Source: Dyella sp. S184
Lineage (GTDB): Bacteria > Pseudomonadota > Gammaproteobacteria > Xanthomonadales > Rhodanobacteraceae
Length of the DNA stretch: 64,000 nt
Reading direction: 5' to 3'
NCBI RefSeq assembly: GCF_009766065.1
Contig: NZ_LMUE01000003.1
Coordinates: 416,809-480,808, forward strand
In this document: positions 1 to 64,000 of the stretch, piece after piece
Position numbering within the stretch: position 1 is the first letter of the stretch
Layout of the letters: every line of letters starts with the position of its first letter
The notes under the pieces: generated by a model
What the model was told of the DNA's origin: nothing
What the model saw: only the letters and a program-made list of their open reading frames with translations
Databases searched by the model: none
Position numbers and translations under genes: made by a program

Positions 1-577
1 GCGCCAGTGACAGCGAATGCCGCGTACCACGCTCGCGCCCGACGAAGCCGTGCGAGTTCGCATACACCGACAGGCCCTGCCCGGCCTGCACGCCGGCACC
101 ATCGGAGTTGCTGATACCGGCATGCGCGCGGCCGGCATCCTCGATCTCGATGCCCAGCTCGATCGCACGCGTGGTGTCGATGTCCCATGGATGCCACAGG
201 TCGAGATCGGGAAAGGATGTCGCCATGCGAGCAGCGTCGGCCAGACCCGCTGCCGGATCGGCCTCGGTATAGCGCGCGATCGCGCAGGCCTGGTCCAGCG
301 TGGCCTGGATCGAATCCGGATGCAGGTCGGCGGTGCTGGCCGAACCCTTGCGTTGTCCGAAGTACACGGTGAGGCCGAAACCACGGTCACGCGTGTGCTC
401 GACCGTCTCCACTTCGCCCATCCGCACGTTGACGCTCAGCCCGGTGTCGATGCTGGCGGCCACCTCGGCCTGGCTGGCACCGGCGGCGCGGGCGCGGCGG
501 ATCACGTCCTCGGCGAGCTCGGCCAGTCGGTCGAGTTCCTGAAGGCTGCGATCCTGGCTGATGACAACTTCGCTCAC
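1..577 (-). CDS. pmbA: Metalloprotease PmbA/TldE, N-terminal part (cut by window edge)
   Basis: The minus-strand frame beginning with GTG at 577 stays open to the left edge, giving about 192 codons. It reads as the N-terminal domain of PmbA/TldE: an early stretch on induction of the active form (VRMGEVETVEHTRDRGFG), followed by a TVYFGQRKGSAS-type segment. PmbA pairs with TldD to form a cytoplasmic protease that acts on unfolded or modified peptides. tldD lies at 4500-5939 on the same strand, and darP and pmbA are neighbours in many gammaproteobacteria. The zinc-free catalytic half lies outside the window. The GTG start is chosen because homologues begin just upstream of the VIRRAR-like helix; no earlier ATG fits. 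Confidence 0.85.
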   Translation of the reverse strand, partial: MSEVVISQDRSLQELDRLAELAEDVIRRARAAGASQAEVAASIDTGLSVNVRMGEVETVEHTRDRGFGLTVYFGQRKGSASTADLHPDSIQATLDQACAIARYTEADPAAGLADAARMATSFPDLDLWHPWDIDTTRAIELGIEIEDAGRAHAGISNSDGAGVQAGQGLSVYANSHGFVGRERGTRHSLSLA

Positions 578-682
578 GTTGGGCTTTCCTGGGGGTTAGA
601 CGGGTAGAATAAGCGGTTCGCGACCGCTGGACCTTCGAAATGGGGCCGCGGCGACGAAATGCAAAGAGCTGCGGAGAACGCC

Positions 683-922
683 ATGCAACTGACCGCCGGC
701 ATCTATCGCCACTACAAGGGCCAGCGCTACCGTGTGCTGGGTACCGCCCATCACAGCGAAACCCTGGAGCCGCTGGTGGTCTATCAGGCGCTCTACGGCG
801 ATCACGGCCTGTGGGTACGCCCGGCAGCAATGTTCAGCGAAACCATCGAACTGGATGGCGAGCCGATCGCCCGTTTCGCGCTCGAACAGGCCGAAACGGC
901 CAATGACGACGACCACACCTGA
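683..922 (+). CDS. DUF1653 family small protein
   Basis: A 79-residue protein whose core (GIYRHYKGQRYRVLG, then LEPLVVYQALYG and WVRPAAMFSE) matches the DUF1653 family, a small beta-rich domain of unknown function common in proteobacteria. The ATG at 683 is preferred over the upstream in-frame ATG at 659 because a GGAG-type ribosome binding site sits just before it and the family normally starts with the GxYRHYKG motif. It is transcribed toward darP, 29 bases upstream of that gene, and is divergent from pmbA. Function is not known; the call is to family level only. Confidence 0.85.
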   Translation: MQLTAGIYRHYKGQRYRVLGTAHHSETLEPLVVYQALYGDHGLWVRPAAMFSETIELDGEPIARFALEQAETANDDDHT

Positions 923-951
923 TCCACGATCCATCTTCTGGAATTGAAACC

Positions 952-1509
952 GTGAGCCCGAGCCGCAGCCGCAATCAGTACGAACTCGATGATGAAGAGG
1001 ATTACGGCCCCAGCCGTACCCAGCAGCGCCGCGACGCACTCGCCGTGCTGGTATTGGCGCAGCAACTGGTCGATCTGCAACCGAGCCGACTGGCCAAGCT
1101 CGCGCTGCCGGACGACGTGCGCCACGAGATCGATGTCACCCGCCGCACCCCTTCCCACGGCGCGAAGAAACGCCAACTCGCCTTCCTCGCCAAGGTCATG
1201 CGCCGCTACGGTGACGATGACTTCGCCGCCGTGCGCGCCGAACTCGGCGAGAACCGCGAGAAGCAGCGCCAGGAAAACGCCGCGATGCATCGCCTCGAAG
1301 CGATGCGCGATCGTTTGATCGCCGAGGACGAGGGCGCGTTGTCTGAATTGATCGCCGAGCATCCGCAGGTCGATCGGCAACATCTGCGGTCGTTGGTGCG
1401 GCAGGCGCGCATCGAGAAAGACGTTCCGAACAAGCCGCCGAGGGCGTATCGGGAGATTTTTCAGTTGTTGAAGGATCTGGCGAAGCCGGACGATTCGGCC
1501 GAGGCCTGA
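952..1509 (+). CDS. darP: DarP/YjgA family ribosome-associated protein (DUF615)
   Basis: A 185-residue, highly charged helical protein of the YjgA/DUF615 family, which in E. coli associates with late 50S intermediates and was renamed DarP (dual-action ribosomal maturation protein). Typical family elements are seen: the PSRSRNQYELDDEEDYGPSRTQQRR start, a LAKLALPDDVRHEID segment and a C-terminal LRSLVRQARIEK helix. The start is GTG at 952, with no better ATG. It neighbours pmbA in many gammaproteobacteria, as here. Downstream the core gene order is interrupted by the repeat-flanked tcmP cassette before tldD resumes. Confidence 0.93.
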   Translation: MSPSRSRNQYELDDEEDYGPSRTQQRRDALAVLVLAQQLVDLQPSRLAKLALPDDVRHEIDVTRRTPSHGAKKRQLAFLAKVMRRYGDDDFAAVRAELGENREKQRQENAAMHRLEAMRDRLIAEDEGALSELIAEHPQVDRQHLRSLVRQARIEKDVPNKPPRAYREIFQLLKDLAKPDDSAEA

Positions 1510-1575
1510 GTGATCCGCGGCACCTTGCGCGGTGCGCTTACTCGCTCCAGCGAAGACTATAGACCCTTCCAGAGT

Positions 1576-1767
1576 CGTCATTCCGGCGTAGGCAGGAATC
1601 GCTTCTGCTTTAGCTCATCATTCCGGCGAACGCCGGAATCGCCTCTAGTTTAGCTCGTCATTCCGGCGAAGGCCGGAATCGCCTCTGCTTTAGCTCGTCA
1701 TTCCGGCGAAGGCCGGAATCGCCCCTGCTTTAGCTCGTCATTCCGGCGAAGGCCAGAATCGCCTCTG
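1576..1767. repeat. Tandem array, five copies of a 40-bp palindromic repeat
   Basis: Units begin at 1576, 1616, 1656, 1696 and 1736, giving an exact 40-bp period. Each carries the palindrome TTCCGGCGAAGGCCGGAA with small variations, followed by a short linker (CGCCTCTGCTTTAGCT). The core resembles the dispersed REP-like elements common in Xanthomonadales genomes. An inverted relative with a 37-bp period lies at 4377-4480, on the other side of the tcmP cassette. There are no unique spacers, so this is not CRISPR. Together with the element at 1790-1931 it fills the gene-free stretch between darP and the cassette. Confidence 0.9.
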
Positions 1768-1789
1768 CACTTTGGAGCTTTACAGCCAA

Positions 1790-1931
1790 GAGCTTTCGCC
1801 CTCCTTCGGAGGCCGAGTTACTTTCTCTTTGCGTGGCCAAAGAGAAAGCTAACCAAAGAGAAAGGCCACCCCGCTTGGCGCTTGCCGCACAGGGGCCCCG
1901 GTAGAGCAGCGGGCCATCGTGGCCCGCACTC
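1790..1931. repeat. Left copy of inverted dispersed repeat flanking the tcmP cassette
   Basis: This stretch holds GAGCTTTCG, a TTACTTTCTCTTTGCGTGGC segment with its near-inverse, CCACCCCGCTTGGCGCTTGCC, a GCACAGGGGCCCCGG segment and a GCGGGCCATCGTGGCCCGC hairpin. The same blocks occur in reverse-complement order at 4067-4335. No transposase or recombinase is encoded within or beside it. Confidence 0.85.
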
Positions 1932-1996
1932 TTCAGAAGAGCCAGAGCACAAACAGAACACCGTCAGCTCCCGGATTACGATCCTTGACTCGCATA

Positions 1997-2737
1997 TCAG
2001 CCGTAGGCGGGCATTCCATCCCAGGTGCGGCCATCCATTATTCGGCCATTTGCCTTCTTGGAGTGATGCTCCCCGTTCGCATTGAATGCACCCCACTGCT
2101 TGAAAAAGAACTGCACACTCTGCTCTTCGCACTGCCTTTGCACATTACGTACCCAAGCTTCCTTCATAGGGCGCGCTCCCGCTCCTGATTCGCCGCCAAC
2201 AATCACCCAGTGGATGTCCGTGAGATCTAATTCGCCTACGTCCTCAAGCAAAGGCTCAACACTTAGGAATCGGATGGCCGCAGGAACTTGGCGTAGAAAA
2301 TCGATGCGCGGAACGCCATGGCGTTTGTTCTCAACGGAGACACCTAGCCAAATATGTTTCGGAATCCGCCTTTCAAATGCATAGTCGAGCAATCGCTCAG
2401 CTCGCTTCGTGAGGACTTGAAAAGTGTGCTGTGGGCATCGGCACATGACGTCGAAGACACGATCTATGAACGATTCCGGTATTTGCGTATGAAAAAGATC
2501 ACTCATCGAGTTGACGAAATACACGGTCGGCTTTGATCGCTTAAGAGGCTCGTCTAAACGGTTAGGCAAGGTTCGAACTTTGCGGAAGCCCTGCTCGTAA
2601 CCCGGAGTACCCATAGCTTGAAGACGTCGCGCCATCGTCTCCGCGTAACAATGTTTACAACCCGCGCTGAGCTTGGTGCAGCCAACAACAGGATTCCAAG
2701 TGCTTTCGGTCCATTCGATCCGCGACTTCGTCGTCAT
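1997..2737 (-). CDS. Phage Gp37/Gp68 family protein (DUF5131), three-Cys radical-SAM-like
   Basis: A 246-residue protein of the phage Gp37/Gp68 (DUF5131) family. It begins with an IEWTESTWNPVVGC motif and carries three cysteines at residues 20, 27 and 30 (C-x6-C-x2-C), the arrangement that gives the family its three-Cys-motif name and recalls radical-SAM iron-sulfur ligation. Further family motifs are VNSMSDLFH, LTKRAERL, WLGVSVENK, FLSVEPLLED and WVIVGGESGAGARPM, the last near residue 180. It starts inside the stop of tcmP (ATGA overlap), so the two are translationally coupled. GC content is far below the flanking genes. The reaction catalysed is unknown to me; a redox or radical chemistry role is inferred only from the cysteine pattern. 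Confidence 0.9.
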   Translation of the reverse strand: MTTKSRIEWTESTWNPVVGCTKLSAGCKHCYAETMARRLQAMGTPGYEQGFRKVRTLPNRLDEPLKRSKPTVYFVNSMSDLFHTQIPESFIDRVFDVMCRCPQHTFQVLTKRAERLLDYAFERRIPKHIWLGVSVENKRHGVPRIDFLRQVPAAIRFLSVEPLLEDVGELDLTDIHWVIVGGESGAGARPMKEAWVRNVQRQCEEQSVQFFFKQWGAFNANGEHHSKKANGRIMDGRTWDGMPAYG

Positions 2738-3903
2738 ACTAGCCTCTTCAATCGCTCGGTCTTGTCAAAATTCACACCGTTTTTAGAACGCGCTCGCTTC
2801 ATGTCGAGATTCACGATCACGCCCTGCTTTTGTAAGTTCAAAAGCCCTCGTTGCAATTCTCCGATGAAGCAATTGTTGCGCTCTATCATTTCAGCCATCT
2901 CAGGCTGACCAATGCACATCTCACATCCTGCGACCGGCAAGAGTTCCAACCAAGGCTGCTCAAGCGCTTCTTGTCCAGCCTCTGAAGGAGCGTCCTGATC
3001 TGAGAATAGGTCACCATTCCCCGTCTTCTTCTCTCTGCGTTGCTGTATTACACAAAACCTCACGGATTGTTGTGTTTCGTGTGCTTTCTCGCTTGCCTCA
3101 GCGAACTTGATGACTCCCAAGTCATGATGGGTAACGTGAACCAGAAAATATTTGGAAGTAGTCGAGCCTGGATATTGAACTGGAAAACTGACGCTTCTGG
3201 TTCGCTCCGCACCACTTGCAACCGAAGATTCAACCAACCTTTTACGATACAGATTCAACAACCAGCACTCCCTATCCGGATCTCCCGCTAAAGGAGCCTC
3301 CGCCAGTCCTTCACCAAAAATTTCCTTCAGGTTGCTCAGTTGAGCCGCCTCATGCTGGTGTCCCACGGCCATGGATAGAAATTTCCACATGTAGTTGATC
3401 AGCACTTCGACGCGGCGCTTTTTCAACAACGGTGCTAATGCCGATGGCGAAATGATCCCCTTCCAGCCCAGCGGATCAATCAACACAAACGCAAAATCTG
3501 AACCGATGAAATCAGCAATTCGAGTCACGCAATTTTGAAAGTCATCATGCCATGCACTGATATTGAATTCGGGACCTTTCTCATTTGCAACGAAGACTTC
3601 CAGCTTCGCAAATGCAGCCGGGCTCTTCTCGATAAAAAGTGCATCAAAGCGAACTCGTTTATGCAGTTTTTCCTCAAGCTGTTCTTGGCAGGCTCGCATG
3701 ATGCGAACCGCTTGCCCGAATGACGTATCTCGGTAGTCATCCGTCGCAGACTCCCACGGTCCTGCGAAGGCATCGACATACACGATACGCGGACAGTGTT
3801 GCCCCAGAATCATGACGAAGCGTTGGAGATAAGCCGAGAGCAGCTGATGTTTTACGAACCCTTGCTCTCGGCCAGCATACGGTACGAGATCACTTTGCTT
3901 CAT
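2734..3903 (-). CDS. tcmP: Three-Cys-motif partner protein TcmP, methyltransferase-like
   Basis: A 389-residue protein matching the TcmP family, found as the obligate neighbour of three-Cys-motif Gp37/Gp68 proteins. The N-terminal half looks like a Rossmann-type methyltransferase: YVDAFAGPW at residues 42-50 in the position of motif I, FIEKSP at 90-95 as the acidic strand-2 end, and LIDPLGWKG at 141-149 in the position of motif IV. The C-terminal half has the family YPGSTTSKYFLVH segment and an extra CEMC pair at 327-330. A good AAGGAG site precedes the ATG at 3903. Two 60-base lines counted by hand within the two-gene cassette were 38-43% GC, against over 60% around it, which suggests horizontal acquisition. 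Substrate unknown. Confidence 0.88.
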   Translation of the reverse strand: MKQSDLVPYAGREQGFVKHQLLSAYLQRFVMILGQHCPRIVYVDAFAGPWESATDDYRDTSFGQAVRIMRACQEQLEEKLHKRVRFDALFIEKSPAAFAKLEVFVANEKGPEFNISAWHDDFQNCVTRIADFIGSDFAFVLIDPLGWKGIISPSALAPLLKKRRVEVLINYMWKFLSMAVGHQHEAAQLSNLKEIFGEGLAEAPLAGDPDRECWLLNLYRKRLVESSVASGAERTRSVSFPVQYPGSTTSKYFLVHVTHHDLGVIKFAEASEKAHETQQSVRFCVIQQRREKKTGNGDLFSDQDAPSEAGQEALEQPWLELLPVAGCEMCIGQPEMAEMIERNNCFIGELQRGLLNLQKQGVIVNLDMKRARSKNGVNFDKTERLKRLV

Positions 3904-4041
3904 TCGCCCACTCCTTGCGAATCAGAAGAACTGGTCAAACAGCGACGCACGCAGGCCCTAACTGCGTCGTATCCGACCATTGAGGTCAGCCCTTAGCCTA
4001 CAGTCGATGTTATCTCACAAGCATTCCGTGACCTTCTCTCT

Positions 4042-4062
4042 CGCAACCGCGAAGCGGTTGCG
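4042..4062. other. Perfect 9-bp stem hairpin upstream of tcmP
   Basis: CGCAACCGC, a GAA loop and GCGGTTGCG form a perfect stem-loop about 140 bases upstream of tcmP. It has no T tract on either side. It may be part of the repeat block that follows or a transcript-end structure. The rest of 3904-4066 shows no gene. Confidence 0.5.
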
Positions 4063-4066
4063 TACC

Positions 4067-4335
4067 GAGTGCGGGCCAGGATGGCCCGCTGCTCTACCCG
4101 GGGCCCCTGTGCGGCGGTGAGACGGGGACGACAGGCCGCGAAGCGGGAGTCGACAGGGAGGTCGACTCCTTTTCGTCAGGACAGGAGTCCTGTCGAAAAG
4201 CCCGGCGCCGGCTCACGGACTTGCCGGGCATGGATGCCCGGCAAGCGCCAAGCGGGGTGGCCTTCTCTTTTGGTTACTTTTCTCTTGGCCACGCAAGAGA
4301 AAAGTGACTCGGCTGCCGCAGGCAGACGAAAGCTC
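4067..4335. repeat. Right copy of inverted dispersed repeat flanking the tcmP cassette
   Basis: Reading the minus strand from 4335 gives the same ordered blocks as 1790-1931: GAGCTTTCG, a TCACTTTTCTCTTGCGTGGC segment, GGCCACCCCGCTTGGCGCTTGCC, GCACAGGGGCCCCGGG, and GCGGGCCATCCTGGCCCGC. This copy is about 125 bp longer because a block at roughly 4118-4245 holds three further hairpins (GGAGTCGAC with GTCGACTCC; a CGACAGGACTCCTGTCCTG palindrome; and GCCGGGCATGGATGCCCGGC). Confidence 0.85.
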
Positions 4336-4376
4336 CTCGCTCTAGATACCAGAGCGTAGAAGAGCAAATGCGATTC

Positions 4377-4480
4377 CGGCCTTCGCCGGAATGACGACTG
4401 GTGGGGGCTGATGCGGCCTTCGCCGGAATGACGACTGGTGGGGGCTGATGCGGCCTTCGCCGGAGTGACGACTGGGAGGG
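4377..4480. repeat. Tandem array, three copies of a 37-bp palindromic repeat
   Basis: Units start at 4377, 4414 and 4451 with an exact 37-bp period. Each contains CGGCCTTCGCCGGAATGACG, the reverse complement of the core of the array at 1576-1767, joined by a different linker (ACTGGTGGGGGCTGATG). It lies directly before the tldD stop codon and completes the mirror-image arrangement around the tcmP cassette. Confidence 0.88.
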
Positions 4481-4499
4481 TCGAAACAAATACCCGGAC

Positions 4500-5939
4500 T
4501 TATGACGCCGTGCCGCCCACCGTCATCGAATCGATCTTCAGCGTCGGCTGACCCACGCCCACCGGCACACTCTGCCCATCCTTGCCGCAAACACCCACGC
4601 CCTCATCCAGCGCCAGATCGTTGCCGATCATCGAGACACGATTGAGCACTTCCGGTCCGGAGCCAATCAACGTAGCTCCCTTCACCGGCCGCGTAATCCG
4701 ACCGTCCTCGATCAGATACGCCTCGCTGGCCGAGAAAGTGAACTTGCCATTGGTGATGTCGACCTGGCCACCGCCGAAGTTGGGCGCATACAAACCCTTC
4801 TTGACCGAGCGGATGATCTCCTGCGGATCGTGTGATCCTGCCAGCATGTAGGTGTTGGTCATGCGCGGCATAGGCAGCGACGTGAATGATTCGCGCCGGC
4901 CGTTGCCGGTGGGCGCCATGCCCATCAGGCGCGCGTTGAGCTTGTCCTGCATGTAGCCCTTGAGGATGCCATCCTCGATCAGCGTGGTGCACTCGGTGGG
5001 CGTGCCCTCGTCGTCGATGCTGAGCGAGCCACGACGACCCGGCAACGTGCCGTCATCGACGATGGTGACGCCCTTGGCAGCGACGCGCTGGCCGATGCGG
5101 CCGGAAAACGCGGAGCTGCCCTTGCGGTTGAAGTCGCCTTCCAGGCCGTGGCCAATCGCCTCATGCAGCAGCACGCCGGGCCAGCCCGGGCCGAGTACCA
5201 CGGTCATGCTGCCGGCGGGTGCATCGACGGCGTCGAGGTTTACCAGTGCCTGGCGCACTGCCTCGTCGGCGAACGCCAGCGCGCGGCCATTCTCGATCAG
5301 CTCGCGATAACCGTAGCGACCGCCGCCGCCGGAATTGCCCTGCTCGCGCCGGCCATTCTGTTCGGCGATCACCTGCACGCTGAGCCGCACCAGCGGGCGC
5401 ACGTCGGCGGCAAGCGTGCCGTCGGAGGCGGCGATCAGGATCGTGTCGATGGTGGCGGCCAAGCTCACGATCACCTGCTTCACGCGCGGGTCGCGCGAGC
5501 GCGCATATGCATCGACCTCACGCAGCAGCGCGATCTTGTCCGGGTTCGGCAGGCTCTCGACCGGGTCGATCGCCGGATACAGCTGGCGCGCGCCGTTCAG
5601 GGCCAGCGGCTTGCCGGCACCGTTGCCATCATGCGCGATCGCGCGCGCGGCTTTCGAGGCTTCCAGCAGCTGCGGCAGCACGATCTCGTCGGAATAGGCG
5701 AAGCCGGTCTTCTCGCCGCTGATCGCGCGCACGCCCACACCCTGCTCGATCGAATGGCTGCCATCCTTGACGATGCCCTCCTCCAGCAACCACGACTCGC
5801 TGCGTGAATGCTGGAAGTAGAGATCCGCGGCGTCGATCGACGGCCCCATCAGTTGGGTGAACACGCGGTCGAGGTCGCCGGTGGCGATGCCACCCGGGGT
5901 GAGCAACTTGCTCTGCGCTAGTGCGATCAGGGAATCCAT
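4500..5939 (-). CDS. tldD: Metalloprotease TldD
   Basis: A 479-residue TldD protein, the catalytic subunit of the TldD/PmbA(TldE) zinc protease that cleaves unfolded or modified peptides in the cytoplasm, including antitoxin CcdA and some ribosomally made antibiotics in E. coli. The zinc site [11 protein letters not shown] is at residues 259-269 (HExxxH at 259-264), with the usual [16 protein letters not shown] segment after it. Length fits E. coli TldD (481). Its N-terminal LLTPGG and [25 protein letters not shown] segments are typical. In E. coli tldD follows yhdP; here a fatty-acid-hydroxylase gene on the opposite strand separates them, and the partner pmbA lies beyond the tcmP cassette. 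Confidence 0.97.
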
Positions 5940-6073
5940 GGAGTTTCGTTCGTCTACGGTCGATCTGGAACTATCCCATATGGGGCTACCGCCGGCTGCT
6001 TTAAAGCGTTGGCAAGGATGTGTGAGCTACCATGCATGGCAGCACAAGCCGGCGTCGAAGGGGAAGTCACAGC

Positions 6074-7273
6074 ATGAGCGAACAATCCAGGCACGGGGCG
6101 GCCCGCGAGGCCATCGGTCGTGCGGTGAAGGCGCCGGTCGCGGAAACCCGCGCGTTGCTGCATGACGACGGCGAAATGAAGCCGGGGCTGGGCTGGATAA
6201 GCAGCACGATAGCGCTGTCACTGGGTTTCCTGTGCCTGCTGGCGGTACTGGCGTTCCACTTTCCGCAATACCTGACCACACCGGACCTGCGCCACAAGTA
6301 TTCGGTCGACGTGCTGCGCCAAGTGTTGCTGGTTGGACTGCTGGTCGCCGGCGGCATCTCGCTGGGCAATCTCGTGCTCAACCGCCAGCGCAACCTCAAT
6401 ATCGTGGCGTTCCTGCTGGTGTTCGCGGCGGTCGCGCTGGGAGGCTCGCGCGTGCCGGTGGGCAACTTCCCCGATCACACACCGTATATCGGGCTGGACT
6501 GGTTCATCCTCGACCTGCTCGGCTCCACGCTGATCTTCGTGGTGATCGAGAAGCTGTTTCCGCTGTACAAGGGGCAAGCGATCTTCCGCAAGGAATGGCA
6601 GACCGACCTGAAGCATTTCGCGGTGAACCACTTCATCGTCGGCCTCGCGCTGCTGACGGTGAACTTCCTGCTGCACCACCTGTTCGGCTGGCTGGTCAGC
6701 AGCCACTTCCAGCAGACCGTGCGTGACATCCCGTTCCTGCCGCAGCTGCTCTTATGCGTGCTGGTCGCTGACATGGCGCAGTACTGGACGCACCGCGCGT
6801 ATCACGAGGTGCCGTTCCTGTGGCGCTTCCATTCCGTGCATCACAGCGTGAAGACGATGGACTGGCTGGCCGGCTCGCGCCAGCACATGCTGGAGCTGAT
6901 CTTCACCCGTGTCTGCGTGCTGGCGCCGCTGTACATCCTCGGTTTCAGCGAGGCGGCGATGAACGGTTACATCCTGATCGTCGGCTTCCAGGCGGTGTTC
7001 AACCACGCCAACGTGCATTTGCCCTGGGGACCGCTGCGCTACGTGCTGGTGACGCCGGATTTCCACCACTGGCACCATGCCTCCGATGACGAGGCAATCG
7101 ACAAGAATTACGCCGCGCACTATGCGTTTCTCGATTACCTGTTCGGCACCGCCGTGAAATCGAAGAAAACCTTTCCGGAACGCTACGGCGTGGTCGGCGA
7201 CTACATGCCGGATGGCTTCATCAAGCAGCAGATGTTTCCGTTCCGGCGGCGCCGTTCAACCACGGAATCCTGA
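6074..7273 (+). CDS. Sterol desaturase / fatty acid hydroxylase family membrane protein
   Basis: A 399-residue polytopic inner-membrane protein of the fatty acid hydroxylase superfamily. The di-iron histidine clusters are present: HRAYH at 240-244, HSVHH at 253-257 and HHWHH at 331-335, with hydrophobic helices at about 43-62, 84-101, 108-122, 142-160, 187-204, 222-235 and 280-310. Such enzymes insert oxygen into, or desaturate, lipid chains using O2. The exact lipid cannot be told. The ATG at 6074 is chosen over 6032 because AAGGGGA lies about ten bases before it. It sits alone on the plus strand between tldD (divergent) and yhdP (convergent, 11 bases apart). Confidence 0.88.
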   Translation: MSEQSRHGAAREAIGRAVKAPVAETRALLHDDGEMKPGLGWISSTIALSLGFLCLLAVLAFHFPQYLTTPDLRHKYSVDVLRQVLLVGLLVAGGISLGNLVLNRQRNLNIVAFLLVFAAVALGGSRVPVGNFPDHTPYIGLDWFILDLLGSTLIFVVIEKLFPLYKGQAIFRKEWQTDLKHFAVNHFIVGLALLTVNFLLHHLFGWLVSSHFQQTVRDIPFLPQLLLCVLVADMAQYWTHRAYHEVPFLWRFHSVHHSVKTMDWLAGSRQHMLELIFTRVCVLAPLYILGFSEAAMNGYILIVGFQAVFNHANVHLPWGPLRYVLVTPDFHHWHHASDDEAIDKNYAAHYAFLDYLFGTAVKSKKTFPERYGVVGDYMPDGFIKQQMFPFRRRRSTTES

Positions 7274-7284
7274 GCCTAGCTCCC

Positions 7285-10200
7285 TCAGCGGCTGCCCGCG
7301 CTGCCGGCCGGCGCAGGGGCGGCCAGCGGCGGCGGCACACTTGAGGCGGGTACCGGCATGAGTGACGGCGCGGCCAGCGGTGGCTTGAGCTGGATATCGC
7401 GCTTCTCCACCAGGGTCATCACCGGTTTATCCCAGGTGCCGGTGATGTGGTAGCGCCGGATCGCCGCATGATTCAGGCCCTTGCCGAGCAACCCCTGCAC
7501 GGCAAACCCGGCCGCCGCACCGATCGGACCACCCACTACCGCACCGACGATGGGCAGGCTGTTGCCGACATGTGGGGTCTCCAGCATCTGCTGGTCGTAG
7601 TCCTTTGCACGCAGGCCCGTGCGCCCGGTGATGCGTATGTTCGCCGCCGGACCATTGATCTCCATATTGCTGGTGGTGGCATCGCCATTGGCAAGCTTGA
7701 AATCACCGGTAATCGAATCGAACGCAAACCCCTTGCCGAACACGTCGCCGAAATCCAGGCTGAGCCGACGCGGCAATTCGCCCAGTGAGACGAGCCCAAG
7801 CAGGCGCCCCGCACCGGGCGATGCATCCGGGATGCGGCCGTCACTGACGTGGATGCTCAGGGTGCCGTCCATTGTCGCCAGCGACAGCGCCATGGGTGAG
7901 CCGGGCCAGCTTGCGTCGAGCTGGTTCTGCGTCTTGCCGCCTTGCACCAATCCGTCATAACCCAGGGCGGTCAGCATCGCACCAAGGTCCCCGGCCGAAA
8001 AACTGATCTTCATGTGCGTATGGCTGTCGATGGCGCTGCCGTTCCAGTCGCCGCTGGCATTGATCTGTACCTGGCTGGACAGCGCGCGCAGTTGCTCGAT
8101 GTGCTGTCCATTGGCTGTTGGCCAGGTTTCCAGGCGCACCTCGCCAAGCTTCGCATCACCGATGCGCAGGTCACTCACCCACAGATGGAAGGGCGGCAGT
8201 GCAGCCGGATTGATACCGGTATTGGCGGGATTGCCCGTGGGTGAGGGCGCACTCGCGGCAACCGGAGCCACCGTGCCGGCCGGCGGGGGCGGGCTCTTCG
8301 GCCAGTACAACCGTTGCAGTCGCGCGGTGATGCCACGCTTGCTCAGGTCCTGCGTGGGTACGCTGAAATTGCCGGCGAGCGCGGCGCCGTCCACGTCCAT
8401 ACTCAGCATGTCGGCTTGTGGCGTAGCCTTGATCTTCATCGCCCCCACCGCTTGGCCGAACAACTGTGCCTGATCGGTAGTGACGTCGATGCTTTCCAGC
8501 CCCGGGCCGTTGCCACCGCTGCCGGCAGCGGCGCGTTGCACCCAGCCGGTGACATCCAGTTCGCTGGCATGGCCGCGAATGCGCAGGTCGCGCGCCGGCA
8601 ACACATCCGGCATCTGGTTGCCGAACGCGAGGGTGGCTGCCAGCGGCTGTTTAGAATCCGCGCTGGCCAGGCGGAAATGCCCGCGCATCACCTGCCCCAG
8701 TGCCACCTGCAGATCGCTGCCGCTGACCGGCAGGCCCATCGTCATGTGCAGTGGCAGGCTTACCGATGCCGCCTTGTCCAGCGGTGCCGGCAGATTCAGG
8801 GTTGTCCCGCTCAGCGGCGAGTCGATGGTAAGGGTCTGCGCCAGCGCGTCCTGGCCGGCAACTTTCGCAATCGCGAAGCCGATGCTGAAATCGCTGCGCC
8901 CGCCGGCCAGCTGGCCCAGCCAGTCCAGCGACGGATAGTCCTGCACCAGTTCGGCTACCTTGTAGCTGCCTTGCAGTTGCGCCGAAAACACGGTGTTCGG
9001 AGCGCTATTGGCCCCGGCGATCGCCAGTTGCAGTTTGGACGGCTGGCCGCGAAAACCCGCATTCAATGCAGTGGCCTGCATCCCATGCAGGTCGAAGCTC
9101 AACGGCCCGTTGATCTTGTCCAGTTTGAGGTTCCACACCGGCGCGCTGAGGTCGGCATCCTGGAGTTGGGCAGTGCCGCTGAGCTGGGCGTCCTGGATCT
9201 TTTTCAGCGGCAGGCTCAGGTGGAAATCGAAGCTGCCGGTGCCCCCCAGATTCAGCTTGGCCAGCGTGTCGGCCTGATGGATGCCGATCGGGCTCTTGCT
9301 CACGAAGTTCATCAGGCTGGCACCGCTGCCGCTGCCTTGCACGTTGAGGTCGAGCAAGCCCTCGCCGAAATCGGGGATCAACGCGACGGCCTTGTCCGCC
9401 TTCACGCCGAGCGACTGACCACCGCTGGCTTCGATCAACATACCGCTGTTGACGAAGCTGGCCACCGCGTTGACGCCTTCCGCGTGCGGCCACGCATCAC
9501 CGTAGTCGAGCGTGAGGTCACTGATCTGCGCATGCGCCTCGAAGCGGCCTTCGTTGTGATGGAACGGCCAGTCAGCCAGGTCGCCACGCACCAGCACCTG
9601 CGCCTGATCGATGTGGCCAGCCACCAAGGCCCGGTCCAGCCACGCGACGGTGCCCGGTGGCAACAAGCTTGGCCAGAACAGCTTGGCTGCCGGCGCGTCG
9701 GCTTGATCCACTGAGGCATACAAATCCAGGAACGGAGCGCCGCCCTGCGCCGGCAGGATCGCCTCGCCACGAGCCTGGCCGCCGTAGCCCGCACCGACGA
9801 AATCGAGTGTGTCGGCACCGATATGCCAACCGTCGTCCTGTGACCAGAACGCCAATGTGCCTGTCAGTTTCAACAGCACGAATGGCTGGCGGAACAGGTG
9901 TGGAAACTGCAGCGTGGCGAGCTGATCGGGCAGTTCCAGCGAAACCGCCTCGGCATCGCCACGCAACTCGCCATGCAGATCGCCCACGCCTGGCAGTTTG
10001 CCGACCGGGTCGATGCCCAGATCCTTGAAGGTCACATCTGCCGCGCTCAACCCGCTGGCTTGACTCCACTGCAACGCGACCGTGCTCAGGTCGCCGCGCG
10101 GATGTCCGCCGCCGAGCCACTGCGCCAGGCCCGGTGGCACGTCCGGCGCCAACGCCAGCCATGGCAGTAGCGGGGCCAGCTGCAGCTCACGCGCGGCGAC

Positions 10201-11193
10201 GCCGACGCTGAGCTGTGGGCTGCCAGGTTGATGCAGGCTGAGCGCCAGCGCACTGCCGTCGTCGCCGGCCCAGCGCACATCGTAGCCATCCTTGGTCTGT
10301 CGCATCCCAGCCAGTCCATGCAGGCTCGGCACGCTGGCCGTGGCGCCGGCCGGCGAAGTCACTGCCAGCGCGTCCAGATCGAAGCGGATCAGGCTGTTGG
10401 TCAACTGGCCTTTGTGCCAATCCAGCCATGCGGACAATCGACCATGGCCTTGATCGGCCGTATAGCCGCCCATATCGATGCCGTCCAGCAACGGCTTGAG
10501 CTCGACATCGGCGGCGCCCAACCAGATCTGGCCGTTGCTGCCGTCGTCACGGAAGCGACCAGCCGTGCGCAAGGCGGTGTCCACGCCACCACGCTGCAAC
10601 CGGCCGCCGAAGCGGATCTGACTGCCCTGCCGGCTCAGTCGCAATTGCGGGGCTAGCAAAATGTAGTGCTTGCCGCGGATGGCGTCGGTGATATCCAGCC
10701 GCAGGTCCTCCAGCCACAGATCCAGTGAAAGCCGACCCGGCGAGAACGGTTGCTTGTTGGTGCCACCGGCGACGCCGATGCCGTTGATGTGCCAGCCAGC
10801 GGCGTCCCGTGCCAGATCCAGTTGCAGGCCACGCACGTGCAGGTTAAGCAGGTGCCGCGTCGGCAGCAGCCAGCCGCCGAAATCCAGTTTCAGTTCGGAC
10901 TCCGGGAGCTGCAGCACGGTCCCTTGCTCGCCAGGCGCTGTTCCCACCGTCACGTTGTGCATGATGAACAGCGGACCGGACGGTGCCCAGCGTCCTTCCA
11001 TGGAAGTGAACGTGACTGGCCGCTGTATGCGCTGGCTGAGCTGAGCAGCCACCCACGCCGGATGCCTCGCCAGCAGCGGCAGCAGCAGTTGCGCCAACGC
11101 CATCAGCACGGCCAGCAGGATCACCGTGACGCCGGCAACCCAGCCCAGTGCACGGGCGCAAAAATGCGGCCATCGCAGCCACCGATTGTTCAC
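7285..11193 (-). CDS. yhdP: YhdP family AsmA-like envelope protein
   Basis: A 1302-residue protein of the YhdP/TIGR02099 family: one N-terminal membrane anchor (about residues 15-42), then a very long periplasmic beta-rich region with DUF3971 and a C-terminal AsmA-like domain, ending in a short Pro/Ala-rich tail. Members of this AsmA-like group (TamB, YdbH, YhdP) form hydrophobic grooves implicated in phospholipid transport to the outer membrane. Length is typical (E. coli 1266). Start is GTG at 11193, followed at once by a membrane anchor. It follows rng with a 21-base gap, the usual rng-yhdP pairing, and they probably share a transcript. Confidence 0.94.
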   Translation of the reverse strand: MNNRWLRWPHFCARALGWVAGVTVILLAVLMALAQLLLPLLARHPAWVAAQLSQRIQRPVTFTSMEGRWAPSGPLFIMHNVTVGTAPGEQGTVLQLPESELKLDFGGWLLPTRHLLNLHVRGLQLDLARDAAGWHINGIGVAGGTNKQPFSPGRLSLDLWLEDLRLDITDAIRGKHYILLAPQLRLSRQGSQIRFGGRLQRGGVDTALRTAGRFRDDGSNGQIWLGAADVELKPLLDGIDMGGYTADQGHGRLSAWLDWHKGQLTNSLIRFDLDALAVTSPAGATASVPSLHGLAGMRQTKDGYDVRWAGDDGSALALSLHQPGSPQLSVGVAARELQLAPLLPWLALAPDVPPGLAQWLGGGHPRGDLSTVALQWSQASGLSAADVTFKDLGIDPVGKLPGVGDLHGELRGDAEAVSLELPDQLATLQFPHLFRQPFVLLKLTGTLAFWSQDDGWHIGADTLDFVGAGYGGQARGEAILPAQGGAPFLDLYASVDQADAPAAKLFWPSLLPPGTVAWLDRALVAGHIDQAQVLVRGDLADWPFHHNEGRFEAHAQISDLTLDYGDAWPHAEGVNAVASFVNSGMLIEASGGQSLGVKADKAVALIPDFGEGLLDLNVQGSGSGASLMNFVSKSPIGIHQADTLAKLNLGGTGSFDFHLSLPLKKIQDAQLSGTAQLQDADLSAPVWNLKLDKINGPLSFDLHGMQATALNAGFRGQPSKLQLAIAGANSAPNTVFSAQLQGSYKVAELVQDYPSLDWLGQLAGGRSDFSIGFAIAKVAGQDALAQTLTIDSPLSGTTLNLPAPLDKAASVSLPLHMTMGLPVSGSDLQVALGQVMRGHFRLASADSKQPLAATLAFGNQMPDVLPARDLRIRGHASELDVTGWVQRAAAGSGGNGPGLESIDVTTDQAQLFGQAVGAMKIKATPQADMLSMDVDGAALAGNFSVPTQDLSKRGITARLQRLYWPKSPPPPAGTVAPVAASAPSPTGNPANTGINPAALPPFHLWVSDLRIGDAKLGEVRLETWPTANGQHIEQLRALSSQVQINASGDWNGSAIDSHTHMKISFSAGDLGAMLTALGYDGLVQGGKTQNQLDASWPGSPMALSLATMDGTLSIHVSDGRIPDASPGAGRLLGLVSLGELPRRLSLDFGDVFGKGFAFDSITGDFKLANGDATTSNMEINGPAANIRITGRTGLRAKDYDQQMLETPHVGNSLPIVGAVVGGPIGAAAGFAVQGLLGKGLNHAAIRRYHITGTWDKPVMTLVEKRDIQLKPPLAAPSLMPVPASSVPPPLAAPAPAGSAGSR

Positions 11194-11214
11194 GCGCGGC
11201 GATCCAGACGGGAT

Positions 11215-12702
11215 TTACAGCAAGACGACATCAAACTGTTCCTGCGAATAATGCTCTTCAGCCTGAAAGCGTATGCTTTTGGAGATGAACTCTTCCAGTT
11301 CGGCCACCGCGCCGGACTCTTCCTCCAGGATGCGGTTGACCACCAGCGGGTTCGCCATCACGAGCAGCTGCTGGGCATTGAACTGGCGCACCGCGCGGGT
11401 GATCTCGCGGAAGATCTCGTAGGTCACCGTTTCGGCAGTCTTCAGCACGCCGCGGCCGTTGCAGGCCGGACACGGCTCGCACAGCTGTCGCGCCAGACTT
11501 TCGGTGGTGCGCTTGCGGGTCATTTCGACCAGTCCCAGCGCCGACATCGGATAAACGGTGGTCTTGGCGTGGTCACGTGCCAGTCCCTTGCCCAACATGC
11601 GCAGCACCTGGCGCTTGTGCTCCTCATCGTTCATGTCGATGAAGTCGATGATGATGATGCCGCCCAGGTTGCGCAGCCGCAGCTGGCGCGCCGCCGCCTG
11701 CGCCGCCTCCAGATTGGTGCGGTAGACCGTCTCCTCGAGGTTGCGCGAGCCGAGGTAGGCGCCGGTATTGACGTCGATCGTGGTCATCGCCTCGGTCTGG
11801 TCGACGATCAGGTAGCCGCCGGATTTCAGCGGCACCTCCTTTTTCAGCGCGCGCTGCATCTCGTCCTCGACCCCGTACAGGTCGAAGATCGGCCGCTCGC
11901 CGTCGTAGTGCTCGATGCGGTCGTCCAGGCTCGGCATGAACTTGTGCACGAATTTGACCACCTTCTCGAACGTCGCGTGCGAATCGATCCGCACCTTCTC
12001 GATGTCGTCGTTGAGCATGTCGCGCAGGCTGCGCAGCGGCAGCGACAGTTCCTCGTAGACGCGTTCGCCCATCTTGGCCTTGGCGATGTTCTCCTGCACC
12101 ACCCGCCAGACCTTGGTGAGATAGGCCACGTCGAACGCCAGCGACTCGGCGCTCTGGCCCTCGGCATTGGTGCGCACAATGTAGCCCAGCGGGTTGTCGC
12201 CGATCAGCGGAGTCAGCACGTCCTTCAGCCGCTGGCGCTCGGTTTCGTCCTCGATGCGCGCGGAAATGCCCAGCGTGCGCGCGTACGGCAGCAGCACCAG
12301 GTAGCGCGAGGGAATCGACAGGTGTGCCGACAGCCGCGCGCCCTTGGTGCTGATCGGATCCTTCACCACCTGCACCACGATCTCCTGGCCTTCGTGCACC
12401 AGTTCGCTGATCGAGGGAATGTGACCGTTGCCGTTGCCGTTCGATTCCACGCCTTCGGCAGTGGCCGCTGGCAGCGGGCGCACGATGTCCGAAGCGTGCA
12501 GGAACGCCGCCCGCTCCAGCCCGATCTCCACGAACACCGCCTGCATGCCGGGCATCACCCGCTGAACCCGGCCTTTATACACATTGCCGACATAGCCACG
12601 CTTGGAGGCCCGCTCGACGTGAACCTCCTGCAACATGCCGTTCTCGACCACCCCGACCCGTGTCTCGCGCGGGGTCACGTTGATCAGTATTTCTTCGCTC
12701 AC
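11215..12702 (-). CDS. rng: Ribonuclease G
   Basis: A 495-residue RNase G, an endoribonuclease that trims the 5' end of 16S rRNA and degrades some mRNAs. The S1 domain follows the N-terminal SEEILINVTPRE motif. The catalytic acidic motifs TIDVNTGAY and IIIDFIDM are present, and the CPAC zinc-link cysteines lie in a CEPCPACNGRG segment. The open frame extends upstream to 12885, but the start is set at the GTG at 12702, where GGGGAG lies six bases before and homologues begin (V/M)SEEILIN. No RNase E-type C-terminal scaffold is present, so this is RNase G and not E. Confidence 0.95.
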   Translation of the reverse strand: MSEEILINVTPRETRVGVVENGMLQEVHVERASKRGYVGNVYKGRVQRVMPGMQAVFVEIGLERAAFLHASDIVRPLPAATAEGVESNGNGNGHIPSISELVHEGQEIVVQVVKDPISTKGARLSAHLSIPSRYLVLLPYARTLGISARIEDETERQRLKDVLTPLIGDNPLGYIVRTNAEGQSAESLAFDVAYLTKVWRVVQENIAKAKMGERVYEELSLPLRSLRDMLNDDIEKVRIDSHATFEKVVKFVHKFMPSLDDRIEHYDGERPIFDLYGVEDEMQRALKKEVPLKSGGYLIVDQTEAMTTIDVNTGAYLGSRNLEETVYRTNLEAAQAAARQLRLRNLGGIIIIDFIDMNDEEHKRQVLRMLGKGLARDHAKTTVYPMSALGLVEMTRKRTTESLARQLCEPCPACNGRGVLKTAETVTYEIFREITRAVRQFNAQQLLVMANPLVVNRILEEESGAVAELEEFISKSIRFQAEEHYSQEQFDVVLL

Positions 12703-12922
12703 CACATACTCCCCAGACAGGTGATCTTTATAGCGGCTGCGACCACGAACTGTCGATGAACCATCACGGTGAATCGGCATTCCCGTGCCTGATACCGCAA
12801 AATAAGCTGTCTGTACGCATGATGTTCTGCTGGCGGAAGCACCTCTGGTGGTGATGGCCAGGTTTACCGCCTTCACCTGCCGCACAATCGTGACCAGTCA
12901 AAAACTCGGGAGTTCAGAAATC

Positions 12923-13615
12923 ATGACCACGCCGATACTGCTGGCTTGGAGCGGTGGCAAGGACTGCCTGCTGGCGCTGCAGCACCTGCTCGCCGATCCG
13001 CAATGGCAGGTCGTCGGCCTGCTCACCACGGTCAACCGCAACTACCAGCGCGTGGCGATGCACGGCGTGCAGCGCGAGGTGCTGCTGGCACAGGCCGCCG
13101 CGCTCGGTCAGCCGTTGCTCGAAGTGATGCTGGACTGGCCCGGCAGCAACGAGGCCTACGAGCAAGCCCATGCGCAGGGGCTGGTCGAAGCGCGCATGCG
13201 CTGGCCCGGTATCCGCCACTGCGCATTCGGCGACCTGTTCCTGGAAGATGTGCGCGACTACCGCGTGCGCCAGCTCGGCCGCGACAACTGGCGCGCGGTG
13301 TTTCCGCTATGGGGTGAGGACACCGCCGCGCTGTCGCGCCGCTTCGTCAGCGAAGGTCATCGCGCCATGCTGTGCTGCGTGGATACCCAGCAACTCGACG
13401 CCAGCTATTGCGGCCGCGACTACGATGCCGCCCTGCTCGACACGCTGCCGGCCGGCGTCGATCCATGCGGCGAACGCGGCGAATTCCACACCTTGAGCTA
13501 CGCCGGCCCGCTGTTCCGTCAGCCGCTCAAGCTGCGCCGCGGCGAATCGGTACTGCGCGACGGACGTTTCCAGTTCACCGATTTCCTGCTCGATGAAAAT
13601 GCCGCGAAAAGCTGA
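12923..13615 (+). CDS. PP-loop ATPase of the diphthine-ammonia ligase (Dph6) family
   Basis: A 230-residue adenine-nucleotide alpha-hydrolase family protein. The N-terminal ILLAWSGGKDC is the PP-loop that binds ATP, and the ending with GERGEFHTLSYAGPLF is typical of Diphthami_syn_2 domains. Bacteria lack diphthamide, so the true substrate is unknown; bacterial members are usually annotated as adenine nucleotide alpha hydrolases. The frame is open back to 12848 but the ATG at 12923 directly precedes the PP-loop strand and has a GGGAG site about ten bases upstream. It is divergent from rng, and its last 23 bases overlap the next gene. Confidence 0.85.
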   Translation: MTTPILLAWSGGKDCLLALQHLLADPQWQVVGLLTTVNRNYQRVAMHGVQREVLLAQAAALGQPLLEVMLDWPGSNEAYEQAHAQGLVEARMRWPGIRHCAFGDLFLEDVRDYRVRQLGRDNWRAVFPLWGEDTAALSRRFVSEGHRAMLCCVDTQQLDASYCGRDYDAALLDTLPAGVDPCGERGEFHTLSYAGPLFRQPLKLRRGESVLRDGRFQFTDFLLDENAAKS

Positions 13616-14108
13616 AAGCCACATCCTGCCCGACGTGCTGCGGCCCGGGCTGAAGCTGGTGTTCTGCGGCACGGCCGCCGGCAAGCGCTCGGCAGCGGAA
13701 CGCGCCTACTACGCGCATCCTGGCAATCTGTTCTGGCGCGCGTTGCACGAGGCCGGGCTCACTCCGCGTCAGCTGTCACCATCGGAATTTCCGCAACTGC
13801 CTGATTACGGCATCGGCCTTACCGATCTGGCGAAGCGTCACAGCGGCAACGATGACGAGCTGCCGCGCGATGCGTTCGATGTACCGGCACTGATCGCCAA
13901 GATCGAACGCCACGCGCCACGCCTGCTCGCGTTCACCAGCAAAAATGCAGCACGCGCAGTGCTGGGGCGTACCGTCCACTACGGCTTGCAGACTGAAGTC
14001 ATCGGCACCACCCAGTTGTTCGTGTTGCCGTCACCCTCGGGACAGGCACGTGGCCATTGGATTCTTGCGCCATGGCTGATGTTGTCGGAGCGTGTCAGAA
14101 AACTTTGA
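13593..14108 (+). CDS. mug: Mug-type mismatch-specific (uracil) DNA glycosylase
   Basis: A 171-residue uracil-DNA-glycosylase-superfamily protein of the Mug/TDG type, which removes uracil or thymine from G mismatches. Family features are LKLVFCGTAAGKRSA followed by YYAHPGNLFWRALHEAGLTP, and LPSPSGQARGHW near the end as the motif-II loop. The first motif reads GTAAG where canonical Mug has GINPG, so the asparagine that positions the water in E. coli Mug is missing; the second reads SPSG rather than NPSG. A subgroup with this altered motif probably exists. Translationally coupled to the upstream PP-loop ATPase by a 23-base overlap. Confidence 0.82.
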   Translation: MKMPRKAESHILPDVLRPGLKLVFCGTAAGKRSAAERAYYAHPGNLFWRALHEAGLTPRQLSPSEFPQLPDYGIGLTDLAKRHSGNDDELPRDAFDVPALIAKIERHAPRLLAFTSKNAARAVLGRTVHYGLQTEVIGTTQLFVLPSPSGQARGHWILAPWLMLSERVRKL

Positions 14109-14322
14109 TCGTTGAACGTGAAGAGTGTGCGCAAGATGAGCTCGGCAAGTCGCTTGTTGCTGTCCTGCTCACCCTGCACAATCCAATGCAAGCATCACCG
14201 GCAATCAGATAGTCGGTCTGACCGGAGATCCACGTTTCTGCATCGTTATTCATGTCGTCCGGTGAGTTGAATTAATTTCTCCTCTGTCGTGGCATGGGAT
14301 GTGTGCACAACAGGGGTACCAC

Positions 14323-15630
14323 ATGTTCAAGTACTACCTGCAGCTGGGCCTGCGCAGCCTGCGCCGCAACCCGGTGCTTACTGCGCTGATGGTCTTGGCG
14401 ATCGGTTTTGGCGTGGCGTCATCGATGACGACATATACGGTATTTCGTGCCATGTCGGGCGACCCGATCCCATGGAAGTCGGACAAATTGTTCTTTCCCC
14501 AGGTTGACGCGTGGGGACCCAATCCGCGGAACGGCACTGAACCTGCCGATGCCATGACGTATATCGATGCTGTTTCATTGACGCGCGATCATCGTGCGCA
14601 TCTGCAGTCCGCGCTTTATCCGATTGCACCGACTGTCCATTCTGACGATCCGACGCAGAAGTCGCGAACGGCACCTGGGCAAGCGGTAGATAGCGAGTTC
14701 TTTCCCATGCTCGATGTGCCATTTCTGTATGGTGGTGGCTGGACTGCGGCAGATGACGAACAGCATGCGAGGGTAGCGGTCATCAGCAAGAGCCTGAATC
14801 AAAGGCTATTCGAGGGAACGAACAGTGTGGGACAAAGTATTCAGCTGGATAGCCATAGTTATCGGGTGAGCGGTGTGCTGGACGACTGGCATCCGCAGCC
14901 AAAGTTCTATGACTTGGCCACTACCGATGCGTTTGGCACAGCCGATCAAGTGTTCCTCCCATTTACTACAGCGACCGATGCTCAACTCGCTACCAGAAGC
15001 GGTTTTCTTTGTATCAAACTTCCCGGCCCAGGATGGGCCGCCACGCTGAACTCTAGTTGCGTCTGGATCGGCTATATGGTCGAGCTGGATACGCCATCTC
15101 AGGTGAGTACCTATCGCACCTATTTGGAAGGCTATGCACGTGAGCAGCAGGCTTCTGGTCGCTTCGGCTGGGTACCCAATAATCGCCTGCGCGATTTTTC
15201 CGCGTGGCTGGATTTCGAGCATGTTGTTCCACCACAAACCAAGACTTCCTTTGTGGTTGCGCTTTGCCTTCTGCTGGTTTGCATGGTCAACACTGTGGGT
15301 TTGCTGCTGGCCAAGTTTCTGCGACGCTCGGGCGAAATCGGGGTACGCCGAGCACTGGGCGCCAGTCGCCTCGCCATTGCTGCCCAGTTCGGCGTGGAAG
15401 CGGGCACGATCGGCATGGCTGGAGGCGTGCTTGGGTTAATGCTGACCTGGCTTGGTGTGCAGGTGATGCACGGTTCCCTACCCAGGCAGTTCGCCGCCCT
15501 CGCCCACATCGATCTGTTGCTGCTATGGCAGACGCTGCTGCTGGCCGTTGTCGCTACCGTGCTGGCGGGCCTGTATCCGATCTGGCGCGCCATGTATGTG
15601 CGCCCGGCGCTGCAGCTCAAGGAAGATTGA
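14323..15630 (+). CDS. ABC transporter permease, MacB/FtsX type (first of pair)
   Basis: A 435-residue permease with one N-terminal membrane helix (LTALMVLAIGFGVASS), a large MacB_PCD-type periplasmic domain, and three C-terminal helices ending with the FtsX pattern LLAKFLRRSGEIGVRRALGAS. Such pairs form the membrane part of ABC systems for export of peptides or lipids or for mechanotransmission to periplasmic partners. The ATG at 14323 has AGGGG before it; an in-frame ATG at 14299 lacks a site. The second permease begins 10 bases after its stop. No ABC ATPase or adaptor protein is encoded nearby, so the partner must lie elsewhere or the set is incomplete. Confidence 0.88.
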   Translation: MFKYYLQLGLRSLRRNPVLTALMVLAIGFGVASSMTTYTVFRAMSGDPIPWKSDKLFFPQVDAWGPNPRNGTEPADAMTYIDAVSLTRDHRAHLQSALYPIAPTVHSDDPTQKSRTAPGQAVDSEFFPMLDVPFLYGGGWTAADDEQHARVAVISKSLNQRLFEGTNSVGQSIQLDSHSYRVSGVLDDWHPQPKFYDLATTDAFGTADQVFLPFTTATDAQLATRSGFLCIKLPGPGWAATLNSSCVWIGYMVELDTPSQVSTYRTYLEGYAREQQASGRFGWVPNNRLRDFSAWLDFEHVVPPQTKTSFVVALCLLLVCMVNTVGLLLAKFLRRSGEIGVRRALGASRLAIAAQFGVEAGTIGMAGGVLGLMLTWLGVQVMHGSLPRQFAALAHIDLLLLWQTLLLAVVATVLAGLYPIWRAMYVRPALQLKED

Positions 15631-15640
15631 GGAGCCACTC

Positions 15641-16900
15641 ATGTCCATACACCCCATACTTTCCGCCTTGCGCCGGCAGAAGACGGGCACAACACTTATT
15701 GCTCTGCAGATCGCGCTGACCCTGGCGATCGTCTGCAACGCCTTGTTCATCATCAGAACGCAGTTCGAGCAGATGGGCCGCCCCACCGGGCTCGATGAGC
15801 GCAATCTGCTCATGGCCGCAACGACACAATCCGGTATCAACAGCAGCACGGACGCCGGCAAGGCAACACTCGACGCATCGATCAAGGCTGACCTGACCGC
15901 CCTGCGGCAGTTGCCAGATGTGATCGATGCCTACGAAACCCGTTCGATTCCATTGAGTGGTGGCCTTTGGGGGCTTGGAATAAGGATGATGCCTAGCGGT
16001 GCCTACGGCTCGCACACCACCTATTTCGACGCCGATGAGCACACCCTGGCAACGTTGGGCCTGCGACTAGTGGCGGGGCGCAATTTTCGCAGCGACGAGA
16101 TTGGCGAGGATGATGACTTCGGTGTTCTGCAGCCGGCGGTCATCATCGTGTCCAAGCACCTGGCTGACAATCTGTTTCCGCGCGGTGACGCTCTGGGCAA
16201 GCCAGTCTATTTCACCAGCGCCACCAAACCCAGCACCATCGTCGGCATCGTCGAACGTATGCAAACAAGTTCAACCTACAGCGGGACCGATAACAGGACG
16301 TGGGACTCGACCTTGGTGCCCATGCGCTTGGTGACCCCTTCCCGCCACTACGTTGTGCGCACTAGATCAGGTCGGCTGGCCGCTGCCATGCAGAGCGTAC
16401 CGGCAGCCCTGTATGCCCAGGATCCGCAGCGCGTAATTCCTGACGGCTCAGGGGGCGACGAAGCCGGTGTGCGCAGATTCGCGCAGATTCGTGCCGAGGC
16501 ATACCAAGGTGATCGCACACTGGCGATGCTGATGGGCATCATCAGCATCATCCTGCTGGCGGTAACCGGCTGTGGTATCGCGGGACTTTCCAGCTTCTGG
16601 GTTGGCCAGCGCCGGCGACATATAGGTGTGCGCCGTGCGCTCGGCGCGACCCGGCGCGACATCGTTCGTTACTTCCTTATCGAAAACGCGCTTATCAGCG
16701 TTGCCGGAGTCATCGTTGGAATACTTCTGACCTTCGAGTTCAACGGATGGTTGATGAGGCAGTTCGAGCTGACACGGCTTTCACCGGTCTATGTCCTGAT
16801 GGGCGTGGTGATGCTATTGCTGCTAAGCCAGGGAGCCGCCCTCGCACCCGCACTGCGCGCTGCACGGATTGCACCGGTGGAGGCTATCCGCTCATCCTGA
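15641..16900 (+). CDS. ABC transporter permease, MacB/FtsX type (second of pair)
   Basis: A 419-residue permease of the same type as its upstream neighbour: an N-terminal helix at about 17-37, a periplasmic domain, and C-terminal helices with the signature FWVGQRRRHIGVRRALGATRRDI near residue 325-345. The ATG at 15641 is preceded by GAGGAG at a good distance; the frame runs further upstream only inside the preceding gene. The two permeases likely form a heterodimer. Genes beyond it are on the opposite strand, so the transcription unit appears to contain only these two. Confidence 0.88.
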   Translation: MSIHPILSALRRQKTGTTLIALQIALTLAIVCNALFIIRTQFEQMGRPTGLDERNLLMAATTQSGINSSTDAGKATLDASIKADLTALRQLPDVIDAYETRSIPLSGGLWGLGIRMMPSGAYGSHTTYFDADEHTLATLGLRLVAGRNFRSDEIGEDDDFGVLQPAVIIVSKHLADNLFPRGDALGKPVYFTSATKPSTIVGIVERMQTSSTYSGTDNRTWDSTLVPMRLVTPSRHYVVRTRSGRLAAAMQSVPAALYAQDPQRVIPDGSGGDEAGVRRFAQIRAEAYQGDRTLAMLMGIISIILLAVTGCGIAGLSSFWVGQRRRHIGVRRALGATRRDIVRYFLIENALISVAGVIVGILLTFEFNGWLMRQFELTRLSPVYVLMGVVMLLLLSQGAALAPALRAARIAPVEAIRSS

Positions 16901-16954
16901 CCCACCTCGGCGGGTGATCCATGAAGAGTGCAGTGCATCACATCGGGCAGGACC

Positions 16955-18247
16955 TCAATCAATCGGCGTCTGCCGATACTTGCTGACGTCACGCTCCAGT
17001 ACTACCGGCGCCTTGTTCGCCCATGAGCCCCGGATATAGCTGACTACCGCAGCCACGTCGGCATCGTTCAGTTGCTGCGCGAACGGCGGCATTGAATACG
17101 GCCGTGGATTGGCCGCGGTCAGCGGTGCAAAGCCGCCCAGCAGGACCGCACGGGTTGCGTTGATGCCGCTCGGTTCGGTCACCGAGGAGTTGCCGTTGAG
17201 CGGTGGGTAGATCCCGGCGACGCCGTTGCCATCCTTGCCGTGACAATCCACGCAATGCTGTTGCGTGTAGATCTTCTCGCCCTGCTGCACGAGCGCCTTC
17301 GCATTGAATGGTGACGGTTCCTCCGGCGCCAGCGTCCGCGCTGGCAAAGAACCCAGATAAGTTGCCACGGCGTGCAGGTCGTCATTGGTCATGTGCTGGG
17401 TGCTGGTCGCCACCACGTCGGCCATCGGACCGAACGCCGTGCCTTTCGACGACTGACCGGTTTTCAGCAAGTCGACGATGTCCTGTTCGTTCCAGCCCTG
17501 CAGGCCGCCGTTCTGCCGCGTGCTCAGATCCGGCGCATACCAGTTCTGCTGCGGGATCTGGCCACCGGTCAGATGCATGTCCTGCGGTGTGCCGCCCAGC
17601 GAATCGCGCGCCGCATGGCACTCGTTGCAATGCCCGAGTCCCTGCACCAGATAAGCACCGCGATTCCACTGCGCCGACTGGTTCGGATCAGGCTTGTACA
17701 CGCCTTCCTTGAAGTACAACGCGCGCCATGCCGTCAGGCTGTTGCGCACGCTGTACGGAAATTCCAGCGTCGGCGCGGTGGACGGCAGATGCACCGAGGG
17801 CAACGACTGCAGGTAGGCGAACATCGCCAGCGCATCGTCATGCGTCACCTTGGTATACGAGGTGTACGAGAACGCCGGATACAGCCATTCGCCATGCCGC
17901 CCTTTGCCATCGTGCAATGCTTGCCAGAAATCCTCGAAGCTCCAGTTGCCCAGACCGGTTTCACGATCCGGCGTGATGTTGGGTACCGGGATATTGCCGA
18001 ACGGCGTGGCCAGTGAGCGACCGCCGGCAAACGCGGCGCCACCCTGCGCGGTATGGCAGCCGGCGCAATCGCCGACCGCGGCCAGATATTCGCCGCGCGC
18101 GATCAAGGCCGGATCGTGCAGGGTTGCGGCAGTCACCTTGCTCATGGCTGGTGATGTCGGCTGATGAGCACCGCCAAAAAACAACCAGCCCAGCAGCAGC
18201 GCGACCAGCACCACGATCAACAACAGCAGTCGAAGCAGCCATTTCAT
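16955..18247 (-). CDS. Triheme c-type cytochrome, alcohol-dehydrogenase-subunit-like
   Basis: A 430-residue exported protein with a membrane-anchoring N-terminal helix (3-24) and three CxxCH heme sites: CAGCH at 61-65, CNECH at 207-211 and CVDCH at 332-336. Three cytochrome c domains in one chain resemble the cytochrome subunits of PQQ- or FAD-dependent alcohol, gluconate or aldehyde dehydrogenases, which pass electrons to the quinone pool or an oxidase. No dehydrogenase gene is adjacent. Its ATG overlaps the stop of the upstream diheme cytochrome gene (ATGA). The frame is open to 18445 but only the start at 18247 gives an export signal. Confidence 0.9.
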   Translation of the reverse strand: MKWLLRLLLLIVVLVALLLGWLFFGGAHQPTSPAMSKVTAATLHDPALIARGEYLAAVGDCAGCHTAQGGAAFAGGRSLATPFGNIPVPNITPDRETGLGNWSFEDFWQALHDGKGRHGEWLYPAFSYTSYTKVTHDDALAMFAYLQSLPSVHLPSTAPTLEFPYSVRNSLTAWRALYFKEGVYKPDPNQSAQWNRGAYLVQGLGHCNECHAARDSLGGTPQDMHLTGGQIPQQNWYAPDLSTRQNGGLQGWNEQDIVDLLKTGQSSKGTAFGPMADVVATSTQHMTNDDLHAVATYLGSLPARTLAPEEPSPFNAKALVQQGEKIYTQQHCVDCHGKDGNGVAGIYPPLNGNSSVTEPSGINATRAVLLGGFAPLTAANPRPYSMPPFAQQLNDADVAAVVSYIRGSWANKAPVVLERDVSKYRQTPID

Positions 18248-18993
18248 GTGCGGTCTCCCGTCGCGCCCAGGACGCCGCACGGCAACGGCGGCGTCACCGA
18301 GCCGGCGGCCTGTGCATGCGTGTCGGCCGGCAATTGGCGACTGGCCAGCGCTGCTGCCACCGCGGTGATATCCGATGCGCTCAGCCGGTTGGCCACCAAC
18401 GCCATGCAATCCGGCGTCACCGTGCCGCGTGTATGCGTGCGCCACGAGCCCAGTTGGGCGCTGAGGTAGTCATACGGCAGGCCGACCAGTCCCGGCGTCG
18501 ACGGTTGCACGCCGGTCAACTGACTGCCGTGACAGCTGGCGCAGGCGGGAATCTGGCGCGCCGGATCGCCCTTGCTGACCAGCTGTTCGCCGCGCTGCAA
18601 GGTCGCCGCGGACACCGGCGGCAGCGGCGAGCGGCCGTACGGCACTTGCTGCGCGGCGAAGTACTCGGCGATCTCCTGCATGTACGCCGGGCTCAGCTGG
18701 CGCACGGTGTATTCCATCGGCGCGTACTTGCGCAGCCCATTCTTGAAATCCTGCATCTGCCGCGCCAGGTAGGCGGCCGGTTTGCCGGCCAGGCGCGGGA
18801 AGTAGCCGCTGTCCGGCGTGCCTTCGCCATGCACGCCATGGCAGGTGGTGCAGGCCATGATGCGTTGCTGCAAGGTATCGGGAATCGGCGGCGCGTCGGC
18901 CGCGCGACTGGCGGTGCTGAACAGGATGGCGACGACAAGAAGGACCGCCGCACCGAACGGCTTGGCATGATGCAGGCGGGTGTTCGTGTTCAT
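18244..18993 (-). CDS. Diheme c-type cytochrome (cytochrome c4-like)
   Basis: A 249-residue periplasmic protein with a signal peptide (hydrophobic core about 14-27, cleavage likely after SRA near residue 31) and two heme-binding motifs, CTTCH at 48-52 and CASCH at 151-155. The two similar halves, each with GxxxPxLAG- or TPGLVGLP-type segments, resemble cytochrome c4 family electron carriers. The ATG at 18993 is used because it is the only one that yields a signal peptide. It is coupled to the triheme gene by a four-base overlap, so the two probably work in one electron path. The gene is divergent from the amidase at 19094. Confidence 0.9.
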   Translation of the reverse strand: MNTNTRLHHAKPFGAAVLLVVAILFSTASRAADAPPIPDTLQQRIMACTTCHGVHGEGTPDSGYFPRLAGKPAAYLARQMQDFKNGLRKYAPMEYTVRQLSPAYMQEIAEYFAAQQVPYGRSPLPPVSAATLQRGEQLVSKGDPARQIPACASCHGSQLTGVQPSTPGLVGLPYDYLSAQLGSWRTHTRGTVTPDCMALVANRLSASDITAVAAALASRQLPADTHAQAAGSVTPPLPCGVLGATGDRT

Positions 18994-19093
18994 CCTTCGA
19001 TTATAGGCGCGCGCAACGCGATGACCGGGCGCGCATGGCGCTAAGCTGGCGCTTCGCGACAACATGCCGCATTCGTCGAACCCGGAGGTCATC

Positions 19094-20701
19094 GTGAGCC
19101 GTTCCGCCGTCTGTCTTGCCGCACTTGCTACTGCACTAATTGCCGTCCCGGCCATCGCTGCCGATTCAACGGCGCCTGCTAGCGCTTACGCATCGATCGC
19201 ACAACTGCAGCAACGCATGGACACCGGCACACTCGACAGCCGGCAACTGACGAAACAGTTCCTCGGTCGCATCCAGCACATCGACCAATCGGGACCCACG
19301 TTGCGCGCGGTACTCGGGACGAACCCGGATGCGCTGAAACTTGCTGGCGCACTCGATGCGAAACGTACAAAAGCACACGGCCCGCTGTACGGCATCCCGG
19401 TTCTGCTGAAGGACAACATTGACACCGGCGATCGCATGCTCACTACCGCCGGCTCATTCGCGCTCACGGATGCTCCGGCACCACACGACTCCGCAGTGGC
19501 GGAACGCCTGCGCCAGGCCGGTGTGCTGATCCTCGGCAAGACCAACCTCAGCGAATGGGCAGACATGCGCTCCGATCATGCCAGCAGCGGCTGGAGCGGA
19601 GTCGGCGCCCAGACGCGAAACCCATATGCACTCGATCGCAATCCCTGCGGCTCGAGCTCAGGCTCCGCCGCAGCGGTGGCGGCCGGGCTCGTCACCGTGG
19701 CGATCGGCACTGAAACCGACGGTTCGATCATCTGTCCTGCCTCGATGAACGGCATCGTCGGAATCAAGCCCACGCTGGGGCTGGTCAGCCGCAGCGGCAT
19801 CGTGCCGATCAGCCACAACCAGGACACTGCCGGCCCGCTGGCGCGCAACGTGGCTGATGCCGCCGCGCTGCTGAGCGTGATCGCCGGCAGCGATTCGCGC
19901 GACCCCGCCACTGCCGAGGCGGACAAGCATGCCACTGACTACACCCGCTCCCTCGACCCGAATGGCCTGAAGGGCAAGCGCATCGGCGTGGTGCGTCAGC
20001 TGGCCGGCAACGAGCCGAACGCGGATCGCGTGCTTGAGCAGGCGATCGCGATCATGAAGGCGCAAGGCGCGATCATCGTCGATCCGGTCACGTTGCCGCA
20101 TCTGAGCGAATTGAATGCGCCAGAGAACACGGTGCTGCAATACGACCTCAAATACGATCTAAACGCCTACCTGGCCACGCGGACCGGACTGAAGGTGCAT
20201 ACGCTGGCCGACCTGATCGCGTTCAATCAACGCGAGGCAGTGCGCGAAATGCCATGGTTCGGCCAGCAACTGTTCGAGCAGGCTCAGGCCAAGGGTCCAC
20301 TCACTGACAAAGCCTATCTCGATGCGCAGACCAAGGCGAAGCAGCTGGCCGGCCCGGAGGGCATCGACGCCGCGCTGGCGAAGGATCATCTCGACGCCCT
20401 GTTGGCACCATCATGGGGACCGGCCTTCGTCACCGACCCGGTGCTTGGCGACCATATCGTCAGCGGTGACCCAAACATCGGCGGCGCCTCGCAACCCGCC
20501 GCGGTCGCCGGCTATCCGTCAATCACCATGCCCGCCGGCTGGGCACATGGCCTTCCAGTCGGGATCGTATTGTTCGGCGCGAAGTGGAGCGAGCCTACGC
20601 TGATCTCGATCGCCTACGGTTTCGAGCAGCACAGCCATGCCTGGCAGCCACCGAAGTTCCTCGATACGGTGGACGGCACGCCCGTTGCAGCCACGCGCTG
20701 A
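19094..20701 (+). CDS. Exported amidase (amidase signature family)
   Basis: A 535-residue amidase-signature enzyme with an N-terminal signal peptide (VCLAALATALIAVPAIAA). The catalytic triad is visible: Lys106 in LLKDNID, the cis-Ser in NPCGSSSGS near 187-188, and the nucleophile Ser211 in GTETDGSI. Substrates in this family range over amides, peptide amides and aryl amides; none can be inferred here, though export suggests a periplasmic or outside substrate. The GTG start at 19094 follows a strong GGAGG at 5 bases; an in-frame ATG at 19064 would add ten residues before the signal peptide. A bidirectional terminator follows. Confidence 0.92.
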   Translation: MSRSAVCLAALATALIAVPAIAADSTAPASAYASIAQLQQRMDTGTLDSRQLTKQFLGRIQHIDQSGPTLRAVLGTNPDALKLAGALDAKRTKAHGPLYGIPVLLKDNIDTGDRMLTTAGSFALTDAPAPHDSAVAERLRQAGVLILGKTNLSEWADMRSDHASSGWSGVGAQTRNPYALDRNPCGSSSGSAAAVAAGLVTVAIGTETDGSIICPASMNGIVGIKPTLGLVSRSGIVPISHNQDTAGPLARNVADAAALLSVIAGSDSRDPATAEADKHATDYTRSLDPNGLKGKRIGVVRQLAGNEPNADRVLEQAIAIMKAQGAIIVDPVTLPHLSELNAPENTVLQYDLKYDLNAYLATRTGLKVHTLADLIAFNQREAVREMPWFGQQLFEQAQAKGPLTDKAYLDAQTKAKQLAGPEGIDAALAKDHLDALLAPSWGPAFVTDPVLGDHIVSGDPNIGGASQPAAVAGYPSITMPAGWAHGLPVGIVLFGAKWSEPTLISIAYGFEQHSHAWQPPKFLDTVDGTPVAATR

Positions 20702-20710
20702 GCCATCCAA

Positions 20711-20739
20711 TGAAAAGGCGGCCGATGGCCGCCTTTTCA
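20711..20739. terminator. Bidirectional intrinsic terminator between amidase and DAHP synthase genes
   Basis: A perfect 13-bp stem (TGAAAAGGCGGCC, loop GAT, GGCCGCCTTTTCA) lies between two convergent genes. The T and A runs within the stem ends let it act on either strand. Confidence 0.85.
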
Positions 20740-20760
20740 TTCAAGTGATGTAACGCAGGC

Positions 20761-22134
20761 TCAGCCCTGCCCGCTCACCGACTTGCGCACGATCAGCATC
20801 GCCAACTCCAGTGACTGCTCGTAGTTCAGGCGTGGATCGACCATCGACTTGTAAGCACGGTCGAGATCGGTTTCGGACAGGTCACGCGCGCCGCCCATGC
20901 ACTCGGTGACGTCTTCACCGGTCAGCTCCAGGTGCACGCCACCCAATCGCGTACCGGCGGCGGCGTGAATGTCGAACGCCTGGTCCAGCTCGCCACGGAT
21001 GTTGTCGAAGCGGCGGGTCTTGTAGCCGTTCGAAGTGCTCTCGGTATTGCCGTGCATCGGATCGGCCACCCACAGCACCCGGCGACCCTCGCGCTTCACC
21101 GCCTCGAGTAGCGGCAGTAGCGCTGTCGCGATATTGGCGTTGCCCATGCGATGGATCAGGGTGAGTCGACCCGGCTCGTCGTGCGGGTTCAACGCATCGA
21201 TCAACGGCAACAACTGCTCGGGCTTCACGCTGGGACCAACCTTCACCGCGATCGGGTTACTGATGCCGCGGAAATATTCCACATGCGCGCCATCCAGTGC
21301 CGCGGTGCGCATGCCGATCCACGGAAAGTGCGTGGACAGATTGAAGAAGCCACGGTGGCGTGGCACCTGTCGCGTCAGTGCCTGCTCGTAATGCAGCAGC
21401 AGGGCCTCGTGCGAGGTGAAGAAATCCACCCGCGAGAAGCCCGCGATCGGACCGGCCAGCGTCTCCATGAAGCGCAGCGAATCGCCGATGCCGGCAACCA
21501 TCTTGCGGTACTCGGCGGCTAGCGGCGAATGCTCGACCCAGGCCAGATCCCAGTATTCCGGGTGATGCAGATCAGCGAAGCCGCCGTCGATCAGTGCACG
21601 CACGAAATTCATGGTAAGCGCCGAATGCGCATGCGCCTGGATCAGCCGTTGCGGATCGGGACGACGGGCCTCCACCGTGAAGTCCGGGCCATTGATCACG
21701 TCACCGCGAAAACTGGGCAGTGTCTGTCCATCGCGGGTTTCGCTGTCAGTCGAGCGCGGCTTCGCATACTGACCGGCGAACCGGCCCACACGTAGTACCG
21801 GCTTCTTCAGGCCGTGCACCAGCACCAGGCTCATCTGCAACAGCACTTTCAGTCGGTTGGAAATGATCGGACTGGTGCAGTCGGCAAAGCTTTCCGCACA
21901 ATCACCACCCTGCAGCAGAAAGCGCTTTCCTTCCTGCGCCTCGGCCAGCGACTGCTTCAGCGCCAGTACTTCCCATGAGGTCACCAGCGGAGGCAGTTGG
22001 GCCAGATGCGCGGTGGCCGCAGCCAGTTCGGATGCGTCGTCATAATGCGGCTGCTGCAGCGCCGTGCGCTGCTGCCACGAGTCAGGGGCCCAATCGCCGG
22101 GCGTGGTTTGCGTGTGGGTCACATCGGTATTCAT
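20761..22134 (-). CDS. 3-deoxy-7-phosphoheptulonate synthase, class II
   Basis: A 457-residue class II (plant/actinobacterial-type) DAHP synthase, which condenses phosphoenolpyruvate and erythrose 4-phosphate in the first step of aromatic amino acid synthesis. Recognisable class II motifs are FLLQGGDCAESF, KPVLRVGRFAGQYAKPRS, the EALLLHYEQALTR segment and WVADPMHGNTE. The frame continues upstream to 22485, but the ATG at 22134 begins the expected N terminus and the upstream part lies inside dsbB. Class II enzymes are standard in Xanthomonadales. It lies 34 bases after dsbB on the same strand and ends at a bidirectional terminator. Confidence 0.93.
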   Translation of the reverse strand: MNTDVTHTQTTPGDWAPDSWQQRTALQQPHYDDASELAAATAHLAQLPPLVTSWEVLALKQSLAEAQEGKRFLLQGGDCAESFADCTSPIISNRLKVLLQMSLVLVHGLKKPVLRVGRFAGQYAKPRSTDSETRDGQTLPSFRGDVINGPDFTVEARRPDPQRLIQAHAHSALTMNFVRALIDGGFADLHHPEYWDLAWVEHSPLAAEYRKMVAGIGDSLRFMETLAGPIAGFSRVDFFTSHEALLLHYEQALTRQVPRHRGFFNLSTHFPWIGMRTAALDGAHVEYFRGISNPIAVKVGPSVKPEQLLPLIDALNPHDEPGRLTLIHRMGNANIATALLPLLEAVKREGRRVLWVADPMHGNTESTSNGYKTRRFDNIRGELDQAFDIHAAAGTRLGGVHLELTGEDVTECMGGARDLSETDLDRAYKSMVDPRLNYEQSLELAMLIVRKSVSGQG

Positions 22135-22168
22135 CAGTGCAGCCTTGGTACTTGCAGAAACATTCACA

Positions 22169-22666
22169 TCAATGGGCCCGGCGTCGCGTGGCACTGATTG
22201 CCAGTACACCCAGCAAAACAAACCAGAGCAGGGTCCAGGCCGGCATCGGCAGGCCCAGGATCGGTTCGACCTTGGCGCATTCGCCGGAACCGGTGAACAC
22301 CAGCTGCAACACCTTCGCGAATGGAAACGCACTGAACATGTAATCCAGCGGTGGACCGCAGGACGGAACCTGGTCAGCCGGCAGCGACTGAATCCACAGG
22401 TGCCGAGCTGCCACCGCGATACCGAAGATCGTCCCGAGTAGCACACCACCGGTATACACCCAGCGCACACCGCTGCGCGGCGCATGCAGGCCGCCCAGCA
22501 GGAAGAACACGGCCATCACGAGGAAAGCCACGCGCTGGAAGATGCACAGCGGGCACGGAATCAGGTTCCAGTGGTATTCGGAAAACAGCGCAAAGCCAAG
22601 CAGGCCTGCACAGATCAGGAAACCAGCGAGGAAGCTGACGCGATACGACCAACGGAAGGGATTCAT
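22169..22666 (-). CDS. dsbB: Disulfide bond formation protein B
   Basis: A 165-residue inner-membrane protein with four helices that reoxidises DsbA and passes electrons to quinones. Both periplasmic cysteine pairs are present: CPLC at 38-41, and the second pair in SCGPPLDYMF (about 103) and GSGEC (about 130). Length and the EYHWNLIPCPLCIFQR motif are typical. A plausible promoter lies at 22694-22722. It probably shares a transcript with the DAHP synthase gene downstream. Confidence 0.95.
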   Translation of the reverse strand: MNPFRWSYRVSFLAGFLICAGLLGFALFSEYHWNLIPCPLCIFQRVAFLVMAVFFLLGGLHAPRSGVRWVYTGGVLLGTIFGIAVAARHLWIQSLPADQVPSCGPPLDYMFSAFPFAKVLQLVFTGSGECAKVEPILGLPMPAWTLLWFVLLGVLAISATRRRAH

Positions 22667-22693
22667 GGCATTTTGTTGCGTTGCGGGACAACG

Positions 22694-22722
22694 ACATTAC
22701 CTGTTCGTCAACGCGCTGTCAG
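22694..22722 (-). promoter_or_regulatory. Putative sigma-70 promoter for dsbB
   Basis: On the minus strand CTGACA (-35, 22717-22722) and TAATGT (-10, 22694-22699) are separated by 17 bases. It starts just downstream of the rplQ terminator and about 28 bases ahead of dsbB. This is from motif reading only. Confidence 0.4.
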
Positions 22723-22774
22723 CAAGGCAACGGCATTCCGTCGAAAATTTGCGCCCTGCCCGTGCGCAGAAAGC

Positions 22775-22805
22775 AAAAACCCGGCAGGTTGCCCGGCCGG
22801 GTTTT
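22775..22805 (-). terminator. Intrinsic terminator of the alpha operon (after rplQ)
   Basis: On the minus strand AAAACCCGGC and GCCGGGTTTT form a ten-bp stem, ending in a run of five T. It lies 62 bases after the rplQ stop, marking the end of the ribosomal protein transcript. Confidence 0.88.
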
Positions 22806-22866
22806 GGTGTATGGACGTCTGAACGCCTGTTCGATCGGGCATGCGCGGCCGACTTATCCGACCCGC

Positions 22867-23250
22867 TTATTCAGCGTCGACAGCCTCGACCTGCGGGCGA
22901 CCGACCAGCTCGACATACGCCATCGGCGCATTGTCGCCGGGGCGGAAGCCGCACTTGAGGATGCGCAGGTAGCCGCCCGGACGCTCGCTGTAACGCGGGC
23001 CCAGTTCGACGAACAACTTGCCGACGGCTTCCTTGTCACGCAGGCGCGAGAAGGCAAGGCGGCGATTGGCAACGCCGTCGGTCTTGGCGAGCGTGATCAG
23101 CGGCTCGGCCACACGACGAAGTTCCTTCGCCTTGGGCAGGGTGGTACGGATCAGCTCATGCTTGATCAGCGAGGACGCCATGTTCTTGAACATGGCTTCG
23201 CGGTGCGAGCTGGTGCGGTTGAGTTTGCGTCCGGATTTTTGGTGGCGCAT
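22867..23250 (-). CDS. rplQ: 50S ribosomal protein L17
   Basis: A 127-residue L17, beginning [20 protein letters not shown] and matching the family length. It is the last gene of the alpha operon, but lies 321 bases from rpoA instead of the usual few tens, with structured repeats between them. Confidence 0.97.
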
Positions 23251-23571
23251 GGCAAAAGTCTCTATGTCTGTTGTTATGAAAAGCCGGCACCTGTGTCCGG
23301 CTTCCCGCGGTTACCCGCTATGAGGAGCCTCTAAGAACAGGCTCTTATTAGAAGTGCGGCCACGGATGGCCGCCTTTGGCGGTTGGCAAAGCGGGTATAC
23401 GCATACTCGCCAAACCGAAATGACTCAGCGATCAAGGAGGATCGCAAAAGCAGTCGCGGTCACGGATGGCCGCTTCTGGTGCACAATCATGGCGCTACGC
23501 ACACCCTGACCAACATCTTTGCTACACAGCGATCAAGGACGATCGCACGAACATTCGTTCGCAAAAAACTA
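23251..23571 (-). promoter_or_regulatory. Structured rpoA-rplQ intercistronic region with duplicated hairpin module
   Basis: This gene-free gap holds two copies, 100-101 bases apart, of a two-hairpin module: GCGGCCACGGATGGCCGC at 23356-23373 with GCGATCAAGGAGGATCGC at 23428-23445, and near copies at 23456-23473 and 23529-23546. A third hairpin at 23278-23302, read on the minus strand, is a GC-rich stem followed by TTTTC, terminator-like, 28 bases before the rplQ start. No convincing open frame is present. Possible roles are attenuation, transcript processing or protein binding; none is shown. Confidence 0.7.
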
Positions 23572-24570
23572 TCAGCCCAGCTGCATGCCGTGCGAGAGAC
23601 CCGGCGGCGGCCAGTTCTCGAGTTTCATGCCGAGTGCGAGACCACGCCCGCCCAGCACATCCTTGATTTCAGTCAACGACTTCTTGCCCAGGTTCGGCGT
23701 CTTCAGCAGCTCGACTTCGGTCTTCTGTACCAGATCGCCGATGTAGTAGATGCTCTCGGCCTTCAGGCAGTTAGCCGAACGCACGGTGAGCTCCAGATCG
23801 TCGATCGGACGCAGCAACAGCGGATCGAAACCACTCTTCTCCGCCTTGTCGATGGCGCTCTCGCGACGCGAGAAGTCACCGAACACCGACAGCTGGTCGT
23901 TGATGATTTCGGCGGCCTTGCGAACCGCGTCCTCAGCGCCGATCGTTCCATTGGTCTCGATATCGAGAACCAACTTATCGAGATTCGTGCGCTGCTCGAC
24001 ACGAGCGGCGTCCACTTCGTAAGCCACACGCAGGACCGGCGCGAACGACGCGTCCAGCTGCAGGCGGCCGATCGGACGAGCTTCATCATCCGGATGCTGG
24101 CGCGTGCTGGCCGGCTGGTAGCCGACGCCGCGACGCACCTTCAAACGCATGTTGAGCGCGACATCCTTGGTCAGGTGGCAGATCACGTGATCGGGGTTGA
24201 TGATCTCAACCGAATGATCAACGACGATGTCGCCGGCGGTGACCACGCCCTTGCCCTTCTTGGACAGGGTAAGCGTCACTTCATCGCCGGTATGCTGAAG
24301 AATAGCCACGTCCTTCAGGTTGAGCAGGACTTCAATCACGTCCTCCTGCAGGCCTTCCAGGGTGGTGTACTCATGCAGCACGCCATCGATTTCAACCTCG
24401 ACGATGGCACTGCCAGGGATCGAGGAGAGCAGTACGCGACGCAGCGCGTTGCCCAGGGTGTGACCGAAGCCACGCTCGAGCGGCTCGACCACCACCTTGG
24501 CGCGGTTGGCTCCGAGCTGTTCGACGCTGAGGCCTCGGGGCCGCAGCACACTAGTTGACGAAACTGCCAT
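23572..24570 (-). CDS. rpoA: DNA-directed RNA polymerase subunit alpha
   Basis: A 332-residue RpoA. The N-terminal dimerisation domain ([19 protein letters not shown] motif near 30-50) and the C-terminal domain ([18 protein letters not shown] and [16 protein letters not shown] near 265-305) that binds UP elements and activators are both complete. It lies 15 bases after rpsD in the usual alpha-operon order. Confidence 0.98.
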
Positions 24571-24585
24571 GCAGAACTCCGGTAA

Positions 24586-25212
<627 letters not shown>

Positions 25213-25223
25213 GGGTATGCTCC

Positions 25224-25610
25224 TTAGACTCGACGCTTCTTGGGGGGACGGCAGCCGTTATGCGGAATCGGCGTGACGTCAATGATGTTGAGCACCTTGT
25301 AGCCCAACGCGTTCAGTGAACGCACCGCCGACTCGCGGCCCGGGCCTGGGCCCTTGATGCGCACTTCCACGGTCTTCACGCCGTAGTCGCCTGCAGCACG
25401 GCCAGCCTTTTCGGCGGCAACCTGGGCAGCGAACGGGGTCGACTTGCGCGAGCCACGGAAACCGGCACCGCCGGCAGTAGCCCACGACAAGGCATTGCCC
25501 TGGCGATCGGTGATGGTGACGATGGTGTTGTTGAAGGAGGCCTGCACGTGGGCCACGGCATCCGTGACAACGCGCTTGATCTTCTTCTTGGTTTTGACCG
25601 GCTTAGCCAT
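25224..25610 (-). CDS. rpsK: 30S ribosomal protein S11
   Basis: A 128-residue S11. The [20 protein letters not shown] segment and the [12 protein letters not shown] terminus are diagnostic. It lies 12 bases after rpsM in the alpha operon. Confidence 0.98.
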
Positions 25611-25622
25611 ATTCGGAATCCG

Positions 25623-25979
25623 TTACTTCTTGATCGCGCGACGGGGACCCTTGCGGGTACGTGCGTTGGTACGCGTGCGCTGGCCGCGCACCGGCAGGCC
25701 GCGACGATGGCGCAGGCCACGGTAGCAACCCAGATCCATCAGACGCTTGATGGCCATACCCACCTCGCGGCGCAGATCGCCTTCGACAATGTACTTGCCG
25801 ATCTCGTGGCGGATTTTCTCCACCTCGCCTTCACTGAGGGACTTGATCTGGGTGGTGGGAACCACGCCAGCATCCACGCAGACTTTCTTGGCCCGGCTGC
25901 GGCCGATACCGTAAATGCTCTGCAGACCAACCCAGACATGCTTCTGGACCGGCAAATTGACACCCGCGATGCGCGCCAT
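25623..25979 (-). CDS. rpsM: 30S ribosomal protein S13
   Basis: A 118-residue S13 starting [10 protein letters not shown] and ending with a basic tail after [20 protein letters not shown]. First gene of the alpha operon. The 127-base interval to secY contains no rpmJ, unlike E. coli; it has a GCGACACC-GCGGTGTCGC palindrome at about 26056-26073. Confidence 0.98.
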
Positions 25980-26106
25980 GATGTACTTTCTCCGATGCGT
26001 TTCGTGCGCGGTAAACGCGCAATTCTAACCTGAATTACCCTGACTGGAAAGCCCTGCGACACCGCGGTGTCGCCACTTCCCGACTTTGACCTACCCGTTG
26101 GCAGCC

Positions 26107-27429
26107 TCAGCTGCGACGCAGATTGGCCTTTTTGAGCAGACTCTCGTACTGGTGACTGACCAGATGCGCCTGCACCTGAGCCGTGAAATCCATCACCACC
26201 ACCACCACGATCAGCAGCGACGTGCCACCGAAATAGAACGGCACATGCCAGGCCTGCTGCATGAACGATGGCACCAAACACACCAGTACCAGATACAACG
26301 CGCCAACACCGGTAAGGCGAGTCATCACCGCATCGATGTAGCTGGCCGTGGCCTTGCCCGGACGAATGCCCGGAATCAGCGCACCCGACCGCTTGAGGTT
26401 GTCGGCCGTCTCATCGGCGTTGAATACAATCGCCGTGTAGAAGAACGCAAACCCGATAACCAGTACCGAAAACACAATCGAGTACAACGGATTGCCTGGA
26501 CTCAGCGACTGCGTCAGATCCTGCAACCAGCGTGACTGCTGACCCGTGCTGAACCAGCTGATCGCCGTCGCCGGGAACATCAGCAGGCTCGAGGCAAAGA
26601 TCGGCGGAATCACACCCGCCATGTTGATCTTCAGCGGCAAGCTCGAACTCTGGTTCATGTAGGCCTTCTGCCCACCCGAACGCCGAGCGTAGTTCACCGT
26701 GATCCGTCGCTGCGCACGCTCCATGAACACCACGAAGGCAGTCACGCCCAGTACAACGACCGCAACCAACAGCACCTTGACCAGCGTCAGCTCACCGTTG
26801 TTGGCCATACCCAGGGTATGCACCACCGCACCCGGCAAACCGGCGACGATGCCCGCGAAGATCAGCAGCGAAATACCGTTGCCGATACCACGCTCCGTCA
26901 TCTGCTCGCCCAGCCACATCAGGAACATCGTGCCTGCGGTCAACCCGACCACCGAAGACATGATGAAACCGAAGCCTGGCGTGTAGACCACAGGCGCGCC
27001 ACCGGCTGCGACCTGATTCTGCAACGCCACCGCAATACCGAACGACTGGAACGCTGCCAGACCCACCGTGGCGTAGCGCGTATACATCGTCATCTTGCGC
27101 TTGCCGGCCTCGCCTTCCTTGCGCAGCCCCTGCAGTCCGGGAAGCACCGAGCCCATCATCTGGAACACGATCGACGCCGAAATGTATGGCACCACGCCGA
27201 GTGCGAACACCGAGAAGCGAGCCAGCGCACCACCCGAGAACATGTTGAACATGTCCATCAGGCCGTTGCCGTTGACCAGATTGGTCATCGCCTCCGGATT
27301 CACGCCGGGAACCGGTATGAACGAGCCGAGGCGGAACACCATCAACGCACCGATCACGAAGAAGATGCGCTGACGAAGCTCCGTCAGCTTGCCAAGCTTG
27401 CCGAGTGCATTGCCCTTGGCTTCAGCCAC
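26107..27429 (-). CDS. secY: Protein translocase subunit SecY
   Basis: A 440-residue SecY, the channel subunit of the SecYEG inner-membrane translocon, with ten hydrophobic helices and the family motifs [25 protein letters not shown] and [15 protein letters not shown] near the end. The start is GTG at 27429, six bases after rplO, as the spc-operon order predicts. Confidence 0.98.
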
Positions 27430-27435
27430 CGTCGA

Positions 27436-27867
27436 TTACTCCACGCTGCCGCCGGCCGCTTCGATGGCTGCCTTGGCGCCGGCGGTAGCCAGCAAACCAG
27501 ACAACTTCACCGCACGACCGATTTCACCCTTCAGAACGACCTTGACCTTCTTCGCGCGGCTGCTGATCAGGCCAGCCTGATGCAGCACGACGACGTCGAT
27601 CACGTCTGCCTTGAGATGGGCCAGCTGATACAGGAAGACTTCCTGGCTCTCGGCCTTCTTCAGCGAACGGAAGCCGACTTTCGGCAACCGGCGCTGCAGC
27701 GGCATCTGGCCGCCCTCGAAACCATACTTGTGGGTACCACCGGCGCGGGCATGCTGACCCTTGTGTCCGCGACCAGCGGTTTTGCCCATGCCCGAACCGA
27801 TGCCGCGACCGACGCGCAGGCGCGTCTTGTGCGAGCCGGCGGCCGGCTGAATGTCATTCAAACGCAT
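27436..27867 (-). CDS. rplO: 50S ribosomal protein L15
   Basis: A 143-residue L15, with the N-terminal [20 protein letters not shown] and [11 protein letters not shown] motifs. It follows rpmD by five bases and precedes secY by six. Confidence 0.98.
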
Positions 27868-27872
27868 GATGC

Positions 27873-28073
27873 TTACTCCTCGACCCGGACCAGGTAATAG
27901 ACCGTGTTGATCAGGCCACGCACCTGCGGGCTGTCCTTCAGTTCACGGACGTCGTTGATCTTGCCCAGACCCAGCGCCTTGACGCTGAGACGGTGACGCG
28001 CCTGCACGCCGCGCAGGCCCTTGACCAGGCGCACGCGCACGGTCTTGTCGGCGGTTTGTTGAGACTTAGCCAT
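27873..28073 (-). CDS. rpmD: 50S ribosomal protein L30
   Basis: A 66-residue L30 ([25 protein letters not shown]). The frame is open upstream to 28133, but the ATG at 28073 gives the family N terminus. It overlaps the end of rpsE by eight bases, which implies coupled translation. Confidence 0.96.
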
Positions 28074-28575
28074 TGCCGAGCACCTCATCCAGAGTCTTGC
28101 CACGCTTGGCGGCGATCTTCTTGGGCGAGGCAACAGCCTGCAAACCCTTGATGGTGGCGCGCACCAGGTTGATCGGGTTGCGCGAACCGACGGCCTTGGC
28201 CAGCACGTTCTTCACGCCGACCACTTCCAGCACGGCGCGCATGGCACCACCGGCGATCACGCCAGTACCCTCGGAAGCGGGCTGCATGTAGACGCGGGCT
28301 GCACCGTGGTTGGCCTTGATGGCATACCACAGGGTGCCGTTGTTCAGTTCGATGCTCACCATCTGGCGGCGGGCACGCTCCATCGCCTTGGAGATGGCCA
28401 CCGGCACTTCACGCGCCTTGCCATAGCCGAAGCCGACCTTGCCCTCGCCGTCGCCGACCACGGTCAGCGCGGTGAAGCTCATCTGGCGGCCACCCTTGAC
28501 GGTTTTGGCCACGCGGTTGACGGCAATCAGCTTTTCGAGCAAGCCGTCCGAATTTTCGCGATCGTTAGAAGACAT
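28066..28575 (-). CDS. rpsE: 30S ribosomal protein S5
   Basis: A 169-residue S5. The double-stranded RNA-binding domain ([38 protein letters not shown], quoted in part) and the C-terminal S5 fold are complete. A second in-frame ATG at 28587 would add four residues (MEKN); neither has a clear ribosome binding site, and the inner ATG fits the common MSxNDRE start. Confidence 0.95.
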
Positions 28576-28686
28576 GTTCTTTTCCATGTGCCCGGCAAGG
28601 CCAGGACTTTTGCTTGCGGCTGAGCCGCTTGGAGTTGTAGGTAGCGCAACGGGAATCAGGACCTGCCTGATTCCCAGGTAGTGCTT

Positions 28687-29040
28687 TTAGAACTTGAGGC
28701 CCGCTTCGCGCGCCGCATCGGCCAGAGCCTTGATGCGACCGTGAAAACGGAAGCCGGAGCGGTCGAATGCCACGGCGTCGATACCTGCAGCCATCGCGCG
28801 CTCGGCAACAGCCTTGCCCACCGCAGCCGCAGCCGTCAGGTTCTTGGTGCCCTTGAGGCCTTCGGCCACCGACTTCTGCACGGTGGAGGCCGCAGCCACC
28901 ACGTTCAGGCCAGAAGCATCGAACACCTGCGCGTAGATGTGCTGGCCCGTGCGGTGTACCGAGAGGCGGGCCACGGCCAGCTTGCGGATATGGCAACGCG
29001 TGGACTTGGCGCGACGCAGGCGATTTTCGTTCTTGTTCAT
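28687..29040 (-). CDS. rplR: 50S ribosomal protein L18
   Basis: A 117-residue L18 with the 5S-rRNA-binding pattern [15 protein letters not shown] and the [21 protein letters not shown] terminus. The gap to rpsE is 111 bases and shows nothing notable beyond a GC-rich patch. Confidence 0.97.
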
Positions 29041-29085
29041 CGTGATATCTCCAGAAAGCGGATAGGCGCTGTACTTGTTCAGTAC

Positions 29086-29613
29086 TTAGGCCTTCTTGGC
29101 TTCCTTCAGCGTGATCTTCTCACCGGCATAGCGCACACCCTTGCCCTTGTAGGGCTCCGGCGGACGGAAGCCGCGAATCTTGGCCGCCACCTGACCCACA
29201 ACCTGCTTGTCGGTGCCCTTGATCAGGACCTCGGTCTGCGTCGGGGTTTCGATGCTGATGCCTTCCGGCGCCTCGAACACCACGGGATGGGAGAAGCCCA
29301 GGCTCAGGTTCAGCGACTTGCCCTGCATGGCGACGCGGTAACCCACGCCGACCAGCTCAAGCTTGCGCTCATAACCCACGGAAACGCCCTGGACCATGTT
29401 GGCCAGCAGCGCACGCGCCGTACCGCCGAACTTGTCGTCGGTGCCTTCAGCGAGGCTGATGGTGGCAACGCCATTGTCCACGGCAACGGTAACGCCCGGC
29501 AGGTGATGCACGGACAGCGTGCCCTTCGGGCCCTTCACGGAGATCGCGTCGGCAGCGACGGTCAGCTCCACGCCCTTCGGCAGGGAAATCGGTTTCTTGG
29601 CTACACGTGACAT
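29086..29613 (-). CDS. rplF: 50S ribosomal protein L6
   Basis: A 175-residue L6 with two repeated domains and the C-terminal signature [16 protein letters not shown]. It lies 11 bases after rpsH. Confidence 0.98.
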
Positions 29614-29624
29614 TGAATGACTCC

Positions 29625-30020
29625 TTATGCCACTTGGCCGATGACTTCGCCGCCCAGACCCTTGGCACGGGCCTGCGCATCGGTCAACAGACCAGCGGAA
29701 GTCGAGATGATCGAGATACCCAGGCCGCCGAGAACCTTCGGCAACTCGTCCTTGCCGCGATACACACGCAGGCCGGAACGGCTGACACGGGAAATGGTCT
29801 CGATGGCCGGCTGGCCCTCGAAATACTTGAGCTTGAGCTCGAGCACCGGCTTACCTTCCTCGGTGGAAGTCTTGGCGTCGAGGATGTAGCCCTCGTTCTT
29901 GAGAAGGTTGGCGATTGCCAACTTCAGTTTCGACGACGGCATACGAACGGCCGGCTTGCCCATCGATTGGGCATTGCGGACGCGCGTGAACAGATCGGCG
30001 ATGGGATCAGTCATGCTCAT
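29625..30020 (-). CDS. rpsH: 30S ribosomal protein S8
   Basis: A 131-residue S8 ([16 protein letters not shown]) with the C-terminal [20 protein letters not shown] motif. The ATG at 30020 has AAGGATG seven bases upstream and is preferred to the open extension to 30068. S8 is the translational repressor of the spc operon in E. coli. Here an unusual 221-base gap with a promoter-like sequence precedes it. Confidence 0.97.
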
Positions 30021-30079
30021 GAAAACATCCTTCAGAGTGCACCGATATCCGATAAAACCGGAAATCAATCAAATTGTGA

Positions 30080-30190
30080 GCCGACAGCAAGTCGGCCTGC
30101 TTTGCGCAGACCGCCGACTATATCAGCATTTCCAGGTTTTAGCGAATCTCGATGCGGTAGTCGCATCAACGGCGGCACAAACATGCCGCC
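30080..30190 (-). promoter_or_regulatory. Putative internal promoter and hairpins between rpsN and rpsH
   Basis: On the minus strand TTCGCT (-35, 30141-30146) and an extended -10 TGATATAGT (hexamer 30117-30122) are 18 bases apart. A hairpin with GGCGGCA and TGCCGCC arms (30171-30190) precedes the promoter, and a GCCGAC-TTGCT-GTCGGC hairpin (30080-30096) lies just after the expected start. It could drive rpsH and the distal spc genes separately. Confidence 0.5.
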
Positions 30191-30241
30191 GGGTGAACCA
30201 GTCGCGAAGCCTCGGCCTCGCAAACCAGTCCGTGTTGGGTA

Positions 30242-30547
30242 TTACCAGCTGGCCTTGCGCAGACCCGGCACGTCGCCGCGCATGGTCGCTTCACGCAGCT
30301 TGTTGCGGCCAAGGCCGAACTTCGCATAGACCGCACGCGGGCGACCGGTCAATGCACAGCGGGTGCGCTGACGCACCGGGCTGGCATCGCGCGGCAGCTT
30401 CTGCAGCTTGGTCTGCGCTGCCATCTTCTCCTCGTAGGAGGCGGTGGCGCTCAGCACGATCGCCTTCAGTTCACCGCGCTTGGCGGCGAACTTCTGGACG
30501 AGTTTGGTCCGCTTGATATCGCGGTTCACCATTGATGTCTTAGCCAT
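30242..30547 (-). CDS. rpsN: 30S ribosomal protein S14
   Basis: A 101-residue S14 of the long, zinc-free type (no CxxC pairs; [23 protein letters not shown]). It follows rplE by 14 bases and is separated from rpsH by an unusually long gap. Confidence 0.97.
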
Positions 30548-30561
30548 GGATTACGCGCCTA

Positions 30562-31101
30562 TCAGTTGCGGAACGGAAAGCTGAACGCTGCCAGCAGAGC
30601 TTTGGCTTCTTCGTCAGTCTTGGCGGTGGTGGTGATGGAGATGTCCATACCGCGCAGCGCGTCAACCTGGTCGAAGTCGATCTCAGGGAAGATGATCTGT
30701 TCCTTGATGCCGAAGTTGTAGTTGCCGCGACCATCGAAGGCGCGAGCCGACACGCCGCGGAAGTCGCGGACGCGTGGCAGCGAGATGTTGATCAGGCGAT
30801 CAAGGAATTCCCACATCTGCGCACGGCGCAGAGTGACCTTGCAGCCGATCGGCCAACCGTCACGGATCTTGAACGAGGCCACGGAAACGCGCGCCTTGGT
30901 CGTGATCGGCTTCTGGCCGGAGATCTTGGCCATATCGGCTACGGCGTTCTCGAGCACTTTCTTGTTGCCCGCAGCTTCGCCCACGCCCATGTTCAGCGTG
31001 ATCTTGGTGATGCGGGGAACCTGCATCACGTTCTGGTAGCCGAACTGCTCGGTGAGCTTCGCCAGTACCTGGTCTTTGTAAAACGTTTCAAGGCGCGTCA
31101 T
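30562..31101 (-). CDS. rplE: 50S ribosomal protein L5
   Basis: A 179-residue L5 with the [11 protein letters not shown] and [21 protein letters not shown] motifs. It binds 5S rRNA in the central protuberance. Confidence 0.98.
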
Positions 31102-31113
31102 GACTTGTGTTCC

Positions 31114-31428
31114 TTACGCGTCCACGACCTCGCCAGTCGAACGGAACACGCGGACCTTGCGCCCATCTTCGAGCGTTTTGGTGCCGACGCGTTCACCCTT
31201 GTTCGTGGCGGGGTTGAACAGCTGCACATTGGAGAGATGGATCGAGGCCTCACGTTCGACGATGCCGCCAGCCTGGTTGGCCTGCGGATTCGGCTTGGTG
31301 TGACGCTTGATCAGATTCACGTTGGAGACGAATACACGGTCGTCTGCAACACGCAGCACATCGCCGCGCTGACCCTTGTTTTTACCGGTAATCACGAGGA
31401 CCTGATCACCTTTGCGGATACGATTCAT
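31114..31428 (-). CDS. rplX: 50S ribosomal protein L24
   Basis: A 104-residue L24 with the KOW motif ([21 protein letters not shown]). The open frame extends to 31461, but the ATG at 31428 begins the conserved MNRIRKGD. Confidence 0.97.
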
Positions 31429-31441
31429 GTCTTGACTCCGC

Positions 31442-31810
31442 TCAGAGCACTTCGGGAGCAAGCGAGACGATCTTCATGAACTTCTCGCTGCGCAGCTCGC
31501 GGGTAACCGGTCCGAAAATACGGGTGCCGATCGGCTCGAGCTTGTTGTTGAGGAGCACCGCTGCATTGCCGTCGAAACGGATCAGCGAGCCATCGGGACG
31601 GCGTACACCCTTGGCGGTACGAACCACCACGGCATTGTACACCTCACCCTTCTTTACCTTGCCGCGTGGAATTGCATCCTTCACGGTGACTTTGATGACG
31701 TCACCGATCCCGGCGTAACGGCGCTTGGAGCCACCGAGTACCTTGATGCACATCAGTTCCTTCGCGCCGCTATTGTCCGCTGCGGAAAGCGTGCTTTGCA
31801 TCTGGATCAT
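31442..31810 (-). CDS. rplN: 50S ribosomal protein L14
   Basis: A 122-residue L14, [18 protein letters not shown] at the start and [24 protein letters not shown] at the end (quoted in part), exactly the family length. First gene of the spc operon. Confidence 0.98.
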
Positions 31811-31824
31811 GGCTGCACCCTCCC

Positions 31825-32112
31825 TTAGACTTTGGCGCGCGTGATGATTTCAACCACGCGGTGATGTTTGGTCTTGGACAATGGACGGCACTCGGCGATA
31901 CGCACGAGGTCACCCTCGTTTGCACCGAGATCGTCCTGCGCATGCAGCTTGGTCGAACGGCGAATGATCTTGCCGAGCAGCCAATGCTGCACCTGACGCT
32001 CGACCAGCACGGTGACCGTCTTGTCCATCTTGTTGCTGGTGACACGACCCTCGAGGGTACGCGTCTGCTTTTCTGATTGAACCTGTGCTTCTTGAATCTG
32101 GTTAGCGCTCAT
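31825..32112 (-). CDS. rpsQ: 30S ribosomal protein S17
   Basis: A 95-residue S17 ([21 protein letters not shown] core). It is about ten residues longer than the E. coli protein because of a polar N-terminal extension (residues 1-16), and the ATG at 32112 is the first available start. Confidence 0.96.
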
Positions 32113-32124
32113 GTCGGCCGTCCC

Positions 32125-32310
32125 TTACTTCTTGCTGCCGAGCACAAACTTCGTGCGGGCGATGTCACGCCGAACGCGGCGAAGCTGGTGCGGCTGTGTG
32201 AGCTGACCGGAGCCCTTCTGCATGCGCAGATTGAACTGCTCCTTGCGCAGATCCAGCAGATGCTGGTTCAACTCTTCGGCCGACTGGTTCTTGATTTCTT
32301 TGGTGGCCAT
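32125..32310 (-). CDS. rpmC: 50S ribosomal protein L29
   Basis: A 61-residue L29. ATG at 32310 overlaps the rplP stop (TGATG arrangement), so translation is coupled; a GTG one codon earlier is less likely. L29 sits at the tunnel exit where trigger factor and SRP dock. Confidence 0.96.
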   Translation of the reverse strand: MATKEIKNQSAEELNQHLLDLRKEQFNLRMQKGSGQLTQPHQLRRVRRDIARTKFVLGSKK

Positions 32311-32723
32311 CACATCACCGCCCGGGTCACAAACTGGGTCTGCACGGACAGCTTCGCTGCCGCCAGACGGAACGCCTCACGCGCCGTCAACTCGTCGACG
32401 CCCTCGATTTCATAAAGCATGCGACCAGGCTGGATCGGGGCGACCCAGAACTCGACGCTGCCCTTGCCCGCGCCCATGCGGACTTCGATCGGCTTCTTGG
32501 TGATCGGCTTGTCCGGAAACACGCGGATCCACAACTTGCCGCCACGCTTCACGAAGCGGGTGATGCAACGACGGGCTGCCTCGATCTGGCGCGCGGTGAG
32601 CGCACCATGCGTGGTCGCCTTCAGGCCGTACTCGCCAAAGCTGACGAGGTTGGAGCACTGGGCCAAGCCGTCGTTACGGCCTTTGAACTGCTTGCGGTAT
32701 TTGGTTCGCTTGGGTTGCAACAT
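32310..32723 (-). CDS. rplP: 50S ribosomal protein L16
   Basis: A 137-residue L16, [17 protein letters not shown] start and [21 protein letters not shown] segment. It lies 11 bases after rpsC. Confidence 0.98.
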
Positions 32724-32734
32724 GGCAACTCTCC

Positions 32735-33490
32735 TTACTTCGCAGTCCGCTCGCGGCGGCCGTCACCGGCCTCGCGACGCGAATCGTTACGACGACCTTC
32801 ACCACCTTCGCGGCGCGGCTGCGAGGACGGCTCGTCCTTCGACTCCTGGGATGCTGCTGCCAGATCGAAGACCTCACCCTTGTAGATCCACACCTTGATG
32901 CCGATGATGCCGTAGGTGGTCTTCGCCTCGGCGGTGCCGTAGTCGATGTCGGCGCGCAGCGTATGCAGTGGCACGCGACCCTCACGGCTCCACTCGGAAC
33001 GAGCGATCTCGGCACCGTTCAGACGACCGGAGACGTTGATCTTGATGCCCAGCGCACCCAGGCGCATCGCATTGCCGACCGAGCGCTTCATGGCGCGGCG
33101 GAACATGATGCGACGCTCGAGCTGCTGCGCGATCGACTCGGCCACCAGCTGTGCATCCAGCTCGGGTTTGCGCACTTCATTGACGTTGATGTGCGTCGGA
33201 ACGCCCATCATGTCGCTGACTTCCTTGCGCAGCTTCTCGATATCCTCGCCCTTCTTGCCGATCACCACGCCCGGACGGGCGGTGTGGATCGTCACGCGTG
33301 CGGTCTTGGCCGGACGCTCGATCTGGATTTTCGAGATGCCGGCAGCGGCCAGCTTCTTCTTGAGCATATCGCGGACCTTGATGTCGGCCACGAGATACTT
33401 TGCGTAATCGCCCTTGTTGGCGAACCACTTCGAGTTCCAGTCCTTGGCAATGCCGAGGCGGATACCGGTGGGATGAACTTTATGACCCAT
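32735..33490 (-). CDS. rpsC: 30S ribosomal protein S3
   Basis: A 251-residue S3 with KH domain ([18 protein letters not shown]) and the C-terminal S3 domain. It is about 18 residues longer than E. coli S3; the extra C-terminal tail (from about residue 213) is rich in Arg, Glu, Gly and Ser and likely disordered. Confidence 0.97.
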
Positions 33491-33505
33491 CGTCTATATC
33501 CTCGG

Positions 33506-33841
33506 TCAGTTACCAACAACCACAGTGATGTGGCTGGTGCGCTTGAGAATGCGCGAACCGCGGCCTTTGGCGCGGGCGTGCATGCGTTTCATCGCCGGAC
33601 CTTCATCAACGAAGATGCTGGATACTTTCAGCTCGTCGACGTCAGCACCGAGATTGTTCTCGGCGTTGGCGACGGCCGACAGCAGCACCTTGCGAACAAG
33701 GACCGCAGCCTTCTTGTTGGTGTAGGTGAGCACGTCGCTGGCCCGGCCCACGGGAAGCCCGCGGACCAGATCAGCCACCAGGCGTGCCTTTTGCGCCGAG
33801 ATGCGGGCGCCACGCAGGATCGCTTTGGCTTCGGTGCTCAT
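33506..33841 (-). CDS. rplV: 50S ribosomal protein L22
   Basis: A 111-residue L22 ([24 protein letters not shown]; quoted as its first part [20 protein letters not shown]). ATG at 33841 overlaps the rpsS stop codon; a GTG one codon upstream is the alternative. Confidence 0.97.
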
Positions 33842-34113
33842 CACTTACCCTTCTTGTCGCCGACATGGCCCTTGAACGTACGGGTCACCGCGAACTCGCC
33901 GAGCTTGTGCCCGACCATGTTCTCGTTGATCAGGACGGGTACGTGCTGACGGCCGTTGTGGATGGCGATGGTCAAGCCGACCATTTCCGGCAGGATCATC
34001 GAGCGGCGCGACCAAGTCTTGATCGGGCGCTTGTTGTTGGCGGAAACCGCAGCTTCCACCTTTTTTACGAGGTGAAGGTCGACGAACGGACCTTTCTTCA
34101 GAGAGCGAGGCAT
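33841..34113 (-). CDS. rpsS: 30S ribosomal protein S19
   Basis: A 90-residue S19, [15 protein letters not shown] at the start and [16 protein letters not shown] near the end. Follows rplB by 12 bases. Confidence 0.98.
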
Positions 34114-34125
34114 GTCGGTTTCCTG

Positions 34126-34950
34126 TTACTTCGTACGACGACGCACGATGAACTGCTGCGTGCGCTTGTTGTTACGGGTCTTGTAGCCCTTGGCCGGCGT
34201 GCCCCATGGGCTGACCGGATGACGACCACCTGAAGTCTTGCCTTCACCACCACCGTGCGGATGGTCGACCGGGTTCATCACCACACCGCGAACGGTCGGG
34301 CGAATACCCAGCCAGCGCTTCGCGCCAGCCTTGCCGAGCTTCTTCAGGCTGTGCTCGCCGTTGCCGACTTCGCCAATCGTGGCGCGGCAGTCGACCGAGA
34401 CGCGGCGCATCTCGCCGGAGCGCAGACGCAGCGTGGCGTAACCGGATTCGCGAGCCACCAGCTGCACCGAGGCACCGGCGCTGCGGGCGATCTGCGCGCC
34501 CTTGCCCGGACGCAGCTCGATGCAGTGGATCGTGCTACCCATCGGGATGTTGCGCAGCTGCAGGCAGTTGCCGGCCTTGATCGGCGCATCGCGACCGGAC
34601 ACCAGACGATCGTCCACCGCCACGCCCTTCGGCGCGATGATGTAACGACGCTCGCCATCGGCGTAGCACAGCAACGCGATGTGCGCGGTGCGGTTCGGAT
34701 CGTATTCGATGCGCTCGACGCGGGCGGCGATGCCTTCCTTGTCACGCTTGAAATCGATGATGCGGTATTGCTGCTTGTGACCGCCGCCACGGTGACGCAC
34801 CGTGATGCGACCATGATGATTGCGACCGCCAGTCTTGGACTGCGACTCGGTCAACGCCGCGTACGGCGCGCCCTTGTGCAGACCTTCCGTACGGACGCTT
34901 ACTGCGTCACGACGGCCGGGCGAGGTCGGCTTGTGGTTGATTAATGCCAT
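34126..34950 (-). CDS. rplB: 50S ribosomal protein L2
   Basis: A 274-residue L2 with the peptidyl-transferase-proximal signature [14 protein letters not shown] near residue 225. It starts with [19 protein letters not shown]. Confidence 0.98.
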
Positions 34951-34967
34951 CTCACAAAACTCCTGGC

Positions 34968-35261
34968 TCAGGCCTTGGCGGACACGTCGATGGTCTGACC
35001 ATCGGCAAGACGCACATAGGCCTTGCGCTTGCCCTGGCGGCTGCCAGCGCGTTGACGAAAGGCTTTGACCTTGCCCTTGGTGTTGACGAGGTTCACCTGT
35101 TCGACCTTGACGTCGAACAACTTCTCCACGGCAGCGCGGACATCGGACTTGGTTGCCGCGGGGGCAACGACGAATACGTACTGGTTATGCTCGGCCAGAC
35201 GCGCCGATTTCTCGGAGATGTGCGGCGCGCGCAGCGTATCGAGAATGCGTTCGTTGTTCAT
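34968..35261 (-). CDS. rplW: 50S ribosomal protein L23
   Basis: A 97-residue L23 ([20 protein letters not shown]). The ATG at 35261 has GAGGAG upstream and overlaps the rplD stop in an ATGA; the GTG at 35270 has no room for a ribosome binding site. Confidence 0.97.
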
Positions 35262-35860
35262 GCCAGCCACTCCTCGACTTTCTTCACGGCATCAACCGTC
35301 ATCACCACGTGGTCGGAACCGACCAGGCTGACCGGGTTCAGGCCCATCACATCCAACACGTGGATATACGGGATGTTGCGTGCGGCCAGGAATACCGTCT
35401 CCGAAGCATCTTCGGACACCAGCAGCACGCGACCGGATACTTCCAGCTCGGCCAGCTTGGCGACCATCGCGGAGGTCTTCGGCGTCTCGACGCCAAAGCT
35501 CTCGACGACCTTCAGGCGACCCTGGCGGATCAGCTCGGAAAAGATCGAGCGGATCGCAACGCGGTAAGCCTTGCGGTTGACCTTCTGCTCATAGCTGCGC
35601 GGCTTGGCAGCGAACGTGCGGCCACCACCGACAAAGATCGGTGCACGGTAATCACCGTGCCGGGCGCCGCCGCCCTTCTGCTTCTTGAATTTCTTGGTGG
35701 TACCGGACATCTCGCCGCGCGACAGCTGCGACTGGGTACCGGCACGGCCGCCCGCCTGATAGGCGATGACGACCTGGTGAACCAGGGCCTTCTTGTACTC
35801 ACCGCCGAACACTTCGTCCGACACGCTGAGCGACTTGGCGCCAATAACATTGAGTTCCAT
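35258..35860 (-). CDS. rplD: 50S ribosomal protein L4
   Basis: A 200-residue L4 with the [21 protein letters not shown] loop region. In E. coli L4 is the autogenous regulator of the S10 operon, acting on the leader by attenuation and on translation. This matters here because the leader upstream of rpsJ contains terminator-like hairpins. Confidence 0.98.
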
Positions 35861-35871
35861 GGCGTCTCTCC

Positions 35872-36513
35872 TCAGCTCTTCGTCGTCGGGCGGATGATGA
35901 CGTCGCCACCGGTTGCACCCGGTACCGCACCCTTCACCGCGATCAGATGACGCTCGGCGTCGACCTTGACCACTTCCAGACCCTGCTGCGTACGGTTGAC
36001 CGCACCCATGTGGCCGGACATCTTCTTGCCCGGAAACACGCGGCCCGGGGTCTGACGCTGACCGATGGAACCCGGCGCGCGATGCGACAGCGAGTTACCG
36101 TGGGTAGCGTCACCCATCTTGAAGTTCCAGCGCTTGATCGTGCCCTGGAAGCCCTTGCCTTTCGACACGCCGGCAACGTCGACGATCTGGCCGACGGTGA
36201 ACACGTCGTCTGCCTTGATCTCGCTGCCCACGGTGTACTTGCCGAGATCGTCGGCAGACACGCGGAATTCCCACAAGCCACGACCCGGCTCAACCTTGGC
36301 CTTCGCGTAGTGACCTTTCAGCGGCTGCGTCAGCAGGTTCGCGCGCTTGCTGCCCGCGGAAACCTGGACGGCGCTGTAGCCATCGTTATCGTCCGTCTTC
36401 AACTGGGTCACGCGGTTCGGCGTCGCTTCAATCAGCGTCACCGGAATCGAGCGGCCATCTTCAGTGAAGAGTCGGCTCATGCCGCATTTGCGGCCAACCA
36501 ATCCGATACTCAT
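35872..36513 (-). CDS. rplC: 50S ribosomal protein L3
   Basis: A 213-residue L3 ([20 protein letters not shown]) with the [19 protein letters not shown] signature, the region methylated by PrmB in many bacteria. The frame is open to 36537, but the ATG at 36513 has AGGA upstream. Confidence 0.98.
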
Positions 36514-36533
36514 CTTCGTATCCTGTCTGTCGC

Positions 36534-36845
36534 TCAACCGAGCTTGATCTGAACATCGACGCCAGCGGCGAGATCAAGCTTCATGAGCGCGTCCACGGTT
36601 TTGTCGTTCGGGTCGATGATGTCGAGCACACGCTTGTGCGTACGGGTCTCGTACTGGTCGCGTGCATCCTTGTCGACGTGCGGCGACGTCAGGATGGTGT
36701 AACGCTCGATTTTCGTCGGGAGTGGAATCGGGCCGAGTACCGTTGCGCCAGTGCGCTTGGCTGTCTCGACGATCTCACTAGCTGAGCGGTCGATCAGACG
36801 ATGATCGTACGCCTTCAGCCGAATCCGAATCTTCTGGTTCGCCAT
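36534..36845 (-). CDS. rpsJ: 30S ribosomal protein S10 (NusE)
   Basis: A 103-residue S10 ([20 protein letters not shown]), also the NusE antitermination factor. It is the first gene of the S10 operon. A long leader with a promoter-like sequence and two terminator-like hairpins lies upstream. Confidence 0.98.
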
Positions 36846-36967
36846 AACCGTGTCCTGTTGTCGAAAGAACGTAATGTGAAACGAAACGGCTTCTCACCGC
36901 CTCGCACAACCCTTTACCACCACATCGGCAGCCGCAAACCAACTACGCGACCCCAAATTCGAAAAGA

Positions 36968-36995
36968 CCAAGCGAGCGCTAGGCGGCTCGCTTGG
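36968..36995 (-). terminator. Second terminator-like hairpin in the S10 leader
   Basis: On the minus strand a perfect ten-bp stem (CCAAGCGAGC with GCTCGCTTGG, 8-base loop) is followed by TCTTTTC. It lies 122 bases ahead of the rpsJ start. Confidence 0.6.
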
Positions 36996-37014
36996 ACGTA
37001 ATTGCGTATCACGC

Positions 37015-37052
37015 AAAAAAACGTAATCAGCAGGGCTGCACCCTGTGATTAC
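37015..37052 (-). terminator. Strong intrinsic terminator / attenuator ahead of rpsJ
   Basis: On the minus strand GTAATCA-CAGGG and CCCTG-c-TGATTAC arms form a stem with one bulge, directly followed by a G and seven T. It could end the tuf transcript, or act as an attenuator about 100 bases into an S10 transcript started at 37159-37187. The rest of 36846-37299 shows no gene. Confidence 0.75.
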
Positions 37053-37158
37053 ATTGAATTGCGAGGGCCATCCCGGCCTGCGAACTCGAAGCGCATCCTG
37101 CGCCTCATTTCGCGGTAGATCGACCGAGGACTAGCCTCTATCGATAAGCAAGCTGCGA

Positions 37159-37187
37159 AGTATACATGCAAATTTCGGCTTAGTGAA
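37159..37187 (-). promoter_or_regulatory. Putative S10 operon promoter
   Basis: On the minus strand TTCACT (-35, 37182-37187) and TATACT (-10, 37159-37164) with a 17-base spacer. The predicted start near 37152 gives a leader of about 306 bases before rpsJ. Confidence 0.6.
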
Positions 37188-37264
37188 GTACCCCGATGAA
37201 AAACATCGCAGGCTGTCTCACTTGACCGACGTTATCCGACCAACAGGCCGGATCAACGGCAGGA

Positions 37265-37294
37265 GTTATCCCGGCAGCTAGCTGCCGGGATAAC
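37265..37294. terminator. Perfect 30-bp palindrome after tuf
   Basis: GTTATCCCGGCAGCT and its exact reverse complement form an unspaced palindrome six bases after the tuf stop codon. It has no T run on the minus side. It is probably the 3' end structure of the tuf transcript, as a weak terminator or an exonuclease barrier. Confidence 0.55.
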
Positions 37295-37299
37295 AGGAC

Positions 37300-38490
37300 T
37301 TACTTGATGACCTTGGCCACGACGCCGGCGCCGACGGTGCGGCCGCCTTCGCGAATGGCGAAACGCAGGCCTTCGTCCATCGCGATCGGGTGGATCAGGC
37401 TCACCACCATCTTCACGTTGTCGCCCGGCATCACCATTTCCACGCCGTCCGGCAACTGGCAAGCGCCCGTCACGTCGGTCGTGCGGAAGTAGAACTGCGG
37501 GCGGTAACCCTTGAAGAACGGCGTATGACGGCCACCCTCGTCCTTCGACAGCACATACACCTCCGCCTCGAAGTCCGTGTGCGGGGTGATCGTGCCCGGC
37601 TTGGCCAACACCTGGCCACGCTCCACGTCGTCACGCTTCAGGCCGCGCAGCAGCAGACCGGCGTTGTCGCCTGCCTGACCCTGATCCAGCAGCTTGCGGA
37701 ACATTTCCACGCCGGTGACCGTGGTCTTCTGCGTGTCGCGGATACCGACCACTTCGATTTCGTCGCCGACCTTGATGATGCCGCGCTCGATACGACCGGT
37801 CACCACGGTGCCGCGGCCCGAGATCGAGAACACGTCTTCCACCGGCATCAGGAACGGACGGTCGATGACGCGCGTCGGCTCCGGGATGTAGCTGTCCAGC
37901 GCGTCGACCAGCTTGATGATCGACGGCACGCCGATCTCGCTCTGGTCGCCTTCCAGCGCCAGGCGGGCCGAACCGTGGATCATCGGGGTGTCGTCGCCCG
38001 GGAAGTCGTACTTGGACAGCAGCTCGCGCACTTCCATCTCGACCAGCTCGAGCAGCTCGGCGTCGTCCACCAGGTCCGCCTTGTTCAGGTAGACGATGAT
38101 GTACGGCACGCCAACCTGACGGCTCAGCAGGATGTGCTCACGCGTCTGCGGCATCGGGCCGTCCGCGGCCGAACACACCAGGATCGCGCCGTCCATCTGC
38201 GCCGCACCGGTGATCATGTTCTTCACATAGTCCGCATGGCCCGGGCAGTCGACGTGCGCGTAGTGGCGGTTCGGCGACTCGTATTCCACGTGCGCGGTCG
38301 AGATCGTGATGCCGCGCGCCTTCTCTTCCGGCGCCGCGTCGATCGAGCTGTAATCCTTGAACTCGCCACCAAAACGTTCCGCACCGACCTTCGTCAGCGC
38401 TGCCGTCAGCGTCGTCTTGCCGTGATCCACGTGACCAATCGTGCCGACGTTGACGTGCGGCTTGGTGCGTTCGAATTTACCCTTTGCCAT
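37300..38490 (-). CDS. tuf: Elongation factor Tu
   Basis: A 396-residue EF-Tu that carries aminoacyl-tRNA to the ribosome. G-domain motifs are intact: [11 protein letters not shown] near residue 18, [12 protein letters not shown] near 81 and NKADLVDD near 136. Domains II and III are complete. Upstream on the same strand lie tRNA-Thr, tRNA-Gly and tRNA-Tyr, the context of tufB in E. coli; downstream lies rpsJ, the context of tufA. No second tuf copy is in the window. Confidence 0.99.
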
Positions 38491-38569
38491 GCGCGCTAAA
38501 CCCCGATGGAGTCAATGAATTGAAAGGAACCCGCCCTTTTCGGGGCTGACCGTGACCGGCCGGATGAAA

Positions 38570-38645
<76 letters not shown>

Positions 38646-38733
38646 GTGTATTGGTGTATTTCAATCGTCCTCCATGACGGCGAAGAGCAAACCAGCATCC
38701 ATGCCGGACAATTCAAAAAAGCAAAGTACCCAA

Positions 38734-38807
38734 TGGAGCGGAAGGCGGGAATCGAACCCGCGTAATCAGTTTGGAAAACTGATGTTCTACCATTGAACTA
38801 CTCCCGC
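38734..38807 (-). tRNA. tRNA-Gly (TCC)
   Basis: A 74-base cloverleaf with encoded CCA. Acceptor GCGGGAG, anticodon loop TTTCCAA (TCC) between ATCAGT and ACTGAT, and T arm GCGGGTTCGATTCCCGC. Confidence 0.97.
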
Positions 38808-38825
38808 CCTGCGCGGAACTCTTGC

Positions 38826-38911
38826 TGGTGGAGGGAGGTGGATTCGAACCACCGAAGGCGTAAGCCAGCAGATTTACAGTCTGCCCCCGTTGGCCGCTTG
38901 GGTATCCCTCC
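38826..38911 (-). tRNA. tRNA-Tyr (GTA)
   Basis: An 86-base type II cloverleaf with encoded CCA. Acceptor GGAGGGA, anticodon loop CTGTAAA (GTA) between GCAGA and TCTGC, a long variable arm TGGCTTACGCCT, and T arm GGTGGTTCGAATCCACC. First gene of the tRNA-tuf unit. Confidence 0.97.
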
Positions 38912-38925
38912 AACAAAGAACGCGT

Positions 38926-38954
38926 ATTGTGTGGATCGGGCCCCAAACTGTCAA
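38926..38954 (-). promoter_or_regulatory. Putative promoter of the tRNA-Tyr-Gly-Thr-tuf unit
   Basis: On the minus strand a consensus -35 TTGACA (38949-38954), a 17-base spacer and -10 CACAAT (38926-38931). A GC-rich ACGCG discriminator follows, as in promoters under stringent control. The expected start is a few bases before tRNA-Tyr. Confidence 0.65.
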
Positions 38955-39004
38955 CACCTAACGACGTCAAATCGGCATGTTGGAGTGAATTTCCGGCACC
39001 AACT

Positions 39005-39493
39005 TCAGCCCAATGATGCGGCGCGCAGGTCGACCAGCTTCTCCATTCCCTTGGACAGCTCCAGCAACTGTTTCGCCTGTGCCTGCAGCTGGCGCTCCTT
39101 GTCGTCACGCGGCTCCCAGTGCGGTACCGGGGTTGGCTTACCGTCAGGGCTGTCCAGTGCTACGAATACCATCACGCAACTGGTGGCCAGTCGATGCTCG
39201 TCCTTGCGCAGGTCACGCGCCAGCACGTCGACCGCCATGTGCATGCTGCTGGTGCCGGTATGGATCAGCCGAGCGCGCACCGTGACCAGATCGCCAATCA
39301 GGATCGGCGCCACGAACTGGATGCCGCTGACCGAGGCGGTAACGCAATATGCCCCACTCCAGCCCACCGCACAGGCATAGCCGGCCTGATCGATCCACTT
39401 CATCACCATGCCGCCATGCACTTTGCCGCCGAAGTTGACGTCGGTGGGCTCGGCGAGAAAACGGAACGTCACTTCACTCTGCTGACCTGGCAT
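39005..39493 (-). CDS. Acyl-CoA thioesterase, hotdog fold
   Basis: A 162-residue hotdog-fold protein of the YciA/BFIT type, which hydrolyses acyl-CoA to free acid and CoA. The NFGGKVHGGMVMKWIDQAGYACA segment (residues 20-42, key NFGG and the Asp/His-containing helix) is characteristic. The C-terminal 40 residues are a charged helix. It stands alone downstream of the tRNA-tuf promoter, transcribed away from it in the sense of gene order, with a GNAT gene upstream. Confidence 0.88.
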   Translation of the reverse strand: MPGQQSEVTFRFLAEPTDVNFGGKVHGGMVMKWIDQAGYACAVGWSGAYCVTASVSGIQFVAPILIGDLVTVRARLIHTGTSSMHMAVDVLARDLRKDEHRLATSCVMVFVALDSPDGKPTPVPHWEPRDDKERQLQAQAKQLLELSKGMEKLVDLRAASLG

Positions 39494-39523
39494 GCGGACT
39501 CCGAAGGGTTGGCTGGCCCCGCA

Positions 39524-40030
39524 TTATGCCCGCTTGCGCCGCGATACCGGTGGCAGCGCAAGCTGCAGCAGCATCGGCGTGGTGATCACCCCGTTTGGCG
39601 ACGGGCCTTCCGGGCCGGTCTCGACGAAGCCCAGATGCCGATACACCGGCACCGCGCAGCGGGTGGCATTGAGCGTGAAGCAGCGTGTGTCTGCGCGACG
39701 TACCGCATCACGCATCGTGCATAGCCATAGCTGGCGGGCGATACCCTGGCCCTGATAACGGGTGCTCACGAAGAACTGGGTCAGATGGCAGTCATCGCGC
39801 ATCGCCGAAACGCCGACCAGTACGTCGTCCACATAGCCGAGGTGGAAACGCTGACCACCGACTATCTTTTCGCGTAGTACCTGCGCGCTGAGGCGCGCCA
39901 GTAGAGCCATCGCCGCGTCATGCGGCTGGTCCGGCACGACCCAGCGACGCACCACGCGGCGAATCAGGACACCAATGGCACGGGCATCGCCGGGGCGCCC
40001 CAGGCGCAGGCGCAAAGCAAGCCGGGTCAT
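39524..40030 (-). CDS. GNAT family N-acetyltransferase
   Basis: A 168-residue GNAT acetyltransferase. The acetyl-CoA loop is in VSTRYQGQGIARQLW (Q-G-Q-G-I-A) near residue 100, and VPVYRHLGF is the usual C-terminal motif. Substrate is unknown. The open frame continues to 40219, but the ATG at 40030 has GAGGTG upstream, and the terminator after ychF lies between. Confidence 0.85.
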   Translation of the reverse strand: MTRLALRLRLGRPGDARAIGVLIRRVVRRWVVPDQPHDAAMALLARLSAQVLREKIVGGQRFHLGYVDDVLVGVSAMRDDCHLTQFFVSTRYQGQGIARQLWLCTMRDAVRRADTRCFTLNATRCAVPVYRHLGFVETGPEGPSPNGVITTPMLLQLALPPVSRRKRA

Positions 40031-40080
40031 GTCACACCTCGTGACCTTCAATGCCTGCAAGTTTGCCAAGTATTCCGGGC

Positions 40081-40108
40081 AAAAAAAGCCCCGCCGCGGC
40101 GGGGCTTT
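40081..40108 (-). terminator. Intrinsic terminator after ychF
   Basis: On the minus strand AAAGCCCCGCC-GC-GGCGGGGCTTT forms a strong stem, ending in a run of seven T. It lies 22 bases after the ychF stop. Confidence 0.9.
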
Positions 40109-40130
40109 CGGCATCTGCTGCGCGTAGCGC

Positions 40131-41219
40131 TCAGACGTTGAACAAAAAGTGCAGCACGTCACCATCCTTGACGATGTAATCCTTGCCTTCCTTGCGCAGC
40201 CGGCCCGCCGCACCGGCACCGGCCTCGCCCTTGTACTGGATGAAGTCGTCGTAGCTGATCGTCTCGGCGCGGATGAAGCCGCGCTCGAAGTCTGTGTGGA
40301 TCACGCCAGCGGCCTGCGGCCCGGTGAAGCCACGCTTGATCGTCCAGGCGCGCACTTCCTTCACGCCAGCGGTGAAATAGGTCTGCAGGTCGAGCAGCTT
40401 GTAGCCGGCGCGGATCACGCGATTCAGACCCGGTTCGTCGAGCCCCATGTCTTTCAGGAATTCATCGCGATCGGCATCTTCCAGCTGCGCCATTTCCTCT
40501 TCGATCGCGGCGCACACCGGCACTACCTCGGCGCCCTCGGTGACAGCTCGGGCGCGCACCGCGTCAAGCAGCGGGTTGTTCTCGAAACCATCGTCGGCGA
40601 CGTTGGCGATGTACATCAGCGGCTTCAGGGTGAGCAGGAACAGGTCGCGTACCAACGCCTTTTCCTCCTCGTCGAGGCCGAGGCTGCGCGCGGATTTGCC
40701 CTCATTGAGGCCGGCCGACAGTTTCTGCAGCACCGGCTTCTTGGCCAGCGCCTCCTTGTCGTTCGCCTTGGCCGCGCGCTCGGCGCGGTTCAGCGCCTTG
40801 TCCACCGATTCCAGGTCGGCCAGCGCCAGTTCGGTATCGATGGTGTCGATGTCCGAGATCGGGTCGACTTTGCCGGCGACGTGGATCACGTCGCCTTCGA
40901 AGCAGCGCACCACATGGGCGATCGCGTCCACCTCGCGGATGTGCGCGAGGAACTTGTTGCCGAGGCCTTCACCCTTCGACGCACCAGCCACCAGGCCGGC
41001 GATATCGACGAACTCGACCGCCGTGGGGATCACCTTCTGCGGATTGACGATGGCAGCCAGCGCGCCCAGGCGCGGATCGGGCACCGGCACCACGCCCACG
41101 TTCGGCTCGATCGTGCAGAACGGGAAGTTCGCCGCGGCGATGCCTGCCTTGGTCAGCGCATTGAACAGGGTGGACTTGCCGACGTTAGGCAGACCGACGA
41201 TGCCGCATTTGATGCCCAT
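40131..41219 (-). CDS. ychF: Redox-regulated ATPase YchF (OLA1/Obg family)
   Basis: A 362-residue YchF, a ribosome-associated P-loop protein of the Obg family that prefers ATP. P-loop GLPNVGKST near residue 8, G3 [17 protein letters not shown] near 68, and the NVAD motif in place of NKxD near 200, which accounts for ATP preference. A C-terminal TGS domain ends at LHFLFNV. The frame is open to 41438, but [11 protein letters not shown] at 41219 is the family start. It is the last gene of rplY-pth-ychF. Confidence 0.97.
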
Positions 41220-41293
41220 GGCTTTGAATCCGGAAAATAAAATCGTGAATGGAAAATCGGAACAGCGGTGCGGGTTCAACGACTCCCGCTGCC

Positions 41294-41881
41294 CTACTCC
41301 CGACTTCCCGTCGTGTGCAGCTGCTGCATCGCCTTGTCGAACTGGCCAGCCACCGCCAGCGGTAGCACGTCCAGTGCGCGCGCAATGCCGTCGAGGATCG
41401 CGTCCTCGTCCTGCGCGGATGGGCGACCCAGCACCCACGGCGTGACCTGGTCGCGATGGCCAGGATGGCCAATACCCACGCGCAGGCGATGGAACTTGCC
41501 GTGATCCAGATGCGCCATGGTGTCGCGCAGGCCGTTCTGGCCGCCGTGGCCGCCGTCGAACTTCATCCGCACGGTACCGGCAGGCAGGTCCAGATCATCA
41601 TGCGCGATCAGGCATTCATCCGGTTCGATCTTGTAATAGCGCAACGCCGAAACCACGGCGATGCCGCTCTTGTTCATGAAGGTGGCTGGCTTGAGCAGCC
41701 ATACAGGCTCGCCGCCGATGCGCACCTTGCAGGTTTCGCCGTGCAGTTTGCCGTCGAAACCGAAGCGCTCGCCCTGCCCGCTGGCCAGGGCATCCACAAA
41801 CCAGAACCCGGCGTTGTGCCGGGTTCGGAGATATTCGGCACCGGGATTGCCCAGCCCGACAATGAGTTGCAAACCAGCCAT
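41294..41881 (-). CDS. pth: Peptidyl-tRNA hydrolase
   Basis: A 195-residue Pth that releases peptides from stalled peptidyl-tRNA. The family motifs [20 protein letters not shown] (with catalytic His) and [12 protein letters not shown] are present, as is [11 protein letters not shown]. It lies between rplY and ychF, the standard order. Confidence 0.97.
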
Positions 41882-41935
41882 GCGGACAAGCAGCAGTGGC
41901 GGCCCGCGCTCGGTGGGAGCGCGGGCCGTCGCGGC

Positions 41936-42598
41936 TTACTTCTTGTCGTCTTTCTTGGCCGGAGCAGCGGCCACCGGAGCTGCAGCGTCGCCCTCAGCCG
42001 GAGCTTCTTCGACTTCTTCCTGCACGGTGTTGGCCGTGACCACGGCGATGTCGTGGCTCTCGCCCAGATGCAGCGCGACGATCTCGACGTTCGCCGGCAG
42101 CTTCAGCTCGGACAAGTGGACGATGTCGCCAGGGTTCAGCTCGCCCAGATCCAGCTCGATGAACTCGGGCAGGTCCTTCGGCAGGCAGGAGATTTCCACT
42201 TCGGTCAGATTGTGCGAGATCACCACGCCGGAGGTCTTGCCAGCGGCCGACTTCTCCTGGTTCAGGAAGTGCAGCGGTACGCTGACACGGATCGCCACGT
42301 TCTCGTCCACGCGCAGGAAATCCATGTGCATCATCAGCTGCTTGAACGGATGCTTCTGCCAGTCACGCACCAGCACCTTCTGCACGCTGCCATCGACGTT
42401 CAGGTCGAGCACCGAGGAGAAGAACCACTCGTGCTTGGCGGCGAGCAGGATGGTGTTGTGCTCGATCTGGATGCTCTGCGGAGCCTGACCAGCACCGTAA
42501 ACAACGGCGGGCACGAAGCTCGCATGACGCAGGCGGCGGCTCGCACCTTTCCCCTCGTCCTTGCGGCTCTGTGCCTTGATTTCATGAGTCTTGATCAT
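41936..42598 (-). CDS. rplY: 50S ribosomal protein L25 / general stress protein Ctc
   Basis: A 220-residue long-form L25 (Ctc type): an N-terminal L25 domain that binds 5S rRNA and a C-terminal TL5-like domain, ending in an Ala/Glu-rich tail with KKDDKK. It is preceded by a 148-base interval that includes the terminator after prs and two hairpins. Confidence 0.95.
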   Translation of the reverse strand: MIKTHEIKAQSRKDEGKGASRRLRHASFVPAVVYGAGQAPQSIQIEHNTILLAAKHEWFFSSVLDLNVDGSVQKVLVRDWQKHPFKQLMMHMDFLRVDENVAIRVSVPLHFLNQEKSAAGKTSGVVISHNLTEVEISCLPKDLPEFIELDLGELNPGDIVHLSELKLPANVEIVALHLGESHDIAVVTANTVQEEVEEAPAEGDAAAPVAAAPAKKDDKK

Positions 42599-42712
42599 TT
42601 CAGTACTGCCTTAGGTTGGTAGTAACCGCTTCGCAGCGGTCGGATGACTTTCCCGCGACCAGAAAAGTCCGTTACTTGCACGCGGCATCCATGCCGCGAA
42701 AAGCTCAACATC

Positions 42713-42733
42713 AAAACCGCCCATCCTGGGCGG
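42713..42733 (-). terminator. Intrinsic terminator after prs
   Basis: On the minus strand CCGCCC-AGGAT-GGGCGG is followed by TTTTG, 12 bases after the prs stop. A second hairpin of the same loop type (CGCGGCATCCATGCCGCG) is at about 42681-42698. Confidence 0.65.
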
Positions 42734-42745
42734 ACTTTCAAATCT

Positions 42746-43705
42746 TCAATCCACGTACAACGAACTCACCGACTCGCCAAAGGCGATCCGGCGAATGGTT
42801 TCCGCCAGCAGCTCGGCGACCGAAAGCTGGCGGATTTTCGCACAGGCCTGCGCTTCCGCGCGCAACGGCAAGGTATTGGTGACCACCAGCTGGTCGAGCT
42901 GGGAGCCTTCGATATTGCTGATCGCCGCGCCCGACAGCACCGGGTGCACGCAGTAGGCGACCACCTTGCGCGCGCCACGCTCCTTCAACGCCGCCGCTGC
43001 CGCACACAACGTACCGGCGGTGTCGACGATGTCGTCGACCATCACGCAGGTCTTGCCGTCCACGTCACCGATGATGTTCATCACGGTGGATACGTTCGCC
43101 CGCGGCCGGCGCTTGTCGATGATCGCCAGGTCGGCATCATCCAGCCGCTTGGCGATCGCCCGCGCACGCACCACACCACCCACGTCCGGACTCACCACGA
43201 TCAGGTCGTCCATGCTGTGGTTGCGCCAGATGTCGGCCAGCAACACCGGCGACGCATACACGTTGTCGACCGGAAGATCGAAGAAACCCTGGATCTGGTC
43301 AGCGTGCAGGTCCACCGTCAGCACCCGGTCGACACCGGCGGCGCCGATCATCCTGGCAGCCAGCTTGGCGGTGATCGGCACACGCGCAGAACGCGGGCGA
43401 CGATCCTGCCGGGCATAACCGAAGTACGGAATCACCGCCGTGACACTGGCGGCCGAGGCACGCTTGAGTGCATCGGTCAGTGCCAGCAGCTCGAACAGAT
43501 TGACCGCACTCGGCGCGCCAGTCGGCTGCAGTACGAACACTTCCTGCCGGCGGACGTTTTCCTCGATCTCGATCTGTACTTCGCCGTCGCTGAACGTACC
43601 GACCTGCGCCTTGCCCAGCGGTACGCCCAGGCGATGGGCGACATCCTCGGCCAGGACGCGATGGGCGTTACCGGTAAACAACATCATCGGGGTAGACGTG
43701 TCCAC
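42746..43705 (-). CDS. prs: Ribose-phosphate pyrophosphokinase
   Basis: A 319-residue PRPP synthase, making phosphoribosyl pyrophosphate for nucleotide, histidine and tryptophan synthesis. Key motifs: [25 protein letters not shown], the [10 protein letters not shown] metal site and the PRPP loop [13 protein letters not shown] near residue 215. The GTG at 43705 has GAGGTAA upstream, so it is preferred to the ATGs six and seven codons later. Confidence 0.96.
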
Positions 43706-43740
43706 AGTGTGTTACCTCGAAACCAGCGACCATCAATGAG

Positions 43741-43817
43741 TGGCTGGGGCGGCAGGATTCGAACCTGCGTATGCGGGAATCAAAATCCCGTGCCTTAACC
43801 AGCTTGGCGACGCCCCA
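43741..43817 (-). tRNA. tRNA-Gln (TTG)
   Basis: A 77-base cloverleaf with encoded CCA. Acceptor TGGGGCG, anticodon loop TTTTGAT (TTG) between CGGGA and TCCCG, T arm GCAGGTTCGAATCCTGC. It lies between ispE and prs, as in related genomes. Confidence 0.97.
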
Positions 43818-43904
43818 GTAATTTGTGTTCGTTCGTGCCTGATCTGGACTCGTCGACCGCCACCATGTCGCCGGCAGCCACCGTCTTGCCCATACCCATA
43901 TCAC

Positions 43905-45287
43905 TCAGTTCATGCCGCGATGACGCACCAGTGCATCCTGCAGGGGTGAAACCTCAACACCCGCGGCAACCTGCGCCGTGAATGCCACCGGACATTGTGC
44001 GGCAATCGCCACTACCCGATCGAATGATTTCGCTTCCAGAAACACGCAGCCACCGCTGCCGGAAAGCCGCGCCTCACCGAACCGGGCGAGCCAGTCCTGT
44101 GCGGCAGCTACCCGCGGATGACGCGCGCGCACCACCGGCGCGAAGGCATTTTCCGTCGTTTCGCCAGAAGCAAAGGATGAAATTGTCGCCCGCGGGGCAT
44201 TTCGTGTCAATTCAGCGGCTTGAAAAAGCGCCGCGGTGGGTACTGGTTCGTGCGGGTCGAGTACCACGTAATGGCACCGTGGCAGACTCATCGGCGTCAG
44301 TTGCTCGCCGATGCCCTCGGCCCAGGCCGAACGGCCGCGCACGAACACCGGCACGTCGGCACCCAGCTGGCGTCCGAGTTCGGCCAGCAGATCCTCGTCC
44401 AGATCCAGCTTCCACAGCAGGTTCAGCGCCACCAGCACGGTCGCTGCGTCGGAGCTGCCGCCGCCAAGGCCACCGCCCATCGGGATGCGCTTGTCCACCT
44501 CGATCTCGGCACCCGCCGCCACCCCCGCATGCGCCTGCAGCAGGCACGCCGCGCGCACCACCAGGTCGGTGGCCTCGGGCACGCCTGGCACCTCACGGGT
44601 GCGCCTGATCGCGCCGTCATCGCGTACGCGCACGCGGATCTCGTCACCCCACTCGAGCAGGCGAAACACGGTCTGCAGCTCGTGATAACCGTCCGGCCGC
44701 CGCCCGGTGATGCGCAGGAACAGGTTCAGCTTCGCCGGTGCCGGCCACACCATCCATTCGCCATGTGCCAGCGGCGGCAACGGCCGGCTCATGAACACCC
44801 GCAGGTGTTCGGGGAAGCCGTTTTCACGGTCACGCTGGCTGGCAAGCGCAAACGTCGGATCGTTCTTGTCGACTACCGCAAATCCGTGCCTCGCATAGAA
44901 CGGCGCATTCCAGGGCACGTCGGCCAGCGTACCCAGGTCGACGCGCCGGTAGCCCGCTGCACGCGCCCAGTTGCAGGCATGTTCCAGCAGTGCCGCGCCG
45001 ATGCCGCGCCGCCCATATTCCGGCAGCACGTCGATTTCGGCGATGCCAATGCCGCCGCTGCCCACATCGGTATCCAGCCACACGAAACCGACCGGAACAC
45101 CCGCTCCATCCAGCGCAGCCCAGACCAGTCCACGACTGATCGCCCGCTGCAGCAACTCCGGCGGGATCGACATCGCTGCATAGGCTGCCCAGGCCGAATG
45201 ACCGCGGAACAGCTGCACGGCAGCACGCTCGATCGCACACAGCGCGTCGACCTGGGCCGACCCTGCTCGTTCAATGGAAAACTTCAT
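43905..45287 (-). CDS. ispE: GNAT acetyltransferase fused to 4-diphosphocytidyl-2-C-methyl-D-erythritol kinase (IspE)
   Basis: One uninterrupted 460-codon frame joins two enzymes. Residues 1-165 are a GNAT acetyltransferase: DVLPEYGRRGIGAALLEHA holds the acetyl-CoA loop and FYARHGF the C-terminal motif. Residues from about 179 are IspE, the GHMP kinase of the non-mevalonate isoprenoid pathway: WPAPAKLNLFLRITGRRPDGYHELQ at the start (key K and N), the ATP loop PMGGGLGGGSSDAA at 269-282, and LSGSGGCVFLEA near the end. IspE normally stands alone. In-frame ATGs at 44792 and 44753 could give a separate IspE, but the site before them is weak and the GNAT part would still have no stop of its own. 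Confidence 0.9.
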   Translation of the reverse strand: MKFSIERAGSAQVDALCAIERAAVQLFRGHSAWAAYAAMSIPPELLQRAISRGLVWAALDGAGVPVGFVWLDTDVGSGGIGIAEIDVLPEYGRRGIGAALLEHACNWARAAGYRRVDLGTLADVPWNAPFYARHGFAVVDKNDPTFALASQRDRENGFPEHLRVFMSRPLPPLAHGEWMVWPAPAKLNLFLRITGRRPDGYHELQTVFRLLEWGDEIRVRVRDDGAIRRTREVPGVPEATDLVVRAACLLQAHAGVAAGAEIEVDKRIPMGGGLGGGSSDAATVLVALNLLWKLDLDEDLLAELGRQLGADVPVFVRGRSAWAEGIGEQLTPMSLPRCHYVVLDPHEPVPTAALFQAAELTRNAPRATISSFASGETTENAFAPVVRARHPRVAAAQDWLARFGEARLSGSGGCVFLEAKSFDRVVAIAAQCPVAFTAQVAAGVEVSPLQDALVRHRGMN

Positions 45288-45310
45288 GCGCCTGGGTCAG
45301 TGAGCCTGGA

Positions 45311-45916
45311 TCAGTTGAATTGCCACGATTCGATCGACAGCCGCACTGTGTACGGCGGTTTCCCGGCATACACCTTGGTCGGCAACGGCGGCTTGCGGGT
45401 GGCATCCCATTCGCGATAGTCGACCGCCCAGCCATCCTGCTGCAACAGCGACGGCAGCCGATCGGTACCGAAGCTCAGTTCGGCCGGACCACTGTCCGCA
45501 CGCAGGCCGAGCACCCAGGCACGCAGGTCACGCAACGGCACGTCCCAGCCGAGCGCCTTGTGCATCAGGACTTCGGCATCCGATCCATGCACCGGGCCAC
45601 CGTCCAACCCCTCGAGCAAGGCACCATCCGGACCGCCACTGAGACGGAAATTCATGCCCGAGATCGCTGGCCCACGCAGCACGAACTCATATTGGTCACC
45701 GTTCTGGGTCCAGCTGAAACTGCCGGTGCCGCCCGACTTGCCGTCGGACACACCCAATCGGCCTTGCAAAGTCCAGTGATCGGCATGCGCCAGCGCCTGC
45801 TCGCGCTTGGCCTGGTCATTGAGCAGGCCGGTATCACCCTTCATGCGTACCACCGGCGCGCAGGCGACCAGCAGCAGCGGCAAGGCGGCGGCGAGGATTC
45901 GGAGATTTCGCTTCAT
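45311..45916 (-). CDS. lolB: Outer membrane lipoprotein insertase LolB
   Basis: A 201-residue LolB, itself a lipoprotein (lipobox LLVAC, Cys19), which receives lipoproteins from LolA and inserts them in the outer membrane. Family features: HWTLQGRLGVSDGKSGGTGSFSW and the final YTVRLSIESWQFN. It lies directly upstream of ispE, as in E. coli, and overlaps the preceding TPR gene by four bases. Confidence 0.95.
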   Translation of the reverse strand: MKRNLRILAAALPLLLVACAPVVRMKGDTGLLNDQAKREQALAHADHWTLQGRLGVSDGKSGGTGSFSWTQNGDQYEFVLRGPAISGMNFRLSGGPDGALLEGLDGGPVHGSDAEVLMHKALGWDVPLRDLRAWVLGLRADSGPAELSFGTDRLPSLLQQDGWAVDYREWDATRKPPLPTKVYAGKPPYTVRLSIESWQFN

Positions 45917-47694
45917 GGATGCAGTCGCTTCAAGGTTGCCTGCAGGCTGCTGCTATGCGGATCGAGCTTGCGCACTTCGTCGAAGATTTCCTGCGCATCC
46001 TGCTTGCGGCCCTGCTTCCACAGCACTTCGCCCAGATGCACGCCGACATCGGCGTCCTTGTTCGCCAACCATGCACCACGCAAGGTCTGCGCGGCCTGAT
46101 CCAGGTGCCCCAGCCGGTATTGCAGCCAGCCCCAGGAATCGGCAATCGCCGGGTCGTCCGGCTTGGCCGTACGCGCGGTCTGCAGCAATTTTTCCGCTTC
46201 GGGCAGGTCGCGATCGGCATCGGCCAAGGTGTAGCCGAGCGCGTTGCTGGCATCGACATCGCCCGGCTTGATCTTCAACAGGTGCTGGAAATCCTGCACC
46301 GCCTGATCGATCTGGCCCGCTTCGGCATAGGCCAGGCCGCGCCCGTACAGCAGTCCCGGATCGTCCGGCACCACTTGCAAGGCGCGACTGAACGCCTGTT
46401 CGGCCTGCGCAAATTTCAGCTCGCGGACATACAGTTCGGCATCGACCTCGTAGGCTTGCCGCAACAGCGCGGGTTGATCGAGATAGTCTATCTGCAGCTG
46501 ATCCAGCAACTGATGTGCATCAGCCACCTTGCCTTGCGAATGCAGGATCAGCGCACTGCGCAGATCCGCGTCGAACGCATGCGGATCGTCGTCGCCGACC
46601 TGGCCATACCAGGCCAGCGCCTCGGCGTCGCGGTGCTGCATTTCGGCCAGCTGACCAAGCAGGTAGGCACTCTGTACGCGCACGTCCGGCGACGCCTGTT
46701 GCAGTTCCTGGTACAGCGCCGCCAATGCCTTGTCGTCCTTGCTCTGTGCGGCCAGGGCCGCGCGCAAGGCGTAGATTTCGGCATTTTGCGGGCCGTGCTC
46801 AAGGACCTTGGCGGCCCCAGCATAATCAGCCGCCTGACTGAGCAGTCCGGCATAGGCCAGCCGCAGCTGGACATTTTGCGGGGCTTTGGCGAGCGCCTTC
46901 TGCAACAGCGCGCGCGCGCCGTCCTTGTCACCATCCTTCAACTTCATCTGCGCCAGCCACGCATAGGTTTCGGCACTATTGAAACGTTGCACCGCTGCCT
47001 CGGCAATCCGCATGGCATAGGCGTGCCGATCGAACTTGTCACCCAGCTCGCTCATCGCCAGCCACGCCTGCGCGTCTGCAGGCAATCGCTGTGGCGTCGC
47101 CAGCGCCTCCAGCAGCTGGGCCGCCTGGGCCTGATCACGGGCACCGATCAGCACGCGACCGAATTGACGCCATGCATCCTTGTCGTTGCTGCCAAGCAGC
47201 AACTCCAGCTGGCGGCGCGCCTCGTCGGTATCGCCGCGATCCAGCGCCAGTTCGGCCCGCGCCCCGGCCATCGCCACTGGCTTGGCACCCAATGCCTGCC
47301 AACGATCAAGCCCGCGCTGGGCAGCGGCACTGTCATGTATCGCGATTGCCAACCTGGCCGCACGTTCGGCCACCTCTGGGTCATTGCTGAGCACCATCGC
47401 CTTGGCGTAATAGCCGGATGCCGCCTTCAGGTCGGTATGACTTAGCGCCATCTCGCCGGCCAGCAGTTGCGCCAGCACATCGTGGTCGGCATCCGGCGTG
47501 ACCACCTGCAGTCGCGTCAGTGGTTGCGCCGAGGCGCTGCTTGTCTGTGTCTGGCGTGAAGGCGCACTGGCACAGGCCGCCAGACTCAACACCAGCACCG
47601 TCACTGCCGTAAAATGCCGCAGTTGCTTGAACTTGGCCGCACTGCTCCGCACACTACTCTCCATCTGTTCGCCTGTTTCGGCGGTACCGGTCAT
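45913..47694 (-). CDS. TPR-repeat lipoprotein
   Basis: A protein of about 593 residues with a lipoprotein signal ([10 protein letters not shown]) and then tetratricopeptide-like helical repeats through the whole chain, including clear units such as [21 protein letters not shown]. It is probably periplasmic, anchored to a membrane, and acts as a scaffold. The start is uncertain: TTG at 47715, ATG at 47694 or ATG at 47664 all keep the signal; 47694 is used as a compromise. It forms an operon with lolB (ATGA overlap) and is divergent from hemA. Confidence 0.88.
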
Positions 47695-47762
47695 CACATC
47701 GGACGCCTTGTTCAAGCTTAGCCTACGCCGCCGACACCTGCCGCCGGGATGCCTGTCACACC

Positions 47763-49073
47763 ATGCCGCTGATCGCCCTCGGGCTCAATCACCTCACCGC
47801 GCCGGTCAGCCTGCGCGAACAGGTGGCGTTCGATGAGGACGCCGCAGGCGAGGCCTTGCTCGAGCTGACCCGCGAACCCGGCGTTGAAGAGGCGATGATT
47901 CTCTCCACCTGCAACCGTACCGAGCTGTACGTCGGCGTGAGCGCCGGCGCCGAAGACATCCCGCAGGCGTGGTTGAGTCGTCATCATCATCTGACCCCCG
48001 GCAAGCTGGACGAGTTCCTGTATCGGCATGATGAACAGGACGCCGTACGCCACATGTTCCGGGTCGCCACCGGACTGGACTCGATGGTGCTGGGCGAGCC
48101 ACAGATCCTCGGCCAGGTGAAAGATGCCTACCAGCAGGCCCGCGGTGCACAGGCGCTCAAGGCGCCGCTGGATCGGCTGTTGCAGCACACCTTCGCGGTG
48201 GCCAAGCGGGTGCGTACGGATACCCGCATCGGCGCGCATACGGTCTCGGTCGCGTTCACCGCCGTACGGCTGGCCGAGCAGGTGTTCGCCGATCTCAAGC
48301 AAGCCTGCGTGCTGCTGATCGGTGCCGGCGACACGATTGAACTGGCCGCGCGACATCTGGCCGAGAAGCAGGCGCGCCGGCTGATCGTCGCCAACCGCAC
48401 ACCGGAAGCCGCGCAGGAACTGGCCGGCCGCTACGGCGGCTACGCGATCGCCCTGGCCGACCTGCCGCAGCACCTGGCCGAAGCCGACATCGTGATCTCC
48501 TCCACCGCCGCACGGCAGCCAGTCGTGACCCGTGTCATGGTCGAGCAGGCGATGGCGACGCGCCGGCGCAAGCCGATGTTCATGGTCGACATCGCCGTGC
48601 CGCGTGATATCGAGGCCAGCGTGGGCGAATTGCCCGATGTATACCTGTACGGCATCGATGATCTGCGCCAGGTAATTGACGACAACCGGCGTTCGCGGGC
48701 AGCCGCAGCCCAGGAAGCCGAGGTCATCATCGACCTGCAGGTGGATCGTTATATGGCCTGGCGCCGGGCGCTCACGCTGCGCAATCCCGCGCTGGACATG
48801 CGCCAGCACGCGGAAATCTACCGCGACGAAGTGCTGGACAAGGCCCGCGCCATGCTGGCCCGTGGCAAATCGGCCGACGAGGCGCTGGCGTTCCTCGCCA
48901 ACACGCTGACCAACAAGCTGCTGCATCATCCCAGCGCGCGCCTGCGCGAAGCCGCACTGAGTGGTGACCTGGACCTGCTGCATGCAGCAGGCAGGCTGTA
49001 CGGGCTGGATGAAGAATCGGGCGCGAGGGAAGAATCCCGAAATGGGGACAAGTCCCGAAACGGGGACAAATAG
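47763..49073 (+). CDS. hemA: Glutamyl-tRNA reductase
   Basis: A 436-residue GluTR, making glutamate semialdehyde from Glu-tRNA for heme synthesis. The active-site Cys50 lies in [11 protein letters not shown], the NADPH-binding region in [17 protein letters not shown], and the C-terminal dimerisation helix is present. It is about 18 residues longer than E. coli HemA; the extra tail ends in two copies of SRNGDK coded by an 18-bp direct repeat. It is divergent from the TPR-lolB operon and 102 bases upstream of prfA. Confidence 0.96.
49035..49070. repeat. 18-bp direct repeat encoding the HemA tail, with inverted partner
   Basis: TCCCGAAA-T/C-GGGGACAAG occurs twice (49035 and 49053, period 18). 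An inverted match of 11 bases (GTTTCGGGACT) lies at 49154-49164 just before prfA, so the hemA-prfA transcript could fold across this interval. Confidence 0.7.
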
Positions 49074-49175
49074 CGAAAGCGGCCGGCTGCCGCTGTCGGA
49101 TGTCATTCGCTACGGCGCAGGCCGCATCGCCTCGCCACTCGTCATTTATCGTTGTTTCGGGACTCGTCACTGCCC

Positions 49176-50255
<1,080 letters not shown>

Positions 50256-50300
50256 AGGACCACCCTTGGCGATGATGCAGCCATACGCTAGCGTTGGCAG

Positions 50301-52406
50301 ATGAATGCATTCCAATCACCCGAACTCGACACCTTGTTGGAGCGTCTGGCCAACCTGATCGAAACCGATGCCTGCACCGAGGCCGTGCAACTGGCCGAAG
50401 AGGCGTTGCCACGTTTTCCGGACTCCGCCGAGCTGTTGCGCTTGTGCGCGATTGCAGTGCTGCAGCTTGATCGCCGCCAGGACGCTTTGCGACTGCTGCA
50501 TCAGGCTGAGCAGCTGAGTCCCGACAGTCTGCAAGTGCAATGCAATCTGGCCAGCGTGGGAATTGCCGACGGGCAAGCTGATGAGGCGATCGAGCGCATG
50601 CGCGCCGCACTGCGCAAGGCGCCCGGCAATCCGATGATCCTGTTGATTCTCGGCAATGCGCTGATGGCTGCCGCTCGTTATGCGCAAGCGCGTGAGTCCT
50701 ATGCAATGGCGACCCATGGCATGCCGGACAATCCAAGGCTGCGGCTCAATCTGGCCGCGGTCGAACTGGAACTCGGCCACCCCGAACAATGCGCCATCCA
50801 CGCCAATGAGGCGCTGCTGATTGCACCACGCATGGGTAGCGCCCATGCGATGCTGGGACATTCATATCACTTGAGCGGCAAGGTCGCCGAGGCAGCACAA
50901 GCTTACCTGCGCGCCGAACAACTGGAACCGGCAGAGAGCGAGCACCCCTACCATGCCGCGCTTATGCTGAATGACTTGGGACGGCTGGACGATGCCCAGG
51001 CAGCTTATGCGCGTGCGTTGCAGCTGAATGGCAGCAATGGCGCTGCACTCAGTCAACGCATCTTCACGTTGCGCCGGCTTTGCAACTGGAGTGAGCTTGA
51101 ACTGTTGAGCGCACGTTTGCGGGTGGCCGTAGCTGGAGGCATGCACGGCATCACTCCCTTCAGCTTTCTGGCCGAAGACGCCTCGGCCGAAGAACAACGT
51201 CATTGCGCCGAGATATTTGCCGCCACCATCGAAACACAAATGACGCCACTGCGTCGGCAACTGGCCTTCATTCATCCGATGCCCGCAGCCGACACCCCGA
51301 TCCGGATCGGCTTTGTATCCAACGGCTTCGGCGAACATGCCACCGGGCTGCTCATCGTGGCGATGCTCGAGGAGCTTAAATCCAGAGATCTCGAAATTCA
51401 CCTCTACGCTACCGCCCCGAGTGACGGCGGCGCAATCCGCCAACGTCTGGAGGCGGCATGCAGCGTGCATGAGATTGCCAATATGCACCATGCGGCACAG
51501 GCCCAGCGCATCCATGCCGACAGCATCGAGATGCTGATCGATCTCAACGTTTATTGCGAAGGTTCCAATGCCAAGCTGTTTGCCTTGCGTCCGACACCAT
51601 TACAGGTCAACTGGCTGGGCTACCCAGGCACCTCCGGTGCACCCTGGATGGATTACATGTTGGCCGATGCGATAGTTCAGCCCGACCATCTACGCGTAAC
51701 AACCCGCGAAAAGCTGGTACGGCTGCCGCGCTGTTTTCAACCTAGCGATACCAGCCGAGTAATCGCACCGGCACCCACTCGCGAACATTGTGGCCTGCCC
51801 GCACAAGGCACCGTATTCGCCTGCTTCAACGCCAGCTACAAGATCAATCCGCAGGCATTCAACCTGTTCATGAGCATCCTGGCGCAAACCCCGGAAAGCG
51901 TGCTGTGGCTTCTGAGCGGCTCCCAGGATGCCAACCAGCGCTTGCGCGATCAGGCCATGCTGGCCGGCATCGCCGGAGAGCGGCTGATTTTCATGCCGAA
52001 GCTGCCACATGCTGAGTACTTGTCCCGCTATCAACATGTCGACCTGTTTCTCGACACGCTGCCCTATAACGCCCATACCACCGCTTCCGATGCACTGTGG
52101 GCAGGTTGTCCGGTACTGACCTGTGCCGGCGAAACCTTTGCCGGTCGGGTAGCCTTCAGCCTGCTGAAACATGCGGGCCTGCCCGAACTGGTGACTGAGG
52201 ACGAAGCCGCCTTCGTGGCCATGGCAGTAAGCCTGGGTGGTAATCACAAAGCCTTGCAGCTGTTGCGACATCATCTGGAGCAACAGCGGATCAGCGGCGG
52301 CCTGTTCGACATGGCTGGCTACAGCTCTGATTTCCACCGTGCGGTGCAGGCGATGGTAGCCAGACGACGGATCGGCCGCCCGGCCGCCGATATCGATATT
52401 CAATAA
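50301..52406 (+). CDS. TPR protein with O-GlcNAc-transferase-type glycosyltransferase domain (GT41)
   Basis: A 701-residue protein with about eight TPR-like helix pairs in residues 1-270, then a catalytic domain of the O-linked GlcNAc transferase (GT41, Glyco_transf_41) type. The catalytic half has IRIGFVSNGFGEHATGLL near 335, LQVNWLGYPGTSGAPWMDYML near 435, the FNASYKINPQAFNLF and LPYNAHTTASDALWAGCPVLT segments near 510 and 590. Such bacterial enzymes glycosylate Ser/Thr or Asn of surface or cytoplasmic proteins. No signal peptide, so cytoplasmic. It is 45 bases after prfA, with a PPK2 gene 16 bases downstream. Confidence 0.92.
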   Translation: MNAFQSPELDTLLERLANLIETDACTEAVQLAEEALPRFPDSAELLRLCAIAVLQLDRRQDALRLLHQAEQLSPDSLQVQCNLASVGIADGQADEAIERMRAALRKAPGNPMILLILGNALMAAARYAQARESYAMATHGMPDNPRLRLNLAAVELELGHPEQCAIHANEALLIAPRMGSAHAMLGHSYHLSGKVAEAAQAYLRAEQLEPAESEHPYHAALMLNDLGRLDDAQAAYARALQLNGSNGAALSQRIFTLRRLCNWSELELLSARLRVAVAGGMHGITPFSFLAEDASAEEQRHCAEIFAATIETQMTPLRRQLAFIHPMPAADTPIRIGFVSNGFGEHATGLLIVAMLEELKSRDLEIHLYATAPSDGGAIRQRLEAACSVHEIANMHHAAQAQRIHADSIEMLIDLNVYCEGSNAKLFALRPTPLQVNWLGYPGTSGAPWMDYMLADAIVQPDHLRVTTREKLVRLPRCFQPSDTSRVIAPAPTREHCGLPAQGTVFACFNASYKINPQAFNLFMSILAQTPESVLWLLSGSQDANQRLRDQAMLAGIAGERLIFMPKLPHAEYLSRYQHVDLFLDTLPYNAHTTASDALWAGCPVLTCAGETFAGRVAFSLLKHAGLPELVTEDEAAFVAMAVSLGGNHKALQLLRHHLEQQRISGGLFDMAGYSSDFHRAVQAMVARRRIGRPAADIDIQ

Positions 52407-52422
52407 ACCATCAGGTGCCCCC

Positions 52423-53208
52423 ATGGGTGATCACGCCAAGCATTACCACAAGGAACTGGAAAAGCTGCAGCACGATCTGATCCGGCTGCAGCATGGGCTG
52501 CATACAACCGGCAAACGCCTCGTGGTGATCCTCGAAGGCCGTGACGCGGCTGGCAAGGGTGGCGTGATCAAGCGCATCACCGAAAGCATGGATAACCGCG
52601 GCTACCGCATCGCCGCGCTGCCCAAGCCGAATGAGCGTGAATCGACACAATGGTATTTCCAGCGTTACGTTGAGCATCTGCCCAGCGCTGGTGAATTGGT
52701 GCTGTTCGACCGCAGCTGGTACAACCGCGCCGTGGTGGAGCCAGCCATGGGCTTCTGCAGCAAGGCTGAGTACTCGGCATTTCTCAAAGCGGCGCCAATC
52801 TTCGAAAAGCTGCTGACCGACGACGGCATCATCCTGCTCAAGTACTGGCTGGCGGTAGACCAAGCGGAACAGGAGCTGCGTCTGGCGGAGCGCGCAAACG
52901 ATCCACTCAAACGCTGGAAACTCTCGCCGGTCGACTTGGGCGCACGCCAGAAATATGCCGAGATGGGCAAGCTGCGTGACACGATGATCGAGTGCACACA
53001 TACACCCAACGCGCCATGGTTCGTGGTCGACTTCAACGACCAGAAACGTGGCCGCATCAACTTGATCCATCATCTGCTGGAACAGATTCCATTCCGTGAA
53101 GTAGATATACCCAAGGCCAGGCTACCCAAGTTGCAGGGCAAGCTCAGATCAGAAAAAGTGACGAACAAGGCACAGTGGGTTCCGGATATCGTGGATAAAT
53201 CCCCGTGA
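52423..53208 (+). CDS. Polyphosphate kinase 2 family protein
   Basis: A 261-residue single-domain PPK2, which transfers phosphate between polyphosphate and nucleotides, usually making ATP or GTP from the diphosphate. Walker A is EGRDAAGKGG (about residues 37-46), Walker B is LFDRSWYNRAVVEP, and LKYWLAVDQAEQ follows, all typical of class I PPK2. It lies between the glycosyltransferase and a methyltransferase gene on one strand. Confidence 0.94.
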   Translation: MGDHAKHYHKELEKLQHDLIRLQHGLHTTGKRLVVILEGRDAAGKGGVIKRITESMDNRGYRIAALPKPNERESTQWYFQRYVEHLPSAGELVLFDRSWYNRAVVEPAMGFCSKAEYSAFLKAAPIFEKLLTDDGIILLKYWLAVDQAEQELRLAERANDPLKRWKLSPVDLGARQKYAEMGKLRDTMIECTHTPNAPWFVVDFNDQKRGRINLIHHLLEQIPFREVDIPKARLPKLQGKLRSEKVTNKAQWVPDIVDKSP

Positions 53209-53218
53209 AAGGACTTCC

Positions 53219-53971
53219 ATGCGCATCTATCGCAGAACCCGGGAGCGCCTTATGACGGAGGATTTTCAATATTCCGGCACTGAACTTCTGCAGACGGGCG
53301 AAGATGCCCTGCGTAACTACAACGCCTGGATTGTGCGTCAGTTCGTCAAATACCTGACTCAATTTCCAGACAAGAAAACCGTGCTTGATTACGGCGCCGG
53401 GGTTGGCACCTTGAGCGTCATTTTCAAACGACTAACCAGGCTTACTCCCCTGGCGCTGGAAATTGACCCTGCGCAAAGAACAATACTCAAGCAGCGTGGC
53501 ATCCCCGTTTATGCATCCATCGAGGAGTCACCGCAGAACCTGGATTTCGTCTACTCATCCAACGTGTTGGAACACATTGAGGATGATCTGGCAGCGCTGA
53601 TTATCCTGCGAAAAAAAATGCACCCTGACGGTCGCATAGCGATCTACGTCCCTGCATTCGAGTCCATCTGGACAAGCATGGACGACAACGTCGGGCATTT
53701 TCGCAGGTACACCAAGGAAGGCCTTGGTGAAAAGCTGGTCAGGGCTGGTTTCGAGGTGGAAAACATACGCTATACCGACTCGATCGGCTTCGTACTTGCC
53801 TTCTTCTTCAAGATCATCGGCAGCAAATCAGGGAACCCGAGTCGATGCTCGTATATTATTTTTGACCGGGTGCTATTCCCATTGAGCCTAATGCTCGACA
53901 AGTTGACCGGGCGGTTTTTTGGGAAAAACGTACTCGCTTTCGCGCACATCCACAGCCCGCAACAACAATAA
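53219..53971 (+). CDS. Class I SAM-dependent methyltransferase
   Basis: A 250-residue protein with the methyltransferase motif I VLDYGAGVGTLSVIF near residue 55-70, an LEIDP motif-II strand end, and a DFVYSSNVLEHIEDDL segment with the pattern of ubiquinone/lipid-type methyltransferases. A hydrophobic segment near residue 185-200 suggests membrane association. The ATG at 53219 has AAAGGA at five bases; the later ATG at 53252 is also possible. Substrate unknown. Convergent with acyP. Confidence 0.85.
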   Translation: MRIYRRTRERLMTEDFQYSGTELLQTGEDALRNYNAWIVRQFVKYLTQFPDKKTVLDYGAGVGTLSVIFKRLTRLTPLALEIDPAQRTILKQRGIPVYASIEESPQNLDFVYSSNVLEHIEDDLAALIILRKKMHPDGRIAIYVPAFESIWTSMDDNVGHFRRYTKEGLGEKLVRAGFEVENIRYTDSIGFVLAFFFKIIGSKSGNPSRCSYIIFDRVLFPLSLMLDKLTGRFFGKNVLAFAHIHSPQQQ

Positions 53972-53993
53972 GCAATGCGCGCCAACGTCTCGT

Positions 53994-54260
53994 TCAACGC
54001 GTAAGAAACCCCTGGATATCCTGTGGCATCAGTGTTTCCCGGCTGACACTTCCGACTTTGGCAGCGGGCGGCCCTTCCCACAACCATAGCTCCAGCGCAT
54101 CCAGGGCATCAGCCGCACCGCTTGCCAATATCTCGACTCGTCCATCCGGCAGGTTCTTCGCATGACCAGTCAGCTCAAGCTGCAGCGCCCGTTCACGGGT
54201 GCTGGCACGATAGAACACACCCTGCACGGTACCGCTGACAATGAACTTCGCCGTCGGCAT
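53994..54260 (-). CDS. acyP: Acylphosphatase
   Basis: An 88-residue acylphosphatase (SGTVQGVFYRASTRERALQL): the GxVQGVxFR motif with the catalytic Arg, followed by the GHAKNLPDGRVEILASG segment with the catalytic Asn. The ATG at 54260 overlaps the stop of the upstream thioredoxin gene; a GTG one codon earlier is an alternative. Confidence 0.95.
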   Translation of the reverse strand: MPTAKFIVSGTVQGVFYRASTRERALQLELTGHAKNLPDGRVEILASGAADALDALELWLWEGPPAAKVGSVSRETLMPQDIQGFLTR

Positions 54261-54733
54261 CACTGACCGCCGATGATCGCCGTCAATGAGACCGCCGTGA
54301 CGGGACCGATGAACTGTTTCGCCACCTTGCCGTCCGGACTGATCAGCCAGGTTGTCGGCAGGCCGCGCGGCTCGTCGAAATCCTTCGCTGGCTTGTCCAG
54401 CGTGACCTGCGCGATCGGATATACCACCGGGTGCTTGGCGACGAAGGCCTTGATGTCGGCTGGATCACTGTCGTCGTACGCCAGCCCGATCGCCGTGACG
54501 TTCTTGTGGGTAGCGACGAAATGCGAGATATCCGGCATTTCCTTGATGCACGGCACGCACCAGGTCGCCCAGTAATTGACGATCACCCACTTGCCGCGCT
54601 GTGCTGCGAGATCGAAGGTCTTGCCATCCAGCGTGGTGACCTTGAGCGTGGGCTGCACCGGCATCGCCGCATAGGCAGGCACGGCAAGCGCCAGCGCGAA
54701 AGTCAGCGCGGCGAACGATTGGGACAGTTTCAT
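54260..54733 (-). CDS. TlpA-type periplasmic thioredoxin
   Basis: A 157-residue exported thioredoxin-fold protein with signal peptide (FAALTFALALAVPAYAA) and active site WCVPC near residue 58. The GLPTTWLISPDG cis-proline segment is typical. It probably reduces disulfides in the periplasm, for example in cytochrome c maturation. It overlaps the preceding YihY gene by four bases and acyP by one, so the three are one operon. Confidence 0.9.
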   Translation of the reverse strand: MKLSQSFAALTFALALAVPAYAAMPVQPTLKVTTLDGKTFDLAAQRGKWVIVNYWATWCVPCIKEMPDISHFVATHKNVTAIGLAYDDSDPADIKAFVAKHPVVYPIAQVTLDKPAKDFDEPRGLPTTWLISPDGKVAKQFIGPVTAVSLTAIIGGQ

Positions 54734-55995
54734 GCAGTTTCCTCGGATTCGATGGATGCCGGCGCAGGAAAGGCCTTATGCAGTCGCGTGCCCAGCTGGG
54801 TATCCAGGGCGGCGGCTACATTGGCGAGCAAGCCGATCAGTTCGTCGGGCAGCTCGAGGCCCAGTTGCGCCGCCTCCTCAGCGGGTTTCAATGGCAGACG
54901 ATAACCGGTATGGACGTAGATCCGCAGCAGGTCGGTACTGTCGAGGCTGCGGCTCAGCAACCAGCCACCCGTCTCGCCACACCGGATCAGGTCGGCACGC
55001 CGCAGGTCATCGAAATAAGCGGCGATCAGGCTGCTTCGCAGATACGGTTCGCGCACACGCACGATCACTGGGTCCACGCAGGCGCCCGCGCGCTGCGCCT
55101 CGACGAAATGCCGCAGCACCACCATCAGTCCGAGGAACTCCGACCCTTCCGGCAGGGTTTTATTGGCTGGCTGATACTCGAAGGATGAGATCGACGCAGC
55201 AATCGACGCACATAGGATCACGATGATCCACGCCAGGTAGATCCACAGCAGGAAGATCGGCAGCGCCGCCAGCGCGCCATAGATCTGCTGGTAGGTATGC
55301 GCGCTGTGCACGAACCAGCGGAAACCCCAGCGCGCGAACTCGAACAGAACCGCGCCGAGCAGCGCGCCGATCGTGGCGTCACGCTTCGACACACGCCGGT
55401 TAGGCACCACCACATACAGCAGCCACAAGGTGATGAAGGTGACGACGAACGGCAAACCCCGCAACAGGCGCCCGCCCAGCCCTAGCTGAACCGCCGTGCC
55501 CTGAATCATGGGCAGCGCGGTGATGTAGGAACTCACCGCGAGCCCACCGACCACCAGGATCGGCCCCAGCGTCAGCGCAGCCCAGTACAGCAGCAGGCGC
55601 GAGACCCAGCCACGCGGGCGCTGCACGCGCCAGATCCGGTTCATCCGGTCCTCGATGCTGACCATCATCGAGATCGCGCTGAACAGCATCACCAGGACGC
55701 TGATGCCAGTCAGCCCGCTCGCGTTGCTGGCAAATACCTTCAGCGCATCCTGGATGTGGTGACCGGCGGCCGGCACGAAGCTGCGGAAGACGAAATCGAG
55801 CAAGGTATCGCGTGCACTCTCGAATACCGGGAACACCGAAAACATCGCCAGCGCCGCCACCATCAGCGGCACCAGCGACACCAGCGTGGTGTAGGACAGC
55901 GCACCGGCAGTCTCGAAGCACTTGTCGTCGACGAAGCGCTGCCAGATGAAGCGGTTGAAGCTCGAGGTGCGGTCGCGGTTGTAACGCAAAGCCAT
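54730..55995 (-). CDS. YihY/BrkB family membrane protein
   Basis: A 421-residue inner-membrane protein of the YihY/BrkB (formerly called RNase BN) family: six hydrophobic helices in residues 30-290, with family motifs FETAGALSYTTLVSLVPLM and FARWGFRWFV, followed by a soluble C-terminal domain of about 130 residues that resembles a winged helix. Function is unsettled in the family. ATG at 55995 has AAGGGAT upstream; the ATG at 56019 has none. Confidence 0.92.
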   Translation of the reverse strand: MALRYNRDRTSSFNRFIWQRFVDDKCFETAGALSYTTLVSLVPLMVAALAMFSVFPVFESARDTLLDFVFRSFVPAAGHHIQDALKVFASNASGLTGISVLVMLFSAISMMVSIEDRMNRIWRVQRPRGWVSRLLLYWAALTLGPILVVGGLAVSSYITALPMIQGTAVQLGLGGRLLRGLPFVVTFITLWLLYVVVPNRRVSKRDATIGALLGAVLFEFARWGFRWFVHSAHTYQQIYGALAALPIFLLWIYLAWIIVILCASIAASISSFEYQPANKTLPEGSEFLGLMVVLRHFVEAQRAGACVDPVIVRVREPYLRSSLIAAYFDDLRRADLIRCGETGGWLLSRSLDSTDLLRIYVHTGYRLPLKPAEEAAQLGLELPDELIGLLANVAAALDTQLGTRLHKAFPAPASIESEETA

Positions 55996-56068
55996 GGATA
56001 TCCCTTCTTGGATTGCCATCCTGCGCTGGGCGCGACGGCAACATCGGCGGCATCACTCGTTACACTAG

Positions 56069-57042
<974 letters not shown>

Positions 57043-57043
57043 A

Positions 57044-58663
57044 TCAGCCTCGCTTCACCTGACAGATCCGCAGCCCGTTCGACTCGTCTTTTTCGTTGCG
57101 GTCGAGTTCGAGACTGCTCTGCACCGGCTCGCAATTGCTCATCTGCGCGCCGGGAAGAAACTGCTGAAGCAGATCCAGATCCACGCCCGCGTCGTTACGC
57201 AACAATGCGTAGATTGTGCCGTGATGACCCGCGATGCGTTCGCGGACAAGCGCATCCGGGCGATAGCCCCGAGCCTGCCGGTTGAACCAGGTCAGACCGA
57301 TATACTGGCTGGTCTGCGCATCGGCAAGGAAAGGAATCACGTAAGCCGCCGGCTGCCCGACCACCAATACCAGGCTATTCCGTTCAATCGTCGGAGGATG
57401 CACGTCGAAGGTCATGCTGGCATAGGGCCCGCGGCCCCACCCCGGGTATCTGCCAAACACGAACAACAGCACCAGCAGGCCTGCCATGAGCCGCGTCGGC
57501 CAGCGACGCGACGTACCATCGGCCTGCTTGCTGGCCGGCAATGCCTGCAAGGCCATCATCAGCAACAGGCCGGATAGCACCTCCAGCGGCACCGCATAGC
57601 GAAGAATCGAAAATAGGCCTAGCCACAAGACGTACCCCACCACCACGAATGCCACCAGCAGTCGCATCACCCGCGCACCTGCCAGCGGGTGGCTGCGCGT
57701 CAGCCAGGAAGTCACCACCAGGACAATCACCGAGAGCATTTCCAGGGCATAACGCCCATCTGCAGAGTTTTGCTCGGTAACCACGCCGTGATTCATTTTT
57801 ATCCAATAAAACGGATAAAACAGCCACTGGCCCAGATCACGCGGCATGAACAAGCGATCCGTATCGCTGACTGCCGGGCCCCAATTTGAATGGAACAGCT
57901 CGTTGAACATCGGGAACACTGGGTTCCCGGTAAGGCGATAGAGCTGCCAGCCCCACCAACCATAGACCAGCATGAAACCCAGCAACGCGCCGACGGCATA
58001 GATCGGTGCCATTCGCCATGTGCTCGCACGCGCATCGAGGGCGACCAGCAACGCGAATCCCAGCGCTGGTGGATAGACCATCGCTGTAGGCTTCAGACCC
58101 ACGGCCAAACCACACAAGAAACCTGCCAGCAACACGCGCCGTACCGGTTTTGATACCGGTGCAGATCCGCATAACGGCAGCAACAGATACAGCCCAAGCA
58201 GGATAAGCAGGGCCAACGGCACTTCATTGGAGCTCCTGCCCGCCTGCGACATCACCATGGTGCCAGTGGCGCCGATCAATACAGCCAGCAGATCGATCGC
58301 GCCAAAGGGACGTTCGCGGACACCGGAAAGCCGTATGGCGATCTGCAGCAGCACGAAGACCAATCCGCCGTACCACAGCCCCTGCACCCCAGCGAGAAGA
58401 TGCGGCAGATGCCGCAATGGGCCCATGCCCAACAGAAAATAAGGGAGGTCCGGCAGCGGATTGAAAAAACTCTGCATGCCCGCCGGGGCAAGATCCAGCG
58501 CAAGCCGCCCATGCAGCAGTGCCCAGGGACTGTAGAGGTGATAGTTCTTCAGATCCCAGTCGTCGTCCTGCCCCCTGAGTACCGCATACAACGCGCCCAG
58601 CAACATGCAGACAAGCCATGCTCGCTTGCCACTGAATCGTTTTATGTCAAGCGGGCGCGTCAC
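57044..58663 (-). CDS. Polytopic membrane protein, probable GT-C-type glycosyltransferase
   Basis: A 539-residue inner-membrane protein with about ten or more hydrophobic helices and an acidic luminal loop near the N terminus (DDDWDLKNYHLY), the feature expected of lipid-linked-sugar (GT-C fold) glycosyltransferases. A C-terminal soluble part of about 90 residues follows the last helix. The GTG start overlaps the stop of the upstream dolichol-phosphate-mannosyltransferase-like gene by four bases. The two genes may act in one envelope glycosylation step. The specific family could not be named with certainty. Confidence 0.75.
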   Translation of the reverse strand: MTRPLDIKRFSGKRAWLVCMLLGALYAVLRGQDDDWDLKNYHLYSPWALLHGRLALDLAPAGMQSFFNPLPDLPYFLLGMGPLRHLPHLLAGVQGLWYGGLVFVLLQIAIRLSGVRERPFGAIDLLAVLIGATGTMVMSQAGRSSNEVPLALLILLGLYLLLPLCGSAPVSKPVRRVLLAGFLCGLAVGLKPTAMVYPPALGFALLVALDARASTWRMAPIYAVGALLGFMLVYGWWGWQLYRLTGNPVFPMFNELFHSNWGPAVSDTDRLFMPRDLGQWLFYPFYWIKMNHGVVTEQNSADGRYALEMLSVIVLVVTSWLTRSHPLAGARVMRLLVAFVVVGYVLWLGLFSILRYAVPLEVLSGLLLMMALQALPASKQADGTSRRWPTRLMAGLLVLLFVFGRYPGWGRGPYASMTFDVHPPTIERNSLVLVVGQPAAYVIPFLADAQTSQYIGLTWFNRQARGYRPDALVRERIAGHHGTIYALLRNDAGVDLDLLQQFLPGAQMSNCEPVQSSLELDRNEKDESNGLRICQVKRG

Positions 58664-59610
58664 GACTCACGGTCTTGTTCGCAAAAATGCGGATGCCCCA
58701 GATAAGCCAGGTATTTCAGCTCGCGCCGCCCCAGGGTCACCGTGTCGAGCACCAGCCCGCAGACCAGGAACACGCCACCGAGAAGGCCCAGTGACGCACT
58801 CAGGATTGCCGTCGGAAACCTGGGTACCAGGCCTGTGGCCAGATAGGTCCCCAGCAACGGCACCACCAGCCCAATGGCAAGCAGGATGCACAGCGCGCAA
58901 GCAATCGAGAAGAATGCCAGTGGCCTGCCGTTCTTGGTCAGCTTGGCGATCGTCAGCAGGATGCGCCAGCCATCGCGCCAGGTATTGAGTTTGCTGTGGG
59001 AGCCAGCGGGACGCGCGCTGTAACGACTTGGCAGCTCCGCCACTGGCATGCGCAGCTCAAGCGCGTGTACTGCCAGTTCGGTCTCCGTTTCAAACCCCTG
59101 CGCATGAGCCGGAAACGACTTGACGTAACGGCGCGACATCACCCGGTAGCCGGAAAGCATATCGGTGAAACTGCTCCCGAAAATCCACCCAGTCAGGCCG
59201 GTGAGTAACCGATTGCCGAATTCGTGGCCCCGCCGATAGGCCATCTCATGGTCGGTTACACGGCTGCCCACCACCAAGTCGAGGCGATCGTCGAGCAAGC
59301 GCTGGATCATCGCCGGTGCGTCGCCGGCGTCATAAGTGGCATCGCCATCCACCATCAGGTAGATATCGGCATCAATGTCCGCAAACATGCGCCGTACCAC
59401 GTGACCTTTGCCCTGCAACCACTCAGCTCGCACTTCGGCACCCGCTTCGCGGGCGATCTTGGCTGTGCCATCGGTCGAGTTGTTGTCATAGACAACAATG
59501 CGCGCCTGCGGTAACTGCACCGCAAAATCATGCACCACCCTGGCGATTGCCACAGCCTCGTTGTAACAGGGGATCAGCACGACCACACGCGGTGTCGGAA
59601 GGATTTTCAT
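58660..59610 (-). CDS. Family 2 glycosyltransferase (polyprenyl-phosphate sugar transferase-like)
   Basis: A 316-residue GT2 enzyme of the DPM1/GtrB type. VVVLIPCYNEAVAIARVV begins the GT-A fold, YLMVDGDATYDAGD holds the metal-binding Asp residues, and LSGYRVMSRRYVKSFP is typical of polyprenyl-phosphate mannosyl/glucosyl transferases. Two C-terminal hydrophobic helices (about 240-262 and 275-296) anchor it in the membrane. The ATG at 59610 follows an extension not matching the family. Together with the overlapping gene downstream it forms a two-gene operon. Confidence 0.9.
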   Translation of the reverse strand: MKILPTPRVVVLIPCYNEAVAIARVVHDFAVQLPQARIVVYDNNSTDGTAKIAREAGAEVRAEWLQGKGHVVRRMFADIDADIYLMVDGDATYDAGDAPAMIQRLLDDRLDLVVGSRVTDHEMAYRRGHEFGNRLLTGLTGWIFGSSFTDMLSGYRVMSRRYVKSFPAHAQGFETETELAVHALELRMPVAELPSRYSARPAGSHSKLNTWRDGWRILLTIAKLTKNGRPLAFFSIACALCILLAIGLVVPLLGTYLATGLVPRFPTAILSASLGLLGGVFLVCGLVLDTVTLGRRELKYLAYLGHPHFCEQDRES

Positions 59611-59717
59611 GGCGTTCGGTGGTCGCAGATGTAGTCGCCAGATTCTAGCCGTATCCTGCCGCCTTCTTCGCAACGGTGCACTTATACTCAAACGACCCGG
59701 ATGCCAGGATCCAACCC

Positions 59718-61358
59718 ATGGGATTCACGCAAGACGCTCCGCAGCTCGCCCAACCCTGGCACAGCGATCGTTTGCTGCATGCCCTGCTCGATCGCACCTT
59801 GCCTGCCGAGCGCCGCGCCGCGCTGGATATCGATCTGGCCGCGCTTGGTGATTACGCGCAGATGGCGTGGCTGCGAGCTACGCATAGCATTCGCCGCAAA
59901 CCGGCACTGACACGATGGGATGCCTGGGGGCAGCGGGTCGATCGCATCGAGCTGACCACGGCATGGCTGGAAGGCCCGCAACTCACCACTCGTCATGCGG
60001 TACTCGCCGCCGGCCACACCGACAGTGCACATGCGCGACTGGAAGAGTTCGCTCGCGTCTACCTGTATCACCTCGCCAGCGAGTTCTATACCTGTCCGCT
60101 GGCGATGACTGACGGCGCCGCCACCGCGATCAAGGCGGCCGGCAACCAGGCATTGATCGATCGCGCGCTGCCGCATTTCCTCAGCCGCGATGCTTCGGCC
60201 TTCTGGCTCAGCGGCCAGTGGATGACCGAAAACACCGGTGGCTCCGACGTCGGCCACACCGAAACCGTTGCGCGGCAGAATGCGAATGGCCAGTGGCGGC
60301 TGCATGGGCGCAAGTGGTTCAGCTCGGCGGTCGTCGGCGAGGCGGCACTAGCGCTGGCACGTCCCGAAGGCGCCGGATCGGGGACGGCGGCGCTGGCATT
60401 GTTCTATGTCGAGACGATGGACGGCGAGCAGCGCAAGCCCGAGCTGATCATCGACCGTCTGAAGGACAAGCTCGGCACGCATGAATTGCCCACTGCGGAA
60501 ATCCATCTCGACGGCCTGCCCGCGTGGCCACTGGGCGAGCTCGCCCACGGCGTGCGCCAGGTGGCGCCGATGCTCAACGTCACCCGCACCTGGAACGCGA
60601 TCTGCGCCATCGCCAGCATGGCCCGCGCAATCAGCTTGGCACGCGATTACGCCACGCGGCGGCAGGCGTTTGGCCGTCCGTTGATCGAGCAGCCATTGCA
60701 TGCGCAGACGCTGGCCGACATGCAGGCCGAGTTCGAGGGTGCGTTTGCGCTCGCATTCGAAGTCGCCCACTTGCTCGGTCGCGTCGAACATGGTGTTGCC
60801 GCGCCACACGAGGCAGCGCTTCTGCGCCTGCTCACGCCACTGGCCAAGCTGTGGACCGGCAAGCTGGCGGTGAAACTGTGCTCGGAAGCACTCGAATGTT
60901 TCGGTGGCGCCGGCTACATCGAAGACACTGGCCTGCCACAGCTGCTGCGCGATGCGCAGGTGTATGCGATCTGGGAAGGCACGACGAACGTGCTGTCGCT
61001 GGACAGCCTGCGTGCGTTGGCCGGCGACACCTTCGCCGCGTTGCGTACAGCCAGTGCCGCGTGGTTGGACGGCAACGACGACATGCATGCGGCCAGTGCG
61101 ATCCGGCAGACGCTGGACGCCGCCGCCCGCTGGCTCGACCAGCACGCGGCCACGCGCGATACGCTGGAAGCCGGCGCACGCGGCCTCGCTATCACCTTGG
61201 CGCGCTGTGCGAGTGCTGCGCTGCTGGCGCGTCAGGCAAGCTGGTCGAGCCTGCATGGCGATCAACGTCCGGCAGCAGCTCTGCAGCGCTTCGTCGGCCA
61301 CGGCCTCAACCGGCTGGCGACACCGGATGCTGGCAATACTTCGTTGCTGCTTGGCTGA
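59718..61358 (+). CDS. Acyl-CoA dehydrogenase family protein, AidB-like
   Basis: A 546-residue flavoprotein most like AidB of the adaptive response to alkylation. Family motifs: YTCPLAMTDGAA, WMTENTGGSDVGHTET near residue 175-190 (the flavin and substrate loop), LGTHELPTAEIHLDGLPAWPLG and IWEGTTNVLSLD near 420. AidB shields DNA or degrades alkylating agents; it may equally be an isovaleryl-CoA dehydrogenase relative. The ATG at 59718 has AGGAT at seven bases. Length (E. coli AidB 541) supports the call. No ada or alk genes are nearby. Confidence 0.88.
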   Translation: MGFTQDAPQLAQPWHSDRLLHALLDRTLPAERRAALDIDLAALGDYAQMAWLRATHSIRRKPALTRWDAWGQRVDRIELTTAWLEGPQLTTRHAVLAAGHTDSAHARLEEFARVYLYHLASEFYTCPLAMTDGAATAIKAAGNQALIDRALPHFLSRDASAFWLSGQWMTENTGGSDVGHTETVARQNANGQWRLHGRKWFSSAVVGEAALALARPEGAGSGTAALALFYVETMDGEQRKPELIIDRLKDKLGTHELPTAEIHLDGLPAWPLGELAHGVRQVAPMLNVTRTWNAICAIASMARAISLARDYATRRQAFGRPLIEQPLHAQTLADMQAEFEGAFALAFEVAHLLGRVEHGVAAPHEAALLRLLTPLAKLWTGKLAVKLCSEALECFGGAGYIEDTGLPQLLRDAQVYAIWEGTTNVLSLDSLRALAGDTFAALRTASAAWLDGNDDMHAASAIRQTLDAAARWLDQHAATRDTLEAGARGLAITLARCASAALLARQASWSSLHGDQRPAAALQRFVGHGLNRLATPDAGNTSLLLG

Positions 61359-61369
61359 CGCCTTTCGGC

Positions 61370-61442
61370 AGGAGCGCACCCTGTGCGCGAATGCTCTTGT
61401 TCACACCTTGGCAAAGAGCATTCGCGCACAGGGTGCGCTCCT
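61370..61442. repeat. 29-bp perfect inverted repeat (dispersed palindromic element)
   Basis: Arms at 61370-61398 and 61414-61442 are exact reverse complements (AGGAGCGCACCCTGTGCGCG with ATTCGCGCACAGGGTGCGCT inner pairing) around a 15-base loop. The GGAGCGCACCCTGTGCGCG core is a dispersed repeat seen widely in Pseudomonas and Xanthomonadales genomes. It could fold as a long hairpin in transcripts between the AidB-like and asparaginase-like genes. Confidence 0.9.
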
Positions 61443-61492
61443 ATCGGCCCCGTACGGGCTAAAATGGCCCTTCCCCCTATTCGGCCACCCGC

Positions 61493-61984
61493 ATGCAGCA
61501 TCTGACCATCGTCACCACCGGCGGCACCATCGACAAGATCTATTTCGACGACAAGTCGGACTACAAGATCGGTGCGCCGCAGATCGGCGAGATCCTCGGC
61601 CAGCTCGGCGTGGCATTCCAGTTCGACGTAATTCCGATCCTGCGCAAGGACAGCCTGCACATGGGCGCCGAGGACCGTGCACTGGTGCGTTCGACGATCG
61701 AGGCGCAGCCGCATCGCCATGTGCTGGTCACCCACGGCACCGACACCATGGTCGAAACCGCACGCGAGCTGGCGCATATCGAAGGCAAGGTGATCGTGCT
61801 GACCGGCGCGCTGAACCCGGCGCGTTTCCAGTGTTCCGATGCGGTGTTCAACATCGGCTGCGCGGTGGCTGCCGTGCAGACGCTGCCCAATGGCGTCTAC
61901 ATCACCATGAATGGCCGCGTGTGGGATCCGGCCAAGGTGCGCAAGAACCGCGACGCCAACCGCTTCGAGGAAGCCACCGGCTGA
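61493..61984 (+). CDS. Asparaginase-domain protein, N-terminal domain only
   Basis: A 163-residue protein containing the N-terminal asparaginase domain. The TIVTTGGTIDKIYFD loop (Thr nucleophile) and VTHGTDTMVETA (Thr-Asp pair) are both present, so catalytic residues are intact. The C-terminal domain of full asparaginases (about 160 residues) is missing, and the frame ends naturally at 61984 with no further match after it. Short proteins of this kind are annotated in Xanthomonadales, so it is probably a real family and not a broken gene. Activity on asparagine is unproven. Confidence 0.85.
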   Translation: MQHLTIVTTGGTIDKIYFDDKSDYKIGAPQIGEILGQLGVAFQFDVIPILRKDSLHMGAEDRALVRSTIEAQPHRHVLVTHGTDTMVETARELAHIEGKVIVLTGALNPARFQCSDAVFNIGCAVAAVQTLPNGVYITMNGRVWDPAKVRKNRDANRFEEATG

Positions 61985-62020
61985 GCGGCTGCAAACGTAT
62001 CGATGCCGGCCCAGCCGGCA

Positions 62021-62578
62021 TCACAGCATGCCGGTCTCGAGTTTGGCCGCGTCGGACATCATCGAGTGACTCCACGGTGGATCGAACACCAGATCCACAT
62101 CGGCCTCGGTGACCGTGGGAATCATCTCCAGCTTGGTGCGGGCGTCGTCCACCAGGATGTCGCCCATGCCGCAGCCGGGCGCAGTCAGCGTCAGTTTGAC
62201 GTAAACCTTGCGCTCACCTGATTCGGTCTGTTCCAGGCTGAGGTCATAGACCAGCCCCAGCTCAACCACGTTGACCGGAATCTCCGGATCGAACACGGTC
62301 CGCAGCTGGTCCCACGCCAGTTTCTCCACGTCCGCATCGGTGGCATCAGCAGCCACCTCGATCGGCGCAGGCGGTTCCTTGCCCAGCGCCTCGGCATCCT
62401 TGCCGGCGATGCGGAACAGGTTGCCCTCCACGTACACGGTGAAGCTGCCGCCAAGTGCCTGGGTGATGTAGCCGATCTGGCCCGCCGGCAGGCTCACCAC
62501 CTCACCCTGCGGCACCATCACCGCTGCGCAGTCGCGCAACAGGGTGAAAGGTTCGCTGCTCAGACTGAAACCACTCAT
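62021..62578 (-). CDS. sufT: Putative Fe-S cluster assembly protein SufT
   Basis: A 185-residue protein with a DUF59 (MIP18-like) domain in its second half: FDPEIPVNVVELGLVYDLSL near residue 110, and TLTAPGCGMGDILVDDAR with the conserved Cys near 145. The N-terminal half is the SufT extension (VVSLPAGQIGYITQALGGSFTVY). It is implicated in maturation of iron-sulfur proteins when demand is high. The ATG at 62578 starts the family sequence MSGFSLSSEPFTLLRD; the frame is open to 62623. A GATGCCGGC hairpin lies at its end. Confidence 0.92.
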   Translation of the reverse strand: MSGFSLSSEPFTLLRDCAAVMVPQGEVVSLPAGQIGYITQALGGSFTVYVEGNLFRIAGKDAEALGKEPPAPIEVAADATDADVEKLAWDQLRTVFDPEIPVNVVELGLVYDLSLEQTESGERKVYVKLTLTAPGCGMGDILVDDARTKLEMIPTVTEADVDLVFDPPWSHSMMSDAAKLETGML

Positions 62579-62768
62579 GCGACTCGCCAATCCTGTATCT
62601 GCGGGCACGACCATGCGTCGCACCCAGGTTGTCTATTATGCCGCCCGCTGTCCGGGCACGCTTCTCCAAGATCAGGCCGGAACCACTGAAATCAAGGATT
62701 CACGCCGCATGCCGGCTTCGGCCAGCGGCTTGTTGCACGTTATGATGGCCGCTTTGCCCGATGGATAA

Positions 62769-63233
62769 ATGCATGTTCCCAACCGTCCCGCCGTACGGTC
62801 GCCGATGAGCGCGCGCACCGTTTTGCTGTTTGTGTTCGCCCTGTTCATCGCCGTCATGCTGGGACTGGCCGCCGGCGCAACGTGGATGGTCGTGACGCTG
62901 TACCTGGGTCACCCGATGCCATGGCTGGCGCTGTTGTGCGGCGCGCTGCTGGCCTGGGCGATCCGGAACGGCGTGCGCGCGCCGGGCGGCGGTGCCGCAG
63001 TATTGGCTGCCGTCGCCACGGCGCTGGCGGCGATCTACGTCAACATGCTGATCGCTGCCGTGCAGATCGCCGGCAACATGGGCATGGGGCTGGTCGATGC
63101 CTTGCGCACGGCCGGCATCGGCCTGTTGTGGCAGCTGACGCGGTTGGCACTGGCGCCGGCAGACATCGTCTGGGCCTTGCTGGCCATGTTGCTGGCCGCA
63201 TGGCTGGCCTGGCGTGCCCCGCGCAAGCGTTAA
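62769..63233 (+). CDS. Small inner-membrane protein, function unknown
   Basis: A 154-residue protein with four predicted hydrophobic helices (about 17-40, 50-65, 75-97 and 130-146) and a basic C terminus. I recognise no family. Start could be the ATG at 62769 or the later ATG at 62805 (MSARTVLLF), which would give a more typical membrane-protein N terminus. It is convergent with pntB. Confidence 0.7.
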   Translation: MHVPNRPAVRSPMSARTVLLFVFALFIAVMLGLAAGATWMVVTLYLGHPMPWLALLCGALLAWAIRNGVRAPGGGAAVLAAVATALAAIYVNMLIAAVQIAGNMGMGLVDALRTAGIGLLWQLTRLALAPADIVWALLAMLLAAWLAWRAPRKR

Positions 63234-63248
63234 GCGGCTGACGCCGGA

Positions 63249-64000
63249 TCAGGCGTCGACTGCCTTCAGCTCCGCCACCAGTTCTCCCACGGCCGCCTGG
63301 CCGTCGCCGTACAACATGCGCGTGTTGTCGGCGTAGAACAGCGCATTCTCGATGCCGGCAAAACCGGTACCCTTGCCGCGTTTGATCACGATCACGTGCT
63401 TCGCCGCACTCACGTCGAGAATCGGCATGCCGTAGATCGGCGACGCCGGATCGGTCTTGGCCAGCGGATTGACCACGTCGTTCGCGCCGATCACCAGCGC
63501 CACGTCAGTGGCCGGGAATTCCGGGTTGATGTCATCCATGTCGGCGATCAGGTCGTACGGTACACCGGCTTCGGCCAGCAGCACGTTCATGTGGCCCGGC
63601 ATGCGGCCGGCCACCGGGTGGATCGCGAACTTCACCTTCACCCCGCGCTTGATCAGCAACTGGGCGAACTCCCACACCTTGTGCTGCGCCTGCGCCACCG
63701 CCAGGCCGTAACCGGGCACGATCACCACGCGCTCGGCGTAAGCCATCATCACCGCCGCATCGGCCGCGTCGATCGGTTTCTGCGCACCCTCGATCGCCTG
63801 CGCTTCGCCACCGGCCGCACCGAAGCTGCCGAACAATACGTTGCCGATCGAGCGGTTCATCGCCTTGGCCATCAGCTGGGTCAGCAATGTGCCCGCCGCG
63901 CCCACCACCATGCCGGCAATGATCATTGCCTCGTTGCCCAGCACGAAACCCTCGAACGCCACCGCCAGTCCGGTGAACGCGTTGTACAGCGAGATCACCA
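63249..64000 (-). CDS. pntB: NAD(P) transhydrogenase subunit beta, C-terminal part (cut by window edge)
   Basis: About 250 codons of the beta subunit of the proton-translocating transhydrogenase. The visible part has the last membrane helices (FVLGNEAMIIAGMVVGAAGTLLTQLMAKAMNRS, quoted in part as FVLGNEAMIIAG), then the soluble NADP-binding domain dIII with VVIVPGYGLAVAQAQH, GRMPGHMNVLLAEAGVPY and ALVIGANDVVNPLA. The first ATG in view is internal; full length is about 460-480 residues, so the N-terminal half lies beyond the right edge. Confidence 0.95.
   Translation of the reverse strand, partial: VISLYNAFTGLAVAFEGFVLGNEAMIIAGMVVGAAGTLLTQLMAKAMNRSIGNVLFGSFGAAGGEAQAIEGAQKPIDAADAAVMMAYAERVVIVPGYGLAVAQAQHKVWEFAQLLIKRGVKVKFAIHPVAGRMPGHMNVLLAEAGVPYDLIADMDDINPEFPATDVALVIGANDVVNPLAKTDPASPIYGMPILDVSAAKHVIVIKRGKGTGFAGIENALFYADNTRMLYGDGQAAVGELVAELKAVDA

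What the first reader, a model, noticed from the sequence alone, without database searches (positions are those of the whole stretch)
1510..4499. tcmP plus three-Cys Gp37/Gp68 cassette between darP and tldD, enclosed by mirror-image repeats
A two-gene, low-GC unit (methyltransferase-like TcmP and a C-x6-C-x2-C radical-SAM-like protein, coupled by ATGA) interrupts the conserved pmbA-darP-tldD order. It is bounded on each side by an inner inverted repeat and an outer palindromic array in opposite orientation, and carries no transposase or recombinase. The pair is known as a recurrent two-gene neighbourhood (TIGR04474 with PF07505), but the reaction it performs is, to my knowledge, undescribed. 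The fold pattern suggests modification of a nucleic acid or protein by methyl transfer and radical chemistry. This is my main candidate for an undescribed system, possibly phage related.
Basis: partly seen in the sequence, partly recalled or inferred. Interest (0 to 1): 0.78.

Follow-up and report, generated by a model that had tools for sequence, protein, structure and literature searches.

The report
Gene pair inside palindromic repeat cassette
A mobile pair of genes that probably chemically alters DNA or RNA sits at the centre of a long mirror-image repeat, a spot where related bacteria carry nothing or other genes, including suspected anti-virus genes.

Summary
Between darP and tldD lies a low-GC DUF5131 + TcmP pair bracketed by facing repeats.

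The repeats are arms (~280 bp) of a dispersed palindromic element. In six sister genomes 48 of 48 arm pairs within 8 kb face the same way; spacing is bimodal, 38 at 50-149 bp (empty) and 9 at 0.9-5.3 kb (cargo). At darP-tldD sister species hold other cargo: a TIR effector (PADLOC PDC-S35), a NERD protein, unknowns. At two other sites the states seen were no insert, REP doublet only, empty element and loaded element. Cargo sits where a giant predicted hairpin would have its tip.

TcmP is predicted to fold like RlmJ/Trm1 RNA methyltransferases, DUF5131 like spore photoproduct lyase with three invariant cysteines. The best TcmP locus of each of 20 TcmP-bearing class genomes has DUF5131 beside it. 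In 27 of 80 relatives a LexA-like S24 regulator is adjacent; the window has none.

Best reading: a mobile nucleic-acid-modifying module, probably anti-phage, captured in a palindromic landing pad. PADLOC already lists the pair as a candidate. Chemistry and activity are untested.

The parts
952..1509 (+). left flanking gene, called darP (name recalled, not scanned)
   Evidence: ORF; match in 45 of 45 genus genomes
1575..1768 (+). outer left REP array, five 40-bp palindromic units (last partial) of CGTC-REP type
   Evidence: class description in PMC3733652 (passages seen)
1781..1931 (+). left arm of the palindromic element, lacking about 120 bp relative to the right arm
1932..1943 (+). B-end motif TTCAGAAGAGCC at the left arm-cargo junction
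   Evidence: recurs, with variants, beside arms of other elements
1997..2737 (-). DUF5131 (Gp37/Gp68) protein, predicted radical-SAM-like, C20-C27-C30
2734..3903 (-). tcmP, predicted class I nucleic-acid methyltransferase-like protein, first gene of the pair
4042..4066 (+). A-end hairpin motif CGCAACCGC-GAA-GCGGTTGCG and TACC at the right arm-cargo junction
   Evidence: homology with the element of five sister species starts at 4038
4067..4344 (+). right arm of the palindromic element
4363..4474 (-). outer right REP array, opposite orientation
4500..5939 (-). right flanking gene, called tldD (name recalled, not scanned)
   Evidence: ORF; found facing darP in the 29 intervals that could be closed

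Best explanation
The interval is a three-layer nest: REP arrays outside, a palindromic element with ~280-bp arms inside them, and a horizontally acquired two-gene cargo at the palindrome's centre. The cargo makes a two-enzyme nucleic-acid-modifying module. TcmP, an RlmJ/Trm1-like methyltransferase fold, binds a nucleic acid and probably methylates a base amine. DUF5131, a spore-photoproduct-lyase-like radical SAM protein with a Cx6Cx2C cluster site, then carries out radical chemistry on that base or on the methyl group, as TYW1 does on m1G made by Trm5 (recalled precedent). In many relatives the pair lies beside a LexA-like self-cleaving regulator, so there it is probably switched on by DNA damage or phage replication. 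The most likely benefit is defence of the cell or resident prophage against other phages. Shown here: anatomy, dispersal of the element, cargo turnover, gene coupling, conserved residues, regulator adjacency. Shown by prediction only: both folds. Inferred: methylation, radical reaction, substrate, damage induction, defence.
For: Arm pairs 48 of 48 in one orientation, bimodal spacing. Recurring inner junction motifs. Different cargo at the same site in G006, G018, G009 and G017, whose flanking DNA is 84-91% identical to ours. No-insert, REP-doublet-only, empty and loaded states at two other sites. Cargo GC below flanks in 14 of 14 testable cassettes. Coupling: best locus of each of 20 TcmP-bearing genomes of a 369-genome class sample; 72 of 80 genome loci and 17 of 18 IMG/VR loci have DUF5131 within 2.5 kb. 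Folds. C20, C27, C30 invariant in 60 of 60 DUF5131. DPxG in 13 of 15 diverse TcmP. S24 regulator beside the pair in 27 of 80, none elsewhere in the stretches, with AG, SM and K kept in the 16 aligned. Phage position between integrase and immunity repressor. PADLOC PDC-M30B/M41B and PDC-S35 in the same slot of a sister. Weak correlate: PDC-M30 was predicted in 32 P. aeruginosa strains, 68.8% of them phage-resistant (PMC10855318, one passage seen).
Against: PDC-M30A matches TcmP only weakly (6e-10). No sequence relative of either protein in PDB beyond chance-level matches. The Cys spacing is not the canonical Cx3Cx2C. A second TcmP type in Pseudomonas has DQ instead of DP at motif IV (2 of 15 rows), so catalysis may not be universal. 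The window has no S24 regulator, so damage gating is not shown for this copy. Of 15 bracketed cassettes only 4 carry defence-type families on a generous count; others carry SDR/AraC, ice-binding, DUF4826 or unmatched genes. 13 of 29 closed darP-tldD intervals vary without any arm of 40 bp or more. Solo DUF5131 sits among phage DNA-metabolism genes, which fits a non-defence role. No phage assay of the pair turned up in the literature searches.
Confidence: 0.5

Rival explanations
1. DNA repair or lesion-reversal module: DUF5131 reverses a base lesion by radical chemistry, as spore photoproduct lyase does, with TcmP recognising or flipping the damaged base, under a LexA-like regulator.
Against: Carriage by prophages, plasmids and a rare variable slot fits an accessory conflict gene better than repair. 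A repair enzyme would not obviously need an obligate methyltransferase-fold partner. Solved spore photoproduct lyases act alone (recalled).
Confidence: 0.22
2. Self-modification module: the pair hypermodifies the DNA or tRNA of its mobile host (phage, plasmid, ICE) to evade nucleases, and its chromosomal copies are remnants.
For: 161 of 50,697 phage records match DUF5131; three solo copies read lie beside replication, recombination or methylase genes. The pair also lies on plasmids.
Against: In the two phage pairs read in detail it lies with integrase and repressor, not in a DNA-modification cluster. The chromosomal cassette is intact, both ORFs open.
Confidence: 0.18
3. The brackets are incidental: REP and palindromic repeats collect between convergent genes, and homologous recombination through darP/tldD replaced the interval with whatever a donor had.
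For: darP and tldD converge; intervals vary even without arms (13 of 29 closed intervals have no arm of 40 bp or more).
Against: Flank divergence shows no sharp recombination tract. Cargo lies centrally between facing arms at sites unrelated to darP-tldD, with recurring junction motifs, and loaded, empty and absent states occur at the same sites.
Confidence: 0.25
4. The pair is an ordinary housekeeping RNA-modification enzyme of this species.
For: RlmJ/Trm1-like predicted fold.
Against: The pair is in 2 of 45 genus genomes and TcmP in 20 of 369 class genomes.
Confidence: 0.03

Closest known systems
PADLOC candidate systems PDC-M30 / PDC-M41 (TcmP-like A gene with DUF5131-like B gene)
   Same: Both genes adjacent; B gene matches at about 1e-110
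   Different: A gene matches only at 6e-10; candidate status. Two papers name PDC-M30; in the one passage I saw (PMC10855318) it is only counted in strains, the other (PMC11878078) I saw in the listing only
rSAM_mob_pairA (TIGR04471)
   Same: DUF5131 matches at 3.6e-27; 60 of 60 DUF5131 members match
   Different: 95 bits, far under the equivalog cut-off of 355
Spore photoproduct lyase, radical SAM superfamily
   Different: Cx6Cx2C spacing; no sequence match; paired with a methyltransferase-fold protein
RlmJ (DUF519) and Trm1 methyltransferases
   Different: Motif IV is DPxG, not the DPPY of N6-adenine enzymes (recalled); extra C-terminal part; a partner gene
REPINs, CGTC/GTAG REPs, TIRtrons (PMC3733652, passages seen; PMC3116915, search listing only)
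   Same: Inverted REP doublets flank the element in G040 and occur alone at the same two sites in other genomes
   Different: ~280-bp arms and gene-sized cargo at the centre; no Y1 transposase match in G000
Mobile insertion cassettes (MICs; recalled, search listing)
   Same: Passenger genes between inverted repeats without a transposase
   Different: Arms are long and multi-hairpin and usually meet over a 50-149 bp centre; no target duplication seen

Membership tests
DUF5131 (PF07505) | whole-protein score over curated cut-off | tested here: met
   359.9 bits against 28.9
TcmP (TIGR04474) | score over curated cut-off | tested here: met
   105.7 bits against 53
rSAM_mob_pairA (TIGR04471) | equivalog cut-off 355 bits | tested here: not met
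   95.3 bits
PADLOC PDC-M30/PDC-M41 | adjacent A and B genes matching the models | tested here: inconclusive
   B gene 1.7e-111 and 1.4e-110; A gene 6e-10 and 1.3e-6; no cut-offs given
Radical SAM enzymes | three cysteines for a 4Fe-4S cluster, invariant | tested here: met
   C20, C27, C30 in 60 of 60 rows; their placement around a cluster was not measured
Radical SAM enzymes | canonical Cx3Cx2C spacing | tested here: not met
   Cx6Cx2C; exceptions to the canonical spacing are recalled
Radical SAM enzymes | radical SAM barrel fold | tested here: met
   predicted model only; the top matches are radical SAM enzymes
Radical SAM enzymes | cluster binding and SAM cleavage | not testable with these tools
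   needs purified protein
Class I SAM methyltransferase, RlmJ/Trm1-like | methyltransferase fold | tested here: met
Class I SAM methyltransferase, RlmJ/Trm1-like | conserved acidic SAM-binding motifs | tested here: inconclusive
   D44, E92, D143 in 66 of 66 rows, but those rows were found with patterns over two of these motifs; in 15 rows chosen otherwise DPxG holds in 13
N6-adenine methyltransferase (RlmJ proper) | DPPY motif IV | tested here: not met
   DPLG in the window protein; the DPPY rule is recalled
REPIN | two REPs in inverted orientation around a short loop | tested here: met
   G004 site 4 and G022 site 5 read directly; in the window the interior holds the element
REPIN | RAYT (PF01797) in the same genome | tested here: not met
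   0 matches in G000 and G006; present in 4 of the 6 genomes searched
Transposon or MITE | target-site duplication | tested here: inconclusive
   no duplication seen at sites 4 and 5, but the empty spacers are short and unconstrained
Anti-phage defence system | reduces phage plating | not testable with these tools

The most novel reading that the evidence does not exclude
Giant REPIN-like palindromes act as fixed chromosomal landing pads that capture and swap small gene cassettes, often defence-type, at the tip of the hairpin by a structure-guided mechanism with no resident transposase; one such cassette is a radical-SAM plus methyltransferase module whose relatives are LexA-gated.
Probability: 0.3. 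Interest if true: 0.85.

Novelty: new variant of a known kind. Interest (0 to 1): 0.62.

Why it matters
If right, a repeat usually ignored as intergenic clutter marks where this genus stores swappable genes, and its loaded copies can be listed to find new defence candidates. The link of the TcmP-DUF5131 pair to a LexA-like self-cleaving regulator, and its fold pairing of a radical SAM enzyme with an RNA-methyltransferase relative, turn a named but unexplained gene pair into a testable enzyme system.

Tried and rejected
Homologous exchange through the flanking genes: tldD protein of G013 is 100% identical to ours, which suggested a recent tract, but nucleotide identity is 89.7% around tldD and 88.4% around darP, so purifying selection explains it.

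RAYT mobilisation in this genome: no PF01797 match in G000, so not supported here.

Rfam: only a sub-threshold CRISPR-DR29 match inside the arm, taken as chance. Terminator scan: 1 found, 3.0 expected; promoter scan: 1 found, 1.0 expected. LexA-like box (CTG-N10-CAG) upstream of tcmP or of 13 upstream neighbour ORFs, some of which proved not to be S24 genes: none.

Arms in the plasmid or phage collections: no match. The exact A-end motif in IMG/VR: none. Arms near the Luteibacter, Dyella or Dokdonella pairs: none. Arms in other named genera were not searched, the one genome-contig scan being spent on TcmP.

A count of flanking gene orientation rests on longest open frames in high-GC DNA; I do not use it. 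The first GC test counted L117, whose right flank is missing at its contig edge; I dropped it and recomputed. TcmP residue invariance is partly built in, because the loci were found with patterns over two motifs; I lean on it less for that reason.

Literature: searches gave no described function for the pair and no description of this element in the listings and passages I saw; the library holds open-licence PMC papers only.
Full report
Observation. The 64-kb window lies in a 4.23-Mb, 20-contig genome. Its genus is unnamed in the tools; the four best named carriers of TcmP relatives are Luteibacter, Dyella (two) and Dokdonella, so a Rhodanobacteraceae genus such as Rhodanobacter is my inference. 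The interval 1510-4499 holds two minus-strand genes, tcmP (2734-3903) then DUF5131 (1997-2737), overlapping by ATGA. Family matches are PF07505 at 8.5e-108 and TIGR04474 at 105.7 bits against a cut-off of 53. PADLOC matches the second gene to PDC-M30B/M41B at about 1e-110 and the first to PDC-M30A at 6e-10; PHROGs gives family 2045, function unknown, for DUF5131. GC is 0.507; one of 621 overlapping windows is lower.

The repeats. Outer REP arrays and inner arms face each other across the pair. The outer units fit the CGTC-tagged REP class, described as lacking a dedicated transposase (PMC3733652, passages seen). The inner arm matches in 45 of 45 genus genomes (which scored at most 16 candidates per genome and listed the best rows only); the own genome has arm matches at three places. 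In six genomes searched again with up to 40 candidates scored each (still capped for G040, G009 and G001) I took the 111 listed arms of at least 100 bp and paired neighbours within 8 kb. All 48 pairs have the same inverted orientation; 15 arms stayed single. Spacers are 50-149 bp in 38, 254 bp in one, and 928-5319 bp in nine. An empty unit with its outer REPs (L105 663-1391) folds as single-stranded DNA at -278.8 kcal/mol against -143.6 (sd 6.3) for 20 shuffles. The large spacers therefore sit where the hairpin tip would be.

Junctions. In the five loaded darP-tldD elements read (G000, G006, G018, G009, G017) one arm is preceded by the hairpin CGCAACC..GGTTGCG (CGCAATC in G009); the other side carries TTCAGAAGAGCC or a variant in four, not in G009. 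At other sites the hairpin, mirrored and with base changes in five, occurs in eight of ten loaded elements (L109, L111-L116, L118); L110 and L117 lack it, and the second end of L113 does not fit the other motif. Of ten empty elements read, one (L100) has a similar hairpin; the near-empty darP-tldD element of G008 has it too. In G006, G022, G009, G015 and G008 homology with the window resumes at position 4038, in G017 at 4021.

Turnover at darP-tldD. darP is in 45 of 45 genomes. Of 29 intervals I could close, 16 hold an arm piece of 40 bp or more, 11 hold both orientations, and 13 vary without any. Lengths run from 438 to 10,479 bp. Cargo between arms: this pair; a CAP12/Pycsar-type TIR protein (PF10137; PADLOC PDC-S35 at 3e-81) in G006; a NERD protein, without a PADLOC match, in G009; a 322-aa and a 387-aa protein without a Pfam match in G018 and G017. 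The flanks of these four species are 84-91% identical to ours and show no sharp tract. DUF5131 is in 4 of 45 genomes and a single-sequence search found a TcmP relative in 1 of 45; a profile later found a diverged TcmP beside DUF5131 in G041, with no arms in the stretch, and none beside DUF5131 in G012 and G015.

Other sites. I used five flanks as one query and read two sites. Site 4: no insert in G006 and G000; a 43-bp spacer with a REP-like piece in G034; a bare REP doublet in G004; REP doublet plus empty element in G040; element in G009, G001, G007 and G010; element with 2.8 kb of AraC and SDR genes in G014; one arm in G028; G038, G044 and G017 could not be aligned on the far side. Site 5: no element in G010, G007, G028 and G044 (15-28 bp between the flanks); a REP doublet only in G022; an empty element in G009; element with cargo in G038; inserts of about 730 bp without arms in G001 and G008. 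This gives a nested series. I saw no target duplication.

Cargo. GC is below the mean of both flanks in 14 of 14 testable bracketed cassettes (mean -0.085, Wilcoxon p 1.2e-4; L117 dropped, its right flank is missing). Scanned ORFs of the 15 cassettes gave CAP12-type TIR, NERD twice, Abi_C, DUF4826, a zinc ribbon, an IS5-type transposase, AraC plus SDR and an ice-binding domain, besides the window's pair; the other scanned ORFs had no match and the cargo of L110 was not scanned. So cargo is varied, with defence-type genes in 4 of 15 on a generous count.

Coupling. In 369 class genomes TIGR04474 passes its cut-off in 20; the best locus of each has DUF5131 within the 1.5-kb flank. DUF5131 itself is in 31 of 369, some as fragments. 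In 80 genome loci (the best 80 of 325) 72, and in 18 IMG/VR loci 17, have DUF5131 within 2.5 kb; the other nine are four with none found in the held stretch, four with 3.9-4.3 kb between, and one viral stretch that ends inside tcmP. Gene order differs: DUF5131 first in 53, TcmP first in 31, convergent in 9. Some loci carry two TcmP genes (L192). Haloarcula pairs TcmP with another radical SAM gene.

Regulator and context. Among the nearest ORFs of 78 loci, Peptidase_S24 is the commonest Pfam family, 13 of 133, then KfrA_N with 6. It is not among the 25 families listed for 104 distant control ORFs, a list that ends at two members, so at most 2 of 104. A profile built from five of these S24 neighbours finds one beside the pair in 27 of 80 loci and none elsewhere in the stretches; being built from neighbours, it may miss other S24 types. 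Sixteen of the 27, aligned, keep the AG cleavage pair, SM and K of self-cleaving LexA-type proteins (residue roles recalled). Many of the 27 are Burkholderiales, so they are not independent. The window has no such gene. PADLOC matches among the 133 neighbours are headed by DNA methyltransferase models, 4 members each. In Gordonia phages ThankyouJordi and Fairfaxidum the pair lies between integrase and immunity repressor. In Sinorhizobium meliloti a TcmP gene is listed next to the Hna defence helicase in a table of genes up-regulated by NolR (PMC12445080, passages seen).

Verdict. The pair is a member of known but unexplained families and of a listed defence candidate. Its function remains inferred; defence is my first choice, repair and self-modification the main rivals.

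Noticed in passing
L079 7035-10058 (G041): A second genus member carries DUF5131 with a diverged TcmP and perhaps a second TcmP, at another site and without the palindromic arms in the stretch held.
   Followed up: partly
L120, L121, L192 (Pseudomonas): A second TcmP type with DQ in place of DP at motif IV (seen in L120 and L121); L120 and L192 carry two TcmP genes with DUF5131 between them, which suggests a heterodimer. Several Burkholderiales loci have over 1 kb between DUF5131 and TcmP.
   Followed up: no
L133 2805-5131 (Haloarcula plasmid): TcmP lies beside a different radical SAM protein with Cx3Cx2C, so the partner fold may matter more than the DUF5131 family.
   Followed up: no
L203, L205, L206, L209, L226, L231 upstream of the S24 gene: A shared dyad GATTTcGTCACgAAATC or a close variant lies directly before the predicted regulator start, a likely operator.
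   Followed up: no
L117 1210-4594 (G012): A 3.8-kb loaded element holds a NERD protein, an Abi_C protein and a 452-aa protein without a Pfam or PADLOC match: a possible new defence cassette.
   Followed up: partly
L115 1183-2133 (G006): A loaded element with a single low-GC (0.48) 316-aa gene without any Pfam or PADLOC match.
   Followed up: no
L284 and L286 (G001, G008), site 5: Inserts of about 730 bp without palindromic arms at the site where other species carry the element: perhaps another repeat family.
   Followed up: no
L080 and L081 (G015, G012): Longer solo DUF5131 genes without TcmP nearby, like those in phage DNA-metabolism regions.
   Followed up: no
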